A stretch of DNA of 64,000 nucleotides from an uncultured Cytophagales bacterium (lineage in GTDB: Bacteria > Bacteroidota > Bacteroidia > Cytophagales > Thermoflexibacteraceae): contig CALHUI010000003.1 in assembly GCA_938039675.1 (NCBI GenBank), positions 248,001 to 312,000 of the forward strand, given 5' to 3'. This document shows, piece by piece, positions 1-64,000 of the stretch. Positions within the stretch are counted from its first letter, which is position 1. Every line of letters starts with the position of its first letter. The notes beneath the pieces are model-generated. The model did no database searches. It saw nothing but the letters and a program-made list of their open reading frames with translations, and was not told the origin of the DNA. A program made the translations under genes and the position numbers.

Positions 1-99
1 AGCGCCGGTAGCCTTAACGGCTTTCACGATTTTCTCCGATGACTTATCCACCAGATTGTGGTCGTAAGACTTCAATTTTATTCTTATCTTTTGATTCAT
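1..99 (-). CDS. rpsJ: 30S ribosomal protein S10 (5' part only)
   Basis: The 33 N-terminal residues present begin [20 protein letters not shown], the standard start of ribosomal protein S10 (NusE), a small-subunit protein that also takes part in transcription antitermination. The gene runs off the left edge, so only about a third is visible. It starts 11 bases downstream of the fusA stop on the same strand. It is therefore the fourth visible gene of the str operon; the absence of tuf between fusA and rpsJ is normal in Bacteroidota. Confidence 0.95.
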
Positions 100-110
100 G
101 ACTCTGTTGA

Positions 111-2237
111 TTAAACGGTTGCACCTTTCAATTCAGCAATGATACCCTCGGCCAAGTTTTGAGGCACTTCTGCATAATGAGAGAACGTCAAGGTGGCAGA
201 AGCACGGCCTGAAGAAATAGTACGCAAGTCGGTTACATAGCCGAACAACTCAGCCAGAGGAACATCGGCTTTGATAACCTGAGCTCCACCTTTGGTATCC
301 ATACCCTTCATCATACCACGACGACGGTTCAAGTCGCCGGTTATAGGGCCTGTAAACTCATCAGGTGTAACTACTTCTACGCTCATGATAGGCTCTAACA
401 AGCGTGGCTTACACTTCTTACCTGCCTCTTTGAAGCCCAAAATAGCGGCCATTTCAAATGACAGAGAGTCAGAGTCCACATCATGATAAGAACCGTGGAA
501 CAGACGCACCTTCATTGAGTCAATTGGGAAGCCTGCCAATACGCCATTCTTCATGGCAGATTCAAAGCCTTTTTGAATGGCAGGGATGAATTCTTTAGGA
601 ATTACACCACCCACGATGGCATTTTCAAACAGAAGTCCTTGCTGACCGTCTGTACGTGGCCCGATTTCAAATACGATATCGGCAAATTTACCACGACCAC
701 CTGTTTGTTTCTTATAAACCTCACGGTGCTCGGTGCTGGCAGTAAAGTGCTCTTTGTAAGCTACCTGAGGCGCACCTTGGTTGATTTCAACTTTGAACTC
801 GCGCTTCATGCGGTCAATGATGATTTCCAAGTGCAACTCGCCCATACCGCGTAGGATGGTTTGTCCTGTCTCTTGGTCGGTGAAGGCTTGCAGCGTAGGG
901 TCTTCTTCCAACAGTTTGGAAATAGCCAACGACAATTTGTCTTGGTCTGCGGCTTTCTTAGGCTCGATAGCATAACCGATTACAGGCTCGGGGAATGTCA
1001 TAGATTCCAGAACAAGCTTGTGGTTTTCGTCGGTCAGCGTATCACCTGTTTTAATATCTTTAAAACCAACACCTGCACAGATATCGCCTGCTTCTACCGA
1101 TTCAATCGGATTTTGCTTGTTGGCGTGCATTTGTACCAAGCGAGAGATGCGCTCTTTATTGCCGGTACGTGAATTGTAAACATAAGAACCTTTGTCTAAT
1201 TTACCTGAATACACGCGCATGAAGCACAGACGACCCACGAAAGGATCTGTCATAATTTTAAATGCCAAGGCAGTGAACGGCTCGTTAACATCTGCTTTAC
1301 GCTCTTCTTCTTGCTCTGTATCAGGGTTGATACCTTTTACCGGGGGCAAATCCAGCGGTGAGGGCAAGTAAGCAACAACGGCATCCAGCATTGCTTGCAC
1401 ACCTTTATTTTTGAAGGCAGAGCCGCACAAAACAGGTGAAAAAGACATATCGATAACGGCCGCGCGAATAGCTGTCATCAGCTCTTCTTTGGTGATAGAA
1501 TCAGGGTCTTCAAAGAATTTCTCCAGCAACTTGTCGTCATACTCAGCCACTGATTCAATCAGACTTTGACGCCATTCAGCCACTTCGTCTTTAATGTCTT
1601 CGGGAATAGGAATCACTTTGTAGGTTTTTCCTTTGTCTTCCTCGTTCCAAATGATGGCTTCGTTGGTAATCAAATCTACCACGCCTTTGAAAGAGTCTTC
1701 AGCACCGATAGGTACTTGTAGAGGAACAGGCTTGGCACCGAGTTTCTCTTTAATTTCGCGAACAGCCTTGAAGAAGTCAGCACCTGCGCGGTCCATTTTG
1801 TTCACAAAACAGATACGAGGTACTTTGTACTTATCAGCCTGACGCCATACGGTTTCAGATTGCGGTTCAACGCCCGATACGGCACAAAACAGCGCAACTG
1901 CACCATCCAAAACGCGCAAAGAACGCTCCACTTCCACGGTAAAGTCCACGTGGCCGGGTGTATCGATAATGTTAATCTGATACGAACGGGTGTCGGGAGT
2001 AGTTTCACCTTGCACGGTAGGGTAGTTCCAGTTGGTTGTAACAGCAGCAGAAGTAATGGTGATACCACGCTCTTGCTCCTGTTCCATCCAGTCGGTAGTA
2101 GCTGCGCCTTCGTGTACCTCGCCGAGTTTGTGAGTCAAACCGGTATAGTAGAGGATACGCTCGGTAGTTGTCGTCTTACCGGCATCAATATGCGCCATGA
2201 TACCGATATTGCGAAGGTATTTAAGATCCTTTGCCAC
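111..2237 (-). CDS. fusA: Translation elongation factor G
   Basis: A 708-residue translational GTPase that drives tRNA-mRNA translocation and, with RRF (frr is at 20.8 kb), ribosome recycling. Visible GTPase motifs are the P-loop AHIDAGKT (residues 15-22), DTPGH (92-96) and NKMD (146-149). The full-length family architecture follows: domain II, the domain IV region with [10 protein letters not shown], and a domain V ending near [13 protein letters not shown]. Length is normal. It lies 6 bases downstream of rpsG and 11 bases upstream of rpsJ in the str operon. Nothing is odd about it. Confidence 0.98.
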
Positions 2238-2243
2238 GTTTTA

Positions 2244-2726
2244 TTAAAATCTAAAGTGTGAAAATGCCTTGTTAGCTTCTGCCATACGGTGGGTGTCGTC
2301 TTTTTTCTTAACGGCTGCCCCTTCACCTTTGGAAGCGGAAATGATTTCACCGGCTAGGCGGTCGGTCATGGTTTTCTCGTTGCGAGAGCGTGCGTAGCGA
2401 ATCATCCATTTGATACCCAATGAAATACGGCGGTCAGGACGCACTTCAGTTGGTACTTGGAAAGTGGCACCGCCTACACGACGGCTGCGTACTTCTACGG
2501 AAGGCATTACGTTATTCAATGCTTTGCGCCATACTTCCAGTCCATTCACCGGTTCGCCGCCTTTTCCAAGGCGTTGCTCAACCTGCTCCAGAGCACCATA
2601 AAAAATTTGGTAGGCTAGAGATTTCTTGCCTCTTTCCATTAGGTTGTTTACAAAGCGCGTAACCATTACATCGCCGAACTTAGGGTCAGGCAGCAAATAA
2701 CGCTTTTTAGGTTTTGCTTTTCTCAT
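2244..2726 (-). CDS. rpsG: 30S ribosomal protein S7
   Basis: A 160-residue primary 16S rRNA-binding protein that nucleates assembly of the 30S head. The N-terminus [19 protein letters not shown], the [19 protein letters not shown] segment and the C-terminal [15 protein letters not shown] are classic S7. It sits 23 bases downstream of rpsL and 6 bases upstream of fusA on the same strand, so it is co-transcribed in the str operon. Confidence 0.98.
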
Positions 2727-2749
2727 GTCTTAACTAAACGTTCGATTGA

Positions 2750-3166
2750 TTACTTTTTCTTTCCGCCTTTTCCTGCCGGAGCTGCTGCTTGTCCCGGTTT
2801 AGGACGCTTCGCACCGTATTTAGAACGACGTTGTTTGCGGCCGTTTACACCGGCGGTATCGAGTGCACCGCGAACGATGTGGTAACGCACACCCGGAAGG
2901 TCTTTTACACGACCACCGCGAATCAGCACGATAGAGTGCTCTTGCAGATTGTGTCCTTCGCCCGGAATATAAGCGATTACTTCAATAGAGTTGCTCAGGC
3001 GAACTTTGGCAACTTTTCTCAGCGCCGAGTTGGGCTTCTTGGGGGTAGTGGTGTACACTTTGGTACACACCCCTCTCTTTTGTGGGCATGAATCAAGCGC
3101 AGGCGACTTAGATTTGTAAGTCAATTTTTCCCTGCCTTTACGCACTAACTGTTGTATGGTTGGCAT
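2750..3166 (-). CDS. rpsL: 30S ribosomal protein S12
   Basis: A 138-residue decoding-centre protein starting [12 protein letters not shown]. The conserved [17 protein letters not shown] and [14 protein letters not shown] segments, the sites where streptomycin-resistance substitutions fall in other bacteria, are wild-type in appearance. The frame stays open 15 codons further upstream to 3211. That extension overlaps the -7 promoter element and does not look like S12, so the internal ATG at 3166 is the start. A basic, Ala/Pro/Gly-rich tail ending GKGGKKK is present. First gene of the str operon. Confidence 0.97.
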
Positions 3167-3208
3167 TATTTCAAAGAATATATGAATTGTCTGTTCATAA
3201 TTGAAACG

Positions 3209-3239
3209 CAAAGTTAGGTGATAAGCGAACTTTTTACAA
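3209..3239 (-). promoter_or_regulatory. Promoter of the str operon (Bacteroidota type)
   Basis: On the minus strand a TTG (3239-3237) is followed after 20 bases by TAACTTTG (3216-3209), matching the Bacteroidota sigma-A consensus TTG/TTTG-N19-21-TAnnTTTG. The transcript would start near 3203, about 35 bases before the rpsL ATG. The promoter lies back to back with the tRNA-Pro promoter. Confidence 0.7.
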
Positions 3240-3257
3240 GGATGATTTCAAAAAAAA

Positions 3258-3290
3258 TTTTGCGTTTTGATTTTGTCTGTTATAAATTTG
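3258..3290 (+). promoter_or_regulatory. Promoter of tRNA-Pro (Bacteroidota type)
   Basis: TTTTG at 3258-3262 is followed after 20 bases by TAAATTTG (3283-3290), a full match to the Bacteroidota promoter pattern. The expected start near 3296 is about 9 bases before the mature tRNA. Confidence 0.65.
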
Positions 3291-3304
3291 TGCCCGCAAA
3301 TCAA

Positions 3305-3378
3305 CGGGGTGTAGCGCAGTCCGGTAGCGTATCAGCATGGGGTGCTGGTGGTCGCAGGTTCAAATCCTGCCACCCCGA
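3305..3378 (+). tRNA. tRNA-Pro (anticodon GGG)
   Basis: A 74-nt cloverleaf. The acceptor stem CGGGGTG (3305-3311) pairs with CACCCCG (3371-3377). The anticodon stem TCAGC/GCTGG encloses the loop ATGGGGT, giving anticodon GGG, which reads proline codons CCC/CCU. The T arm contains GGTTCAAATCC. The first base C and discriminator A suit tRNA-Pro. The CCA end is not encoded. It is a single gene followed at once by a terminator. Confidence 0.95.
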
Positions 3379-3391
3379 CATAATTGCAGCA

Positions 3392-3422
3392 AGCAGTCTG
3401 AACTTTTTCGGGCTGCTTTTTT
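3392..3422 (+). terminator. Rho-independent terminator after tRNA-Pro
   Basis: An 11-bp stem, AGCAGTCTGAA against TTCGGGCTGCT (with G-U pairs), has a 4-base loop and is followed by a run of T. It lies 13 bases past the tRNA 3' end. Confidence 0.8.
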
Positions 3423-3731
3423 ATTTATCCCCCGTTGTGCGCAGTTTTGACGAATTGAGTGTTTTTTCTGTTTTTAAATATTTGATTTTGAAGACTTTGC
3501 ATAAAAAACCTTTCTGAATCGCTTGCGTTTTTTTTGTATTAAGAAGTCGAGGAAAGGTATTGCTTTGGTGGCAAAATGAGTGCTTCATTTTTTGAAAGTT
3601 GGTATTATTAAAAACTTTTACGAACTTAGAAGCCCTAATTTCCTCTTACGGAGGTAACATAAAAACACACTTAAATAGCACTTGCTCTACTATCTTTTTT
3701 TATCTAACATTGTTTTGTTTACCTGTTTATC
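3423..3731. other. Intergenic region before ilvC, no gene seen
   Basis: 309 bases, AT-rich, between the tRNA terminator and ilvC. A tiny frame at 3576-3611 (MSASFFESWYY) is rich in aromatic rather than branched-chain residues. No terminator-antiterminator pair follows it, so I do not call it a leader peptide. I see no known riboswitch. The ilvC promoter probably lies in the 3680-3715 stretch, but no full consensus match is present. Confidence 0.4.
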
Positions 3732-4778
3732 ATGGCAAAAATTAATTTTGGTGGAGTAATTGAAGACGTAGTAACACGCGAAGAATTTCCTTTGGAACAT
3801 GCCCGCAATGTGCTGAAAGATGAAACCATTGCAGTTATCGGATATGGGGTGCAAGGCCCTGGCCAAGCGCTGAACCTGCGCGACAATGGCTTTAACGTGA
3901 TTGTAGGGCAGCGCAAAGGTACTAAAACATGGGAAAAAGCGCTTGCCGACGGTTGGGTAGAAGGCAAAACCCTCTTCACTATTGAAGAAGCCTGCCAACG
4001 TGCAAGCATTATCCAATACCTGCTTTCCGATGCAGGACAAATTGCTCTTTGGCCTACTGTCAGCCAATATCTCACCGCAGGAAAAGCGCTTTATTTTTCA
4101 CACGGGTTTGGTATTACGTATAGTTCGCAAACGAATATTATTCCGCCCAAGGATATAGATGTCATTTTGGTTGCTCCCAAAGGCTCGGGAACAAGTCTGC
4201 GCCGCCTGTTTTTGGCTGGCGAAGGGCTAAATTCCAGCTATGCCATCTATCAGGATGCCACAGGGCGCGCCAAAGACCGCGTAGTAGCACTCGGCATAGG
4301 TGTTGGTTCGGGCTATTTGTTTGAAACTACTTTTGAAAAGGAGGTATTCAGCGACCTGACCGGCGAGCGTGGCGTTTTGATGGGTGCTATTGCAGGTATT
4401 ATGGAGGCGCAATACAATATCCTCCGCGAAAAAGGACACAGCCCAAGCGAAGCATTTAATGAAACCGTAGAAGAACTCACGCAAAGCCTCATCCGTTTGG
4501 TGGGCGAAAATGGCATGGATTGGATGTATGCCAACTGTTCTACCACTGCTCAGCGTGGTGCATTAGATTGGAGGCATCGCTTCCGCGAGGCAACTGCTCC
4601 GGTTTTCCGCGACCTGTACGAAAGTGTAGCCAGCGGCAAAGAGGCTGAAATTACCATCAAAGCCAACTCGCGCCCCGACTATCGCGAAAAATTGGAAGAA
4701 GAACTTGCAACCATTCATAATTCCGAAATGTGGCAGGCAGGTCGCCAAGTGCGTGCGCTTCGCCCTAAAAATGGTTGA
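3732..4778 (+). CDS. ilvC: Ketol-acid reductoisomerase (class I)
   Basis: A 348-residue NADPH- and Mg-dependent enzyme converting acetolactate or acetohydroxybutyrate to the dihydroxy acids of the valine, leucine and isoleucine pathways. The Rossmann motif GYGVQG is at residues 37-42, and the C-terminal helical domain contains FSDLTGERGVLMG with the metal-ligand acidic residues. Length fits the short class I form. It stands alone: no ilvB, ilvN, ilvD or leu genes are adjacent, so the rest of the pathway is elsewhere. A bidirectional hairpin follows 20 bases after the stop. Confidence 0.97.
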   Translation: MAKINFGGVIEDVVTREEFPLEHARNVLKDETIAVIGYGVQGPGQALNLRDNGFNVIVGQRKGTKTWEKALADGWVEGKTLFTIEEACQRASIIQYLLSDAGQIALWPTVSQYLTAGKALYFSHGFGITYSSQTNIIPPKDIDVILVAPKGSGTSLRRLFLAGEGLNSSYAIYQDATGRAKDRVVALGIGVGSGYLFETTFEKEVFSDLTGERGVLMGAIAGIMEAQYNILREKGHSPSEAFNETVEELTQSLIRLVGENGMDWMYANCSTTAQRGALDWRHRFREATAPVFRDLYESVASGKEAEITIKANSRPDYREKLEEELATIHNSEMWQAGRQVRALRPKNG

Positions 4779-4797
4779 TTGGAAAGCCACTACACAC

Positions 4798-4830
4798 AAA
4801 CCCAACAGGTCGTGGAGACCTGTCGGGTTT
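4798..4830. terminator. Bidirectional hairpin terminator, ilvC / mscL
   Basis: AAACCCAACAGGTC pairs with GACCTGTCGGGTTT around a 5-base loop. It lies between convergent genes. The core ACAGGT...ACCTGT recurs in other convergent gaps of this window (10670, 30799, 35912, 50460). Confidence 0.7.
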
Positions 4831-4955
4831 ATTAACTAAATTGATACTGCGGAATTCCGATTGGCGATTTTGAATTTGCGTTCAGATAAAGTTCGTGTTA
4901 TCCGCAACAGTTTATGTGCTTAGATTTGTTTGACTACTTACCGCCTGCGGCAGTT

Positions 4956-5372
4956 TTATTTTTTGAGCAAATCTCTGATTTCTGCCAGTAGTTTTTCTTC
5001 GCCAGATGGTGCAGGAGGCGGTGCAGGTGTTTCGGCTTCTTTCTTCTTGGCTGCGTTCATGGCTTTTACTACCAAAAACATTACGAATGCGACAATAATA
5101 AATTCAATAGTTACGGAGATGAATGTACCGTATTGGATGGCTACTTCGGCTATCTCTTTGCCGTCAGCACCCGTTTCGGCAGGTTTCAGCACAAGTTTCC
5201 AATCGCTGAGGTCTTTGCCCTGAATCAGGCCAACAAAAGGCATAACTATGCCGTTGATAAAGGAGTTGGTTACTTTGCCGAAGGCAGCACCTATTACAAA
5301 GCCTACTGCCAAATCTACCAAATTGCCACGCATGGCAAAATCCTTAAATTCTTTTAGAAAGCCCATAATCAT
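4956..5372 (-). CDS. mscL: Large-conductance mechanosensitive channel
   Basis: A 138-residue inner-membrane protein forming a pentameric tension-gated pore that releases solutes on osmotic downshock. The N-terminal amphipathic helix and TM1 read FLKEFKDFAMRGNLVDLAVG, followed by GAAFGKVTNSFINGIVMPF, a periplasmic loop and TM2 (about residues 83-107). A charged C-terminal helix ends LLAEIRDLLKK behind a Pro/Ala-rich linker. Translation may begin two codons later at MGFLKEF (5366), as is common in the family. Single gene convergent with ilvC. Confidence 0.96.
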   Translation of the reverse strand: MIMGFLKEFKDFAMRGNLVDLAVGFVIGAAFGKVTNSFINGIVMPFVGLIQGKDLSDWKLVLKPAETGADGKEIAEVAIQYGTFISVTIEFIIVAFVMFLVVKAMNAAKKKEAETPAPPPAPSGEEKLLAEIRDLLKK

Positions 5373-5438
5373 TTTAGTTTAGGTTTTGCCAAAGATGGCA
5401 TAAAAACGGTCACCGAGCAAAAAACGGCGGTAAAATCA

Positions 5439-5909
5439 TCAGTTGGGGTGTTGTTCAAAATAGTCGTCAGCGGGCAGATTGGATTGGTCGGCTGCTGCGG
5501 TGGCAAGCTCATCGCAACGTTCGTTTTCGGGGTTGCCCGCATGACCGCGCACCCATTGAAACTGTACTTTCCGCTGTCGGCGATAAGCAACCAGAAAACG
5601 CTGCCACAGGTCAGGATTTTTCTTGTCCTTAAATCCCTTTTTTTCCCAGTTGAAAACCCAGCCTTTTTCTATGGCATTGACTACGTATTGTGAATCGGAG
5701 TAAATCAATACTTCGTTGTCGCTGCTTTTGAGTGCTTCCAGCCCGACAATGACAGCCAGTAATTCCATGCGGTTATTGGTAGTTAGCCTGAAGCCGCCGC
5801 TGAGTTCTTTGCGCACTTTGTGAGCGGGAGAAATCAGAATCGTTCCGTAGCCGCCCGGTCCGGGATTACCACGTGAAGAGCCGTCGGTATAAATAATAAT
5901 GGTAGCCAT
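5439..5909 (-). CDS. rnhA: Ribonuclease HI
   Basis: A 156-residue endonuclease that cleaves the RNA strand of RNA-DNA hybrids, for example Okazaki primers and R-loops. The catalytic set is visible: D9 (YTDGSSRGNPGPGGYG), E49 (NRMELLAV), D72 (YSDSQYV) and D133 (NERCDELA), with the helper H123 (RGHAGNPENE). Length is that of Escherichia coli RNase HI; there is no N-terminal hybrid-binding domain. It lies 66 bases upstream of mscL on the same strand. Confidence 0.97.
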   Translation of the reverse strand: MATIIIYTDGSSRGNPGPGGYGTILISPAHKVRKELSGGFRLTTNNRMELLAVIVGLEALKSSDNEVLIYSDSQYVVNAIEKGWVFNWEKKGFKDKKNPDLWQRFLVAYRRQRKVQFQWVRGHAGNPENERCDELATAAADQSNLPADDYFEQHPN

Positions 5910-6018
5910 AAGATGCGCAGTACTAATCAGAAAAGGCCCAAAAATAGGTGATGATTTTTTTATGGTTTTATGACTATTTTTTTAAACCGTGTGATTACTA
6001 AAATTTTTTATCAGAAAC

Positions 6019-6050
6019 TTGCAACAGAATAGCGTTTATGCTTATATTTG
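6019..6050 (+). promoter_or_regulatory. Promoter before the small cysteine-containing protein gene
   Basis: TTG (6019-6021), then 21 bases, then TATATTTG (6043-6050): a full Bacteroidota promoter match. Transcription would start near 6057. That rules out the TTG at 6048 as a start codon and supports a start at 6075 or 6078. Confidence 0.6.
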
Positions 6051-6074
6051 CGCTTGAACTATAAGGATGCGTTT

Positions 6075-6446
6075 GTGTTGCGGATACTTGCTATATTTTG
6101 TTCATTGGTAGTGCTCAATCAGAGCCTGAATCGCGTATGGGTATGGGTGTCCTTTCAAGTGAATCGCGAATATATAGCTAAGTATCTTTGCGAAAACAAA
6201 GACCGTCCGGAAATGAAATGCGCCGGTACATGCCACCTAATGAAGCAAATGGCGGCAGCCGAGCAGCAAGATGCGGAAATTCCTCCTCTGAAAAGTCACT
6301 TTGAGGTGATTTTCTATATGTTATCGCCTTTTGATATTCAGTTTGGCAGATTTGTTTCGGAAAAATCTTTCCGTTTTATTTTCCCTCGCAAAATAGGAAC
6401 TGTGTGTGATTTCCACCATGGCATTGACCGCCCGCCGTGTCTTTAA
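6075..6446 (+). CDS. Conserved small membrane-anchored protein with CENKDxPxxxCxGxCxL motif
   Basis: About 123 residues. An N-terminal hydrophobic segment (ILAIFCSLVVLNQSL) is followed by LCENKDRPEMKCAGTCHLMKQM with three cysteines, then a variable tail. I recognise the pattern from small unnamed Bacteroidota proteins found near metal-related genes, and no function is established that I know of. The cysteine/histidine cluster is compatible with metal binding; that is inference. The frame is open from TTG 6048, but this codon lies inside the predicted promoter. GTG 6075 or TTG 6078 is more plausible, and no in-frame ATG exists. It precedes the MbnP/MbnH-like cluster by about 420 bases. Confidence 0.6.
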   Translation: MLRILAIFCSLVVLNQSLNRVWVWVSFQVNREYIAKYLCENKDRPEMKCAGTCHLMKQMAAAEQQDAEIPPLKSHFEVIFYMLSPFDIQFGRFVSEKSFRFIFPRKIGTVCDFHHGIDRPPCL

Positions 6447-6866
6447 TTCCCCCGTCCCTCTCTGCTGATGATTGCAACCTGACAAAATGCGTCGGTGAGT
6501 AATTCAGCAATTATGCCATATGCATTATCTATCGGCAGTATCCAGGCATTCCCCTTCTTTTCCATGCGCTGTCAGGCGTTACGCATTGGCAAAAATTACG
6601 AACACTTAGCCCCCTGACGAGGGAAGAGAGGGATATATGCACACTGTTTCCTACCGATATGCAGTGCCTGAGGGTCATGTAATGACGCTATATTGATGTA
6701 GTCGTCCCTTTTGCTCAATCACTTGTCCCATGTGTTGCTGCCGATAAGGCGGTGAACAAACTAGCTTTATTTGTAAAGATATCTGATATTTATTAAAAAT
6801 ATCAGACGTTTAAAATTTTAAAATATTATCAAAATATTATCAAAAATCAAACAAAACCCATATCAT
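6447..6866. other. 420-base intergenic region upstream of the copper cluster
   Basis: No credible frame on either strand. The only structured element I see is the palindrome at 6782-6806, near the 3' end, in a very AT-rich stretch directly before the MbnP-like gene. The 5' part (6447-6700) has unremarkable composition and may be the remains of the upstream gene or untranslated sequence. Confidence 0.4.
6782..6806. promoter_or_regulatory. Perfect inverted repeat upstream of the MbnP-like gene (candidate operator)
   Basis: TCTGATATTT and AAATATCAGA flank ATTAA: a perfect 10-bp dyad, 60 bases before the MbnP-like start. It has no U-tract, so it does not look like a terminator. A binding site for a regulator of the cluster is one reading; a 5' UTR hairpin is another. 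Confidence 0.4.
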
Positions 6867-7700
6867 ATGAAACTGTATTTTAGTATCGTCTTGTTGGCGG
6901 CTGTGCTTCTGCTGAATGCCTGCAAAAACGAAGTTGAGCCGGAATTTAATCCCGCTGCACGGGGTGCGATTTTATTGGAATTTGATAACGTGGTTGGTAC
7001 GAGAGACTTGGAACTTAACCGCGGTACATACCGCAATGCGGCGGGCGAAGATTTTAGCGTCAGCCAATTGCAGTATTTTGTCAGCAACATTCGCCTCAAA
7101 AAATCCGACGGCAGCGAGTACGTAGTGCCGCAGGATTCAAGCTATTTTATGGTGCGTGAACATGTTCCCGAAACACACCTCATCCGTTTGAGCGTACCGC
7201 AAGGCGACTACACGGGCGTTTCTTTTGTGCTGGGTGTGGACAGCCTGCGCAGCACGATGGACATCAGCCGTCGGCAGGGCATACTGAACCCAACCGACAT
7301 GAGCCGTCAAGAAGGCATGTATTGGACGTGGAACTCAGGCTATATTTTCCTGCGCATGGAAGGCACTTCGCCGCAAATAGCCCCTGACCCTTCGGGCAAT
7401 CGCCGTTTCCGCTACCACATCGGCGGCTTTGGCGGGGGTTTCGGTACGCCGCCTGTGCGCACCATCAACAATATCAAGACTATCAATCTTTCTTTCGGTC
7501 GCGATGTTGCAAAAGTGCGCAACAACTCTACGCCTCAAATGCACATTGTTGCCGACGTGCTGAAAGTTTTCAACGGAGCCGTGAACATCAGTCTTGCTCA
7601 AAACCCGACGGTGATGTTTTCGCCTTTTTCGGTAAATGTGGCTAATAATTATGCAAATATGTTTGAGTATCACCACATGCACACGGTTGTGGCGAAGTAA
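6867..7700 (+). CDS. MbnP-like copper-binding lipoprotein
   Basis: 277 residues with a lipoprotein signal (LLLNAC, lipidated Cys19). The body matches the MbnP-like family: FSVSQLQYFVSNIRL, GDYTGVSFVLGVDS, then MYWTWNSGYIFLRMEG (residues 151-166) and FRYHIGG (H184). In characterised MbnP proteins a tryptophan of the paired-Trp region is oxidised to kynurenine by the partner di-haem enzyme MbnH and helps bind copper. W153/W155 are the obvious candidates here. The C-terminus is His/Met-rich (YHHMHT). The next gene encodes the expected MbnH-like partner. Function in copper binding is inferred from family and context. Confidence 0.82.
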   Translation: MKLYFSIVLLAAVLLLNACKNEVEPEFNPAARGAILLEFDNVVGTRDLELNRGTYRNAAGEDFSVSQLQYFVSNIRLKKSDGSEYVVPQDSSYFMVREHVPETHLIRLSVPQGDYTGVSFVLGVDSLRSTMDISRRQGILNPTDMSRQEGMYWTWNSGYIFLRMEGTSPQIAPDPSGNRRFRYHIGGFGGGFGTPPVRTINNIKTINLSFGRDVAKVRNNSTPQMHIVADVLKVFNGAVNISLAQNPTVMFSPFSVNVANNYANMFEYHHMHTVVAK

Positions 7701-7872
7701 GTAACACCATTTCATTTAAGCCGCTGTTAGGGGCTAACCACCTCTAACAGGGCGATAGAGCATCCCTGACGGCGGTCAAAGACCCCGTCAGTAGATTTGT
7801 ATAAAGCATGACTTAAATCTCTCAACTGTTTTACAACCAATAAATAACCTTTCTACCCACAAGTAAACCATT

Positions 7873-8922
7873 ATGGCAGCTATGAAAAAAACAGCCTTTT
7901 TTTTCGTTTCGTTTCTCATATTTCTGACGGCAATCGTGATTTCATGCGGGCAGCGCGACGTAAATCCTGCCGTAGAGGTGAAAGCGCCACCGCATTTTCC
8001 GCCAATGGTTTACGACCTGAGTAAAAACCCTGTTACACAGGCAGGTTTTGAACTGGGTAGGGCTTTGTTCTACGAAGGCGCGCTTGCACGCGACGGCATG
8101 GTCAGTTGCGGATTTTGCCACCAGCAGAGTGCAGGCTTTACGCATCACGGTCACGATTTGAGCCACGGCGTAGATGACCGTTTGGGCAAACGCAACGCGC
8201 TGCCTATTCAGAACTTGGCATTTTACCACGATTTGATGTGGGACGGTGGTATCCATGACCTTGATTTACAGCCGCTTGCACCGATTGAAAACCCCGTAGA
8301 AATGGACGAATCCATGCCGAATGTATTGAAAAAGTTGCGTGAGCATCCCAACTACCCGCGTATGTTTCAACGTGCCTTTGGAACACCCGAAATTACGGGT
8401 GAACGTTTGCTCAAAGCCCTTTCGCAATTTATGGTTGCGATGGTTTCCGCCAATTCGCGCTATGACAAATACCTGCGCGGTGAAGAAAAACTCACTCGCG
8501 ACGAACTGCGCGGGCTGCAACTGTTCAAAGAAAAAGGCTGTGAAAACTGCCACTCGGGCGGACTGTTTACCGACCAAACCTATCGCAACAACGGGTTGAG
8601 TTTGGAGTTCAACCAAGACTTGGGGCGCTACGAAATCACACTCAACGAACAAGACAAGTACAAATTCCGTGTGCCAAGCCTGCGCAACGTAGAGGTTACG
8701 CGCCCCTACATGCACGATGGGCGATTTCGTAATTTGGAAATGGTGCTTGACCACTACGCGGAGGGCATGGAGGACACCCCGACACTTGACCCGCTGTTCA
8801 AACGACCCGATGGCAGGCGCGGAATACCCATGACAGCGGAGGAAAAACGGCTCATCATTGCATTCCTGAAAACCCTCACCGATGAGGAGTTTTTAACTGA
8901 CAAACGATTCAGCGAATTGTAA
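7873..8922 (+). CDS. Di-haem MbnH/MauG-like cytochrome c peroxidase family protein
   Basis: 349 residues with a lipoprotein-type leader (AIVISC, Cys25) and two c-haem sites, CGFCH (79-83) and CENCH (223-227). The family landmarks GRALFYEG, MWDGG and RPYMHDGRFRNLEMVLDHY are present. Members either reduce hydrogen peroxide or, like MauG and MbnH, form a bis-Fe(IV) state that oxidises protein tryptophan. Position directly behind an MbnP-like gene favours the MbnH role. The ATG at 7873 is 172 bases after the previous stop; a second ATG lies three codons in at 7882. Confidence 0.85.
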   Translation: MAAMKKTAFFFVSFLIFLTAIVISCGQRDVNPAVEVKAPPHFPPMVYDLSKNPVTQAGFELGRALFYEGALARDGMVSCGFCHQQSAGFTHHGHDLSHGVDDRLGKRNALPIQNLAFYHDLMWDGGIHDLDLQPLAPIENPVEMDESMPNVLKKLREHPNYPRMFQRAFGTPEITGERLLKALSQFMVAMVSANSRYDKYLRGEEKLTRDELRGLQLFKEKGCENCHSGGLFTDQTYRNNGLSLEFNQDLGRYEITLNEQDKYKFRVPSLRNVEVTRPYMHDGRFRNLEMVLDHYAEGMEDTPTLDPLFKRPDGRRGIPMTAEEKRLIIAFLKTLTDEEFLTDKRFSEL

Positions 8923-8945
8923 ACCAATAACAAAACAACAAAGCT

Positions 8946-9866
8946 TTGAAAAAAATTTTAACCTTTTTTGCGCTGCTGATTGCCGGCATGAATGCTTTTG
9001 CCTGTGAAATATGCGGCTGCGGAGTAGGCAATTTTTACATGGGCATTACACCGCAATTCAATCGCCATTTTATCGGGGTGCGCTATCGGCAGATGTCTTT
9101 TGATTCACATTTGGGTACAGGCGGTACGAAAAGCCACCTGACTACGCATGAACTTTTCCAAACTGCCGAACTCTGGGCACGATTCTACCCCACGCAACGC
9201 TGGCAAGTGATGGCATTTTTGCCTTACCACGTAAACCGCCAAACCGACTACAACCAAACGTTCAGCAAAACGCTGTCCGGCTTAGGCGAAGGCGTATTGC
9301 TGGCGAACTATCGCCTGTTGGACAACGTAGCCGATACCACCCAACGGCGTTTTCGCCACAACCTTTTCATTGGCGGGGGCATAAAGCTGCCAACGGCGCA
9401 ATTTCGCTTTGATGCTACCGACAATCAACAGGTTGCCAATCCGAACTTCCAATTGGGCAGCGGCAGTACCGATTTTCTGGCAAACTTTATGTACGTTATC
9501 CGTGCAGGCAAGTGGGGGTTGAGCACAGACCTGAACTTTAAAATAAACACCGCTAATGCTGATGGCTATCGCTTTGGCAATCGCATCAGCGGGCAGGCAG
9601 CGTTGTTTTATACACGTAACGTGCGCGGCGTTTCGGTGATGCCTTATGTGGGTGCTTTCGGCGAACACAGCCTGCACGATAATAACAACGGCGTAGTGAT
9701 TTCCAACACGGGCGGTAGTGCGACTTTTGCTGTTGGCGGCTTGGAATTCTACATAGGGCGCGTTTCCATCGGCTGCAACTTTCAGCAGCCTTTGCGGCAG
9801 GATTTTGCCAACGGAACAATTAAAACCTACGGAAGAGCAGTTGCTCACTTAACTATTATGATATGA
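8946..9866 (+). CDS. Outer-membrane-type protein with N-terminal CEICGCG motif
   Basis: 306 residues starting with TTG at 8946 and a signal peptide ending ...MNAFA. The mature protein begins CEICGCGVGNFYMGITPQF, a cysteine cluster suited to metal binding. The rest alternates in the manner of a beta-barrel: FYPTQRWQVMAFLPYHVNR, GLGEGVLLANYRL, KLPTAQFRFD, with a final amphipathic strand. Similar proteins in Bacteroidota sit beside MbnP/di-haem pairs. A role as an outer-membrane channel or receptor for copper is inference. It begins 23 bases after the MbnH-like gene and its stop overlaps the next ATG. Confidence 0.7.
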   Translation: MKKILTFFALLIAGMNAFACEICGCGVGNFYMGITPQFNRHFIGVRYRQMSFDSHLGTGGTKSHLTTHELFQTAELWARFYPTQRWQVMAFLPYHVNRQTDYNQTFSKTLSGLGEGVLLANYRLLDNVADTTQRRFRHNLFIGGGIKLPTAQFRFDATDNQQVANPNFQLGSGSTDFLANFMYVIRAGKWGLSTDLNFKINTANADGYRFGNRISGQAALFYTRNVRGVSVMPYVGAFGEHSLHDNNNGVVISNTGGSATFAVGGLEFYIGRVSIGCNFQQPLRQDFANGTIKTYGRAVAHLTIMI

Positions 9867-10252
9867 AAGATGTAAAAAAATCCGATACATTTGTAGACGA
9901 ACATGGTGAACTCATTTGCTATGTATCGCCTGCAGAAAAGATATGGCTCTACATACGAGCCATATTTAAAGCTCTGCCTTTTGTGGTTATATTTGTTATA
10001 TGCAGTTTGTTTTTCGTAGAGTTTGCCTGTATTTTAGGGCTATGCATATTGCTGAACCAAACTAAACCCGCTCCCGAAGAATTTGTGCTATACTCCTTTA
10101 TATTTATTGTAAGCAGCGTCATACAGTTGGCCGGATTAGGTATTGGTTGGTGGCTGGCAGAGCACAAAGGCCTTCAAGTGCAAGTTTATCCGAAAAAACA
10201 TAAATCTTTTCTTCCTGTCAAAAAAATTACCAACAAGTCATCTTTGTTATGA
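9863..10252 (+). CDS. Small membrane protein of unknown function, copper cluster
   Basis: 129 residues. After a polar N-terminus (about 30 residues) there are hydrophobic segments at roughly residues 38-60 and 73-97, then a Lys-rich cytoplasmic-looking tail (YPKKHKSFLPVKK). I do not recognise the family. The ATG overlaps the upstream stop (ATGA), and its own stop overlaps the next start, so it is translationally coupled on both sides. This ties it to the MbnP/MbnH-like operon. Confidence 0.65.
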   Translation: MKDVKKSDTFVDEHGELICYVSPAEKIWLYIRAIFKALPFVVIFVICSLFFVEFACILGLCILLNQTKPAPEEFVLYSFIFIVSSVIQLAGLGIGWWLAEHKGLQVQVYPKKHKSFLPVKKITNKSSLL

Positions 10253-10656
10253 AGCAAATCCATATAAAAGGTTTGCCTTTTTTCCTGCTGTTCTTTTGCA
10301 TAGCGATAACAACACAAGCACAGTCCATTTTTGACCAATGGGCGGAACTGGCTTCTTTCCACCAAGTTATGTCGCAAACGTTTCATCCTTCGGAGGCGGG
10401 GGACTTAAAGCCCATCAAAGCGCGTTCTAAGGAAATGGCAGATAAGGCAAAAATATTGGCGCGCTCAGCTATTCCCCAGAAATTTGATACGCCCGAAATT
10501 CGCCAAGCCGTGCAACAACTTGCCAAAGGCAGCAAATCGCTTCACCGATTGGTGCAAAGTTCCAAAGCCACAGATGAGCAAATCAAAAAATCGCTTGCCG
10601 ATTTGCACGATGTATTTCATCGGATTGTCGGGCTTTGCAAGCACGAGAACCATTGA
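10249..10656 (+). CDS. Small secreted helical protein of unknown function, copper cluster
   Basis: 135 residues with a signal peptide ending TTQAQ (about residue 25). The mature part is predicted helical, with WAELASFHQVMSQTFHPSEAGDL early and a histidine- and cysteine-containing end, LHDVFHRIVGLCKHENH. The spacing of His/Met/Cys could suit a four-helix metal- or haem-binding bundle, but no CxxCH is present and I cannot name the family. Its ATG overlaps the stop of the preceding gene. It ends the operon 14 bases before a strong hairpin. Confidence 0.65.
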   Translation: MKQIHIKGLPFFLLFFCIAITTQAQSIFDQWAELASFHQVMSQTFHPSEAGDLKPIKARSKEMADKAKILARSAIPQKFDTPEIRQAVQQLAKGSKSLHRLVQSSKATDEQIKKSLADLHDVFHRIVGLCKHENH

Positions 10657-10669
10657 GTAGCCCAATAGA

Positions 10670-10710
10670 AAACAAACTTGACAGTCTGCTAAGACCTGTC
10701 AGGTTTGTTT
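10670..10710. terminator. Bidirectional hairpin terminator after the copper cluster
   Basis: A 15-bp near-perfect stem: AAACAAACTTGACAG pairs with CTGTCAGGTTTGTTT (one G-U). It lies between convergent genes and carries the recurrent ACCTGTC arm seen at other convergent gaps. Confidence 0.75.
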
Positions 10711-10774
10711 ATTCGATTTTCAAAAGTTTATACAAAACATTTTCCGCAAACCACCTATGCTTTGGTATAGTGGC

Positions 10775-11455
10775 TCAATTAGACTGACTCACCACCATAC
10801 CGCCTTTCAGGCGAATGATGCGTTGTGTGCGTTGTGCCAGTTCAAGGTCGTGAGTAACTACCACAAGCGTAGCACCTGTTTCTCGATTCAGGTAAAAGAG
10901 CAACTGTTGGATTTTACCACTGGTGGCCTCGTCCAAATTGCCCGTCGGTTCATCGGCAAAAAGGATTTTGGGCTCGTTGGCAAAGGCACGTGCAATGGAA
11001 ACCCTTTGTTGTTCGCCGCCTGAAAGTTGGGCAGGGTAGTGGTCGTGGCGGTCGGCAAGTCCTACTTTACCCAGTAATTCCATTGCCCGCTGACGGATGT
11101 GTTTCATCCCTTTGAGCTCCATAGGCACCATTACGTTTTCCAGTGCAGTCAGGGTTGGCAAGAGTTGAAAATTTTGAAAAACAAAGCCTACATCGCGGTT
11201 GCGCAGGCGTGCACGGGCATCTTCGCTCATGGCTTCCAGTGGCTGGCCGTTGAGCATCACAGAACCGGTTGTAGGGCTGTCCAAACCTGCACAAAGCCCT
11301 AAAAGCGTGGTTTTTCCGCTGCCGGAAGGGCCCACGATGGCAAAAGTATCACCCGGAGCAATGCCAAAACTGATTTCGTGCAAAACTGTCAGCGCTTTTT
11401 GGTTACTATAGTAAGTTTTGCTTAATTTTTGCACCTCTAAGATGTAATGCGACAT
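10775..11455 (-). CDS. ABC transporter ATP-binding protein, LolD/YbbA type
   Basis: 226 residues from [15 protein letters not shown]. Walker A is GPSGSGKTT, the Q-loop region [20 protein letters not shown], the signature [14 protein letters not shown] and Walker [20 protein letters not shown] supplies the H-loop. The sequence belongs to the MacB/LolD/YbbA group, which powers permeases for lipoproteins, peptides or lysophospholipids. No permease is adjacent, so the substrate is unknown. The frame is open to 11473, but the first six codons would overlap the divergent amidase start, so the ATG at 11455 is chosen. Confidence 0.92.
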
Positions 11456-11465
11456 AAAAAAAGGA

Positions 11466-12110
11466 ATGTTCAAAATTAAGCAAGTCTTCTTAAAAGTAGC
11501 AATTTTATTGTTACCTGTATTTTTTCATGCAGCTACTGCCTGCGGTCAGGTGAAAATTGTGCAACGTCCGCTTTCCGATAAATGCTCGCGCCCACGCGAC
11601 AAAGACAAGCCCGTTACCCACCTGATGATTCATTTTTGCAGCGTTTGCACCGAACAACCTCAAAATCCGTACGATTTAAACGCTATTTGCAGGGTGTTTG
11701 AAGACTACGGCGTTTCTGCACACTACCTCATCGGGCGCGACGGCACGGTTTACCAATTAGTGGACGAAAACCGCGTGACGTATCATGCAGGCAAAGGCAA
11801 ACTGCCCTTCCCGCCCTATTTGGAAAACAGTTTTAACGGCAGTTCCATTGGCATTGAGCTGATGGGTATCGGTACGCAGAAAGAAATGGCCGTTTTTATG
11901 GATGCGGAGGCTTATGCACGCATTGCTAAGTCGGATATAGGCTTTACAGAGGAACAATACGCCAGCCTCAAACAACTTATAGCAGATATTCAAAAACGCC
12001 ACCCCGAAATTAAAACGGACAGGCAGCATATTGTCGGGCACGATGAATACGCACCCACCCGCAAAACAGACCCCGGCAGTCTTTTTGACTGGAAAAAAAT
12101 AGGGCTTTGA
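11466..12110 (+). CDS. N-acetylmuramoyl-L-alanine amidase, Amidase_2/PGRP type
   Basis: 214 residues with a signal peptide (about residues 1-27). The Amidase_2 fold follows: THLMIHFCSV (first zinc His), YGVSAHYLIGRDGTVYQLV, AWHAG-like TYHAGKGKL, NGSSIGIELMG and IVGHDEYAPTRKTDPG, which supplies the second His and the Asp ligand. The enzyme cleaves the bond between MurNAc and L-Ala of peptidoglycan or muropeptides, here in the periplasm. It is divergent from the ABC ATPase, with only 10 bases between start codons, and 25 bases upstream of the next gene. Confidence 0.9.
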   Translation: MFKIKQVFLKVAILLLPVFFHAATACGQVKIVQRPLSDKCSRPRDKDKPVTHLMIHFCSVCTEQPQNPYDLNAICRVFEDYGVSAHYLIGRDGTVYQLVDENRVTYHAGKGKLPFPPYLENSFNGSSIGIELMGIGTQKEMAVFMDAEAYARIAKSDIGFTEEQYASLKQLIADIQKRHPEIKTDRQHIVGHDEYAPTRKTDPGSLFDWKKIGL

Positions 12111-12135
12111 TATTTTCACTAAGCGGAAAACTACT

Positions 12136-13239
12136 ATGACGCTCAACGAGCTTAAAACAAAAATCAAATCATACCTGATTACCGGCATCGAATCCGGCAA
12201 TTTTACGCTGAACGATGAGTTCGGCCCCCAATTACAGCAAGAGGCACGCCGGTTGGGGCTTTCCGATGCTGACTTACAGCGGCTGATAAATATTGTGAGC
12301 AAAGAGTTGAATCCCGACGAAATATTGGAAGAGGCTCGCCGCCGTCGGTTGTCGGAGGAAATACCGCCTCTCCCTCCGATTCCGGAAGTAGTTGCATCGC
12401 CTGTCGTTGAGCCTGAGGCTGCTCCGCCCCCCATTACCAATGAAGATGAGGCCGCCAATCGCCGCTATGAAGAAGCCTTGGCAGTATTAGCCGCATTGGA
12501 GCAAAAAGAAGAAAAAAACGAGCAAGCACCTGAACAACCGCAGGAGGAAGAAAAGCGCCGCTTGGAAGAGTTGCGAGCTCGGGGGGAAGCCATTGCACGT
12601 AAAAAAGCCGAAGAGGAAGCCGTAGAGCGGCACAACCGTCCGGTACGAGAGAAGCAGCAGGCAAAAAACTACAAATTGCCGCCTAAACAGTCATCCGGCG
12701 AAACATTGTTAGAAGCCAAAAAACCAACTTTTGAAGGCAGAAAGAAATCCTCCGACACCGATACGGCAGTGGGCGGCGGTTTGGTCAAGAAAATCATACC
12801 TCTTGTGATTGCATTTATGGTTTTAGGCGGCGGAGGCATTGCAGCGTTTTTCTGGTATAAAAACAAGCATTCCTCAGGCATTGCGCCTTCTAAAAAAACA
12901 GAGACAGTTACTTTACCCTCATTTACAGGCAGCAGCAACCTGATAGAAACTGATGTAACAGGCACTTACAGCGGCACTGTTACCAATCGTGGCGAAACAG
13001 AAGTGGTACAAATTGAAATCTACGATGTCAAAACGGCTGTTAATCAGCGGCTTAGGTTTCAGTTCAGGGGCAAATTGCAACAGCGCCGACAAAACATGCA
13101 AGGCTTTGGCGAAATGGAACTTTCCAAAGGAACGATTTATATGGGACACCGCCTCATGGGCGACGCTGCCATCAGCAAAGCCGACGACGGCACCGTTACA
13201 ATTCAGGGGGCTAACTTTCAACTCGCCAAAAAGCCCTAA
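12136..13239 (+). CDS. Hypothetical single-pass membrane protein with coiled-coil linker
   Basis: 367 residues, family not recognised. Residues 1-65 form a helical domain (LNELKTKIKSYLITGIESGN...LQRLINIVSKEL). Residues about 66-215 are a charged Glu/Arg/Ala/Pro-rich linker with coiled-coil character. A membrane span lies near 219-242 (IIPLVIAFMVLGGGGIAAFF). The last 110 residues form a likely beta domain (VTGTYSGTVTNRGETEVVQI...), presumably periplasmic. No signal peptide, so the N-terminal domain should be cytoplasmic. It follows the amidase by 25 bases and may be co-transcribed; an envelope role is only guilt by association. Confidence 0.75.
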   Translation: MTLNELKTKIKSYLITGIESGNFTLNDEFGPQLQQEARRLGLSDADLQRLINIVSKELNPDEILEEARRRRLSEEIPPLPPIPEVVASPVVEPEAAPPPITNEDEAANRRYEEALAVLAALEQKEEKNEQAPEQPQEEEKRRLEELRARGEAIARKKAEEEAVERHNRPVREKQQAKNYKLPPKQSSGETLLEAKKPTFEGRKKSSDTDTAVGGGLVKKIIPLVIAFMVLGGGGIAAFFWYKNKHSSGIAPSKKTETVTLPSFTGSSNLIETDVTGTYSGTVTNRGETEVVQIEIYDVKTAVNQRLRFQFRGKLQQRRQNMQGFGEMELSKGTIYMGHRLMGDAAISKADDGTVTIQGANFQLAKKP

Positions 13240-13265
13240 TTTTGCAGCCTTGAACTCCTGTAAGC

Positions 13266-13637
13266 ATGTACGCCAACGACCCCGAACTTAGCGGAAAGTA
13301 CTTAGGAACTATCAGTCAAGACTTTGTAAAAGTGGCAGATACGCTGCGGGAAGCGGCCTATCAGATTAAAAAACGAGGTATTTCGGACTATCCCATATTT
13401 CCCATTTGCAAAATAGAGCAGGCAGTAGGTGCATTGCTGATTCCGCGCGGGCAGATGGAAAACAAGTGGAATTACTATGCCTCATTCCTTAACGAATTTG
13501 TTGAACGCGGGCTGGTAGACTCTGAGTTGGAAGAAGAATTTAAAGCCGCTTACAAAGACCCCGAGGAGTTTGCCTGCCTGTTTGTTATTGATCATGACTT
13601 CACCAACTTTGTTTTTATTCCTTATCCCGAGGACTAA
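13266..13637 (+). CDS. Conserved hypothetical cytosolic protein upstream of ruvA
   Basis: 123 residues, acidic, no signal or membrane segment. It starts MYANDPELSGKYLGTISQDF and ends VIDHDFTNFVFIPYPED. I recall related short proteins in Bacteroidota but no assigned function. It ends 8 bases before ruvA, so the two are probably co-transcribed, which does not prove a role in recombination. Confidence 0.75.
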   Translation: MYANDPELSGKYLGTISQDFVKVADTLREAAYQIKKRGISDYPIFPICKIEQAVGALLIPRGQMENKWNYYASFLNEFVERGLVDSELEEEFKAAYKDPEEFACLFVIDHDFTNFVFIPYPED

Positions 13638-13645
13638 CGGTTTTT

Positions 13646-14257
13646 ATGTACGCTTATATCACCGGTAAATTGGCACATCGCGCTCCGGCAGTTGCCGTCT
13701 TAGAAAACAACGGGATTGGCTATGAGTTGCGCATTTCGCTGCAAACCTATTCGCAATTGCAGGAAGGGGCTGTTTGCAAACTGTATACCTACTTACACAT
13801 CAACGGCAATGATTTTTCGCAAACGCTGTTCGGTTTTTTCTCCCAAGACGAAAAGTCATTGTTCCTGATGCTCATCAGCGTGTCGGGGGTAGGGGCAGGC
13901 ACGGCACTGAACATCCTTTCCTCGCTCAGCGCACAGGAAATTCGCGAAGCCATTGCCCGAGAAGATTTGCGTACCCTGCAAAATATCAAAGGAATCGGCT
14001 CTAAAACCGCACAGCGGCTCATTCTGGAACTGAAAGACAAAATCCGCAAAGAAGAAGGCGTGGCAGCGGTAGAAAAGGCAAGTTTTGCAGCTATTATCAA
14101 CCCACAGTTGCAATCGGAAGCCCTTGCTGCCCTGATGATTATGGGAGTGGCCAAACCTGCCGCCGAGAAAAGCATCGCTGCTGTATTAAAGAAATTCGGC
14201 AGCGATATCAGTTTGGAAGAACTCATCCGTCAGTCACTCAAAACAGGTGGCTTATAA
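13646..14257 (+). CDS. ruvA: Holliday junction branch-migration complex subunit RuvA
   Basis: 203 residues. The N-terminal OB-fold begins MYAYITGKLAHRAPAVAVLENNGIGYEL. Two helix-hairpin-helix motifs follow (LLMLISVSGVGAGTALNILSS and LQNIKGIGSKTAQRLILELKDK), and the C-terminal domain that contacts RuvB ends LEELIRQSLKTGG. RuvA tetramers bind Holliday junctions and load the RuvB motor. ruvB is not nearby. Convergent with the following gene across 160 bases in which I see no clear terminator. Confidence 0.97.
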   Translation: MYAYITGKLAHRAPAVAVLENNGIGYELRISLQTYSQLQEGAVCKLYTYLHINGNDFSQTLFGFFSQDEKSLFLMLISVSGVGAGTALNILSSLSAQEIREAIAREDLRTLQNIKGIGSKTAQRLILELKDKIRKEEGVAAVEKASFAAIINPQLQSEALAALMIMGVAKPAAEKSIAAVLKKFGSDISLEELIRQSLKTGGL

Positions 14258-14417
14258 TCAGGTGAGTAAATTATCATTACTTGACGTTTAATCCAACCAA
14301 GAACACCAATACACAAGGTTCTTGCACACTTATATAGGTATGCGCGCTTAAATTTGCCCCCTTACTTCTTAATACGCCGGCTTAATTTTTTACTGTTCAA
14401 AATCCGATTTGCAGCGC

Positions 14418-15638
14418 CTATTCGCTGAGTAATTGCTTCACAAATCGGTCAAATTCTTCTACATATTCGGTATAGTAATGCCCTGTACCGGGGCCGCTGA
14501 AGCCCGTATGAATTTTGCGCACTTTGCCTTTTTTGTCGATAAAAATGGTGGTCGGATAGGCCATCACCGCATTGAGCATAGGCAGCGTTCTGTTGGCTTC
14601 CTCTTTATCGGTTGAACCGGCAAAAAGCACTTCGTAGTTTACTTTCAGGCGCTTCATCATTTTTAAAATGCGGGGCTGTGCCTCTTCAAATTTGGGTGAA
14701 CGCTCATAAGAAAGGCCTATCATTTCTAATCCTTTGTCTTTATTGGCATCATAATAAGGCGCTAAAAATGCGGTTTCATCCATACAGTTCGGACACCAAG
14801 AGCCGAGCAACTGCACCACTACTACTTTGCCTTTGTAGCGCTCGTCATCTATGCTGACCATTTTGTTTTCCATATTTGGAAACCGGAAACTCAGGCGGTC
14901 ATAACCTTCTTTCAGAAAAGTAAGTTTTTCGGGGTCAGGCAGTTGTGCGTTGTCGTTGCGCTTTGCCTGCCAGCGACGGTTGCCACTAATACCCGACCAT
15001 GTTTCACCCGTGATTGCATCGCGGCTGACAATGCCTTCAAACAGCAAAATACTTTCTCCGTTGAAGGTTGAAAGGCTGAAGTGATTGCCGCTCACCTGAC
15101 CTTCCAAAAAGCGATAGTCGCCTGTGGGGGTTAAAAATGTACCTGTCAGGTGATTTCCCTGCTGTGTAAAAACGCCGACCGCTTGTGAGGTGCGCCCGTC
15201 GGCATTGATGAAGGTAACTTCCCATTTGCCCGACATCTGCGCTGTTGCTTTATCAGGATTCTTACTGAATCTGTATGTTTCGCCGTGTTGTGCCCAAAAA
15301 GGTACGCGATAGATGGCATTGCCGGGCAAGTTTTTGCTGAAAACACCTGTCAGGCGGTTGCCTTCGGCTTTGGCAATAATTTCCGAATCAAAAACAGGCA
15401 TGTTGATAACCAGTGAATCGCTGCGATAGCTGATATCGGCGGCTTCTATGCGCTCCTCGCCGTTGCGAATGACAAACATCGGCAGTGCATCTTTGCGTGC
15501 CATTACCTCCATTAAAAAGGGAACTTCTTTGTTCTGAATAGTCAAAACGGCACGCCAGATGCCTGTTGGGACATGCTGTGCCTGCAAACCAAGTGTAGTT
15601 GTAAGCGAAAAGATGGCAAATGCAAGTGTTTTTTTCAT
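14418..15638 (-). CDS. Secreted TlpA/ResA-like thioredoxin-family protein
   Basis: 406 residues with a signal peptide ending LGLQAQ. Residues about 25-225 form a beta-rich domain of the kind that precedes TlpA domains in Bacteroidota (repeats of GxWxxxF / LTGTFLTPTGDYRFLEG). Residues 250-405 form the thioredoxin fold with the redox pair W-C-P-N-C (C282, C285) and the cis-proline region MAYPTTIFID. Likely a periplasmic disulfide reductase, as in cytochrome c maturation; the partner is unknown. The C-terminus is 10 bases from the end of rlpA's frame on the same strand. Confidence 0.88.
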   Translation of the reverse strand: MKKTLAFAIFSLTTTLGLQAQHVPTGIWRAVLTIQNKEVPFLMEVMARKDALPMFVIRNGEERIEAADISYRSDSLVINMPVFDSEIIAKAEGNRLTGVFSKNLPGNAIYRVPFWAQHGETYRFSKNPDKATAQMSGKWEVTFINADGRTSQAVGVFTQQGNHLTGTFLTPTGDYRFLEGQVSGNHFSLSTFNGESILLFEGIVSRDAITGETWSGISGNRRWQAKRNDNAQLPDPEKLTFLKEGYDRLSFRFPNMENKMVSIDDERYKGKVVVVQLLGSWCPNCMDETAFLAPYYDANKDKGLEMIGLSYERSPKFEEAQPRILKMMKRLKVNYEVLFAGSTDKEEANRTLPMLNAVMAYPTTIFIDKKGKVRKIHTGFSGPGTGHYYTEYVEEFDRFVKQLLSE

Positions 15639-15647
15639 GTCAACCGA

Positions 15648-16655
15648 TTAATAGTGTTGTTTAATGAATCCGTTAAAGCCTTTGGCTTTTAGCTTGGCAG
15701 CAAGCTCGCGAGCCTGTTCGGGCGTACCTTCGCCTGTTATCACGCGGAAAATGCGCGTTGAGCCAGACCATCCTGTTTGTATGCAAACATCGGCAAGGCG
15801 GGTTTGTTCTACATTTCGCCCAATTTGGATAGCAGTTTCTAACTTGTTGTAAGACCCTACCTGAACGCCGTACCCGTTCGGATAGATGATTGTGCCGTCT
15901 AATTTGTAGGTATTAATTCCTGCAAAAGTTTCGACATCAACCGGTTTGCCGGCAGGCGTTTCTTTGTTTTCCTGAACAGGCGGTTTTTGTTCCCGCTTCG
16001 GCTCAGGTTTGGGCTTCGGTTGCGTTTGCGGCTGTGGTTCAGGTTTAGGTTCTTCCGGTTGCGTAGTATTGCTTTCCTGCTGATTTTCAGGAGCTTTTTC
16101 TTGCTTGCCTAACAGGCGGCGGATGCGTTCTAATACCGAACGGCGTTTGATTTCCTCATCCTCGGCGGGTTCTTTCTTCGCGGGCGGACGTGTCCTAATG
16201 CCTTTTTCTTCCTGTTTACGGATGCGTTCTTCGTTGGCTTTGCGCTCACGTTCGGTTACAGGGCCTGTTTCCACATAAATCACCTCTAACAGAACGGGGG
16301 CTACACCGCTCCGGAGCATATCAATTTTTGCCGCAGCCGCTTTTGATAAATCTATGATGCGATTGCCAACATAAGGGCCTCTGTCGTTAATCCGCACAAT
16401 AACGGATTTGTTGTTGCGCGTGTTTGTAACCCTCAATAGGGTATGAAACCTAATGCGCGGATGAGCCGCAGTCAGTTCGTTCATGTCAAACCTTTCACCA
16501 TTGGCTGTTTTGCGGCCATGGAACTGCTCGGCATAGTAGGAGGCTTCGCCGCGCTGGGTATAACCCACCCGATTGTAAGCCTGGTCTAAAGGCGCTACTG
16601 TCAGTTGCAGGGGTAGCAATAGAATGAGTAACAGGAACAAATGTTGTTTTCGCAC
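15648..16655 (-). CDS. RlpA-family septal-ring protein, DPBB plus SPOR domains
   Basis: 335 residues with an N-terminal signal. The double-psi beta-barrel (about 33-125) carries GEASYYAEQFHGRKTANGERFD, H65 and INDRGPY with the catalytic-type D91. A Pro/Lys/Glu-rich linker (about 150-240, with repeated PKPEPQPQ-like units) follows, and a C-terminal SPOR domain starts near residue 255 (YGVQVGSYNKLETAIQI). RlpA proteins cleave or bind denuded glycan strands at the division septum. Same strand as, and 43 bases after, another SPOR protein gene. Confidence 0.9.
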   Translation of the reverse strand: MRKQHLFLLLILLLPLQLTVAPLDQAYNRVGYTQRGEASYYAEQFHGRKTANGERFDMNELTAAHPRIRFHTLLRVTNTRNNKSVIVRINDRGPYVGNRIIDLSKAAAAKIDMLRSGVAPVLLEVIYVETGPVTERERKANEERIRKQEEKGIRTRPPAKKEPAEDEEIKRRSVLERIRRLLGKQEKAPENQQESNTTQPEEPKPEPQPQTQPKPKPEPKREQKPPVQENKETPAGKPVDVETFAGINTYKLDGTIIYPNGYGVQVGSYNKLETAIQIGRNVEQTRLADVCIQTGWSGSTRIFRVITGEGTPEQARELAAKLKAKGFNGFIKQHY

Positions 16656-16698
16656 GTGAAGTCAGGTTAGATTGGGGGCAAGTTTTAGGCAATGGGGC

Positions 16699-17598
16699 TT
16701 ATAAATGAGGTTTAATGATGGCTTGCAATTGATGTTTGGTTTTCATCTCTTTGGCTGCTTTTTCGGCTGCACTTTTGTTAGGATATTCTCCTATAATCAC
16801 GCGATAACTTGTCTTGCTTCCCGTGCCGGCAACTTGTATGTACACCTTGCCTAATTTTTTCTTCTCCAAATTGACGGCTTCTCTAACGGCTTTGGCAGAC
16901 TCGTTAAATGCGTGCAGTTGCAATCCAAAACCTTTTACGGCAACTTTTATGCCGCGAGTATTGTAAGTGCCTGCCTGTGCAAAAGGTTTTTGCCTGCCTG
17001 TTTTCCCTTTAGTTTTATCGGGCATATTTTTCCCTACGTTCCGAGCCGATGAGACGGAAGACTTATTATGGTTCTTGGTTGCGGGTTTAGCCGTTGTTGC
17101 TACGAGTTGCGCCGGTGTTTCTTGTGCCGGCTGTGTGGCAGGCGCAGCCGGTATTTCCTCGTTGTCATAATACATCCGTTCCTTTTTGTCGGTTTGCAGA
17201 CGGTTGGCATTCACTTCGCGGTAGGCATCGGCAACCACCTGTCCGCTTCTGGGAAGTTTGGCGGGGCTGTATTCTATGCGTAGCGTGGCTTCCGCTCCGG
17301 TAATGCCCAGCGAATCGGCTGCTGCTTGCGAAATTTCCATGACGTAGGGCAGGTTTTTGGGCAATTTTCTGACCACTTTCAGCACTACCTGCCTGTTATT
17401 GGCCGCATGGCTTGCATAAAGCACTGTGCCAAGGGGCAGGCTGTTATGTGCGGCTGCATTCCAGTTGTCGGATGCGCCAAGGACTACCACCTTTGCGCTG
17501 ACCGTCGCCGATTGGCGCTGGGCGACTAATGGCAAAAATGCCATGCCCAATGCCGTCCATACCACAAATAATATTGCTATCCGAAAGACCTTTCGCAT
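16699..17598 (-). CDS. Secreted SPOR-domain protein with degenerate RlpA-like barrel
   Basis: 299 residues with a signal peptide ending VAQ. Residues about 45-115 resemble the RlpA double-psi barrel (NSLPLGTVLYASHAANNRQVVLKVVRKLP), but the NDRGPY segment that carries the catalytic Asp is replaced by KLPKNLPY. A basic linker follows, then a SPOR domain (GIKVAVKGFGLQLHAF to the end). Probably a non-catalytic peptidoglycan-binding paralogue of the neighbouring RlpA. The tandem arrangement suggests duplication and divergence. Confidence 0.78.
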   Translation of the reverse strand: MRKVFRIAILFVVWTALGMAFLPLVAQRQSATVSAKVVVLGASDNWNAAAHNSLPLGTVLYASHAANNRQVVLKVVRKLPKNLPYVMEISQAAADSLGITGAEATLRIEYSPAKLPRSGQVVADAYREVNANRLQTDKKERMYYDNEEIPAAPATQPAQETPAQLVATTAKPATKNHNKSSVSSARNVGKNMPDKTKGKTGRQKPFAQAGTYNTRGIKVAVKGFGLQLHAFNESAKAVREAVNLEKKKLGKVYIQVAGTGSKTSYRVIIGEYPNKSAAEKAAKEMKTKHQLQAIIKPHL

Positions 17599-17701
17599 TT
17601 GCGCAGATTTTACATTATTTTAACACCCGACTTTTGAAAGCCTTATTAAAACAACAACCCAATCACTGGTTACATTTTTTGCTCCTTCCATCCGTTTGAA
17701 G

Positions 17702-20569
17702 ATGAAAAAACAATTTCCGGTCAAATTAACACAAAACAAAATAAAGTTACTACTCAGCAGTGTGCTGATGTTGGCTTTTGTGTCTAATGTATCGGCGCAG
17801 GGCAGGCAGCCGCGCAATGCCGCCCGACAGCAGACTGTCAGCAAAAAACCACTCCACCACGGCGTTTATGATAGTTGGAAAGAAATTGCCGAAACACAAA
17901 TAGCCAATAACGGGCAATTTGCGGTTTTTGCCATCAATCCGCAAGAAGGCGACGGGAAACTGCTCGTCAAAAACTTGACCAACAATCAGGAAGACTCTGT
18001 GCCGCGGGCTTCGGGTTCGCGTATCAGTTTTGATGGAACACATGTGGTTTTTCGCATCAAACCGCCGTTTGAGCTGATGAAAAATCTGCGCCGACAAAAG
18101 AAAAAGCGCGAAGAAATGCCGCGCGATACGCTGGGCATCTACGATGTGGCAAGCCGCCGCACCGTTCGCAGGGCTGAAATGCAATCGTTTAAAATGCCTG
18201 AAAAAGCGGGCGGATGGTTGGCCTATCAGTTAGAGCCTGCACTGCCTATCAAACCTGCTGCCAATAACGCCAAAGCCGATACAGCCCAAGCGGCAAAACC
18301 TGCCAAAGCTCCCAAAAAAGAGAGTGCCGACAACGGCTCCAAATTGGTGCTTCGTAACCTGAAAACGGGCAAAGAAACCGTTTTCCCTTTTGTTACGGAC
18401 TATAATTTTGCCGTGTATGGTCAGGCGCTGACCTTCGCTACCACAGGCGACGACAGCACACTGCTGCCCGGCGTGTATCGCTACGACTTGGTCAAAGAGC
18501 AATTGCAGCGCATTGCATCGGGAAAGGGTGAATACAAAGGGCTTTCCATCAGCGAAGACGGCGCGGGTATCGGCTTTATGGCCAACCGCGACACAGCCAA
18601 AAATGCGAAATACAGCTATGCAATTTGCGTTTGGCAAAACGGACAGGACACGGCGCGGGTAGTTGCCGCACAGGGTGCGGATTTTATGCCCAAAGACTGG
18701 ATTATCAACGAAAATGCCAGACTCCGCTTTTCTAAAAACGGCAGACGCTTCTTCTTCGGCACATCGCCCAAGCCTTTGGAAGCCGACACGACGTTACTGC
18801 CCGAAGAGGTAGTACAGGTGGATATTTGGAACTGGCAGGACGGCTACATTCAGCCGCAGCAAAAGGTGCGCTTAGAGCAGGATAAAAAGCGCAGCCACAT
18901 GGCCGTTTATCATTTGCCCGAGAACAAATTGGTACAACTTGGTGATGCCAACTTTCCTACTATCAACGTAGGCGATGAGGGTAACTCCGTATGGGCAATA
19001 GCCGAAAATAATCAGCCCTACATTACCGAAGTGAGCTGGAACTGGAACGCCAACACCGATATTTACCTCATCAATGTTACCGACGGCAGCCGTAAACTCC
19101 TTGCCAAAGGTGTGAAAGCTAACCCTGCCCTTTCGCCGCAGGCTACCTATGCATATTGGTTCAATGCCACCGATACGGCACTCTACGCCTACCATATCGG
19201 CAGTGATAAACTCTTCAAACTTTCCAATGACAAGCGTTGGGTAGATGAAGAAAATGATTTACCCGATTATCCGCGCCCTTATGGTGTGGCAGGTTGGACA
19301 GAAAACGACCGCGAAATATGGGTAAATGACCGCTACGACATCTGGGCGATTAATCCGCAAAATGGCCAGATGCGTAACCTAACCAAAGACGGCAGAACCA
19401 AGCGATTGACCTATCGCTATGTGCGCTTAGACAACGAAGAACGCTTCATTGACAGCACAAAACCTGCATTGCTGCGCACTTTCAGCGAACCATCAAAACA
19501 AAACGGCTTTGCCCGCATGGAGTTCGGCTGGCAGCCTGTGGTACTGCTAAGCTCCGAACACACATTTGGCAACATAGTAAAAGCCAAAAACGCCGATAAA
19601 CTGCTGGTTACTCGCGGCAACTTCAACGAATTTACCGATTTGTACGTAACCGATTTGAATTTTGCCAATTTGCGCCGCATCAGCAATGCCAACCCGCAGC
19701 AGGCAGCCTATTTGTGGGGAACAGTAGAGTTGGTAAAATGGATTTCCAACGACGGCATTCCATTGGAAGGGCTGCTCTACAAGCCCGAAAACTTTGATGC
19801 AACAAAGAAGTATCCGATGATTGTTTATTACTACGAGCGCAATTCGGAAAACCTCTATCAGCACCATGCGCCTTCTCCGGGACGTTCTATTATCAATTTC
19901 AGCTATTACACAAGCAACGGTTATGTGGTTTTTGTACCCGATATTGTCTATAAAATCGGCTATCCGGGCGAAAGTGCATACAACTGTATCATGCCGGGCG
20001 TAATGAAGATACTTGCCAAAGGTTTCATAGACCCGCAGCGCATCGGTTTGCAGGGGCACAGTTGGGGCGGCTACCAAACGGCTTATATGATTACGCGCAC
20101 CAACCTGTTCCGTGCGGCAGAAGCGGGCGCACCTGTGGTAAATATGACCAGCGCTTACGGCGGCATCCGTTGGGAAAGCGGCCTGAGCCGTATTCACCAG
20201 TACGAGCATACGCAAAGCCGTATTGGTGGCACTTTATGGGAAAAACCGCTCCACTTCCTCGAGAACTCTCCGCTGTTCTATGCGCCCAAAGTGAATACTC
20301 CCATACTGATGATGCACAACGACGACGACGGTGCAGTACCTTGGTATCAGGGCATTGAGTTCTTCATGGCATTGAAGCGCCTGCAAAAGCCCGTATGGAT
20401 GCTTAACTACAACGGTGAAAAACACGGCCTTACCCAACGCAAAAACCGCAAAGATTTCACCATCCGCATGTCGCAATTCTTTGACCACTACCTGAAAGGT
20501 GCTCCCATGCCTGTATGGATGGAAAAAGGCGTGCCCATGACGGAAAAGAGCATTAATTTGGGCTATTAG
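17702..20569 (+). CDS. S9 (prolyl-oligopeptidase family) serine peptidase
   Basis: 955 residues with a signal peptide ending NVSAQG. A long N-terminal beta-propeller-like region (about 40-650) precedes the alpha/beta-hydrolase domain. The nucleophile is S787 in GHSWGGYQ, the acid is among D874-D876 (HNDDDGAVPW) and the base is H908 (GEKHG). This is the large periplasmic S9 type common in Bacteroidota that trims peptides from scavenged protein. ATG 17702 is preferred over TTG 17696, two codons upstream. A bidirectional hairpin follows the stop. Confidence 0.92.
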   Translation: MKKQFPVKLTQNKIKLLLSSVLMLAFVSNVSAQGRQPRNAARQQTVSKKPLHHGVYDSWKEIAETQIANNGQFAVFAINPQEGDGKLLVKNLTNNQEDSVPRASGSRISFDGTHVVFRIKPPFELMKNLRRQKKKREEMPRDTLGIYDVASRRTVRRAEMQSFKMPEKAGGWLAYQLEPALPIKPAANNAKADTAQAAKPAKAPKKESADNGSKLVLRNLKTGKETVFPFVTDYNFAVYGQALTFATTGDDSTLLPGVYRYDLVKEQLQRIASGKGEYKGLSISEDGAGIGFMANRDTAKNAKYSYAICVWQNGQDTARVVAAQGADFMPKDWIINENARLRFSKNGRRFFFGTSPKPLEADTTLLPEEVVQVDIWNWQDGYIQPQQKVRLEQDKKRSHMAVYHLPENKLVQLGDANFPTINVGDEGNSVWAIAENNQPYITEVSWNWNANTDIYLINVTDGSRKLLAKGVKANPALSPQATYAYWFNATDTALYAYHIGSDKLFKLSNDKRWVDEENDLPDYPRPYGVAGWTENDREIWVNDRYDIWAINPQNGQMRNLTKDGRTKRLTYRYVRLDNEERFIDSTKPALLRTFSEPSKQNGFARMEFGWQPVVLLSSEHTFGNIVKAKNADKLLVTRGNFNEFTDLYVTDLNFANLRRISNANPQQAAYLWGTVELVKWISNDGIPLEGLLYKPENFDATKKYPMIVYYYERNSENLYQHHAPSPGRSIINFSYYTSNGYVVFVPDIVYKIGYPGESAYNCIMPGVMKILAKGFIDPQRIGLQGHSWGGYQTAYMITRTNLFRAAEAGAPVVNMTSAYGGIRWESGLSRIHQYEHTQSRIGGTLWEKPLHFLENSPLFYAPKVNTPILMMHNDDDGAVPWYQGIEFFMALKRLQKPVWMLNYNGEKHGLTQRKNRKDFTIRMSQFFDHYLKGAPMPVWMEKGVPMTEKSINLGY

Positions 20570-20607
20570 GCATGAAGCCTCCGATTGACAGCCTGAAAAT
20601 CAATTAT

Positions 20608-20645
20608 AAAAAATCCCGATGGTTTTTAAAGCTGTCGGGATTTTT
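20608..20645. terminator. Bidirectional hairpin terminator after the S9 peptidase gene
   Basis: AAAAATCCCGAT and the GTCGGGATTTTT arm form a strong stem with a T-run on the plus side and an A-run on the other, so it can act in both directions. It lies between convergent genes. Confidence 0.75.
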
Positions 20646-20781
20646 TTGCATTCGGGCAAATTTAAATGTGCTACATAAAAGCGCAAGTGTTTTGTGAAAA
20701 ATGCCTTTTATATGCAGATTCTTCTCAGCCTGCCATCCCGATTCTGTATTCCGAACCGCTCCTGTTCACCTGCTTACAAAT

Positions 20782-20813
20782 AAAAAAACCCGTTGGCCGG
20801 AGTTGGCAACGGG
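20782..20813 (-). terminator. Rho-independent terminator of pyrH-frr
   Basis: Read on the minus strand, CCCGTTG pairs with CAACGGG (20813-20807 with 20795-20789), followed by seven T. It begins 10 bases after the frr stop. Confidence 0.8.
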
Positions 20814-20822
20814 CAGGTTTAT

Positions 20823-21383
20823 TTAAACAGTCATGATATCTTTTTCTTTCAGCTCCAACAGGTCGTCAATTTGTTTGATGAACTTGTCGGTGAGGTTTTG
20901 TACTTTGGTTTCCGCTTTTTTCACATCGTCCTCGGGTACTCCCTCTTTTATCAGCTTGCGGAGGCTTTCGTTGGTGTCCTTACGGATATTGCGGATGCTG
21001 ATTTTGCCGTTTTCGGCTTCGTTTTTGGCTTGTTTTACCAATGCACGGCGGCGTTCTTCGCTCAACGGCGGGAGTACGATGCGTACCACTTCACCGTCAT
21101 TGGTAGGGTTTACGCCCAAGTCGCTGTTTTTAATGGCTTTTTCAATTTCAAACAACATGGACTTTTCCCATGGCTTAATCACGATGGTGCGTGCATCTGT
21201 GGTGTTGATGTTCGCCACCTGTCCGATAGGAGAATTAGAGCCATAGTAGTTCACATAGAGGCCATCCAGCATAGAAGGGGTCGCCTTGCCTGCACGGATT
21301 TTAGTGAACTCCTGTTGCGTATGTTTGACTGCCTTTTCCATTGATTCGGCAGCCTCATCCAGATACATATTAATCTCTTCCAT
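20823..21383 (-). CDS. frr: Ribosome recycling factor
   Basis: 186 residues. The typical RRF sequence is present: MEKAVKHTQQEFTKIRAGKATPSMLDG, PWEKSMLFEIEKAIKNSDLG, IVLPPLSEERRRALVKQAKNEAE and a C-terminal coiled-coil arm. RRF splits post-termination ribosomes together with EF-G (fusA at the left edge). It follows pyrH by 31 bases on the same strand, the usual pyrH-frr pair, and ends at a terminator. Confidence 0.98.
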   Translation of the reverse strand: MEEINMYLDEAAESMEKAVKHTQQEFTKIRAGKATPSMLDGLYVNYYGSNSPIGQVANINTTDARTIVIKPWEKSMLFEIEKAIKNSDLGVNPTNDGEVVRIVLPPLSEERRRALVKQAKNEAENGKISIRNIRKDTNESLRKLIKEGVPEDDVKKAETKVQNLTDKFIKQIDDLLELKEKDIMTV

Positions 21384-21414
21384 GATATTGAGATAGATTT
21401 AGAATGATGACAAA

Positions 21415-22119
21415 CTAAGAAATGAGTGTTCCGACTTCTGCGCCCTGCACTAACCGGAGCAGATTACCGGGCATATTCATGTCAAATACAATAATGGGCA
21501 GGTTGTTCTCTTTGCAAAGCGTGAAGGCAGTCATATCCATCACATTCAGCCCCTTGGCATATACTTCGTCAAAAGAGATGTTGTTGTAGCGCTGTGCATC
21601 AGGGTTTTTTTCGGGGTCGGCTGTGTACACACCATCTACGCGCGTGCCTTTGAGTACCACATCAGCCTCAATTTCAATGGCACGGAGGCTGGCTGCCGAG
21701 TCGGTAGTAAAGAAAGGGTTGCCTGTTCCGGCACCGAAAATCACTACACGACCTTTTTCTAAGTGGCGCACGGCACGGCGGCGAATGTACGGTTCACAGA
21801 GTTGCTGCATCTGAATGGCAGACATCAGGCGAGTCTGTACGCCGATTTTCTCTAATGCGCTTTGCAGTGCCATGCTGTTAATCAGTGTTGCCAGCATACC
21901 CATATGGTCGCCCTGTACGCGGTCTATTCCCGATTTTTCAGCCTGAATACCTCTGTAGATATTTCCTCCCCCGATAACAATGGCAACCTGAATGCCTGCA
22001 TCTACTACTTTTTTTATTTCTTGCGTGTACTGCCCGAGTCGTTCGGAATCAATGCCGAACTTCTGTTCGCCCATCAGGGCTTCTCCGCTCAATTTGAGGA
22101 GGATACGCTTGTATTTCAT
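21415..22119 (-). CDS. pyrH: UMP kinase
   Basis: 234 residues of the amino-acid-kinase fold: [53 protein letters not shown] and [21 protein letters not shown]. It phosphorylates UMP to UDP for nucleic-acid and cell-wall precursor synthesis. The frame is open to 22173, but the extra 18 residues do not fit the family, whereas the ATG at 22119 gives the canonical start. Operon with frr. Confidence 0.97.
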
Positions 22120-22234
22120 GCTAAAAGTGGTGTAAGGCGCGGCAAATATAAACAGAATTTTACCTGCTTGCATATTTCCGCTGCAAACAGTTTACAAACC
22201 GTCCGTAGTTGCGTAGTATAGGCGTTTGTTGCCG

Positions 22235-23875
22235 CTATTGTTTCTCGTCTGGTGAGGGTGGAGTAATGACAGCGCGGGTAATGTAGAAAACCCGTTTGCG
22301 CCCCAAAGGACTTTCAAGCGAATTTTGTTTCATATCCTGCTTGCCAAACAGAATAAGGTGGTTGCCATACCACCATGCGGCCTGTTCGTTTTCGCGGTCG
22401 CCTATAAGGTTTTTCTCTTCTGCCTTAATAGGTACTTGGGTGGTGAGCAGCGTATCTACGGGCAGACTTTTGTAGGTTCGCTTGTAATACAATTTATCTT
22501 TGTTGTAATGAATCATTTGCAGGCGGTCGTTGTCAAAGTTGATTTTAACCAACTCCTCAGGCAGGCGCGTTTCCGTGTCTTTATACTCAAAGCTGTTGTC
22601 CCACAGCAGTTTACCCGATTTGTCAAAGGCGCAGATAATGGCGTGCTTGTAGCGATACGATGAAGGTGTGCGGTTGCCTTCGCGCGGGCGCACCAAGTTT
22701 CGGTCAAGCCAGAACAGATTGTTATAGCTGTAAAATACCGGGTTCATGGTGTTTACTACGTAAGAATTGAACAATTGCGGCGAATGAAAACTGTTGAACT
22801 GCGATATACTGTTTTCCATAAACACCGGAATATAGGACTCGGCGACAAAAAAAATGCGGTCTTGTGTAACGAGGAGGTTGCGGGCAAAAAAGTGATAATC
22901 TAATTTCGGAATTTTGCCTTCTTCCCGTTTGTCTTTCATGCGCATAATGGTGCGTTCGCGGCGGCGTGGCGGCATGTAATTGAAAAAATTTTTCAAAAAG
23001 CCGAAGTCATAAAACTTGATGTCCTGTTGTTCGTTTTTATCAAATGTTGCTACGTAAACCCCTTGTGATTTTTCTTTTCCCGTTAGCGAATACAAACCCA
23101 GCAACAATTGCTTTTCCCGGCTGATAAAGTACGGACGGAAATTGACAATATTGTACTCGTCTTCGATAGGAACAATGCGCTTGTGCAGCAACTGCCCTTC
23201 ACCGTTGTAGATGTAGTAATAAAAACTGGCTTTTCGGCGTACACTGCTCGACACAATTACACTAATGGCATTTGTTTCAGGGCTGACATCCATGCGGGAA
23301 ATCTGACCTTTCAGCTGGCTCAGCGAAGGCAGAATTTTGGGTTTGCCGCGCAAATAGTCGTAGTGAATCACTGCCGGGTCGCCATTGACTTGCCCGCCCA
23401 TCAGAATCACGTCGTTCATCACGGCAAACTGGCTGACCTGCATATCTACGATTTTGTCGTAGCGAATCATGGAAAGTTGCCCGCTGACCGTATTCAGTCG
23501 CAAAATATCGTATTTGAAATCTGCTTTGGGAATCAAAAAAAACAAATTTTTACCCTGCCATGCGTAAATATTCATGTTAGAACTTGCATCCAACACATAG
23601 CGTTGTGCCCACTGCAAATTGAGTGCGGTATCGTACTTGGCGATGGTCATTTCCTTGCGCAGGTTGCGTAATATTTCCTCTCCTTCAATAAATACAAGTA
23701 AGCCATCTACACCAAGTGGCATCACGCGATGGTCAGCTATTCGGCGATTAGTCAGTTCAAATTCTATGCGTTTTTCTACCGTTACAAGGGTTGAATCCAA
23801 CTTTTCGGGTATAGCCTGCGAAAAGGCAGTCAGCGGTAACAGCCATCCGAGCACAATAATCAGGTAGCGATGCAT
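22235..23875 (-). CDS. Secreted protein of unknown function
   Basis: 546 residues with a signal peptide ending LTAFSQ. The rest is beta-rich, with repeated short blocks of the type YDTALNLQWAQRYVL, LIPKADFKYDILRLNTVSGQL and FDKSGKLLWDNSFEYKD, resembling blades of a propeller that compares running values; I infer the fold only. A basic patch (PPRRRERTIMRMKDKRE) lies near residue 305. I do not recognise a named family. Upstream of pyrH on the same strand but separated by 115 bases. Confidence 0.75.
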   Translation of the reverse strand: MHRYLIIVLGWLLPLTAFSQAIPEKLDSTLVTVEKRIEFELTNRRIADHRVMPLGVDGLLVFIEGEEILRNLRKEMTIAKYDTALNLQWAQRYVLDASSNMNIYAWQGKNLFFLIPKADFKYDILRLNTVSGQLSMIRYDKIVDMQVSQFAVMNDVILMGGQVNGDPAVIHYDYLRGKPKILPSLSQLKGQISRMDVSPETNAISVIVSSSVRRKASFYYYIYNGEGQLLHKRIVPIEDEYNIVNFRPYFISREKQLLLGLYSLTGKEKSQGVYVATFDKNEQQDIKFYDFGFLKNFFNYMPPRRRERTIMRMKDKREEGKIPKLDYHFFARNLLVTQDRIFFVAESYIPVFMENSISQFNSFHSPQLFNSYVVNTMNPVFYSYNNLFWLDRNLVRPREGNRTPSSYRYKHAIICAFDKSGKLLWDNSFEYKDTETRLPEELVKINFDNDRLQMIHYNKDKLYYKRTYKSLPVDTLLTTQVPIKAEEKNLIGDRENEQAAWWYGNHLILFGKQDMKQNSLESPLGRKRVFYITRAVITPPSPDEKQ

Positions 23876-23897
23876 GTTTTTGGCTTGTACATACTAT

Positions 23898-23940
23898 CGC
23901 TTTAAACCGACGAGTCTTTGAGCCCCATCGGTTTAAAGCG
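23898..23940. repeat. Perfect 13-bp inverted repeat
   Basis: CGCTTTAAACCGA (23898-23910) and TCGGTTTAAAGCG (23928-23940) are exact reverse complements around a 17-base spacer. It lies between two minus-strand genes, after the CoA-transferase stop. No T-run follows on the minus strand, so a simple terminator is uncertain. Confidence 0.6.
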
Positions 23941-23978
23941 GTTTTGTTGTAAATATACTGATAAATACAGCCAAATGT

Positions 23979-25253
23979 TTACGGCATTTTGAGCCATTGG
24001 TAGGCTTCCCGTTCTAATTGTTCCTGATGCTTGGGGTGTGCAATACGAATAAGTTCAACGGCGCGCCGGCGACGGCTTTTGCCGAATAGGTTGGCAACCC
24101 CGTTTTCCGTAACTACGTAGTGCACATGCGCCCGCGTGGTAGTAACCGAAGCACCGGGTTTGAGGTAGGTAACTATCTTGCTTTCACCTCTGGCAGTGAT
24201 AGAAGGCATGGCGATAATCGGTTTGCCGCCTTCGGAAAGGGCAGCCCCGCGGATGAAGTCCATTTGTCCGCCTACGCCCGAAAACTGCTGATTACCAATA
24301 GAATCTGCACAAACCTGACCTGTCAAATCAATTTCAATTGCGCTGTTAATTGCTGTTACTTTGGGATTGCGGGCAATTACAAAAGTATTGTTCGTAAAAC
24401 TTGCATCGCGCATCTGAATCATAGGGTTGTCATGCATAAAATCGTAGAGGCGGCGGCTGCCTACTGCAAACGAAGATACGATTTTTTCGCGCATACTGTT
24501 TTTCAGCCTGCCCGTAACTACGCCGCGAAATACCAAATCCATTAGCCCGTCGGAAAACATTTCGGTATGAATGCCTAAGTCCTTGTGGTGAATCAGTTCT
24601 GCCAGCACCGCATCGGGGATGCTGCCGATGCCCATTTGCAGCGTAGCACCGTCTTCCACCAATTCGGCAACCAATTTGCCGATTTTGCGGTCTGTATCGG
24701 ACAACTGGCGTGGCTTGGGTTCATAAATCGGTAAATGGCTTTCTATTGCGGCATGGATGCGGCTCACGTGCAGCGAACTTTCGCCGTGCGTACGCGGCAC
24801 GTTCGGGTTCACCTCCGCGATGATATATTTGGCCGTTTGAACGGCAGCCAAACTTACATCTACCGAAACGCCGAGGCTGCAATAGCCGTGTCGGTCGGGT
24901 GGTGAAACTTGTATTAGTGCGACATCTATCGGCCATATTTTGTTGCGAAAAAGCGTCGGCACATCGCTCAGGAACACGGGGATGTAGTCTGCCGTGCCGT
25001 CATTGACTGCCTGCCGCATATTGCTGCCCGTAAAACAGGCGAAGGTCTGAAAACTGCCGCGCATTTCGCGTTTGGCGTAGTCGGCATTGCCTTCGGTATG
25101 GATGTGAATCACTTTGACGTTTTGCAGGCGCGGCGCTTCGGCTACCATCGCAGCAACGAGCGTTTGCGGGGTCATAGCGGCACTGTGTACAAACACACAA
25201 TGATTGGCCTGAATGCATGAAACAGCTTCCTGTGGTGAGGTAAAATGAAGCAT
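23979..25253 (-). CDS. Acetyl-CoA hydrolase/transferase family protein (4-hydroxybutyrate CoA-transferase-like)
   Basis: 424 residues of the CoA-transferase family I fold. Landmarks are VHSAAMTPQTLVAAM at the N-terminus, LQMGIGSIPDAVL, HTEMFSDGLMDL, the catalytic-Glu segment NSAIEIDLTGQVCAD, GVGGQMDFIRGA and VTENGVANLFGKS. Relatives move CoA between acetate, butyrate, 4-hydroxybutyrate or succinate; substrate cannot be decided here. It stands alone on the minus strand. Confidence 0.9.
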   Translation of the reverse strand: MLHFTSPQEAVSCIQANHCVFVHSAAMTPQTLVAAMVAEAPRLQNVKVIHIHTEGNADYAKREMRGSFQTFACFTGSNMRQAVNDGTADYIPVFLSDVPTLFRNKIWPIDVALIQVSPPDRHGYCSLGVSVDVSLAAVQTAKYIIAEVNPNVPRTHGESSLHVSRIHAAIESHLPIYEPKPRQLSDTDRKIGKLVAELVEDGATLQMGIGSIPDAVLAELIHHKDLGIHTEMFSDGLMDLVFRGVVTGRLKNSMREKIVSSFAVGSRRLYDFMHDNPMIQMRDASFTNNTFVIARNPKVTAINSAIEIDLTGQVCADSIGNQQFSGVGGQMDFIRGAALSEGGKPIIAMPSITARGESKIVTYLKPGASVTTTRAHVHYVVTENGVANLFGKSRRRRAVELIRIAHPKHQEQLEREAYQWLKMP

Positions 25254-25388
25254 TTTTTTGGTTAGCGTTTTGGCAAATATAAATATAAAAGTCAGTCATA
25301 AAATCTTGACTATTGTTTGTGCGTTTCCTTTGTCCTTTTTGTAACTTACAATAAGTAAGCACTTTAAAACGCATTTCAAATTTTCTAT

Positions 25389-25482
25389 CGCAAAGTACGG
25401 TAAGTTTTACGCCAAGTACGCTAAGTGTTTTTTTAATATCTTCTCTGTGTAATTTGCAATGACACCTCTGCGAACTCTGCGG
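25389..25482. repeat. Cluster of short degenerate repeats (CTTnGCG and CTCTGCG units)
   Basis: Read on the minus strand, four units CTTAGCG, CTTGGCG, CTTACCG and CTTTGCG follow each other at about 9-12 base intervals (25427-25389). Before them stands CGCAGAG-TT-CGCAGAG (25481-25466). Such low-complexity intergenic tracts occur in many bacterial genomes, but I know of no assigned function. Confidence 0.55.
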
Positions 25483-25522
25483 TAAAAAAGAACCGATAAA
25501 TTTGACCAAGTACTTAATAATA

Positions 25523-25563
25523 AACAGAACGTCATCCTGAATAACTCGGGATGACGTTCTGTT
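25523..25563 (-). terminator. Hairpin downstream of the lipoprotein gene
   Basis: AACAGAACGTCATCC pairs exactly with GGATGACGTTCTGTT (15 bp), about 30 bases past the stop of the minus-strand lipoprotein gene. The stem is much longer than usual and could also be a mobile-type palindrome. Confidence 0.6.
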
Positions 25564-25594
25564 CTTAGAAATTTGGCAACTGCCTTCTTAGTTA

Positions 25595-26098
25595 TCAGTA
25601 TGCCAGCGGCGTTGCCACGCGTCGGGTGTAAATCCACTCGTTTTTGCTTGGGTGGTCGTCGTCGGGGTCTAACAAGTGCATTTCGGTTGATGAAAGCACC
25701 ATGACGTACCATTCGTCGTCTAATTCTTCTACGCCTTCGGGTAAAAACCTGTTGTTGTGGCTCTTGGTGCGCAATATCAACTGCTTAGATGAAGTGCTAA
25801 ACCGCCAATAACCTTCAAACATTTGTCCTTCATGTCTGACAACCATTCGTCCGCCGGGCATGAGCCGGAAGCGCATACCTTCCATCTCATAGGTCTTGTC
25901 TTTGCCGTCATCAATGAATTTGTACACTTCCCAAGTGAAGTTAAGTTGCTCTGTTGTCGGTTGGAGGGCTTGCGCACGGGCTTCGGCTTCGGTGAGACTT
26001 TTGTCGTTTTTCAAGTCATCAAATGCATCTGAAACCAAATTGCAGGAGGTTAAAACTAAGCTCAGGCATAAAGCCGCGAATAATTGAACAGTTTTCAT
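25595..26098 (-). CDS. Lipocalin-like lipoprotein of unknown function
   Basis: 167 residues with a lipoprotein signal (SLVLTSC, Cys19). After a charged helix (DAFDDLKNDKSLTEAEARAQAL) the body has the strand pattern of small lipocalin-like domains: GMRFRLMPGGRMVVRHEGQMFEGYWRFSTSSKQLILRT, EWYVMVLSSTEMHLL. Ligand unknown. It ends before a strong hairpin and lies 44 bases downstream of the remnant end of the outer-membrane protein gene on the same strand. Confidence 0.75.
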   Translation of the reverse strand: MKTVQLFAALCLSLVLTSCNLVSDAFDDLKNDKSLTEAEARAQALQPTTEQLNFTWEVYKFIDDGKDKTYEMEGMRFRLMPGGRMVVRHEGQMFEGYWRFSTSSKQLILRTKSHNNRFLPEGVEELDDEWYVMVLSSTEMHLLDPDDDHPSKNEWIYTRRVATPLAY

Positions 26099-26222
26099 CG
26101 TAAAAATTTTAAGGTTGAATAATGAATTTTTTGAAAAGATTTTATCTGAAAAGTCCGATTTTGAGTCCTAAGAGTCCTTGTACACCTGATATTTGTTGAT
26201 GGGTCAGGTTGCGGTAGATCAT

Positions 26223-26750
26223 TTACCCGATATGTCGGTAGGTTACACCGGCATTGAGCCGTACATAGGGCAACAAATTGACTTCCAACAATGCACCCGG
26301 CTCTATTCTCAAAAAGTTGGCTTCACCGAAGTTGACAGTTCCTTGCGGCGAATCCATTTCCACTTCGCCTGCGCCAATCATGAGCGGGAAGGTCAGATGC
26401 ACGAGCTTATCCGACCAAAGCGTGTACTCTGCCAGCAAACCGCCGGAGCGATAGTCCATATAAATACCGGGCACGGTTTCACTTTTGGGTACAAACTCAT
26501 TGAGCGAAGTGCTGTAGTAGCCGCCAATGGTCAATTTTTTAGCCAATACAATGCCGCCACGCAAATTGAGTATGGCTATACCTGCGTCATCTATTGTCGT
26601 ATAGCCCATAGAAGGTGCTATCATAAAACCGATTTTTCCGAATGTGGCATTGCCAAACAATGTGTTAGCGGTTGTTGCTTCGGTTTGTGCTTTTGCGATT
26701 TGGCAAACAAATAAGAAAAGAAACAATACAATAGAAATGCACTGATTCAT
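26223..26750 (-). CDS. Small outer-membrane beta-barrel protein, apparently cut short by an in-frame stop
   Basis: From ATG 26750 the protein is 175 residues: a signal peptide ending IAKAQ, then alternating beta strands (GKIGFMIAPSMGYTTIDDAG, LAKKLTIGGYYSTSLNE, LLAEYTLWSDKLVHLTFPLMIG, YVRLNAGVTYRHIG). It stops at TAA (26225-26223). The same frame then continues for 26 more codons (26222-26142) as MIYRNLTHQQISGVQGLLGL and KIGLFR, which has the look of the two missing last strands of such a barrel. A nonsense mutation or base-call error is the simplest reading. The frame extends upstream to a GTG at 26774, but the ATG gives a proper signal peptide. Confidence 0.75.
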   Translation of the reverse strand: MNQCISIVLFLFLFVCQIAKAQTEATTANTLFGNATFGKIGFMIAPSMGYTTIDDAGIAILNLRGGIVLAKKLTIGGYYSTSLNEFVPKSETVPGIYMDYRSGGLLAEYTLWSDKLVHLTFPLMIGAGEVEMDSPQGTVNFGEANFLRIEPGALLEVNLLPYVRLNAGVTYRHIG

Positions 26751-26927
26751 GCTGTTTTTTTTAATGTTTTGCACACATCACGCCGCGCAGATGCAAAGGG
26801 TTGCCTTGCTCAAAAATTTTTTTTCATACCCCAAAAAAACAAATAACGGCATACTTGTCTGCCGATAAAAATATGTAAGCGGAGGCAACCGTTAGTAAGG
26901 TTACGGACGTGATGTAAACGATAACAT

Positions 26928-27489
26928 ATGAACCTGCATCAATCCCCTGAACTAAGCCAACTCATTGCCCGGTGTCGCCAATATGACAGGGGAGCACAAT
27001 ACTTGCTTTACAAGGCTGCATATTCTTACTTATGCAAAAAGTATCGGTTTGCGATATGCTGCCAACGAAGCAGATGCTGATGAAATTGTAAATGATGCTT
27101 TTCTGAAAGTTTTTACGCAATTAGACAAATACAAGGATAACTTGTCGTTTGCAGGATGGCTGCGAAGAATTATCATTAATACCGCCATAGACCGCTACCG
27201 AAAACAACTGCGCGAACAGCCGACCGCCGAGTTGGCTCATGCACAGCAGGAAATTACCGAAGTGAGCGGCTTAGAGCAATTACACGCCGAAGAATTGTTA
27301 CAATTGGTACAACAACTGCCGCCTGCTTACCGCATGGTGTTTGTGTTGTATGCCATTGAAGGATATAATCATGCCGAAATTGGAGAAAAATTGGGCATTA
27401 GCGAAGGAACATCTAAATCTAACTTGGCAAAAGCCCGTCAAAAATTGCAAAAGCGCATCTTGGAAATTCAACAAACCTTAGCCGAATGA
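26928..27489 (+). pseudogene. ECF sigma factor gene with an apparent frameshift
   Basis: The ATG at 26928 opens MNLHQSPELSQLIARCRQYD..., a normal region-2 start, and runs YLLYKAAYSYLCKK until the frame fails. The rest (SIGLRYAANEADADEIVNDAFLKVF, the linker, and region 4 LPPAYRMVFVLYAIEGYNHAEIGEKLGISEGTSKSNL) is in the next frame. Removing one A from the AAAAA run at 27036-27040 joins both into a normal 186-residue sigma factor (CKSIGLRY). It is either a real inactivating or slippage-dependent frameshift, or a homopolymer error. An internal start at 26965 would lose region 2.1. Its stop overlaps the next gene's ATG. Confidence 0.85.
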
Positions 27490-28820
27490 AGCCTGAAGAA
27501 TTTGACAAAATTTTTAAACAAAAGCTGGAAAGCATAGAACCCGCTTTTCGGGAGGAGGCATGGTTGAGTTTGGCTCAAAGGCTGCCCCAAGCACCTGCCG
27601 CAAATATGCCTGCGCCAAATCAAAATCTGCTGTGGTGGTGGGGAGGTGCTGTTGTTATCGTGCTTTTACTTTCGCACATGGCAGGCTGGATGTATTGGAA
27701 CAATCGGCTGAATGCATTAGAGCAATGCCTCGCTACGCACGCACGCGATACGGTGCACATCTTCCGACGCGATACGGTTTGGATATCACCCTCTAAACAG
27801 CGCGCCAATGCGGTGCGCAAGCCCGAACTTACCTATTCATACCCACCAACCGAAGGAACGGATGACGCACTGGCGCGGCAAAAAACGTCTCTTACCGAGC
27901 GCAACAGTCGCCTTCAACCGAATTTTGAACCAACGGCAAAGCCTTTTGCCCGCAACAGCCGAACGCTATCTAATCAATCGCCTGTAAATCAAGTAATTGC
28001 AAATCAGCCACTTGCCAATTATTCATATTCGTTGCTTGGTCGGGAAAGCAATACCCGTTCGGATAAACAAAGCGATAATTTAGCTGCCTTGCCATCCCTT
28101 GTGTCGGTTGCAGTGCTGCCGCTTGCCGATATGCCTGCTTTTTCGGCTGTTGATTCTAATCTTCATATGACCTACGCCTCGGCATGGCTTCCCCAAAAGC
28201 GCAAAAAACTGACTTTTTCCGACATTAAACCGCAATGGGCAGCGGAAGCCGGCTTCGGGTTAGGCTTTGCTTCGGGTGCGGGTGCAGATTTTGACGTAAC
28301 TTTGCATATGCCTACGCTCGGCATACAAGCCGTTTGGAATCGTTGGGCAGTGTATGCACGTGCCCAACATGCCGTCTCGGAATACGATATGCAAAACCCG
28401 TCAGCTGCGCGATTGGAAAACTTGCCCGGCTATGTTCCCTCGCCCGATTTGCCCGACGAAGTGGAGGTTTACACGCGCCAATTCTTTTTTCCGCTCGGCG
28501 TGCGCTATGGCGGCTATCTGCTGCCGCGCTTGCAATGGTATGCCGAAGGCGGCATTGTGCCGCGCTTGCAATACGCGCAAACCTTTGAGTATGCGTTCAA
28601 AAAAAATAAAGACAAAAATGCGGAGTACAATATCGGTTTGAACAAACGCGACCTCGGTTTTTGGAGCATCGGTGCGGGCGTGTCGTGGCACTTCACCCGA
28701 CGCACTGCGCTTAACCTGCAAGCCGAACATTGGCAAAGCATCAATCCTTCGGGGTTAGAGCGCCAGCCTATGAACCTACGCGCCTTGCAGATAGGTTTAC
28801 AAATCGGCTTGGGAAAATAG
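27486..28820 (+). CDS. Anti-sigma-like membrane protein with C-terminal beta-barrel-like domain
   Basis: 444 residues. A short N-terminal cytoplasmic helix (MKPEEFDKIFKQKLESIEPAFREEAWLSL) is typical of proteins coupled to ECF sigma genes. A membrane span lies at about 48-70, then a Ser/Asn/Pro-rich linker (to about 245). The C-terminal 200 residues look like outer-membrane barrel strands (PQWAAEAGFGLGFASGAG, FFFPLGVRYGGYLLPRLQWYAEGG, FWSIGAGVSWHFTRRTALNLQAEH). Its ATG overlaps the sigma stop, so the two are translationally coupled. The role as regulator of that sigma factor is inferred from position and N-terminus. Confidence 0.75.
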   Translation: MKPEEFDKIFKQKLESIEPAFREEAWLSLAQRLPQAPAANMPAPNQNLLWWWGGAVVIVLLLSHMAGWMYWNNRLNALEQCLATHARDTVHIFRRDTVWISPSKQRANAVRKPELTYSYPPTEGTDDALARQKTSLTERNSRLQPNFEPTAKPFARNSRTLSNQSPVNQVIANQPLANYSYSLLGRESNTRSDKQSDNLAALPSLVSVAVLPLADMPAFSAVDSNLHMTYASAWLPQKRKKLTFSDIKPQWAAEAGFGLGFASGAGADFDVTLHMPTLGIQAVWNRWAVYARAQHAVSEYDMQNPSAARLENLPGYVPSPDLPDEVEVYTRQFFFPLGVRYGGYLLPRLQWYAEGGIVPRLQYAQTFEYAFKKNKDKNAEYNIGLNKRDLGFWSIGAGVSWHFTRRTALNLQAEHWQSINPSGLERQPMNLRALQIGLQIGLGK

Positions 28821-28831
28821 CGGTAAAAAAT

Positions 28832-28867
28832 CCGACCAACTGCTTAATCGTTTTCCGGTTGGTCGGC
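28832..28867 (+). terminator. Rho-independent terminator of the sigma/anti-sigma operon
   Basis: CCGACCAAC pairs with GTTGGTCGG; the loop is 18 bases and CTTTTT follows. It starts 12 bases after the anti-sigma-like stop. Confidence 0.7.
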
Positions 28868-28953
28868 TTTTTCAGTACAAATTTTCTATATTGGTTGCCT
28901 GATGCCATGCCCGCAGTTGTTGGCATTTTTGAACACAAACTCATAAACTGCCG

Positions 28954-30684
28954 ATGAAAACAAATATACTGCTGATTGTTGCATTGCTGACAATCGGATT
29001 GACAAATTGCACCCCAAAAAAACAAGAAACTGCTGTACAGGTGCAGCCTTGGTGGAAAGAAGCCGTGATTTACCAAATTTATCCACGAAGTTTCAAAGAT
29101 TCCGACGGCGACGGCGTAGGAGACCTGAAAGGCATCATCAGCGAGTTGGACTACATCAAAAGTCTGGGTGTAGATGCCGTGTGGCTTAATCCGATTTATA
29201 CATCGCCCAATGCGGACAATGGCTACGACGTGAGCGACTATCGCGGCATACAGCCCGAGTTCGGCACCATGGCAGATTTTGACCAATTACTTGCCGAAAT
29301 GCACAAACGCGGCATCCGTTTGATTATGGATATGGTCGTGAACCACAGCAGCGACGAGCACGAGTGGTTCAAGCAGTCGCGCAGTTCGCGTACCAACCCT
29401 TACCGCAACTACTATCACTGGTGGCCTGCCGAAAAAGGCACGCCGCCCTACCGTTACAGCCTTTTTGACGAAAAAGGCGACGCATGGCAGTACGATTCGC
29501 TGACCAATGCCTACTACCTGCACTATTTCGCCGACAAACAGCCCGATTTGAATTGGGAAAACCCCAAAGTACGACAGGAAGTGTACGACATCATGAAGTT
29601 TTGGGCAGAAAAAGGCGTGGACGGCTTCCGATTGGATGCTTTCCAGTTTGTCGCCAAAGACACCGCTTTCCCAAAATTTCCCGACGGATTTGAGAAAAAT
29701 TTTATGAAGTACTACGCCATGCAGGGCAATTTGCACGAGTATTTGAAGGAAATGAACCGCGAGGTATTGAGCAAATACAACCTAATGAGCGTAGCCGAAG
29801 GCGCAGGCAACAGCTTTGAAGATGCGCACAATTTAGTGGACGAAGACCGCCAAGAACTCAATATGGCCTATGCCTTCGACGGTGTGGACATTCCCAAGCG
29901 TACGGGCTACGATTTACTGCACCTGAAAGATGTTTTTTCCCGTTGGGACAGTGCCTTTGCTCAAAAAGGATGGATTTCAATTTTCCTTGCCAACCACGAC
30001 CAAGCGCGGATGGTCAATCGCTATGCCACCGATGCGCCGCAGTTCCGCGAAGCTGCTGCTAAAATGCTGAATACTTTCATCTTAAGTATGCGCGGTACGC
30101 CTTACTGCTACTATGGCGATGAGTTGGGCATGACCAATATCGGCTTTGAAAAAATTGAACAATACCAAGATATTGCTTCCATCAACGGCTATAAAAAAGT
30201 ACTCAACGAAGGCGGCGATGTAGCAGCCTACATGGCAGACCTGAAGTTTGGCTCACGGGATAACGGCAGAACACCCATGCAGTGGAACAGCAGCCCGCAG
30301 GCTGGTTTTACCACCGGTACGCCATGGTTATACGTAAATCCTAACTATTTGGAAATCAACGTAGCCAAGCAAGACAAAGACCCCGATTCGGTGCTGAACC
30401 ATTTCCGCCAAATGACGCGCTTGCGCAAAGAAAATCCTGCATTGATATACGGTGCTTATCAACTCTTGCAGCGCGAACATCCGCAGGTATATGCCTATAC
30501 GCGCACACATGAAGGCAGCCGTTTGTTGGTGTTGCACAATTTCAGCGACCGCGAAGCAAGCATCAGCCTGCCCGAAGCCATGAGTGCCAAACAAATACTC
30601 ATTAACAACTACTCAACCAACTTCCCGGAAGGACAAGAAGTGCGCTTAAAACCTTATCAATCAGTTATTTATAAGATGAAATAA
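28954..30684 (+). CDS. GH13 alpha-glucosidase/alpha-amylase family lipoprotein
   Basis: 576 residues with a lipoprotein signal (GLTNC, Cys19), so it is anchored in an envelope membrane. GH13 hallmarks: WWKEAVIYQIYPRSFKDSDGDG, DMVVNHSS, nucleophile D228 (GFRLDAF), acid/base E282 (SVAEGAG) and NHD (347-349). An insertion-type B domain and a C-terminal beta domain are present. The sequence is of the oligo-1,6-glucosidase/alpha-glucosidase/trehalulose-type subgroup; the exact linkage is not decidable. No SusC/SusD pair is adjacent. Confidence 0.9.
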   Translation: MKTNILLIVALLTIGLTNCTPKKQETAVQVQPWWKEAVIYQIYPRSFKDSDGDGVGDLKGIISELDYIKSLGVDAVWLNPIYTSPNADNGYDVSDYRGIQPEFGTMADFDQLLAEMHKRGIRLIMDMVVNHSSDEHEWFKQSRSSRTNPYRNYYHWWPAEKGTPPYRYSLFDEKGDAWQYDSLTNAYYLHYFADKQPDLNWENPKVRQEVYDIMKFWAEKGVDGFRLDAFQFVAKDTAFPKFPDGFEKNFMKYYAMQGNLHEYLKEMNREVLSKYNLMSVAEGAGNSFEDAHNLVDEDRQELNMAYAFDGVDIPKRTGYDLLHLKDVFSRWDSAFAQKGWISIFLANHDQARMVNRYATDAPQFREAAAKMLNTFILSMRGTPYCYYGDELGMTNIGFEKIEQYQDIASINGYKKVLNEGGDVAAYMADLKFGSRDNGRTPMQWNSSPQAGFTTGTPWLYVNPNYLEINVAKQDKDPDSVLNHFRQMTRLRKENPALIYGAYQLLQREHPQVYAYTRTHEGSRLLVLHNFSDREASISLPEAMSAKQILINNYSTNFPEGQEVRLKPYQSVIYKMK

Positions 30685-30798
30685 CACATCGCGATTCCCT
30701 GTACAACCAAGCGGGATTTTAGCAAATAATTGACGGGATTCACAACATTGGGAATCGCAGGCATTTTTGCGGCACACTGCGCAATGCCGAATTTAAAA

Positions 30799-30827
30799 AA
30801 CCCCGACAAGTATCGCCTGTCGGGGTT
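30799..30827. terminator. Bidirectional hairpin terminator, GH13 gene / katG
   Basis: AACCCCGACA pairs with TGTCGGGGTT around a 9-base loop, with A/T runs on both sides, between convergent genes. Confidence 0.75.
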
Positions 30828-30868
30828 CAATTTTTATGTGGTTTTACTGCTTACCAATCAGTTACCGA

Positions 30869-33157
<2,289 letters not shown>

Positions 33158-33170
33158 TTACTCAATTACG

Positions 33171-33191
33171 GTTATAATTAGTTGTGATAAC
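33171..33191. promoter_or_regulatory. Possible operator upstream of katG
   Basis: GTTAT-N11-ATAAC with an AT-rich centre, 62 bases before the katG ATG. It is distantly reminiscent of Fur-family (PerR) boxes, but arms of only five bases make this weak. Confidence 0.25.
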
Positions 33192-33315
33192 AACCAATTT
33201 TTGCATTACTCTAACTATTGTTATTGCCCTCCGTAGTAAACCAATAAATTCGCATCAAAATAAGTATAAATTTTCAAACCATTTGTAAGCAACAACCACC
33301 ATACTGACTTTTCTA

Positions 33316-35511
33316 ATGAACAACATCACTAAATACCCGATACAGCAATTGGGCTATGGGTTTATTCCTGCGGAATATTTACCGGAGGGCAAAGACGAAT
33401 ATTATCTGCGCTTTGAACAAAACCCTAATGGCAACTATCGCCATTTGACTGCCTACGAAATTGAAGCATTGGTGCGCAACAACAACACTAGCGACGATTG
33501 GAATCAGATTTGGGTTAGTGATGCCTTTGATGCGCGCTTAGTTAAAAATTGTCAATTTTTTGGGTTGATTCGCATCGGTAAATTGGAGCCTTATTATCTG
33601 GAATACCACAACTTGCGAATGCGGGTCGGTTTGTACAACAGCACCATTATTAGCTGCGATATTGGCGACAATGTCGTAATTGACAATGTTAATTACTTAT
33701 CGCACTATTTGATTGGCAACGAGGCTATTATAGCCAATGTAAACGAAATGGCAACCACTAACTACGCCAAATTCGGCAACGGTATTGTCAAAGAAGGCGA
33801 AGAAGAGGGCGTGCGCATCTGGTTAGAACTGTGCAACGAAAATGGCGGGCGGAAAGTGTTGCCTTTCAGTAACATGCTCCCGGGCGATGCTTGGATGTGG
33901 ACGCGCAACCGCCACGATGAAGAACTGATGGAAAGCTTTCGGCAAATGACCATACGCGAATTTTCCCCCAAGCGGGGATTCTATGGCAGAGTTGGTAACC
34001 GGTGTATTATTAAAAATACAAAAATCATCAAGGATGTCAATATGGGCTCTGATGTGTATATTAAAGGTGCAAACAAGCTGAAAAATCTGACCATCCACTC
34101 ATCTGCCGAAGCCCATACGCAAATTGGTGAGGGTTGTGAACTTGTCAATGGGATTATAAGCGAAGGCTGCCGCATTTTTTACGGTGTAAAAGCCGTTCGC
34201 TTTGTAATGGCCTCTCATTCGCAACTCAAATACGGCGCACGCTTAATTAACTCTTATTTGGGAAACAATGCTGTGATTTCGTGCTGCGAAGTGCTGAATT
34301 CACTCATATTCCCTGCACACGAGCAACACCACAATAACTCCTTTCTCTGCGCTGCACTGTTGCAGGGGCAGACCAATATGGCAGCGGGTGCTACCATTGG
34401 CAGCAATCACAACAGTCGCGGGGCAGACGGTGAAATGATAGCAGGGCGGGGCTTTTGGCCGGGGCTATGCGTAAGCATTAAGCACAACTCGATTTTTGCC
34501 TCTTTTACCATTCTGGCAAAAAGCGACTTCCATTACGAACTGAACATTCCGCTGCCCTTTTCGTTGGTCAGTAACGATTTGGATAAAAACCGACTGCTGG
34601 TAATGCCCGGCTACTGGTTTTTCCATAACCTCTATGCGCTGGCACGTAATGCATGGAAATACAGCGACCGCGACAAGCGTACCAAAAAAGTACAATTACT
34701 GGAATACAACTATCTCGCCCCCGATACAATTAATGAAATGATTCACGGGCTGGATATTCTGGCAGAAGCCGTTGCCAAAGCCCGCCTGCGCGAACAAAAC
34801 AACCATTGGGGCGAATATACTCATCAAGACCTTTTATCGCTCGGTCATAAACTATTGCAAGAAGCTCCCGATGAAGTACAAAAAATGACCGTATTGGCCG
34901 AAGGTCTTGAAAACAGCAAGCGCCCCGTTGTCATTCTCAAAACAGCCAAAGCCTATGCGCTCTACCGCGAACTTATTGCATTTCACCTGGCGCGGCAGAT
35001 AATTGTTTTTGCAGACATGAAAGGCATAGATTCGCTGACCGAACTGCTTGCCCAACTGCCGCAGGGCTGCGCTTTCACCGAATGGGATAATGTAGGCGGG
35101 CAACTTATCCGCCGCAATGCCTTGCAACAACTACTAACCGACATTAAGCATAAGAAAATAACCCGTTGGGAAGAAGTGCACCGATTCTATCGCGAACAGG
35201 CGGCAACCTACCCGATGGATAAACTCAAACATGCAATGGCGGCTTATGCGCATGTTTTCGGGCAGCCGATAGACAGTAAAGCATCCTTAGAACAACTATT
35301 AGAGCAGAGCCTTTTCACCGACGAAAAAATCACCAAAGGTATTATGGAAAGTCGTCGGAAGGATTATACTAACCCCTATCGCAAGGCCGTTTATGCCAAT
35401 GAGAAAGAAATGGACACGGTTTTGGGCAGTTTTGTCGAAAACAGTTTTATCCGTTGGGCAGAGGCGACACATCAGCAATACCGTCAACAGGTAAAGCAAT
35501 TACTTTCGTAA
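33316..35511 (+). CDS. DUF4954-type protein with left-handed beta-helix
   Basis: 731 residues. The middle (about 85-400) shows hexapeptide-like turns (IISCDIGDNVVIDNV, GNRCIIKNTKIIKDVNMGSDVYIKGANKL, LINSYLGNNAVISCCEVLNS) as in left-handed beta-helix acyl- or nucleotidyl-transferases, followed by a helical C-terminal half. I recognise this as the large DUF4954-like family of Bacteroidota and relatives. Substrate and reaction are unknown; sugar-nucleotide relatives suggest carbohydrate metabolism. It may share a transcript with the VOC gene 29 bases downstream. Confidence 0.82.
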   Translation: MNNITKYPIQQLGYGFIPAEYLPEGKDEYYLRFEQNPNGNYRHLTAYEIEALVRNNNTSDDWNQIWVSDAFDARLVKNCQFFGLIRIGKLEPYYLEYHNLRMRVGLYNSTIISCDIGDNVVIDNVNYLSHYLIGNEAIIANVNEMATTNYAKFGNGIVKEGEEEGVRIWLELCNENGGRKVLPFSNMLPGDAWMWTRNRHDEELMESFRQMTIREFSPKRGFYGRVGNRCIIKNTKIIKDVNMGSDVYIKGANKLKNLTIHSSAEAHTQIGEGCELVNGIISEGCRIFYGVKAVRFVMASHSQLKYGARLINSYLGNNAVISCCEVLNSLIFPAHEQHHNNSFLCAALLQGQTNMAAGATIGSNHNSRGADGEMIAGRGFWPGLCVSIKHNSIFASFTILAKSDFHYELNIPLPFSLVSNDLDKNRLLVMPGYWFFHNLYALARNAWKYSDRDKRTKKVQLLEYNYLAPDTINEMIHGLDILAEAVAKARLREQNNHWGEYTHQDLLSLGHKLLQEAPDEVQKMTVLAEGLENSKRPVVILKTAKAYALYRELIAFHLARQIIVFADMKGIDSLTELLAQLPQGCAFTEWDNVGGQLIRRNALQQLLTDIKHKKITRWEEVHRFYREQAATYPMDKLKHAMAAYAHVFGQPIDSKASLEQLLEQSLFTDEKITKGIMESRRKDYTNPYRKAVYANEKEMDTVLGSFVENSFIRWAEATHQQYRQQVKQLLS

Positions 35512-35540
35512 AATTGTGTACAATCATCTAAGATGCTCTT

Positions 35541-35888
35541 ATGCTTATAGCTATTCATCCCAAACTGCCTATGCGCAATAAAAACGAAACAAAGACTTTC
35601 TATTTCACCTTAGGATTCCGGCAACAAGGAGGAGACTATGAAGGATATCTAATGATGGCAATGGACAATGTTGAAATTCACTTTTTTGAATTTAAAGCAC
35701 TCAATCCTGCCGAAAACTACGGACAGGGTTATATCCGAGTAAGTGATATTGAGCAATTCTATCAGTCGCTGCCGGAAAGAAAAATCCTTATTCACCCAAA
35801 CGGCGGCCATCTGGAAACGAAGTCTTGGAGGCAGCAGGAGTTTTCACTGCTCGACCCTGACAATAATTTGCTAACCTTTGGACAATAG
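35541..35888 (+). CDS. VOC-superfamily protein (glyoxalase/bleomycin-resistance-like)
   Basis: 115 residues with two beta-alpha-beta-beta-beta units: KTFYFTLGFRQQGGDYEGYLMMAMDNVEIHFFEF and GYIRVSDIEQFYQSLP...WRQQEFSLLDPDNNLLTFGQ. This is the small single-domain form that resembles drug-binding bleomycin-resistance proteins; metal ligands E/H are partly present (HFFEF, DPDNN). Function is not decidable. Terminator follows 23 bases after the stop. Confidence 0.85.
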   Translation: MLIAIHPKLPMRNKNETKTFYFTLGFRQQGGDYEGYLMMAMDNVEIHFFEFKALNPAENYGQGYIRVSDIEQFYQSLPERKILIHPNGGHLETKSWRQQEFSLLDPDNNLLTFGQ

Positions 35889-35911
35889 TCGATGTATCTG
35901 CATAGACAAAC

Positions 35912-35948
35912 AAAATCCCGACAAGTTCTCAAAACCTGTCGGGATTTT
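35912..35948. terminator. Bidirectional hairpin terminator
   Basis: AAAATCCCGACA pairs with TGTCGGGATTTT; the loop contains AGTTCTCAAAACC. It lies between the convergent VOC and bacilliredoxin genes, and has the same core as at 30799 and 50460. Confidence 0.78.
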
Positions 35949-35985
35949 AACAGTTGCTATCCCTTGTAATTAAGGAACCTGCTTA

Positions 35986-36405
35986 TTACGCCTCGCAGAA
36001 CTCATGGAAGGCATCTACCAAGTGCTCGGCAATCATTTGCGCCGAACGGCCTTCAATGTGGTGGCGCTCGATGAAATGCATCAAATCACCATTCTTAAAA
36101 ATAGCAATAGAAGGCGAAGAAGGCGGATAAGGCAGCATGTATTCGCGTGCTTTGGCAACTGCTTCCTTGTCTACGCCCGCAAAAACCGTAACCAAGTGGT
36201 CGGGCTTTACGGGTGCGTGTTGAAGCGCCAATTTTACCCCCGGACGCGCTGCGCCTGCTGCACAACCGCATACGGAATTAACGACAACCATTGTAACGCC
36301 TTGGCGCTTCATGGCTGCTTCTACCTTTTCGGGTGTATCCAAATCTTCAAAACCGACCGAAATAAGGTCGTGCTTCATGGGGTCTGTAAGTTCTTTCGGG
36401 TACAT
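35986..36405 (-). CDS. Bacilliredoxin, BrxA/BrxB family
   Basis: 139 residues starting MYPKELTDPM. The CGC motif (C46-G47-C48) in VNSVCGCAAGAARPG is the redox site; the second half reads DHLVTVFAGVDKEAV, PYPPSSPSIAIFKNGDLMHFIERHHIEG. In Bacillus these enzymes remove bacillithiol from proteins; in Bacteroidota the partner thiol is less clear. The frame begins two codons earlier at TTG 36411, but ATG 36405 gives the family's standard start. Confidence 0.92.
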   Translation of the reverse strand: MYPKELTDPMKHDLISVGFEDLDTPEKVEAAMKRQGVTMVVVNSVCGCAAGAARPGVKLALQHAPVKPDHLVTVFAGVDKEAVAKAREYMLPYPPSSPSIAIFKNGDLMHFIERHHIEGRSAQMIAEHLVDAFHEFCEA

Positions 36406-36444
36406 ACTCAAAAGCTGATTATTGGGTGAATAAAAAACGAAAAA

Positions 36445-36825
36445 TTATAGGAAGCCCAGCTCCAGTTTAGCAACTTCCGACATCATTTCCTGTGTGTAAG
36501 GCGGGTTAAAGGTCAGTTCTACCGTAACCTGATTAACGCCGGGAATAGCACTGACTTTTTCTTTGACTTCGCCCGGAATCTGCTCTGCCGAAGGGCAAGC
36601 AGGCGATGTAAGCGTCATCAATATGAAAACATTATTAACCGGATAGACGGTAATTTCGTAGATAAGCCCCAATTCGTAAATATCAACCGGAATTTCGGGG
36701 TCATAAACCGTTTTGAGCACTTCTATGACCTTGTCCCGAAGGTTTTCTATCGGCACTACATTCGTAGCTTCTGCCAAAGTGGATGGGGTGTTTTCTGCCG
36801 TCTGTGAGTTGTCAATCAGTTCCAT
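36445..36825 (-). CDS. MIP18/SufT-family Fe-S assembly protein
   Basis: 126 residues from ATG 36825. The MIP18 (DUF59/PaaD-like) core is VIEVLKTVYDPEIPVDIYELGLIYEI, then MTLTSPACPSAEQIPGEV with the conserved Cys, and VELTFNPPYTQEMMSE. Relatives mature Fe-S proteins; position directly downstream of sufE (8-base gap) supports that. A TTG start at 36837 would overlap sufE by four bases and is possible. Confidence 0.9.
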   Translation of the reverse strand: MELIDNSQTAENTPSTLAEATNVVPIENLRDKVIEVLKTVYDPEIPVDIYELGLIYEITVYPVNNVFILMTLTSPACPSAEQIPGEVKEKVSAIPGVNQVTVELTFNPPYTQEMMSEVAKLELGFL

Positions 36826-36833
36826 AAGCCGAT

Positions 36834-37262
36834 TCAATTAGGAGTATCCGTAGATGTATAAGCCAATGCGTAGAGTTTGAGCTGTTTTATCATAGCCGCC
36901 AAACCGTTAGAGCGGTTCATGGAAAGCATCTGTTTCAGACCGATGCGGTCGATAAAATACAAATCTGCGGCAGCAATTTCGCGGGTAGATTGCCCCGAAA
37001 GCACCCGCAGCAACAGGCTAACAATGCCTTTGACAAGCGTAGAATCGCTGTCGCCATAAAACACAAGATTATTGTTTTGTATTTCGGGCTTTATCCATAC
37101 CTTCGACTGGCATCCTTTGATAAGGAAATCGTCCGTTCGGTAGGCATCGGGATAGGGTGCTAATTTTTTGCCCAATTCTATGATATAGCCATAGCAGTCT
37201 TCTTTGTTGTCAAACAAAGAAAACTCATCTATAATTTCGTCCTGAATTTCCTGAATGGTCAT
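36834..37262 (-). CDS. sufE: SufE cysteine desulfuration protein
   Basis: 142 residues. The sulfur-acceptor Cys51 lies in IKGCQSKVWI, and the family segments FSLFDNKEDCYGYIIELGKKL and GIVSLLLRVLSGQSTREI are present. SufE takes persulfide sulfur from SufS and hands it on for Fe-S cluster assembly. It follows sufS by 12 bases. Confidence 0.95.
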   Translation of the reverse strand: MTIQEIQDEIIDEFSLFDNKEDCYGYIIELGKKLAPYPDAYRTDDFLIKGCQSKVWIKPEIQNNNLVFYGDSDSTLVKGIVSLLLRVLSGQSTREIAAADLYFIDRIGLKQMLSMNRSNGLAAMIKQLKLYALAYTSTDTPN

Positions 37263-37274
37263 AATCCGATAAAG

Positions 37275-38492
37275 CTATCGCAGGGTTTCGGCAGCCCGAC
37301 GTAATTCTTTGGCAAAAATATCTATTTCCGCTTCGGTGTTGTAAACAGCAAAAGAGGCGCGAACAGTTCCGTCTATTCCCAAGCGTTCCATGAGCGGCAT
37401 GGCGCAATGACTGCCTGTACGCACGGCAATACCTTTGGCATCCAGCATCATGCCCAAATCCAACGGATGAACGCCGTCTATAAGGAACGAAAGCACACTT
37501 GCTTTTTGGCGTGCCGTACCAATCAGGCGGATGCCCGAGATGGTAGCAACTGCATCGGTGGCGTAGGTGAGCAAGTCTTTTTCGTGTTTGGCAATTGCCT
37601 CTTGCCCAATGCTTTGCATGTAATCTATGGCTGCTTTCATGGCTACCGCATCGCCGATGTTGGGCGTACCCGCTTCAAACTTGTAGGGAATTTCGTTGTA
37701 GGTTGTCCCCTTGAAACTCACTTCTTTAATCATTTCACCACCGCCCATGTAAGGAGGCATGGCTTCCAGCAACTTGCGTTTGCCGTAGAGGATGCCCATG
37801 CCTGTGGGGCCATACATCTTATGCGCCGAAAAGGCGTAGAAATCAACGTCAAGCGCCTGAACGTCAATATGATAGTGCGGGGCTGCCTGTGCGCCGTCTA
37901 TTAGCACTTTTGCGCCTTGTTCGTGCGCCAATCGGATGATTTCCACCACTGGATTAACCGTCCCCAAAGCATTGGAAACGTGCATCACGGTAACCAATTT
38001 GGTGCGCGGCGAAAGCATTTTTCGGTATTCGTCCATCAAAAGTTCACCCGCATCGTTGATAGGGATAACCTTTAAAACAGCATTCTTTTCCTGACAAAGC
38101 ATTTGCCAAGGCACAATGTTGGAATGGTGTTCCATTGTGCTGACGATAATTTCGTCGCCTTCGCCAATGAAAGCGCGTCCATAGCTGGCAGCTACTAAGT
38201 TAATAGATTCGGTTGTGCCTCTGGTAAAAATAATTTGCTCTTTGGAAGGCGCATTAATCATTTTGGCGACAGCTTCGCGGGTATTTTCAAAGGCTTCCGT
38301 TGCTTTTTCTGCCAAAAAGTGAATACCTCGGTGAACATTGGCATTGATTGCCGCATAATAGTGCGTCAGCGCATCAATCACCTGACGCGGTTTTTGCGAT
38401 GTAGCGGCGTTGTCAAAATATATCAGCGGCTTTCCATTGACTTGTTGTTGAAGAATCGGAAAATCCTGCCGAATGGATGTGATGTCAAGCAT
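37275..38492 (-). CDS. sufS: Cysteine desulfurase SufS
   Basis: 405 residues of the class-V aminotransferase fold. PLP lysine K225 (FSAHKMYGPTG), active-site Cys363 (RTGSHCAMPLM) and the N-terminal QVNGKPLIYFDNAATSQKP are in place. It mobilises sulfur from L-cysteine for Fe-S clusters. First gene of the sufS-sufE-sufT-like operon; sufB, sufC and sufD are not in this window. Divergent from the BioF-like gene. Confidence 0.97.
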   Translation of the reverse strand: MLDITSIRQDFPILQQQVNGKPLIYFDNAATSQKPRQVIDALTHYYAAINANVHRGIHFLAEKATEAFENTREAVAKMINAPSKEQIIFTRGTTESINLVAASYGRAFIGEGDEIIVSTMEHHSNIVPWQMLCQEKNAVLKVIPINDAGELLMDEYRKMLSPRTKLVTVMHVSNALGTVNPVVEIIRLAHEQGAKVLIDGAQAAPHYHIDVQALDVDFYAFSAHKMYGPTGMGILYGKRKLLEAMPPYMGGGEMIKEVSFKGTTYNEIPYKFEAGTPNIGDAVAMKAAIDYMQSIGQEAIAKHEKDLLTYATDAVATISGIRLIGTARQKASVLSFLIDGVHPLDLGMMLDAKGIAVRTGSHCAMPLMERLGIDGTVRASFAVYNTEAEIDIFAKELRRAAETLR

Positions 38493-38638
38493 AGCAATTT
38501 CCTTGCGGAACGGAATGAATAGGCTGCAAAATTAGTGCTTATTTAAATCAATTCTAAATACAAACTCGTTTGTGGGCGAATTTGTTCAGCAAGAAATGAA
38601 TTATCGCCTGACTGCTGCATATTTTGCAATTTTGCAAC

Positions 38639-39715
38639 ATGATTTTGCATACAAACGACCCCATCGGGCGCATGTTGCGCACCGAACGCGGCGAAATGCG
38701 CTATTTCAGCGGTACGTCTTATTTGGCATTGCCTTCTCATGCAGGTTTCCGCCAATTGCTTGCCGAAGGCATGGAACGGCACGGAAATAACTTTGGCGGC
38801 TCGCGCACTGCCAACCTGCGGCTTGCGGTTTATGAGGCTGCGGAGCAATTCTGGCAGCAACACATGGGTGCAGAGCACGCCATTTTGCTTTCTTCGGGCT
38901 TTATGGCAGGGCAGCTGGCGGCGTGGTGGTTGCGCCAACAGGTACACAAACACCCCGAAACGGTCGTTTCCTATGCGCCTCGCACGCATCAGGCGCTTTG
39001 GTCGGGGTTGGAGACCCGACAAGATGGCTCGTTCGGGCAGTGGCTGGAAGCTATGGTAGCAAAGGTGCAGCGCGAACAGAACCGCCCTTACATGCTGGTT
39101 TGCAATGCCTTAGACTCTGTGAAAGCCGAACTTTACGACTTTTCGCCTCTGGCAGACTTACCCGAAGGAGCACAAGTTACGCTCATTGCCGACGACTCGC
39201 ACGGCATAGGCATTACGGGCGAAGCGGGCAAAGGCATTTTTTCGACCTTGCAACGGTTTGCGCAGGTGCAGCCCGTTGTAGTGGCTTCGCTGGCAAAGGC
39301 TTGCGGACTTGCCGCAGGGCTGATTCTGACCAATACACACTACGGTCGTTTACTTTCGCACAATGCCTTTTTTGCCGGAGCATCACCTTGTGCGCCTGCC
39401 TGTGCATATGCCATGCTGCATGCCGCCCCGATTTGGGAGGCGCAGCGCCTGCAATTGGCTGAAAATGTGGAATTGGCAGCCGAAAAACTGCATCCTTTCG
39501 GAATTTTTAAGTTTACTGAAGGCTATCCCGTATTTTACACCGATGTACAAGGGCTGTATGAGTTTTTATTGGAAAGGGGAATACTGATTTCGGCGTTTCC
39601 TTATCCTGATATTAACGGCCCGACGGTTACGCGCGTGGTTGTCCATGCGGCACATACCCCCGCCGACATTGATTTTTTGGCTCGCGCAGTGGAAAATTTT
39701 TTAAGCCAAAAGTGA
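38639..39715 (+). CDS. PLP-dependent alpha-oxoamine synthase-like enzyme (BioF-like)
   Basis: 358 residues from ATG 38639 (the frame opens 5 codons earlier at TTG 38624). BioF/KBL features: FSGTSYLALPSHAGFRQLL, NNFGGSRTANLRLAVYEAAE, LIADDSHGIGITGEAG and the PLP lysine in VASLAKACGLAAG. In this family a CoA or ACP thioester is joined to an amino acid; BioF makes 8-amino-7-oxononanoate for biotin. bioB is present at 57.1 kb, so a biotin role is possible, but the sequence departs enough from BioF to leave it open. It ends 3 bases before the converging cysS. Confidence 0.8.
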   Translation: MILHTNDPIGRMLRTERGEMRYFSGTSYLALPSHAGFRQLLAEGMERHGNNFGGSRTANLRLAVYEAAEQFWQQHMGAEHAILLSSGFMAGQLAAWWLRQQVHKHPETVVSYAPRTHQALWSGLETRQDGSFGQWLEAMVAKVQREQNRPYMLVCNALDSVKAELYDFSPLADLPEGAQVTLIADDSHGIGITGEAGKGIFSTLQRFAQVQPVVVASLAKACGLAAGLILTNTHYGRLLSHNAFFAGASPCAPACAYAMLHAAPIWEAQRLQLAENVELAAEKLHPFGIFKFTEGYPVFYTDVQGLYEFLLERGILISAFPYPDINGPTVTRVVVHAAHTPADIDFLARAVENFLSQK

Positions 39716-39718
39716 AAA

Positions 39719-41212
39719 TTATTCTTCGTAAGCCCACTCAATGCGGTCTTTCATATCTTTAACAACAATGCCCAACTCCTTAAACTGCGCGCGGAGGGCA
39801 TCTACCATGCCGAAGTCTTTGTTGAGTTTAGCTTCGCGATAAACGCCTAACAATACACCCATGATGCGGTCTATATCGGTACGGACTTCTTCGCGCAGCC
39901 CAAAAACATCCTCTACAAAGGCAATGTAAGTGGTAATCATTTTTTGAAACGTTGTTTCATCCAGCACGGCTGCTTTTATTTGCCCGTTGTGAATAGAGTT
40001 GATTTTTTTCAACAAATTCAATAATGCTGAAAGAGCAACGGCTGTGTTGAAGTCATCGTTCATACCTTTGTAGATGGAATCAATGATTCGGTTGATTTCT
40101 TCAACAGCTTTGTTATCTACTGCAACAGATTCATCGGCTACATACTGCATTTTTTTAGCAATTCGCAAGCCGTTGATAACTTTCGTATAGCCCTTTTGAG
40201 CAGCTTTGAGTGCATCGTTGGAAATATCCATTGTGCTGCGGTAGTGGGTTTGCAGCAGGGCATAACGGAAAGTCATCGGGCTGTAGGCTTGCTCCAACAG
40301 CGGGTGGTTGCCTGTAAACAATTCCTGCGGCAAAATGCCATTTCCGGTGCTTTTACTCATGCGCGCGCCATTCACGGTTAGCATGTTGGTGTGCAGCCAA
40401 TACTTTACGGGCTCTTCGCCGCAATAGCCGACCGATTGCGCAATTTCGCATTCGTGGTGCGGGAATTTTAAGTCCATGCCACCGCCGTGGATGTCAAACT
40501 TTTGCCCCAAATATTTCTGACTCATCACAGAACACTCTAAATGCCAGCCGGGAAAGCCTTCGCCCCAAGGAGAGTTCCAGCGCATAATGTGCTCGGGTGA
40601 TGCTTTTTTCCAGAGTGCAAAGTCTTCGGGGTTGCGTTTTTCGCCTTGTCCGTCTAATTCGCGCGTGCCGGCAACCAATTCATCCAATACGCGACCTGAT
40701 AATTTACCGTACTGATATTGTAAATTATATTTTCGAACATCAAAGTAAACCGAACCATTCACTTCGTAAGCAAATCCGTTGCGCATAATTGCTTGCGCCA
40801 TTTCTATCTGCTCTACGATGTGTCCGGTTGCTTGCGGCTCAATGGAAGGCGGAATATTATTGAGTTGCTCCATTACCATGTGAAAGTTGTTGGCATAGCG
40901 CTGCACCACTTCCATCGGCTCTAAATTTTCTAATTTCGCTTTTTTAGCAATTTTATCTTCGCCTTCGTCAGCATCGTTTTCCAAATGGCCGACATCGGTA
41001 ATGTTGCGCACATAGCGCACTTTGTAGCCGATATGCGTTAGGTAGCGGCAGATAATATCAAAACAAGTAAAAGTGCGACAGTTGCCTAAGTGTACAAAGT
41101 TGTAAACGGTTGGCCCGCATACGTACATGCCTACGAAGGGTGGATGCAGGGGCTCAAAAAGTTCTTTTTCTCTTGTAAGCGTATTGAAGACTTTCAGGGC
41201 TTGGTTCATCAT
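39719..41212 (-). CDS. cysS: Cysteine-tRNA ligase
   Basis: 497 residues. The class I motifs are [11 protein letters not shown] (HIGH equivalent) and RMSKSTGN (KMSKS), with [10 protein letters not shown] and [11 protein letters not shown] supplying zinc ligands. It charges tRNA-Cys. The ATG at 41212 (or 41209) gives the usual start [17 protein letters not shown]. The open frame to 41281 would overlap the upstream phosphatase gene and does not match the family. Confidence 0.96.
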
Positions 41213-41274
41213 AAAGCAAAGGTAAACTACCTGTGTAAAAGTTGATAGCTCTTGGTCGGTTGTCAAATTTATTT

Positions 41275-42834
41275 TTAGCAAGGTTGCAAACCTATTACCA
41301 ATATATCATCGGTTTGAGGCAACATGCCTTGCCACGTTCTTAACTCATTGACTATCATCGTTTTTTGCTTAGTCATTGGGTATTGAGAGGTGTTCAGTAA
41401 CAACTCGCGGAAACGGCGGGAGTAATATTTAGTATTTTTTGCTCCGCCGAATTGGTCTTGGAAACCGTCCGTATAGGCATAAATTTTGTCGCCGGGCTGT
41501 AAAGCAATTGCAATGTCAGGATAAGTGCGCTCCGTTTTAATCTGGAAGCTGCCGATGGGCAGTTTGGCACTTATCAAACGTTCAATTGTTCCGTTGCGCA
41601 CCAAGCAGATGCTGCTATTAGCTGCTGCGAAGGTAAGTGTCTGTTTATCGGTATCAAAAACCAGCAGACTGAGGTCCATCCCATCATTTACGGGATTGTT
41701 TGCGCCTTTAACCTGTAAAATTTCAATGATGCGATGATGTAACTTGTGCAAAATGACGGAAGGAGTTGTCAGATGCTCAATTTTGATAATTTGATGAAGT
41801 GCAGTAATGCCAACCATTGTCATCAGAGCGGCTGAAACGCCATGTCCGGTACAATCGCCTACGGCCAGAATTTTGTATTGCTCGCGTTCGGTGTACCAAT
41901 AAAAGTCGCCCGAAAGTATGTCTTTGGCTTTCTCAAAAATAAAACAATCGAGAAAACTTTCTATCAATTGTTGCGGGTCGGTGCGGAAGGATGCCTGAAT
42001 CCGCGTAGCATATATGATGTTTTCGGTAATATGCCGATATGCCTCGCTGATGAGTTTTTGTTTGGCTTCTAAGCGCTCATTTTGTATTTTTTGCTCTTCG
42101 GTCAGCATCTTCAACTCTTCCTGCTTGGCTTTCAACTCTTCGTTTTGTTCTTGTAGTAAGTCTTGCAGTTCAAGCAGCTCGCGGTTTTGCTTTTCCATCT
42201 GCTCGGTTGCCAGCGCTGCGTCCTTGATTTTTTCGTCTAATTTCTTAAAAGTCGGATACACTAAAAAAAGGTTCTGAAACAGCAAAAAGCTGCCCACAAT
42301 CAGCAGTACTGTCCACAAGTAATTAGAAGTATCGCGGTTGTATGCACGATGTAATTCGGTATAGTGGATATCTGTCAGTGCGCTGATTTGACCGACAAGC
42401 GTATTGGCAGTTTTTACAACTTCCTGAACAGCGGTTGTGTCCGTACTAATCATGCGGACATATTTTACCAAAGTAGGCGTTATTTCAGCCAAATTTTTTT
42501 CTATCTCGGGCGTATGATAAAGTTGTGCTTTTGAAAAAGTATCTGTCTTGTTAAGCAGGTTGTAGTGGGTATTTTCCAGAAGTGTTGCAAGCGAATCGAT
42601 TGTACGATATGCCTGCATACGCTCCGATACACTCTTCGCCTGACGATTGAATAACCAAGCGGCCTGTAAAGACCTGACCAATGTTCGCTGGCGGCCAACC
42701 ATGTTGGAAATGCGGTTCAGTTCGTTCTTTTGTTTTACGTGCTGAATGGAAAAACTGAGCCCTATTACCAACGTAAAAAAGCTGATAATAAAGGAAATGA
42801 TAAGACTTAATGCCAGCTGCCGGGTGGATACCAT
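41275..42834 (-). CDS. Membrane-bound SpoIIE-type serine phosphatase
   Basis: 519 residues. TM1 (about 7-29) and a second span near 172-192 (LWTVLLIVGSFLLFQNLFLVY) bracket a helical sensor region with QR-rich segments as in PilJ-type nitrate/pili sensors. A coiled coil (about 200-275) leads to a PP2C/SpoIIE domain: ATRIQASFRTDPQQL, DILSGDFYWYT, AVGDCTGHGVSAALMTMVG, DGMDLSLLVF, YAYTDGFQDQFGG. It resembles the C-terminus of the protein at 60.5 kb, here with a simple sensor. Target unknown, probably an anti-sigma-antagonist type switch. Confidence 0.88.
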   Translation of the reverse strand: MVSTRQLALSLIISFIISFFTLVIGLSFSIQHVKQKNELNRISNMVGRQRTLVRSLQAAWLFNRQAKSVSERMQAYRTIDSLATLLENTHYNLLNKTDTFSKAQLYHTPEIEKNLAEITPTLVKYVRMISTDTTAVQEVVKTANTLVGQISALTDIHYTELHRAYNRDTSNYLWTVLLIVGSFLLFQNLFLVYPTFKKLDEKIKDAALATEQMEKQNRELLELQDLLQEQNEELKAKQEELKMLTEEQKIQNERLEAKQKLISEAYRHITENIIYATRIQASFRTDPQQLIESFLDCFIFEKAKDILSGDFYWYTEREQYKILAVGDCTGHGVSAALMTMVGITALHQIIKIEHLTTPSVILHKLHHRIIEILQVKGANNPVNDGMDLSLLVFDTDKQTLTFAAANSSICLVRNGTIERLISAKLPIGSFQIKTERTYPDIAIALQPGDKIYAYTDGFQDQFGGAKNTKYYSRRFRELLLNTSQYPMTKQKTMIVNELRTWQGMLPQTDDILVIGLQPC

Positions 42835-42921
42835 GGGGGATGAAATAATTGAACCGCAAATTTAGAAAATATCACATGTTCGGTAAAAAGCGATGTTTTT
42901 AGTATCCGGTACATACGGGAG

Positions 42922-43713
42922 TCAATGCGCGCTTTCCCGCAGAAAATCTGCCAGTGCAAGGGCAGGATTTACCGCTTTCATGAAATTTTCACCCATCAGA
43001 AAGCCTTGAAAACCAAATTGTTGTAGTTCGCGAACTTCCCAAAGGCTGCTGATACCGCTTTCCGAAATGCTCGGCACGCCCGAAGGTATCAAGCGACTCA
43101 ACCGCTTGGAAACCTCCAAGCTCACTTCAAAAGTTTTGAGGTTGCGGTTGTTTACGCCTACCATGTCTATTTCGGGAAAAAAACTGCGTTCCAATTCTTC
43201 CTCGTCGTGTACTTCTAAGAGCACTTCCAGTCCCAATCCGTGCGCGGTGCGCGTGAATTGACGAATTTCGGCGGGAGTGAGCGCAGCGGCAATGAGCAGG
43301 ATTAAATCTGCACCTAATGCTTTGGCTTGAATAATCTGATAATCCGAAACGGTAAAATCTTTTCGCAAAATTGGGATTTCAACGGCAGCGCGGGCAACTT
43401 GTAAGTCTGCATTGCTTCCGCCAAAAAAACTTATATCTGTAAGTACCGATATTGCTGCTGCGCCTGCCTCTTGATAGCCGCGGGCAACTTCGGCTGGCTG
43501 TGCATGGGCGTTAATTACTCCTTTGGAAGGCGATTGTTTTTTAAACTCGGCAATGATATGCGGCAGTTCCGAAGGGGTTTGCAGGCGTTTTTTCAGCGAA
43601 ACCGTTGGGCGGCCGAACAGCGGGCATTGCTCCAATTGTGCCGAAGTAACCGCCTTCATGGCAGCGGCTACTTCGGTCTTTTTATGGGCAATTATCTTTT
43701 GCAGGATGTCCAT
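42922..43713 (-). CDS. trpC: Indole-3-glycerol phosphate synthase
   Basis: 263 residues, a TIM barrel: ILQKIIAHKKTEVA, HIIAEFKKQSPSKGVIN, ISVLTDISFFGGSNADLQ, ILRKDFTVSDYQIIQAKALGAD, VGVNNRNLKTFEVSLE and SESGISS. It closes the indole ring in tryptophan synthesis. Last visible gene of the trp operon, three bases after a small reading frame. The N-terminal KFKXXSPS-type lysine and the glutamate of LLEVHDEEEL are present. Confidence 0.96.
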   Translation of the reverse strand: MDILQKIIAHKKTEVAAAMKAVTSAQLEQCPLFGRPTVSLKKRLQTPSELPHIIAEFKKQSPSKGVINAHAQPAEVARGYQEAGAAAISVLTDISFFGGSNADLQVARAAVEIPILRKDFTVSDYQIIQAKALGADLILLIAAALTPAEIRQFTRTAHGLGLEVLLEVHDEEELERSFFPEIDMVGVNNRNLKTFEVSLEVSKRLSRLIPSGVPSISESGISSLWEVRELQQFGFQGFLMGENFMKAVNPALALADFLRESAH

Positions 43714-43716
43714 TTT

Positions 43717-43923
43717 TTATACAAACGAGTACTCGTATTTTTGTAATGTTGCGTTGAATTTGAAAGTAATTTTTCGTCCGTTAGCTTCTTTAAGAATTTC
43801 CAGTAGCTTTTTTAAGCCGAAAGCGTTGTAAAAATTACCCAAAGGTTGTGCATCGGGATGAATACGGATGTACTGTTGTTCAGCTGCCTCAAATTGGTGC
43901 AGTAATTCCATGAATTGTTCCAT
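43717..43923 (-). CDS. Small uncharacterised protein inside the trp operon
   Basis: 68 residues: MEQFMELLHQFEAAEQQYI..., then LGNFYNAFGLKKLLEILKEANGRKITFKFNA and a short aromatic end. The composition is that of a real protein, with a helix-turn-helix-strand pattern. It is packed between trpD (20 bases upstream) and trpC (3 bases downstream) with no hairpin, so it is co-transcribed. I do not recognise the family, and no named Trp enzyme is this small. Confidence 0.65.
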   Translation of the reverse strand: MEQFMELLHQFEAAEQQYIRIHPDAQPLGNFYNAFGLKKLLEILKEANGRKITFKFNATLQKYEYSFV

Positions 43924-43943
43924 GATTTTGTTTTTGTTTGGGT

Positions 43944-44939
43944 TTATGATTGATAATTGACAAGTTTTTTGAACGAATGGAGTGCTTTTTTACTCATCAG
44001 CGAATCGGTAGCTTGTGCTACGGCATCGGCAACAGGCAGTGCGGGATTTACGGTTCGCAGTGCCATGGCGGCATTGGCTACCACGACTTCATTTTGCGCC
44101 TGTGTGCCTCTGCCTTCCAGAATTTCGGTGAAAATTTTGGCTGCTTCCTCTACGGTTTTGCCGCCGTAGAGGCTTTCCTGCGTTTTGGCACTGAACCCGA
44201 AGTCTTGCGCCTGCAGTACGCGCTCGCCTTGAGCATCAATGACTTTACAGGGCGAGGTGAGCGAAATTTCATCATAACCGTCTAAACTGTGAACAACGGC
44301 AAATTTTTTACCCGTTTGCTGGTACAAATAGCCGTATTTGCGTGCCAATTCAAGGCTGAAAACTCCGACAAACTGGTAATCAGGGAAGGCAGGATTAACC
44401 ATTGGCCCTAACATATTGAAAAATGTTTTGACACCCAGTTCGCGGCGTACAGGGGCTACGTTCTTCATAGCGGGGTGGAACATCGGCGCGTGAAGAAAGG
44501 CAATATTGGCGCTGTCCAACATGTGCAGTAACTCATCTTGGTTGTTGGTAAAGCGATAGCCGAAATATTCCAGCATGTTAGATGACCCCGAGACCGAAGA
44601 AACGCCGTAGTTGCCGTGTTTAACTACTTTCACGCCTGCACCTGCCACTACAAATGCCACTAACGTGCTGATATTGAAGGTGTCTTTGGCATCGCCGCCC
44701 GTTCCGCATACATCAATGGCGGGCATACCTTGCGTATCGAACGGGATGCAGAGTTCCAGCATGGCATCGCGGAATCCCCCCAACTCCTCTACGGTGATGC
44801 TGCGCATGAGGAAAACGGTCATAAAAGCGGCCATTTGGCTGTTGTTGTATTGCCCCCGCGCCAAATTAATAAACACTTCGCGGGCAGTGGCTTTGTCTAG
44901 GGTTTTGTGTTCAAAAAGGTGATTGAGGATTTCTTTCAT
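43944..44939 (-). CDS. trpD: Anthranilate phosphoribosyltransferase
   Basis: 331 residues. GTGGDAKDTFNIS (PRPP-binding glycine-rich site), VVKHGNYGVSSVSGSSNMLEYFGYRF and AMKNVAPVRRELGVKTFFNMLGPM are classic. It joins anthranilate to PRPP. Ten bases after trpG and 20 before the small frame; all on the minus strand. Confidence 0.97.
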   Translation of the reverse strand: MKEILNHLFEHKTLDKATAREVFINLARGQYNNSQMAAFMTVFLMRSITVEELGGFRDAMLELCIPFDTQGMPAIDVCGTGGDAKDTFNISTLVAFVVAGAGVKVVKHGNYGVSSVSGSSNMLEYFGYRFTNNQDELLHMLDSANIAFLHAPMFHPAMKNVAPVRRELGVKTFFNMLGPMVNPAFPDYQFVGVFSLELARKYGYLYQQTGKKFAVVHSLDGYDEISLTSPCKVIDAQGERVLQAQDFGFSAKTQESLYGGKTVEEAAKIFTEILEGRGTQAQNEVVVANAAMALRTVNPALPVADAVAQATDSLMSKKALHSFKKLVNYQS

Positions 44940-44949
44940 GGTCGTTGGA

Positions 44950-45516
44950 TTAATTTTTCAGCCAATTAGCAATCATCTGTTGCCCATAGTCTGTAATGTA
45001 GGATTCGGGATGAAATTGCACACCCTGCACGTCGTATTGGCGGTGGCGCAGCGCCATAATGTTGCCCGCCGCATCTTCGGCGGTGATTTCCAGCACTTCG
45101 GGGAAATCCTCGCGGCGCACAATCCACGAATGGTAGCGGCAGGTCTTAACGCTATTGGGAATACCTTCAAACAACGTGTTTTCGTGTTTGAGCACAGTAG
45201 TTTCGGTGGCTATGCCGTGCATTACTTCTCCCAGATTGACCAATGAGCCGCCAAAAGCCTCACCGATGGCCTGATGCCCCAAGCATACACCCAAAATGGA
45301 CTTCTCAGGGGCATAGCGGCGAATCAGTTCGGGCATGATGCCTGCATCGGCGGGCAGCCCCGGCCCGGGCGACAGCAGAATTTTGTCGTAGGCTGCCACT
45401 TCGTCCAAACTGATTTTGTCGTTGCGGTGCACATCGGGCGCAGCGCCCAGCACTTTGAGCAAGTGCACCAGATTGTAGGTAAATGAATCGTAATTGTCTA
45501 AGACCAGAATTTTCAT
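44950..45516 (-). CDS. trpG: Anthranilate synthase glutamine amidotransferase component
   Basis: 188 residues, class I glutaminase: MKILVLDNYDSFTYNL, C78 in GVCLGHQAIGEAFGG, H169 and E171 in VQFHPES. It supplies ammonia to TrpE. No trpE is found upstream or elsewhere in the window, so the large subunit is encoded elsewhere. It is the first structural gene behind the attenuator at 45535-45567; the start is 18 bases past the terminator stem. The enzyme could also serve p-aminobenzoate synthesis, as TrpG does in several bacteria. Confidence 0.95.
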   Translation of the reverse strand: MKILVLDNYDSFTYNLVHLLKVLGAAPDVHRNDKISLDEVAAYDKILLSPGPGLPADAGIMPELIRRYAPEKSILGVCLGHQAIGEAFGGSLVNLGEVMHGIATETTVLKHENTLFEGIPNSVKTCRYHSWIVRREDFPEVLEITAEDAAGNIMALRHRQYDVQGVQFHPESYITDYGQQMIANWLKN

Positions 45517-45534
45517 GTGTTTCAGGGCAAAACA

Positions 45535-45567
45535 AAAAGGCTTGCTGCGGTGAACAGCAAGCCTTTT
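45535..45567 (-). terminator. trp attenuator terminator
   Basis: On the minus strand AAAAGGCTTGCTG (45567-45555) pairs with CAGCAAGCCTTTT (45547-45535) around a 7-base loop TTCACCG, followed by T-rich sequence. The 5' half plus loop (GCTTGCTGTTCAC) can instead pair with GTGAACAG-TAGCC at 45616-45604, which ends the leader-peptide frame. Mutually exclusive terminator and antiterminator hairpins are thus visible. Confidence 0.85.
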
Positions 45568-45605
45568 CGAGGTTTTTTTAATTTATCATCGGTTGCGACA
45601 ATAGG

Positions 45606-45674
45606 CTACTGTTCACACGGACGCCCCATGTGCCAGAACCAACAGTTAAAGTATATCGCGCCTTGACTTTTCAT
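45606..45674 (-). CDS. trpL: trp operon leader peptide
   Basis: A 22-codon frame from ATG 45674 to TAG 45606 with Trp at positions 12 and 14 (residues 10-15 NCWFWH), in a short peptide also rich in aromatic residues (YF). Stem 1:2 (45645-45609) places the Trp codons in its 5' arm (CUGUU...CACAUGG pairing with CCGUGUG...AACAG). A ribosome stalled at UGG-UUC-UGG would open it and free GUGAACAG for the antiterminator. This is the textbook layout of transcription attenuation, placed directly before trpG. Confidence 0.85.
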   Translation of the reverse strand: MKSQGAIYFNCWFWHMGRPCEQ

Positions 45675-45681
45675 TACTCGG

Positions 45682-45713
45682 CAAAGTAGCAGAACGGTTT
45701 TGTTAATTCCAAA
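45682..45713 (-). promoter_or_regulatory. Promoter of the trp operon
   Basis: TTTG (45713-45710), 20 bases, then CTACTTTG (45689-45682), close to the Bacteroidota pattern TTTG-N19-21-TAnnTTTG. The predicted start, about 6-7 bases past the G, lies at 45676-45675, one or two bases before the leader ATG, so the leader transcript may be leaderless. Confidence 0.55.
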
Positions 45714-45822
45714 TTTCTCGATTTATTTTTTGTTTAATAACGTACTAAGGCAAGATGCCTGAGTTATATGTAGAATTGATTTTTTAGAAAACAGACAAAA
45801 AATTAACCGTAAGTGTTTTTGG

Positions 45823-47505
45823 TTAATATCGGTTCAGAATTTTATCCAGAATCTTGGCAGTGATGAGATAAGTCGGCTTAACACCAATTGCCCCCAGACT
45901 ACCCGAAGCCAAAGTACTGCCCGTAACTAAGGGATTATCAGAGGCATAATAGGCATAGCGCAGGATGACATCTTTGCTGATGTTTTTGCGGATTTTGGCG
46001 GCTGCCTGAATGGCTTTTTGGTAATGAGCGCCTTCCATTTCCAGTCCGATAGCCTGCCATGACGAATTTTTGAAGTAGGAAAGCACGTCTTTGTTTTGCA
46101 GCGATGTCCCCAAAACAGTAATCATTGCCCCTTCAATTACTTTCAGTCCACAACCCTCAAAATCGGCAGCGGTGAAGTCGTTGTCAAAGGGGTAATTGTC
46201 GGCAGTGCCTTCAAAAACATGTGAAGTGGGAATCATCAGGTCGCCTTTTTCGCCTTCCAGAATACCTGCTTTGCCCATAATGGAAATAGAGGCAACATTG
46301 AGCCGCACATCCCCCTTGAGGCTTTGATAAGGCTTCAGTAGTTCGTCCATTGTTTCATAGGCTTGTTCGCCAAAGGCGTAGTCCATAACCAAAATCACGG
46401 GCTGATGTGCCTCTATGTATTCGCAGTTGAGCACAATATCGGGGTGCATTTTGAGTCGCAGCAGGCAGGTGGTATCAAAAATCTGCACGGGGATGTTGGC
46501 ACCCGAATCTTCGTAGAGAAATGAGCCGCCGTTTTGCTCGGCAAAAAACTCGATTTCATCGCGCAGCTCTTTGTTTTCAGGCTTGCTGATTTCTAATGCC
46601 ATGTTTTCCAAATCCATGTTTTGGAAGTGCTTGGGCAGGGCGGCGTAGGCATACAAACAGTTCAGCACGCTGTGCGGATTGGCACTGATGATGTGTAACG
46701 GGCGGCTAATTAGTTGATTTTCAGATAAAAATCGTTTGATGTTGCTTGCCCATCGCTCGCCGTAGATATGATGCCCGATGCGCTCGCGCAGGGCAGGGGA
46801 GAAACTGATTTCGCGGTCTTTGCCGTGCAGGAATTCTTCTATGGCTAATTTACCCATCCAGTACACAATGTGGAACAAACCATTGTTGGCTTTCGGATTT
46901 TCTGCCAGCCGTTGCCAAGCGCGTTTGGTTTCTTCAAAGGTGCGCCCAAGCAGTGTGCTGAGATAAGTAAATGCAATTTCCTTGTTTTGCTCTTCGGTGT
47001 GTCCGGTTACAATAGCTTCCAATTGCAACCATTCGCGGCTGTACTGTCCTTTGTCGTTGATGGCACGCCGGCGGATTTTTTCGGCTTCATTGTACAGAAA
47101 GGTCAGGTGAGTCAGTGTGTCGTAAATTTCGCTGCGCCCCCGCGTAATTTCCATAAACATCTGCTCTTCGTCTATGCGGTAGCAATTGCGCTTGCGCTTG
47201 GGAGGAATGATGGTGGGAAATCCCGATGCATGGTAGCCTTCTTCGGAAATAAATTTGATGAAGCGGCACTCTTCAACGCCCTTGGGCAGTCGGTCTATGA
47301 CATAGACCAAGCCATCGAGTTCAACTTTTTTGGCATCGTTGATAGAGCCATAAATTTCAGGCCGCAGCGACAGCAGGGCTTCGTTCACTTCACGACCGGA
47401 TACACCGAAGGGCTTGTAAAAGCCGCGGTTGAACAAATGGCGCATTTCAATGTAGAGTTTTTCTATCGCAGCGCGTGATTCCTGCGCACGTGTGAGCTCC
47501 GGCAT
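45823..47505 (-). CDS. Conserved protein with nucleosidase/phosphorylase-like C-terminal part
   Basis: 560 residues, cytosolic. The N-terminal ~330 residues are helical (QESRAAIEKLYIEMRHLFNRGFYKPFG; GHTEEQNKEIAFTYLSTLLGRTFEETKRAWQ). The C-terminal ~220 residues recall purine-nucleoside phosphorylase/AMP nucleosidase folds: HQPVILVMDYAFGEQAYETMDELL, ISIMGKAGILEGEKGDLMIPTSHVFEGT, and WQAIGLEMEGAHYQKAIQAA, where EMEG resembles the catalytic MEGA motif of that superfamily. I recall it as a Bacteroidota DUF (DUF6909-type), function unknown. It stops 109 bases before the trp promoter. Confidence 0.75.
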   Translation of the reverse strand: MPELTRAQESRAAIEKLYIEMRHLFNRGFYKPFGVSGREVNEALLSLRPEIYGSINDAKKVELDGLVYVIDRLPKGVEECRFIKFISEEGYHASGFPTIIPPKRKRNCYRIDEEQMFMEITRGRSEIYDTLTHLTFLYNEAEKIRRRAINDKGQYSREWLQLEAIVTGHTEEQNKEIAFTYLSTLLGRTFEETKRAWQRLAENPKANNGLFHIVYWMGKLAIEEFLHGKDREISFSPALRERIGHHIYGERWASNIKRFLSENQLISRPLHIISANPHSVLNCLYAYAALPKHFQNMDLENMALEISKPENKELRDEIEFFAEQNGGSFLYEDSGANIPVQIFDTTCLLRLKMHPDIVLNCEYIEAHQPVILVMDYAFGEQAYETMDELLKPYQSLKGDVRLNVASISIMGKAGILEGEKGDLMIPTSHVFEGTADNYPFDNDFTAADFEGCGLKVIEGAMITVLGTSLQNKDVLSYFKNSSWQAIGLEMEGAHYQKAIQAAAKIRKNISKDVILRYAYYASDNPLVTGSTLASGSLGAIGVKPTYLITAKILDKILNRY

Positions 47506-47598
47506 AGTTTGAGTGGATTAAGTAAGCGGTCGGGGTGGCAGTAAACGCCGCTTCTCCTGACTTTGCCTGCAAAGTTAGCACGATAATTTTGTTCATCG

Positions 47599-47629
47599 TT
47601 TGGAAATGATGAATTTGTCTTTAATTTTG
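47599..47629 (+). promoter_or_regulatory. Promoter of the SRP RNA
   Basis: TTTG (47599-47602), 19 bases, TAATTTTG (47622-47629): an exact match to the Bacteroidota consensus. The 5' end of the RNA helix begins 5 bases later. Confidence 0.75.
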
Positions 47630-47633
47630 TACC

Positions 47634-47722
47634 GCAAGCCGGTATGACCAGCTCCTGCGAACCCCTCCAGGACCGGAAGGTAGCAAAGGTAAGCGGTTGT
47701 AGCGGTGCAATACTTGGCTTGC
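47634..47722 (+). ncRNA. ffs: Signal recognition particle RNA, small bacterial (4.5S) type
   Basis: About 89 nt. GCAAGCC (47634-47640) pairs with GGCTTGC (47716-47722). The diagnostic apical loop and symmetric internal loop read CCAGGACCGGAAGGTAGCAA (47668-47687 region). A T-run follows directly. It binds Ffh and guides inner-membrane proteins to the Sec machinery. It lies 31 bases upstream of the fsa-like gene on the same strand. Confidence 0.93.
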
Positions 47723-47752
47723 TTTTTTCTCCTCACCTATTTTCTTCCTCCC

Positions 47753-48406
47753 ATGAAGTTTTTTATTGACACGGCAAACCTCGATGAAATACGCGAGGCG
47801 CACGAACTTGGTGTGCTCGACGGCGTAACAACCAATCCTTCACTCATGGCCAAAGAAGGCATCAAAGGCCGCGATAACATTCTGCGCCACTACAAGGCCA
47901 TTTGCGACATTGTAAACGGCGATGTAAGCGCTGAGGTAATTGCCACAGACTTTAAAGGCATTGTGGAAGAAGGCGAATTGTTGGCAAGCATCGACGAAAA
48001 AATTGTAGTGAAAGTGCCGATGATTAAAGACGGCGTAAAAGCCATTCGCTACTTCACCGATAACAATATTAAAACCAACTGCACACTGGTATTTTCTGCG
48101 GGTCAGGCACTGCTGGCAGCAAAAGCCGGCGCAACGTATGTTTCGCCTTTTATCGGTAGAATTGATGACGTTGGCGGCGACGGCCTGGCACTGATTCAAC
48201 AGATTGTCAATATTTACAACACACACGGCTTCGCTACCGAAGTATTAGCAGCCTCTATCCGCCATGTGCCGCACCTGATTCAGTGCGCGGAAATTGGTGC
48301 AGATGTGGCCACTTGCCCGCTGAATGTCATCCTTGGGTTGTTGAAGCATCCGCTGACCGATATTGGTTTGGAAAAATTCCTCGCCGACGCTAAGAAAACC
48401 GTTTAA
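47753..48406 (+). CDS. Transaldolase / fructose-6-phosphate aldolase-like (short TalC type)
   Basis: 217 residues starting MKFFIDTANLDEIREAHELG. The Schiff-base lysine is in IVVKVPMIKDGVKAI; NCTLVFSAGQALLAAKAGATYVSPFIGRIDDVGGDG and VLAASIRHVPHLIQCAEIGADVATCPLNVI are typical of the short TalC/FSA group. It may act as transaldolase in the pentose-phosphate pathway. The frame is open to 47705, but this overlaps the end of the SRP RNA; ATG 47753 is right. Confidence 0.93.
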   Translation: MKFFIDTANLDEIREAHELGVLDGVTTNPSLMAKEGIKGRDNILRHYKAICDIVNGDVSAEVIATDFKGIVEEGELLASIDEKIVVKVPMIKDGVKAIRYFTDNNIKTNCTLVFSAGQALLAAKAGATYVSPFIGRIDDVGGDGLALIQQIVNIYNTHGFATEVLAASIRHVPHLIQCAEIGADVATCPLNVILGLLKHPLTDIGLEKFLADAKKTV

Positions 48407-49383
48407 TATATACTGCGGTTCAATGCTGCCCATACACTGTCAGGTCTGATAACTGCTATACAGGCACAATTGCCGGAGCGCTTGCAGGCCTGACAATTTT
48501 TATTGAGTGCCAAAACCTCCGCACGAGTGCCCACGGGGGCCCATCGGCCGGGGTGAATGGGGTGCATCGGCGAATAAATGCCGATGGCAGGTTTGCCTAA
48601 CGCAGCGGCAATATGCAAAGGCCCCGTGCTGCATGCTACCAATCCCAAAGATTTTTCAATCAACGCAATCAACTGCGCAAGGTTTAGCTTTCCCGTAAAA
48701 TCGTGTACGTTGGCTTGCTGCAACAGCTCGGGGCAGCTTTGGCGGATGATATCACCCTCGGCGACAGTTCCTGTAACAGCGCAATCAATCCCCTGCTTTT
48801 CAAGTAATTGCGCCAAATTCAGATAGTTGGCAACAGGCCACTCGCGGGCACTACCCTTAGACTTGGGGTGCAGAATAACAAAGGTTTTTTCGGGCAGATG
48901 GGCAATCGGTAAATTGGGGGCAGAGAAACCGTACAGCCCTGTAATTTCCTGCAAAGGCACAATCAGGTCTTTGCCTAACAGCGGCTTGAGCAGGCGGATG
49001 TTGAGTTGTGCCTCGTGCAGCGGTGAATTTTTGCGCCCCAAATGCACTAAGCGGTTGCAATACAACCAGTGAAACCATCGGTGGCTTGTGCCTATTCGCA
49101 GCGGAATACGCACTTGGGCAGCTATTTTGGCCAATTCCCGATGTGGAAAAACATGTACGATAGCGTCAGGACGTGCACTTTTCAGGAGGTCAGGATTAGC
49201 CGTCAATTCGCCGATATCATAAAACTCATCTACGTGGCGGCAGGCAGCAATCAAATCGCGAGTGTAGGTTTTTCCTATCCAAGCAATGGTTGCGTTGGGC
49301 ATTACTTGCTTGAGCAAACCTGCCATAGGCAAACTGAGCACTACATCGCCAATATTATCGGTGCGGCTAATCGCAATTTTCAT
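48403..49383 (-). CDS. Glycosyltransferase family 9 (heptosyltransferase-like)
   Basis: 326 residues. MKIAISRTDNIGDVVLSLPMAGLLKQVMP opens the GT-B fold. The acceptor half is followed by FVILHPKSKGSAREWPVANYLNLAQ (nucleotide-sugar half), VACSTGPLHIAAALGKPAIGIYSPMHPIHPGRWAPVG with the GT9 signature, and a Cys-rich end (NCQACKRSGNCAC). Family members add heptoses to LPS core; the sugar here is unknown. The start is the ATG at 49383. The 3' end overlaps the converging transaldolase gene by 4 bases. Confidence 0.93.
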   Translation of the reverse strand: MKIAISRTDNIGDVVLSLPMAGLLKQVMPNATIAWIGKTYTRDLIAACRHVDEFYDIGELTANPDLLKSARPDAIVHVFPHRELAKIAAQVRIPLRIGTSHRWFHWLYCNRLVHLGRKNSPLHEAQLNIRLLKPLLGKDLIVPLQEITGLYGFSAPNLPIAHLPEKTFVILHPKSKGSAREWPVANYLNLAQLLEKQGIDCAVTGTVAEGDIIRQSCPELLQQANVHDFTGKLNLAQLIALIEKSLGLVACSTGPLHIAAALGKPAIGIYSPMHPIHPGRWAPVGTRAEVLALNKNCQACKRSGNCACIAVIRPDSVWAALNRSIY

Positions 49384-49439
49384 TCTGAAAAACTTATCTT
49401 GCACGTAATGGAAATGGATAAATTGATGCAAAGGTAGCT

Positions 49440-50291
49440 ATGGAAACGTGGCAAATTATCTTATTGGTCATATTGAGCTACATCTCGATTAACATCATCG
49501 CCTTTCGGATTCAGGAGTGTTTTTTGTTTCGCCCCGAAAAACTGCCCCAACATTTTAAATACAAATACGACTTTCCTTTTGAAGAGCTGTTTTTTGATAT
49601 TGAGCCGGGCGTTCGCATCAACGGTTTAAAATTCTCTTCGTTACAGGAAGGGCTTCCCATAGGGCTGATTATGTATTTCCATGGCAACAGCCGCAGCATC
49701 AAGGGCTGGGGGAAATATTCTACCGACTTCACCCAACACGGCTACGATGTGGTAATGATTGATTATCGGGGCTTTGGCAAAAGCATCGGCCGCCGCAGCG
49801 AGGAAGCACTGAAAAACGATGCACAGTTTGTTTATGACCAACTGAAAGCGAGCTATCCCGAAAGTCGGATTTTGGTGTATGGGCGCTCCACCGGGTCGGG
49901 GTTTGCTACTAAACCGGCTTCGGCCAACCACCCGCGCATGTTGATTCCGGATGCGCCTTATTACAGCATGAGCCGTGTGGCAAAGCGCTATCTGCCGTTT
50001 TTGCCTATTCCGTGGATTTTGCGCTACCCCATCCGCACCTACACGTGGATTAAGTATGTTAAATGCCCGATTAAAATTTTGCACGGCACTCGCGACCGCC
50101 TGATTCCTTTGCAACAAAGCATTGATTTACAGAAGTTAATGCCGCATCAAATTGAACTTTTTGCCATCAACAGCGGCGGACATAATAACCTCACGCTTTT
50201 CAAACAATACCACGATGCGCTGCACAAAATCCTGACCGAAGCCGAGCACCTCTCCGACGACCGTTTTGACATCCGACCGGATTTATTTTGA
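49440..50291 (+). CDS. Alpha/beta-hydrolase with N-terminal membrane anchor (BEM46/YfhR-like)
   Basis: 283 residues. A membrane segment at about 5-24 (IILLVILSYISINIIAFRI), then the hydrolase core: MYFHGNSRSIKGWG, VVMIDYRGFGKS, nucleophile in YGRSTGSGFAT, ILHGTRDRLIPL (acid) and NSGGHNNL (His). Similar proteins are common in Bacteroidota, with unknown substrates. Hydrophobic anchoring points to a membrane-facing esterase or thioesterase role, which is inference. Divergent from the glycosyltransferase by 56 bases. Confidence 0.9.
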   Translation: METWQIILLVILSYISINIIAFRIQECFLFRPEKLPQHFKYKYDFPFEELFFDIEPGVRINGLKFSSLQEGLPIGLIMYFHGNSRSIKGWGKYSTDFTQHGYDVVMIDYRGFGKSIGRRSEEALKNDAQFVYDQLKASYPESRILVYGRSTGSGFATKPASANHPRMLIPDAPYYSMSRVAKRYLPFLPIPWILRYPIRTYTWIKYVKCPIKILHGTRDRLIPLQQSIDLQKLMPHQIELFAINSGGHNNLTLFKQYHDALHKILTEAEHLSDDRFDIRPDLF

Positions 50292-50459
50292 GCATGTAAG
50301 CAGGCTTTCCGTGCTTCCTGTATGCCAACTAAGCGATGTACAGCGTGCTTTTCTTTGGCGCGTTGCATGCGCCATGTATTTCAGGCAGGTATAAAAAACG
50401 CAGGTATTTTGCAAAGTGAATTTTGTATAAATTGCTGAAAGTCAAAATATTAAAAAAAT

Positions 50460-50485
50460 CCGACAGGTTTTCAAAACCTGTCGGG
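50460..50485. terminator. Bidirectional hairpin terminator
   Basis: CCGACAGGTTTT pairs with AAAACCTGTCGG around a single C, with an A-run before it, between the convergent hydrolase and transporter genes. The most perfect copy of the recurring ACAGGT hairpin family. Confidence 0.75.
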
Positions 50486-50553
50486 CTGGTGTGTAACGCC
50501 AATTTAAACATCACCATCAACGTTTATCTGCATGCTTACCATATGCAAAAAAA

Positions 50554-51780
50554 TTACGGATGTGCCGCAATTGCTTTTTTGTTGCGCATGAAGAAAAACA
50601 GAAAACCGAAAGCAACGACCAATATCATGGGAATAATGGCAATGTTGGCAAGGGTAGCTTGTCCTGCTGCGAGTTCGGCGGCTTCTTGTGCAACACCCTG
50701 CGCAAGTACTTTTTCGCGGTTTGAGTCTAACCAACTGCCAATAATAGGCTGGAAAATGGAAGCCCCGAACATGCCTGCGCCACCCATCAACGACATGCCT
50801 AATGCACCTGTTTTGGGCATATATTCGGCCACAAACGAAATCATGTTTGGCCAGAAGTAGCACACACCGATTGCAAAAAGGACAGCATAAACGTAGACCA
50901 TGGCACCTGTGGCAGAGCTCATCAGATAAATGGCAATTGCCGAAATAATGGCGGAAGCCAGCAGCACGCCCGTAATGTTAAGGCTGTGGACAATCGGGCC
51001 GGCAAAGAAACGTCCGACAGCCATCAGCCCTGTTACCAGTGCAAGTACCAACAAAGGTTCAGCCCCGGAATTGCCCAGAATGCGTTCTACCCATTGCTGC
51101 GTGCCAAGTTCGGTAGTAGCCGTCATGGTCATGCAAATCATCATGAACCAGAAAAGCGGTGAAGTAAAAATGGCGCGGAGATTCTCTGCATTGGATGATG
51201 AGATGGTGCCGCCTGTTTGTTCAGGAAACTGCTGCCCGAAGAATAAAAAGCCGTAAATCAGCGCAGGCAGGTACATGGTTGCTATTTTTACTTGCCAAGG
51301 CATTTGCATTTGGGTCAGTGCAAAGGCAATGAGCGAGCCAATTACGATGCCTCCGGGAAACCATACGTGAAAACGATTCAGCATAGTTGTTTTGTTTTCA
51401 TCGTACATGTTGGCAATCAGCGGGTTAAAGGCTGCCTCTACCATGCCGTTGGCAAAACCGATAAGTAAAGTGGAAAGAAACAGCGGCCAAAAACTATTGG
51501 ACAACAAGGTAAAGGTAATGCCCAGCAAATGGCCGAAGAAAGCAATAAAGCCTAATTTTTTGGGGCCAAGGCTGTTGTAGAGGGGGCCGCCAATCATGGT
51601 AGCAATAGGAAAGCCCAGAAATGCCATTTGGTTAATCCAGCCTTTTTCGGTATCCGACAAACCAAGGGTAACTGTCAGGTCATTCATAATACCTGCCCGA
51701 ATGGCAAATGCCATGGCAGTAGTAATTAGTGCCAAACAACTGGCAAAGAACAAGCGGTTTTTGTTAATGTTTTGATTCAT
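50554..51780 (-). CDS. Major facilitator superfamily transporter
   Basis: 408 residues with 12 predicted membrane helices; no signal peptide. From ATG 51780: FFASCLALITTAMAFAIRAGIMNDL; GGPLYNSLGPKKLGFIAFFGHL with the loop 2-3 Gly/Pro/Lys pattern; ALVTGLMAVGRFFAGPIVHSL in the second half. The Glu/Asp pair of sugar or fucose carriers is not obvious, so the substrate is unknown. The frame extends to 51921, but the additional 47 residues are low-quality. Confidence 0.92.
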   Translation of the reverse strand: MNQNINKNRLFFASCLALITTAMAFAIRAGIMNDLTVTLGLSDTEKGWINQMAFLGFPIATMIGGPLYNSLGPKKLGFIAFFGHLLGITFTLLSNSFWPLFLSTLLIGFANGMVEAAFNPLIANMYDENKTTMLNRFHVWFPGGIVIGSLIAFALTQMQMPWQVKIATMYLPALIYGFLFFGQQFPEQTGGTISSSNAENLRAIFTSPLFWFMMICMTMTATTELGTQQWVERILGNSGAEPLLVLALVTGLMAVGRFFAGPIVHSLNITGVLLASAIISAIAIYLMSSATGAMVYVYAVLFAIGVCYFWPNMISFVAEYMPKTGALGMSLMGGAGMFGASIFQPIIGSWLDSNREKVLAQGVAQEAAELAAGQATLANIAIIPMILVVAFGFLFFFMRNKKAIAAHP

Positions 51781-51979
51781 ATTTACCTGCGATTTGGGTG
51801 AGGAATGTTTTGTCCGAAAGATAAAATTTTTTTCGGCGGTTGCATTCACTGCGGCAAAAGAATCTGTAATTGGGCAAATGTAAGTGTATTGTATAAGCCG
51901 GCCGATGTTGGCTGATGACACAGGCTTATTGAAACTTTTTCAAATCCGCAATCTTAAATTAGGCTTTGCCTACTTACTT

Positions 51980-53122
51980 TCAAGGAGAATAAGTGATTGG
52001 CAGGCATTCGGCCATGCGCAAGTATTCCCAATAGCCGTACACTTCTACTTCCATGGCATTGTTGAAGTACCCTATCCGATTCACGATGACTTGCGGGCTG
52101 CGCGAGGCAAGCCACGAAGCCCTGAAACGGGCAGGCAACCGCTGTATTTTGGTCATGCGATTGACAAAGCGCCGATAGGCCATATCCTCGCCGGCACCAT
52201 AATAATTGACTTGTAACTGGTCGCGTGAGAAATTCAGGGCAAACTCGTGAGGATAGGAAACAGGCTGTTTCAAGTCGCTGAATGTACTTGCCAATTGCGG
52301 GTCAGGTTCAGTAGTATGATAAAATTGCTCAGTGCCTCGCAGGCGAAACACTTTGTAAAGCGAGTCGGTATTTTTTTCTGCCATGCGGCGCAGAAACTCC
52401 ATTAACGAGCCCCGATAGGCAAGTAGCCGATTATTGCGCCATCGGTCGGCTAAGCGCTGGTCAAGTGTTTGAATAGGTTCAAAAAACAGACAAGCGTGCA
52501 ATACGGCAATTGACTTGGCTACTGCCAACTGTTTCAGGTAGCATTTCAGCCGATAGCCTAATGCCATGTTCTCGAGCAGCAAAAGGTCATCTGCCATGGC
52601 GCTCCACTCTTTGTTTTCCGATTCCTCGAAGCGCAGCACCCAAGGGTTGAGTATTTTAACCTCTTTGGCAAACTCTGTTGTGCCAATGAAATGTTCTTTA
52701 AATTGCCGGTAGAAAAATTGCCAGCGCTTGTCGGAAGTTCGTGCCATCATTTCGTTCAAAGGCACAGGCTGCATAGGCAGCAGGCGGATTGTATCGGCAG
52801 AGGTTGTTGGTAATGCACCATTGATAATGAGTGTTCGCGGCATGTATCCAACTGCCGTTACCACTATTTCGTGATTGCCCATAGGCACGCAACTCAACCG
52901 ATAGTAGCCGTTGCGCAGGCTGACAGTGTCTAATGAGGTGTTGTTTACAAAAATTCTGGCAGACTGTACGGGTTTTTTAGTAAGGCTGTCCATAATAAAA
53001 CCTGCAATTTTGAAGTGTTCCGGCAGGCGGAGGCTGTCTGTCCAAACTGCATTTTGACGGGCTTGCAGCATAGCAGGCAGGGCGAACAACACTATCAGGC
53101 ACGTGCGTAAGGCATGATTCAT
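51980..53122 (-). CDS. Secreted protein with carboxypeptidase-like regulatory (CarboxypepD_reg-like) domain
   Basis: 380 residues with a signal peptide ending LQARQ. Residues about 36-115 form a CarboxypepD_reg-like beta domain (FKIAGFIMDSLTKKPVQSARIFVNNTS, NGYYRLSCVPMGNHEIVVTAVGYMPRTL) as found in front of TonB receptors and peptidases. The rest is an uncharacterised region also seen in other Bacteroidota secreted proteins (WQFFYRQFKEHFIGTTEFA; YGAGEDMAYRRFVNRM). Its start overlaps the mutL stop by 4 bases (ATGA-type), so it is coupled to mutL. Confidence 0.8.
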   Translation of the reverse strand: MNHALRTCLIVLFALPAMLQARQNAVWTDSLRLPEHFKIAGFIMDSLTKKPVQSARIFVNNTSLDTVSLRNGYYRLSCVPMGNHEIVVTAVGYMPRTLIINGALPTTSADTIRLLPMQPVPLNEMMARTSDKRWQFFYRQFKEHFIGTTEFAKEVKILNPWVLRFEESENKEWSAMADDLLLLENMALGYRLKCYLKQLAVAKSIAVLHACLFFEPIQTLDQRLADRWRNNRLLAYRGSLMEFLRRMAEKNTDSLYKVFRLRGTEQFYHTTEPDPQLASTFSDLKQPVSYPHEFALNFSRDQLQVNYYGAGEDMAYRRFVNRMTKIQRLPARFRASWLASRSPQVIVNRIGYFNNAMEVEVYGYWEYLRMAECLPITYSP

Positions 53123-54966
53123 ACAAAAAGGCTTTCTATGGTATCAAGGTTGATAATGGCGGTTGTTTTGTGCCCGTCAGGCGTGTAGTTAGGCTGTTGG
53201 CAACTGAATAAGCGATTGATGAGTGCTTGCATGGCTTCGTCAGAGTGGGGAAGTGCTGCTCCGGCTGCCTGCCGTTTGGCCAATATGGCCGCCACACTTT
53301 CGCGCCTGCCCAACCTTAGCCGGTCAGTGAAATAGGCCGACTGTTCAATCAGATGAGCAATCACTTCTGACGGATTGACGCTTTCCCATCCGGCTGGTAC
53401 TGTTTGGCAAATCAGTTGGTTGCTGTTTTGCAGGGTAATATGGAAACCTAAGGCCATCAGCTCATCTGCAAAAGCGCTGACTTGTGCCAAATCGGTGGGA
53501 GCAAGCTCAAGGATTTGAGGGAAAAGCAGCGGCTGTGCGGTTTCTTCGCTTGACGTGCCGTATTTTGCCAGTTGTTCTTCGTAAAAAATGCGCTCGTAAG
53601 CAGCGCGAATGTCCAAGGCCATCAGTCCTGATTTTACTTGGCTGAGGATATAGCGACCGTGCAGCAACAGCAAGCTAGGCTTAGGCGCTGTCGTAGGTTC
53701 AGCAGGGAATAACTGCGCCGCAGCGGGGGCTTTGACCAACGGAAGTTCATCAACGGGCGATGGTTCTACTGCTTGTTTCCATCCCGCAGGTTGTGTCAGC
53801 GGCCTACCGGGTGGCCGATAGAGTTGCTCCCAAGGTTGTTGTTTGCCAGCCGATAGCATATGAGATTTGAACAGTTCATACTCACTTTGGGAAAGAGGGC
53901 TGCCATCCTGCTGGTGGTTCATACGCCCGGGCTGGTCAAAATTAGCATCTAACTCAAAATCAATGGCCGGGCTGAGGTGGTGTACGCCTAATGCCTGCCG
54001 AACGGCTGCCTGCACAAGCGCATACATGCTTCGTTCATCCTCAAACTTGACTTCGGTTTTGGTTGGATGCACGTTTACGTCTATCGTAGCAGGGTCGGCA
54101 CTTAACTTAATGACATAAAACGGATAACTTCCCTCGGGTATGAGCCGCTCAAACGCCGTCATGACGGCATGGTGCAAGTAAGGATGTTTGATAAACCGAT
54201 TGTTGATGAAAAAAAATTGCTCGCCGCGTGTTTTGCGGGCAGTTTCGGGCTTGCCTATGTAGCCGTACAGTGACATATCGCTTAACTCTTCGCGACAGGG
54301 CAGCAACTGCTCCTTTCGGCTTTTCCCGAACAGGGCAATAATGCGTTGCGCCAATTTGCCCGGTTTAAGGTTCATCACTTCCGCATCGTTGTGCCACAGT
54401 GTAAAACTGATTTCGGGATAGGCCAGCGCTATGCGCGTAAATTCTTCCAGCACGTGTTTCCATTCTACTTGATTGGATTTGAGGAAGTTGCGCCGCGCCG
54501 GCACATTAAAAAACAGATTTTTAACATTGATTTGCGTGCCCTGCGGATGTGCACAAGGTTCTTGCAACAATACTTTTGAGCCTTCTATGACGATATGCGT
54601 ACCGAGCAGGTCATTTGCGCGGCAGGTTTTCATATCTACCTGTGCCACTGCGGCAATAGATGCCATCGCTTCGCCCCGAAAGCCAAAGCTGCGGATGTTG
54701 AATAAATCATCTACGTGGCGGATTTTGGAAGTGGCATGGCGTTCAAAACACATGCGCGCATCGGTGTTGCTCATGCCACTGCCATTGTCTGTTACCTGAA
54801 TCAATGTTTTACCGGCTTCTTTTACTACCAGTTGGATATGGGTAGCGCCGGCATCTACGGCATTTTCAAGCAATTCTTTCACAACAGAAGCCGGACGCTG
54901 TACTACCTCGCCTGCAGCAATTTGATTAGCAAGGCTGTCGGGCAACAGTCGGATAATATCAGACAT
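53119..54966 (-). CDS. mutL: DNA mismatch repair protein MutL
   Basis: 615 residues. The GHKL ATPase N-terminus has ELLENAVDAGATHIQL, TDNGSGM and RSFGFRGEAMASIAAV. A variable linker (about 330-420) follows and a C-terminal dimerisation domain ends TPDGHKTTAIINLDTIESLFV. No obvious endonuclease motif DQHAxxERxxYE is visible in the C-terminus (DIRAAYERIFYEEQLA is at the place), so nicking activity is uncertain. It links MutS to downstream repair. Confidence 0.96.
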   Translation of the reverse strand: MSDIIRLLPDSLANQIAAGEVVQRPASVVKELLENAVDAGATHIQLVVKEAGKTLIQVTDNGSGMSNTDARMCFERHATSKIRHVDDLFNIRSFGFRGEAMASIAAVAQVDMKTCRANDLLGTHIVIEGSKVLLQEPCAHPQGTQINVKNLFFNVPARRNFLKSNQVEWKHVLEEFTRIALAYPEISFTLWHNDAEVMNLKPGKLAQRIIALFGKSRKEQLLPCREELSDMSLYGYIGKPETARKTRGEQFFFINNRFIKHPYLHHAVMTAFERLIPEGSYPFYVIKLSADPATIDVNVHPTKTEVKFEDERSMYALVQAAVRQALGVHHLSPAIDFELDANFDQPGRMNHQQDGSPLSQSEYELFKSHMLSAGKQQPWEQLYRPPGRPLTQPAGWKQAVEPSPVDELPLVKAPAAAQLFPAEPTTAPKPSLLLLHGRYILSQVKSGLMALDIRAAYERIFYEEQLAKYGTSSEETAQPLLFPQILELAPTDLAQVSAFADELMALGFHITLQNSNQLICQTVPAGWESVNPSEVIAHLIEQSAYFTDRLRLGRRESVAAILAKRQAAGAALPHSDEAMQALINRLFSCQQPNYTPDGHKTTAIINLDTIESLFV

Positions 54967-54983
54967 CGGAAAATCAGTATTGA

Positions 54984-55400
54984 TTAACCTTTGATTTGGC
55001 TGTCCTCATATTTGGAAGGACACTTCATGAGAATTTCACTGGCTACAAATTTGCCTTCTTTCACTCGCCCGATAACTACTACCTGCTCGGAGCGCTTGAA
55101 ATCCTGCATAGAGGGCGGAGGATTGTAGCAAACTACTTCATGCGCCTCGTTGTTATTATCAATCATGATGAAGCTCAGGTAATTAGGGTCTTTCGAAGGG
55201 TCATAGTTTACACCGATGACCTCTCCGGCAGGTGAGCGTTCCAATTTGCCTACTACATGCACCTTTGCGTCTTCTCCAGCTTGTGCCATGGCAAAGGCTT
55301 CTTTAAACGATACATACTGGCTGGCATCACCTGCCGATGAAACTATGATGCCCACAGCAATGGCAATAACAATGATGCCAAAAATATAAGACTTTTTCAT
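54984..55400 (-). CDS. ccmE: Cytochrome c maturation haem chaperone CcmE, Cys-type
   Basis: 138 residues with one N-terminal membrane helix (about 5-22), then an OB-like periplasmic domain (KVHVVGKLERSPAG, YLSFIMIDNNNEAHEVVCYN, QVVVIGRVKEGKFVASEILMKCPSKYED). In classical CcmE haem binds a His in HDENY; here that site reads C127-P-S-K-Y131, the CXXXY variant known from archaea and some Deltaproteobacteria. The downstream (3') partner is mutL after 18 bases; the upstream partner overlaps by 4. Confidence 0.9.
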   Translation of the reverse strand: MKKSYIFGIIVIAIAVGIIVSSAGDASQYVSFKEAFAMAQAGEDAKVHVVGKLERSPAGEVIGVNYDPSKDPNYLSFIMIDNNNEAHEVVCYNPPPSMQDFKRSEQVVVIGRVKEGKFVASEILMKCPSKYEDSQIKG

Positions 55401-55648
55401 GACTCTGATTGTTCAATTTTAGAGATTTTGCGGTCTAATAATATCAGATAAACAATAATGCCTGCAAGCACGGTTCCAAGCGTGCCTACTACCACATAGA
55501 TTTTGCCTTCTTTGCGGAAAGTATCTGCCATTTCTACGGAACGGTTGCCGTAATCATTTTCTGTAATAGCTATTTTGTCATTGTTCTGCGCATGGGCAAA
55601 ACTTATGATGCCTGCATACAGGCAAAACAAAAATATCAGCTTTTTCAT
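55397..55648 (-). CDS. CcmD-like small membrane protein
   Basis: 83 residues: a signal-like segment (MKKLIFLFCLYAGIISFAHA), a polar stretch, then a membrane helix (IYVVVGTLGTVLAGIIVYLILLDRKISKIE). The pattern matches the CcmD-like proteins of Bacteroidota that accompany ccmC and ccmE. Overlap of 4 bases with ccmE supports it. CcmD stabilises the haem-delivery complex CcmABCD; no other ccm gene is in the window upstream. Confidence 0.8.
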   Translation of the reverse strand: MKKLIFLFCLYAGIISFAHAQNNDKIAITENDYGNRSVEMADTFRKEGKIYVVVGTLGTVLAGIIVYLILLDRKISKIEQSES

Positions 55649-55657
55649 GTCGCAAAT

Positions 55658-56926
55658 TTAGGAGGGAGTATTGGATTGTTCAATCTGTTGTTTCAAAGCC
55701 GCTATTTCTGCATCTTTCTGCGCCAGTTGTTCTTTGTGTTTTTCAAGGATTCGTTCAAGCATTTTTTGTTGGGTGGTACGCAGTGCATCCATTCGCTTTT
55801 GCTCCTCCTCCTTCATTTTGTTCATTTCTGCCATTTTTTTTTCCAGTTCGGCCTGCATTTGAAATGCCTGCTCCACGTTTTGGCGCATGAGGTCTTCTTG
55901 GGCGCGCATCTGTTCGGTTTGCATACTTAGCTCTTCCAACAGTCGGCGGTTGCGCAGGGCAGCAATAGAACCCGAAATAGCAGCGGCGATACTTTCGCCT
56001 AAGCGCTCAACAAATGCCACCTGATAGGGTTGGAAGGCAGAAAAAGAGGCTATTTCAATAACGGCAAATGCATTATCATTCACAATGGCAGGCACAATCA
56101 GTAGGGCTTTGGGCGGCGCTTCTCCCGCACCCGAGCGTATAATGAAATGTCCTTCTGAAAGTTCGTTGATAAGAATTGTACTTTTATCTTCAAATGCTTG
56201 CCCCACAAGCCCTTCGCCAATGTTGTAAGTAGTGCCCAATAATTCGTGGTCGTGGGCGTAGGCACCCGTAAGTCGCAGCAAGTCCATACCGGCTTCATCG
56301 GTTTCTACCACATAAATCCCACCCTGATGAGCACCTATATATTTGACTAAGTTGGAAATAATGCTTTGGCTCAATTCTTCAATGGTTTGATTGCTCGAGC
56401 GAAGAATTTCAACAAATTTGGCTATGCCTTGTGTTGTCCACGAATGTTCTGCTTCTTTGGCAGCAAATGAGACATCTTGTTCGTACAGCGCCTGCAAAGA
56501 CTTGGCAAGCGGATTGTCTTGCCCCTGCAAAAAAGTGAAGTAATCGGCCTGTGTGTTTACCTGAAAGTTAATCATGGCTTGTATAAGCTCATGGGCGGCT
56601 TTCAAATTGTCGCGCAGATTCGTAACAGCTTGATTAAGCATGATAAAAAGCCTGTTGCTGTAATAAGGAATTTCGGTATCGTATGCTCCTTTGGTAATAG
56701 CCTTAACGGCGTTGGCCAATTTAATCAGTGGAGTAATAAGACCCATCATTAAAATGAGGTAAACAACTATCAGCATGAAAAACAGTAAGCCGTAAACTAT
56801 TTCGTCTTTTACAGTGGTCGTGTTGTTAGTAAAAATGTAGCATAAAGCAACGGTCAGTAGGAGAACTACTGTAGCAAGGTTAATCAGACCGCGAACAGAA
56901 AAATAATTGACAGACTGTTTTCGCAT
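55658..56926 (-). CDS. Membrane HAMP-GAF protein with C-terminal coiled coil
   Basis: 422 residues. Two membrane helices (about 13-31 and 44-65), a HAMP-like segment (66-118), a linker, a GAF domain (about 170-330: QGGIYVVETDEAGMDLLRLTGAYAHDHELLG, GEGLVGQAFEDKSTILINELSEGHFII, ALLIVPAIVNDNAFAVIEIASF) and a long coiled coil (335-415). No kinase or phosphatase domain. It is closely related in its GAF part to the proteins at 59.7 and 60.5 kb. It likely modulates another signalling protein. Starts 180 bases from bioB, divergent. Confidence 0.85.
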   Translation of the reverse strand: MRKQSVNYFSVRGLINLATVVLLLTVALCYIFTNNTTTVKDEIVYGLLFFMLIVVYLILMMGLITPLIKLANAVKAITKGAYDTEIPYYSNRLFIMLNQAVTNLRDNLKAAHELIQAMINFQVNTQADYFTFLQGQDNPLAKSLQALYEQDVSFAAKEAEHSWTTQGIAKFVEILRSSNQTIEELSQSIISNLVKYIGAHQGGIYVVETDEAGMDLLRLTGAYAHDHELLGTTYNIGEGLVGQAFEDKSTILINELSEGHFIIRSGAGEAPPKALLIVPAIVNDNAFAVIEIASFSAFQPYQVAFVERLGESIAAAISGSIAALRNRRLLEELSMQTEQMRAQEDLMRQNVEQAFQMQAELEKKMAEMNKMKEEEQKRMDALRTTQQKMLERILEKHKEQLAQKDAEIAALKQQIEQSNTPS

Positions 56927-57105
56927 GGTTAGTATTTAGCTTTAATTGGGCTGCAAAAGTGGGCAAACAAATTAGTAACCAATCCTTGCAAAGCTACTAA
57001 AGAAATGATTTTTTCCGATTAAAAACGCATTTGCCACAGGATTTTGTATAGCTATGCAATAATATGTGATATAATGCTATTTTTGCTCACTGATCAAATT
57101 TTTGC

Positions 57106-58140
57106 ATGATGAACACAGCGAAATTTACTGCTACATCAGATACTCTTTTGCAAGATGCTCCGGCTGGTGTTATCCGCAACGACTGGACAATTGAAGAAAT
57201 CAGCAATATATATTTTTCGCCACTGTTAGACCTGATTTACAGGGCTGCTACCGTACACCGCATGTACCACGACCCGCAAGAGGTACAAGTTTGTACGTTG
57301 CTTTCCGTGAAAACGGGCGGCTGCCCCGAAGACTGCGCCTATTGCCCGCAGGCAGCGCGTTACAGCACCCATGTGAATACACACAAGTTGCTTGATGTAG
57401 ATACAGTGCTTCAGCGCGCCCGCGAAGCACATGCCAACGGAAGCACGCGTTTTTGCATGGGAGCGGCATGGCGCGAGGTGCGCAACAATCGCGATTTTGA
57501 TAAAGTAATAGAAATGGTCAAAGGCGTAAATGAGCTTGGCATGGAGGTATGCTGCACACTTGGTATGCTGACCCATGAGCAGGCATTGCGTCTGAAAGAA
57601 GCGGGCTTGTATGCCTACAACCATAACTTAGACACCAGTGAGGGCTATTACGACAAAATCATCACTACCCGCAATTACAACGACCGTTTGGAAACATTGG
57701 AAAACATTCGTCAGGCGAAAATCTCTGTTTGTTCCGGCGGTATCATTGGCTTAGGAGAGACCCACGAAGACCGCATCGGGATGTTATTCACGCTCTCTAA
57801 CTTGCCCGAACACCCCGAGTCTGTTCCTGTAAACGCATTGGTTGCCGTAGAGGGTACCCCGCTGGAAAACCAAGAACGTGTACCCGTATGGGACATGGTG
57901 CGCATGATAGCCACTGCCCGTATCCTCATGCCACGTGCAATGGTGCGCCTTTCTGCCGGCAGAGTGAGCATGAGTCAGGAAGAACAGGCGCTGTGTTTCA
58001 TGGCAGGTGCCAACTCAATTTTTGCAGGCGACAAACTTCTGACCACGCCCAACCCCGAAATAGATGCCGATAAAGAACTTTTTCAAGTGTTGAATTTAAA
58101 ACCACGGAAAGCCTTTAAAGGCAATAATAGCGATAGCTAA
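57106..58140 (+). CDS. bioB: Biotin synthase
   Basis: 344 residues, radical SAM enzyme inserting sulfur into dethiobiotin. The [4Fe-4S] cysteines are C73, C77 and C80 ([12 protein letters not shown]); further core motifs are [48 protein letters not shown] and [35 protein letters not shown] BirA-type operator is not evident in the 180-base upstream gap. A BioF-like gene lies far away at 38.6 kb; bioA, bioC and bioD are not here. Confidence 0.97.
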
Positions 58141-58191
58141 GCGTTAGCAAAGCAAATGCTCATATTTCTAACCTCTTACTAACAGCTTCTT

Positions 58192-59040
58192 ATGTCCATC
58201 GAACTGGATATTGAAATAACAGATATTCGGCGTCTTACCGATTTGATTAAAGATAAATACGGCTACGATTTTAAGGACTATGCGATGTCCTCATTTCGCA
58301 GGCGAATCAAACGGGTGATTGATATTTACAAGTTTAAGACGGTAGATAAGCTGATTCAAGTGTTAGATACCACACCGACATTTTTCGAGGAATTTATTTC
58401 GGAAATTACCGTGAACGTTACCGAAATGTTCCGCGACCCCACTTTTTGGCGAATACTGAAAGAACAGATTATTCCTAATATCATCCTCAATCACGACCGT
58501 ATCAGTATTTGGCATGCCGGATGTTCTTCCGGCGAGGAAGTACTATCAATGGTTATCATGCTGCACGAAATGGGCTTCTTAGAAAAAGCCAAAATCATGG
58601 CTACCGATATTGATACGGCTATTATCAACAAAGCCAAAACAGCTGCCATTCCTTTAAAGAACATGGAGCTGAACCAAAAGAACTATACAAGCGCATTTGG
58701 CAGCGAAGGAGGGCAGCCGCTCAATCTGAAAAAATACTTTCGCGATGTAGGGCAGGAGTCTGTATTTGATAAGTCTTTGCTGCAAAATGTAACCTACCGC
58801 AAACACGACCTTGTGCAAGGGTCCGTATTTTCAAAGTTCGATTTGGTACTTTGCCGCAACGTAATGATTTATTTCAATCAAACGCTCCAAAACGCAGTAC
58901 TTGCCAAATTGCATGAAAGTATGTTTAAATATGGCTATCTGGCAATCGGCTCCAAAGAATCGCTCATTTGGTGCGACATTGCCAACAAGTTTATTGTTGT
59001 TAATAATGAGGAAAAAATCTACAAAAAAATCAAGGATTGA
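58192..59040 (+). CDS. CheR-type protein-glutamate methyltransferase
   Basis: 282 residues. The helical N-domain (DIRRLTDLIKDKYGYDFKDYAMSSFRRRIKRVI) is followed by ITVNVTEMFRDPTFWRILKEQIIP and the SAM site WHAGCSSGEEVLSMVIM, ATDIDTAIINKAK, then FDLVLCRNVMIYFNQTLQ. It methylates glutamates of chemoreceptors, but no MCP or cheA is nearby. With the adjacent CheB and the GAF/phosphatase genes it probably belongs to a non-classical signalling module. Confidence 0.93.
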   Translation: MSIELDIEITDIRRLTDLIKDKYGYDFKDYAMSSFRRRIKRVIDIYKFKTVDKLIQVLDTTPTFFEEFISEITVNVTEMFRDPTFWRILKEQIIPNIILNHDRISIWHAGCSSGEEVLSMVIMLHEMGFLEKAKIMATDIDTAIINKAKTAAIPLKNMELNQKNYTSAFGSEGGQPLNLKKYFRDVGQESVFDKSLLQNVTYRKHDLVQGSVFSKFDLVLCRNVMIYFNQTLQNAVLAKLHESMFKYGYLAIGSKESLIWCDIANKFIVVNNEEKIYKKIKD

Positions 59041-59070
59041 TTATTACTTGTAAGGTGAAACAAAAGCACC

Positions 59071-59679
59071 ATGTTCAGTAGATACAAGGTTAGCGGCAAA
59101 TACAGAGCGGTTGTGATAGGGGGTTCGGCCGGCAGTTTTCAAGGAATCAACAAAATCCTTGCAGAATTGCCCAAAGAATTTCCCTTACCTGTCTTTATGT
59201 GCCTTCACAGGCTGAAGCATGTGCGCAATGGTTTTGTAGAAGCGCTTTCCATCAAAAGCTCCAAACCGGTGGTAGAACCTTACGATAAGGAAACTATCAA
59301 GAGAGGGCAAATTTACTTGGCACCGGCTAACTATCACATGTCCATAGAATTAGGTAATAGCATTGCGCTTTCTACCGAAGAAATGGAAAACAACTCGCGT
59401 CCGGCCATTGACTACACTTTCGAAACGGCAGCGTATGTTTTTCGGGATAAGTTAGTTGGCATTCTATTGTCGGGTGCTAATAAAGACGGTGCCTACGGTA
59501 TGATGCGAATTAAACAGAAAGGAGGGCTTACAATTGTACAAGACCCCGAAGAAAGTGCTATTAATGCCATGCCAAACGCTGCACTGGCACAAACAAAGGT
59601 AGATATGATTTTGAAAGTGGATCAAATTATAGAATTTTTGTTGGAACTTGACCGAGCGTGTAAAATGTCGCAGCTATGA
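59071..59679 (+). CDS. CheB-type methylesterase domain, without receiver domain
   Basis: 202 residues that start directly with the catalytic domain: GGSAGS (S19), LHRLKH (H46 region), PANYHMSI and LLSGANKDGAYGM with the catalytic-type Asp. A REC domain is absent, so it is not controlled by CheA-type phosphorylation in cis. Gap of 30 bases from cheR; its stop overlaps the next gene's ATG by 4 bases. Confidence 0.92.
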   Translation: MFSRYKVSGKYRAVVIGGSAGSFQGINKILAELPKEFPLPVFMCLHRLKHVRNGFVEALSIKSSKPVVEPYDKETIKRGQIYLAPANYHMSIELGNSIALSTEEMENNSRPAIDYTFETAAYVFRDKLVGILLSGANKDGAYGMMRIKQKGGLTIVQDPEESAINAMPNAALAQTKVDMILKVDQIIEFLLELDRACKMSQL

Positions 59680-60521
59680 AAAAAACAACACTCATAAGAA
59701 TGGTTTTGACAATACTGGCGCTGACATTTGCTGCCGGCCTGCTTTATACACTCTATCACATAGGTTATATAGCCCCTCAGCATCTATCTGAGATTTTCAT
59801 TGCAAAAGGCAGCCCCGCTCAACAGCAGGCAGAGGCCGACAAAGTCATTAAACAGATATTTACCTACGTATCCGTAGAGTTTGTGGTAGCACTGCTGCTT
59901 GTCATTATGCTGGCAATATATGTCAATAATATCAAGCTGGCAAATATTGTGTATGTGGAACGCAGCAGCGACTCACAGCGCAATGAGAGTAACGGCGTGC
60001 AACAAATGAGTACCGACGAGTATATAGCTGAACAGTTAGCTCGCCAAATCAACGAACTTTTGCAGCAGGCAAGCCCGTCCCACTTACTCGACAAACAACG
60101 GTTGGAACAATTGCTGACCCGTATTTGCCATGCCACGGGCGCTGTTGCGGGTGCCTGTTTTGTGTGCAACCACTCTACCCAAACCGCTCACGGCATTGCA
60201 TCTTTTGCACTTAGCCAACCGCTTTCCCCCGAGCCTTTTGCCTATGGTGAAGGTTTTGTAGGGCAGGTAGCCCAATCCGGTAAGTTGCTATACTTGCATC
60301 CGGTTCCGGGAAACTATCTGCCCGTTAAAACAGGTTTAGGAAATGCTCAACCGTTATCCTTGCTGTATTTACCCGTTGTGCAGGAAGGGAACACTGTTGG
60401 TGTTATAGAACTGGCGATGTTTAAACAACTTTCCGAAAATTTGTTAGAAAACCTGCAAAAAAACATACATTTGTCAAGTCCACTATTCGGCAATGCACAT
60501 ATGCAGGCAAACAATTCTTGA
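59676..60521 (+). CDS. Two-helix membrane protein with GAF domain
   Basis: 281 residues. Membrane helices at about 7-28 and 62-88, a linker, and a GAF domain (about 128-265: VAGACFVCNHSTQTAHGIASFALS, FAYGEGFVGQVAQSGKLLYLHPVPGNYL, LLYLPVVQEGNTVGVIELAMF). It resembles the GAF half of its neighbours, lacking HAMP, coiled coil and output domain. Its start is coupled to cheB; the next gene begins 32 bases later. Confidence 0.85.
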   Translation: MKKTTLIRMVLTILALTFAAGLLYTLYHIGYIAPQHLSEIFIAKGSPAQQQAEADKVIKQIFTYVSVEFVVALLLVIMLAIYVNNIKLANIVYVERSSDSQRNESNGVQQMSTDEYIAEQLARQINELLQQASPSHLLDKQRLEQLLTRICHATGAVAGACFVCNHSTQTAHGIASFALSQPLSPEPFAYGEGFVGQVAQSGKLLYLHPVPGNYLPVKTGLGNAQPLSLLYLPVVQEGNTVGVIELAMFKQLSENLLENLQKNIHLSSPLFGNAHMQANNS

Positions 60522-60553
60522 ATATAAGCCCAAACTGATACTGAAACAGCTTT

Positions 60554-63500
60554 ATGTTTGATGAAATCAAGATAGGAAGTAAAATATCCATATTGTTGCT
60601 CGGTGTAGTAACAATTGTTATTTTTTCCGTAACCTTCCTCTCTTACCGTTTCGGCAAAGAAAGTTTTGAACAGAGTTTCTTACAGTCATTAAATTTGAAG
60701 AGCTCTGTAATCGGTTCGCAGTTGGACGATATGTTCGAACAATTAGAGTACAACCTGCGGATGGTTCAAAGCTCTAACAGGGTATTGCAAAGCCTCATGC
60801 AGGCAAGTGCCATTAATAATGTGGACAGCGCCTACTTTGCCATTGAAAAGCGCCTGAACGACTACTTAGTTCCCATTCAGGAAATCTACGGCTACAACAA
60901 CATCCTGCTGCTCAACTCGCGGGGATTGATTGTTTACAAAACAAACAAGAATTTAGACAATTTATTGGTAGGTGAAAATTTTCCGGACTATGACCAGATA
61001 AAATTTAATGCCAGTAAAAAAATTTATTATGGTGCTATTACCAAGATATCGGAAAAACGTGCATTGCTTAATGTAGCCATTCCGGTATTCGATTTTGATG
61101 AGAAAATCATCGGGTACGTTATTGCAGAGTTTGACATGGCCAAAGTATATCGGCTTGCCTCCGATACCCTTGGCTTAGGCAATACCGGCGAAGTAATTCT
61201 CAGCAAACTTTCGGGTAATAAGTTAGATTATATCAATAAACCTCGTCTATCTTCCTTCCCGTTGCTCACACAGTCGTCAATTATAGACGAAAGCAATCCC
61301 GACCCTATTTATTTAGCTGCTTTGGGAGAATCGGGTTTTGGCGTTTTGCAAGATTACCGCGATAAGAAGGCACTCGCCGTTTGGCGTCATTTGCCGCGTG
61401 TAGAGTGGGGGCTGACTGTTAAAATGGATCAAGAAGAACTTGATAAACAGTTAGATGTGTTGTTGCTGTCATTTCTTTTTGCGGCGGTCTTCATCCTGTT
61501 AGTGGCCTTTGCCGTATCGCTGATATTCTCTAATTACTTGACTGCTCCGCTCCAATCGTTGCAAGTCACATTAGGGCTAGTAGCACAGGGTATTCTGCCT
61601 GAAAAAGTTACGGTGCAAACCCACGATGAAATTGGCGAAATGGCGGCAGCCGTAGAGAATTTGGTTAGCACGTTGAAAAATCACGCCAATTTTGCCCGCC
61701 ACATAGGAGAAGGACATTATGATATCGCCTTTCAGCCCGCCGGGCCGGATGATGTGCTGGGCAATGCTCTGATTACTATGCGCGACAACATTCAGCGTGC
61801 CGAACGGCGCGATGATGAGCGCAACTGGATTATATCGGGTGTTGCAGAAGTTGGACAAATATTGCGCTCCGGCAATCGCTTGGAAGAAGTCGGTTATGAA
61901 GTAATAGCCTACATCGTACAGAAAGTCGGGGCAGTGCAGGGGGCTTTTTACGTAGTCAATGAGCAGCCTGACGGCGAGAAGCTCATCGAACTGACGGCCT
62001 CTTATGCTTATGCTAAACGCAAATATCTGAAAGGCACATTCCGCATAGGGGAGGGTTTGATAGGTCAGGCCGCCATCGAGCAAGACACTATCCTAAGGAC
62101 AGAGATACCCTCGCATTATATGACCATCTCCTCCGGCATTCTTGGCGACCGTAAACCCGAGTGTTTATTGATAGTGCCTTTAATTACCAACGAAACAGTT
62201 TACGGGGTTATAGAATTAGCTGGCTTCGAACGGTTTAAAGAAGTAGAAATTAAGTTTGTTGAAGAAATCAGCGCCATTACAGCGCGAACCATTTTCAATA
62301 TTAAGGTCAATGAGCGCACCCTTCGCCTGCTTGCCGAGGCACAACAAATGAGCGAGGAACTACAAGCAAGACAAGAAACACTGCGCGAAAATGCCATTAT
62401 CATGGAAGCAACGCAGGAAGAGTTGCGCCGCACAAATGCCCAATTGGAAGAGCAGATACAAGAAGTAAACCGTTCACAAAAACGGATGCAATTACTGCTC
62501 GAGAACGCTTCCGAGGTAATTACCATCTATGAAAAAGACGGTTACATTCGCTACATCAGTCCTTCGGTAGAAGCCATCCTTGGCTATACGCAGGACGAGA
62601 TGATAGGTATCAACGATATCATATATGTACATCCGAACAGCGTAGCCATTGCCCGCCAAATGTTCCGCGACTTGTTGGAAAACCCGAACGAAAAGGTAAT
62701 GGTACAGTTCGAGTATCTGCAAAAAAATGGCGATACCATTTGGCTCGAAGCAACAGGTAATAACCTTCTGTCAGACCCCGCCATCAGAGGTATCGTAGTT
62801 AATTACCGCGATATTACCGAACGCAGGTTAGCCGAGCGCGAAGCACGCATGCGTGGTCAAATGCAGGCACTTTCCGAAAACTCTCCCGACCTGATAACAA
62901 GGATTAATCCGGAAGGGAAACTGTTTTACATTAACCCTGTTATTACTTTTTATACAGGTAAGACTCCATCCGAGCTTCTCGGCAAGCGCATTCAGGAGAC
63001 AGGTCTTGATGAAGAACTGATTCATCAGTGGGCGCAACTGCTTCATAATGCTATTTCGGCTAACAAGATTATAAAAACGGAAATGCCGTTCCCATCTCTG
63101 TCGGGTAATAGAATCATGCAGGTAAATGCTATTCCTGAACAGAATGAGAATAAAGAAATCGAATCTGTGCTTATTGTTTCGCATGATATTACGGAAATTA
63201 AGGAAGCAGAAATGGAGATACTTTCCATTAACCGTAAGATTACGGAAAGTATCAACTACGCCAAGCGTATTCAGAGCGCTATTTTGCCCGATACAGCTAC
63301 TATCCAAAAAGTGCTGCCCAATTCATTTATTTACTACCGTCCGCGCGATGTAGTAAGCGGCGACTTCCCTTGGTTCTTGCAAAAAGGCAACGATACGTAC
63401 ATAGCCGCAGTAGATTGTACCGGGCACGGCGTACCCGGGGCGCTAATTTCGCTGATTGGTTATTTTATCCTGAACGATGTAGTCAATACACAAAATACGA

Positions 63501-63988
63501 CCGATGTAGGCCAAATATTAGACCTTTTGAACGATGGCGTAACCCGCACACTGCGGCAAGATGTAAACGCCACTACGCGCGATGGTATGGATATAGCACT
63601 TTGCAAAATTAATCTGGTTTCCCGCAAAGTGCAGTACGCCGGTGCACATCGTCCGTTGTATTATGTAACCAACGGAGAGTTACAGGTACAAAAAGGCGAT
63701 AAATTCCCGGTAGGCGGCGGACAAATCCGCAACCGCACTGGTTTTAGCAGCCATGAGTTTACGGTGTCCAAAGGAGATTCTATCTATCTGTTTTCAGACG
63801 GCTTGCCCGACCAGTTTGGCGGTCCGGAAAACAAGAAGTTCTCACCGCGTCAAATCAGGGAAATTATTGCTCAAAACCATGACAAACCTATGCATGAGAT
63901 ACGTCGTATATTTGACAATGCCTTTGAGAATTGGCGAAACGGGCACATGCAAACAGACGACGTACTGCTGATTGGAATTAAATTTTAA
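60554..63988 (+). CDS. Large sensor: Cache-HAMP-GAF-PAS-PAS with SpoIIE phosphatase output
   Basis: 1144 residues. TM1 (about 11-30), extracytoplasmic Cache-like domain (35-290), TM2 (300-328), HAMP (330-420), GAF (430-600: GEGLIGQAAIEQDTILRTEIPSHYMTI), coiled coil (600-645), two PAS domains (645-765 NASEVITIYEKDGYIRYISPS; 770-890), and a PP2C/SpoIIE phosphatase from about 905: IQSAILPDTATIQ, SGDFPWFLQKGND, AAVDCTGHGVPGALISLIG, DGMDIALCKI, YLFSDGLPDQFGGP. Dephosphorylates a partner, typically an anti-sigma-antagonist. Last gene of the cluster; the stop is 12 bases from the window end. Confidence 0.9.
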   Translation: MFDEIKIGSKISILLLGVVTIVIFSVTFLSYRFGKESFEQSFLQSLNLKSSVIGSQLDDMFEQLEYNLRMVQSSNRVLQSLMQASAINNVDSAYFAIEKRLNDYLVPIQEIYGYNNILLLNSRGLIVYKTNKNLDNLLVGENFPDYDQIKFNASKKIYYGAITKISEKRALLNVAIPVFDFDEKIIGYVIAEFDMAKVYRLASDTLGLGNTGEVILSKLSGNKLDYINKPRLSSFPLLTQSSIIDESNPDPIYLAALGESGFGVLQDYRDKKALAVWRHLPRVEWGLTVKMDQEELDKQLDVLLLSFLFAAVFILLVAFAVSLIFSNYLTAPLQSLQVTLGLVAQGILPEKVTVQTHDEIGEMAAAVENLVSTLKNHANFARHIGEGHYDIAFQPAGPDDVLGNALITMRDNIQRAERRDDERNWIISGVAEVGQILRSGNRLEEVGYEVIAYIVQKVGAVQGAFYVVNEQPDGEKLIELTASYAYAKRKYLKGTFRIGEGLIGQAAIEQDTILRTEIPSHYMTISSGILGDRKPECLLIVPLITNETVYGVIELAGFERFKEVEIKFVEEISAITARTIFNIKVNERTLRLLAEAQQMSEELQARQETLRENAIIMEATQEELRRTNAQLEEQIQEVNRSQKRMQLLLENASEVITIYEKDGYIRYISPSVEAILGYTQDEMIGINDIIYVHPNSVAIARQMFRDLLENPNEKVMVQFEYLQKNGDTIWLEATGNNLLSDPAIRGIVVNYRDITERRLAEREARMRGQMQALSENSPDLITRINPEGKLFYINPVITFYTGKTPSELLGKRIQETGLDEELIHQWAQLLHNAISANKIIKTEMPFPSLSGNRIMQVNAIPEQNENKEIESVLIVSHDITEIKEAEMEILSINRKITESINYAKRIQSAILPDTATIQKVLPNSFIYYRPRDVVSGDFPWFLQKGNDTYIAAVDCTGHGVPGALISLIGYFILNDVVNTQNTTDVGQILDLLNDGVTRTLRQDVNATTRDGMDIALCKINLVSRKVQYAGAHRPLYYVTNGELQVQKGDKFPVGGGQIRNRTGFSSHEFTVSKGDSIYLFSDGLPDQFGGPENKKFSPRQIREIIAQNHDKPMHEIRRIFDNAFENWRNGHMQTDDVLLIGIKF

Positions 63989-64000
63989 ATGATAGGGTGT

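Follow-up and report, generated by a model that had tools for sequence, protein, structure and literature searches.

A probable ribosome-mediated trp attenuator upstream of trpGDC in an uncultured Cytophagales bacterium, a divergent variant of a switch already catalogued in Bacteroidota

The trpGDC locus and its leader frame

The stretch of DNA analyzed here (64,000 nucleotides of an uncultured Cytophagales bacterium, referred to below as the window, with positions counted from its first letter) carries trpG, trpD and trpC on its minus strand (Table 1). The first of these encodes an anthranilate synthase component II and is assigned to tryptophan synthesis from its position beside trpD and trpC; it heads the trpG-trpD-trpC set. 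All the parts of the element described below lie on the same strand, between trpG and a gene for a DUF6909 protein of unknown function, and a small SRP RNA is found beyond the latter. The trpE of this genome, taken as its best chorismate-binding match, is unlinked to trpGDC, and its neighbor is a divergent frame that appears by eye to be trpF. No W-rich leader was seen before this trpE, no W-rich frame in the 1500 nt upstream of the genome's own trpB, and no aromatic leader before its own DAHP synthase.

Table 1. Positions of genes, promoter elements and RNA segments at the trpG leader and around it.
Feature	Position	Strand	Basis or remark
trpC	42922..43713	-	NCBIfam NF001377, above cut-off
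trpD	43944..44939	-	NCBIfam TIGR01245, above cut-off
trpG, anthranilate synthase component II	44950..45516	-	NCBIfam TIGR00566, above cut-off
Intrinsic terminator hairpin and U-rich tail (predicted)	45529..45567	-	folding; covariation in the genus
Segment 3, CUGUUCAC, antiterminator partner in terminator arm and loop	45550..45557	-	sequence, folding
Outer stem, 3' arm, just past the leader stop codon	45595..45600	-	folds and covariation count
Leader ORF, 22 codons and TAG	45606..45674	-	ATG at 45674, stop at 45608-45606
Segment 2, GUGUGAACAG, competing partner, within codons 19-22	45609..45618	-	sequence
1:2 structure, upper hairpin	45614..45632	-	8 pairs, 45632-45625 with 45621-45614
1:2 structure, lower stem, 5' arm (codons 10-12)	45640..45645	-	pairs with 45611-45606
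Outer stem, 5' arm (codons 6-7)	45654..45659	-	pairs with 45600-45595
Predicted transcription start	45675..45677	-	from box position; 5' UTR of ~1-3 nt
-7 element, TACTTTGC	45681..45688	-	sequence; one base shorter than TAnnTTTG
-33 element, TTTG	45710..45713	-	sequence; spacing to the -7 box 21 nt by eye
DUF6909 protein	45823-47505	-	gene directly upstream of the trp leader
Small SRP RNA	47627-47728	+	Rfam RF04183 match

The leader frame encodes the peptide MKSQGAIYFNCWFWHMGRPCEQ and has UGG-UUC-UGG at codons 12-14 (Trp codons at 45641-45639 and 45635-45633), just as a preliminary description of this DNA, made from its letters alone, had read it. Its ATG is located 158 nt from trpG in the window and 151-155 nt in three congeners, whose peptides are MKNRGAIFFGYWFWHMGNPCEQ, MSIQSATYFAYWFWYMGYPCEQ and MRKQRATYFAYWFWCMGFPCEQ. 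Frame and Trp codons were kept in all four genus members searched, with no indels within the ORF across the four species and with indels in the spacer. What is expected of a ribosome-mediated trp attenuator at this level, a conserved short ORF with clustered Trp codons before a trp gene, is therefore found here. The residues NCWFWH had been put forward as a possible conserved signature, of which WFW is indeed invariant in the four genus members and the N, C and H vary. Elsewhere among the loci examined, WFW appeared in one genome of a further genus of the same family (G009) and in four genomes of one further family.

The promoter claimed in the preliminary description is present, and we can specify its type as that of Bacteroidota, with a -7 box one base short of TAnnTTTG. 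At the position of the -33 element all four genus members have AAATTTG. The -7 box of the window has two mismatches to the strict TAnnTTTG and fits only as TAnnTTGY, a form described for Flavobacterium psychrophilum, or with a one-base-short spacer; the boxes of the four members are TACTTTGC (twice), TAATTTGC and TACATTTG, and the strict form occurs in one of them. The G of the TTTG in this box is placed exactly 7 nt before the leader ATG in all four (by eye). Since the -7 box of the main sigma factor, TAnnTTTG, is described as spanning -12 to -5 (PMC9723704, PMC6847099), the leader of the window is probably near-leaderless and would be translated from almost the first base of the message.

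RNA structures and their covariation

The whole leader folds better than all of 200 shuffled sequences (z -3.5). Its outermost helix, missed in the preliminary description, is present and covarying: the six pairs of this outer stem are standard in all four species and one of them shows a compensatory change. Inside it lies the 1:2 structure that contains the Trp codons. Its genus-conserved lower stem (CUGUUG/CAGUAG in the window) is an 8-pair helix in three species, with two compensatory pairs, and keeps 6 of the 8 pairs in the window, whose minimum-energy fold on its own prefers another pairing. The 8 pairs of the upper hairpin are 100% standard in the four species, with one-sided changes only. 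By energy alone the 1:2 region is unremarkable (z -1.1, with 27 of 200 shuffles equally good), and the support for the 1:2 hairpin described earlier comes instead from conservation and covariation in the genus; helices 1-3 include, among these few sequences, three pairs with two-sided changes, eight with one-sided changes and one with an unpaired cell only.

The stretch said to pair with the 5' half and loop of the terminator was found as an exact complement, GUGAACAG (45616-45609) being the reverse complement of CUGUUCAC (45557-45550). The fold of segments 2 and 3 was not equaled by any of 200 shuffles (z -5.1). All 8 of the GUGAACAG:CUGUUCAC pairs are formed in the four species; as none of them varies within the genus, covariation offers no support for this antiterminator pairing. 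The terminator hairpin reported before trpG proved strong, with a 12-bp stem when folded alone (-18.9 kcal/mol, z -5.0, 1 of 200 shuffles equally good) and two pairs with compensatory changes within the genus; together with its U-rich tail, this argues for an intrinsic terminator between the leader stop codon and trpG.

A MAFFT alignment (A1) of the genus with distant family members misaligned the outer stem, and for this reason covariation was counted on the four genus members only (the window and three congeners), over a named structure of 33 pairs. Standard pairs filled 98.5% of the cells, and five pairs had changed on both sides; the lower 1:2 stem and the terminator contain two each and the outer stem one. 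Sliding the partners left 0-1 such pairs. In a control of 500 shuffles, 2 or 3 matched the observed value for four measures and 32 did so for the fifth, which admits further pair types. The check in relatives proposed with the preliminary description, for a conserved frame and for compensating stem pairs, thus found both and left the attenuator standing.

Folding with the ribosome in place

The best explanation for this arrangement, and one in which we have high confidence, is a ribosome-mediated transcription attenuator controlling trpGDC. In the mechanism that we infer, transcription would start about 1-3 nt before the leader AUG and the ribosome would load onto the 5' end of the emerging transcript. 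If tRNA-Trp is charged, the ribosome would reach the stop codon and cover segment 2, and the terminator would form before trpG. With scarce tRNA-Trp it would stall at codons 12-14, opening the 1:2 structure (outer stem and inner hairpin); segment 2 could then pair with segment 3, the terminator would be pre-empted and trpGDC would be transcribed. Without translation, the 1:2 structure would form and transcription would end.

We have examined this scheme by placing the ribosome by hand, codon by codon, and barring from pairing all RNA as far as 14 nt beyond the start of the P-site codon (counted from its first base). In the four genus members, 13-15 nt of the terminator 5' arm and loop paired upstream with the A-site at codons 12-16, and 2-7 nt with the A-site at the stop codon. 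Most earlier A-site positions already gave 11-14 nt, and the antiterminator was lost only beyond codon 17. Given this broad maximum, folding explains termination with the ribosome at the stop codon, but not the choice of Trp codons. When the full transcript was folded with the ribosome at the Trp codons, the terminator was still the minimum-energy structure in three of the four genus members, the window included, and hence the antiterminator would have to win kinetically by forming first, as is generally held for such attenuators. G009 departs from this folding pattern. The complete trp attenuator of the preliminary description is supported by the frame, Trp codons, stems and terminator kept in all four genus members, by the covariance search presented below and, less specifically, by the ribosome-position folding.

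Leaders in the family and siblings before DAHP synthase

Four other genomes of the family (G008, G009, G011 and G012) were inspected singly. In three of them (G008, G011 and G012, from a sister genus), trpG is preceded by leaders whose peptides are not those of the window's genus (MIKTNSYNLAWLWWQTKFSC is one), and the minimum-energy folds contain an outer stem, likewise of another sequence, in a comparable position. G009 has a leader, MKNALSFGFYWFWHTAGPRERMSY, before the gene preceding trpG and lacks the CUGUUCAC core. This leader lies 878-803 nt before trpG, and the intervening gene resembles by eye the DJ-1/PfpI type. Directly before trpG, no leader was found in five further family genomes (G004, G005, G006, G007 and G010, the last with only ~320 nt of upstream sequence), and two of these (G005 and G007) have a leader before trpE.

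The same plan is found more than once in the sister genus. G012 has three copies, before trpE (MKQHHTFGKLAWWHSSKLL), before trpG and before the DAHP synthase/chorismate mutase gene, and G008 and G011 have it at least before trpG and DAHP synthase. The trpE attenuator of G012, on contig 52, has a long outer stem. In all three genomes the ATG of the DAHP-synthase leader is located 193-226 nt upstream of the DAHP synthase/chorismate mutase start, the peptide is rich in Phe and Tyr (YFSFYYFWY; for example MNLMNNTYFSFYYFWYDKIV), and an outer stem, a segment 2 and a CUGUUCA terminator arm are seen as in the trp attenuator. The DAHP-synthase leader is a putative sibling attenuator that would respond to another amino acid. 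In the ribosome-position folding, the YYFWY codons gave the highest antiterminator values in G008 and G011, with some early codons tying in G012. No comparable leader was found before DAHP synthase in the other 10 family genomes, those of the window's genus included. Small Phe/Tyr-rich frames, for example MKLFNTYYFGYFYYFSKSRG, were also noted ~1.0-1.2 kb upstream of DAHP synthase at 7 of 29 loci of a wider sample and probably belong to the preceding gene.

The leader of the window (AIYFNCWFWH) and that of one congener (ATYFAYWFWY) look like a mix of the Trp and the Phe/Tyr kinds, and common descent of the window leader with the DAHP-synthase leaders may be guessed from this resemblance. An alternative to a Trp-specific response would be that the leader senses aromatic amino acids generally, through the Y/F8, F9 and F13 codons that flank the Trp codons and are kept in all four species, and that it may share its descent with the Phe/Tyr leaders of the sister genus, of which the YFSFYYFWY siblings in three genomes are an example. 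The UUC of codon 13 is explicable by its pairing with segment 2 (by eye). Codons 8-9 have no partner in the conserved structure, and their conservation is not accounted for by pairing. With the ribosome at codons 8-9, the antiterminator still takes up 11-13 nt of the terminator arm, as it does with the ribosome at other early codons. However, U-rich codons are common in A+T-rich leaders, and trpGDC serve Trp synthesis only. We consider general aromatic sensing unlikely and retain attenuation in response to Trp as the preferred reading.

Covariance search and known RNA families

A covariance model (R1) was built solely from the four genus sequences and searched over 291 genomes of the order, 119 of which had a match at E 0.05 or better (these E-values are rough and include some chance matches). 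The genes were examined at 30 R1 loci, four of them those of the genus itself, and at the family loci. Outside the genus, 24 of the 26 R1 loci were situated directly before trpE or trpG and the other two before DAHP synthase. At four loci of another family of the order, the trpE leaders read GFWFWYW or GFWFWQW, as against the usual WWW run.

The preliminary description had considered such an attenuator of note for its occurrence in Bacteroidota. This is not supported, as Rfam already has such an RNA, RF01692 (Bacteroid-trp), listed in a table of Weinberg et al. (2010; PMC2864571). This family had no match in the window at its gathering score (49 bits), nor in 45450-45850 up to E 10, and none in the window's genus up to E 1, nor at E 0.05 in an order-wide search. 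It reached the gathering score at 2 of 20 loci (Flavobacterium terrae and Olleya marilimosa); among 194 genomes of the order, 7 were above the cut-off and 18 matched at E 0.05. The R1 places overlap 15 of the 19 RF01692 places listed for the order. The element in the window would work like Bacteroid-trp, fails the RF01692 threshold and is very probably related to it. The attenuator is thus a divergent variant of a switch already catalogued in Bacteroidota and not a new kind. In a literature search of titles and abstracts, we found no trpG-linked or near-leaderless trp leader from Bacteroidota, although Vitreschak et al. (2004) and Lopatovskaya et al. (2010) may have treated some of it.

Other families gave little in the window. 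RF00513 was not among the matches up to E 10. Thr_leader scored 30.5 bits and Phe_leader 16.7 bits, each against a gathering score of 55; these weak matches were taken as shared terminator features and set aside, as was a Thr_leader match of 34.1 bits in G002, another genome of the comparison. Neither a T-box family nor a riboswitch matched. A sensor of a metabolite or a protein (a T-box, or a Trp-binding RNA or protein), for which translation would be irrelevant, has nothing in its favor and is hence very improbable, the more so as the frame and its Trp codons have been kept although the sequence itself has changed.

Trp leaders before trpE across the phylum

The wider occurrence of such leaders was surveyed at 181 loci (80 named ones and further genomes of the phylum), of which 23 (6 among the 80) were dropped because no trpE start could be set. 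We counted as W-rich leader any ATG frame of 8-45 codons with WW or WxW within 400 nt upstream of trpE. One was found at 140 of the 158 loci (131 with WW), compared with a mean of 2.45 and a maximum of 5 in 20 rounds of dinucleotide shuffles. Among the 18 loci without such a leader, 14 are named, and 10 of these 14 belong to Bacteroidales (Prevotella, Bacteroides, Paludibacter and others). RF01692 does match Bacteroides ihuae, a control genome, despite these Bacteroidales loci. Two Bacteroidales loci (L028 and L078) counted as leaders resemble coding sequence by eye and may be false positives. The rows include near relatives and are not independent events; removal of duplicates left 138 or 131 leaders for the analyses that follow.

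A terminator-like hairpin was present between leader and trpE for 129 of 131 distinct leaders, against 4 of 131 in shuffles. Helices of at least 8 pairs that join the terminator arm to sequence past the last Trp codon were in modest excess (27/129 vs 10/129 in shuffles). At least 3 expected pairs between the codons before the first Trp and the region past the stop were seen in 110 of 131 leaders and in 70 of 131 shuffles. This recurrence of the arrangement before trpE in many genomes also bears on the reading of the hairpin in the window as a mere terminator of the DUF6909 gene, with a small frame present by chance. That gene does lie upstream on the same strand and ends at 45823, but it is followed by a promoter, a frame free of indels and covarying stems before the hairpin is reached, and we give this reading hardly any weight. 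The attenuator remains by far the better account of the hairpin.

As to where these leaders begin, a strict TAHHTTTG ending 3-9 nt before the in-frame ATG was found for 50 of 138 distinct leaders. In 50 rounds of shuffles the mean was 5.4 and the highest count 8; the box was so placed at none of 156 trpE start codons and at 1 of 614 other ATGs in these regions. With one mismatch allowed, a count made without a shuffle control, 71 of 138 leaders had a box within 9 nt (peak at 4-8), 42 had it at 10-30 nt (peak at 17) and 25 had none up to 30 nt. Of the 113 leaders with a box, 69 carry a TTTG 18-22 nt upstream of it, compared with 2-15 of 113 at control offsets. By these counts, a near-leaderless start is suggested for 50 of the 138 trp leaders with the strict box and for 71 with one mismatch, and for the group with a box within 9 nt the box position predicts 5' UTRs of ~0-4 nt. 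In F. johnsoniae, a 5' UTR of ~11-14 nt would be expected from the spacing of the box in Flavobacterium. Nucleotides 1-12 were less paired in the 131 leaders than in shuffles (0.23-0.33 vs 0.34-0.52), and pairing climbs from nt 13. For comparison, leaderless mRNAs are given as 5.5% in F. psychrophilum (PMC9723704), predicted leaders of up to 10 nt make up 13% in F. johnsoniae, and in B. thetaiotaomicron ~3.7% of 5' UTRs are shorter than 10 nt.

A broader hypothesis can be drawn from these patterns, namely that aromatic attenuators on one RNA plan extend across the phylum; that about half of the trp leader peptides are leaderless or nearly so, with the first 12 nt open and stems from nt 13, where such mRNAs are otherwise rare; and that copies of the plan arose within genomes and acquired new targets through codon swaps, the YF..WFW leader of the window being a re-targeted copy. 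We put this forward tentatively, as a possibility that we would not yet favor.

Comparison with known systems

A W-rich leader and a terminator-like hairpin precede most sampled trpE genes of the phylum, and 7 of 194 order genomes score above the cut-off of the Rfam model. The interest of the locus lies mainly in the predicted near-leaderless start and in the putative re-targeted siblings. Should the near-leaderless start be correct, attenuation in Bacteroidota, which lack Shine-Dalgarno initiation, would depend on ribosome loading at the 5' end, as described for leaders of Sinorhizobium and Streptomyces, and would offer a tractable case for transcription-translation coupling in this phylum. 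With the trp and DAHP-synthase siblings, the way in which an attenuator switches to another amino acid could be tested directly.

The E. coli trp attenuator (RF00513, Trp_leader) has its Trp codons in segment 1 and works through 1:2, 2:3 and 3:4 pairing, a logic that the window element shares. Unlike it, the window element is not expected to have a 5' UTR with a Shine-Dalgarno sequence, and its segment 2 lies inside the last leader codons. The G009 leader gave a weak match to RF00513 (25.2 bits vs a gathering score of 41). With RF01692 the window shares the phylum, a leader with Trp codons, a 1:2 stem running from early codons past the stop, and a AAAAAGGCUUG terminator arm; it differs in having WFW where the consensus has a UGG-UGG run, and in standing before trpG and not trpE.

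In the same phylum, RNA work in F. psychrophilum has given strong clues for leader-peptide attenuation, with leaders preceding amino-acid operons, and with structured elements upstream of pheA and hisG (PMC9723704); we found no trpG-linked, WFW or near-leaderless form described there. The closest parallels for the predicted start are found in other phyla, in trpL of S. meliloti (PMC7298713) and trpL1 of S. lividans (PMC8079986), where the leader is translated from the 5' end of the transcript and the start sites come from RNA data, whereas the one proposed here is deduced from the promoter box.
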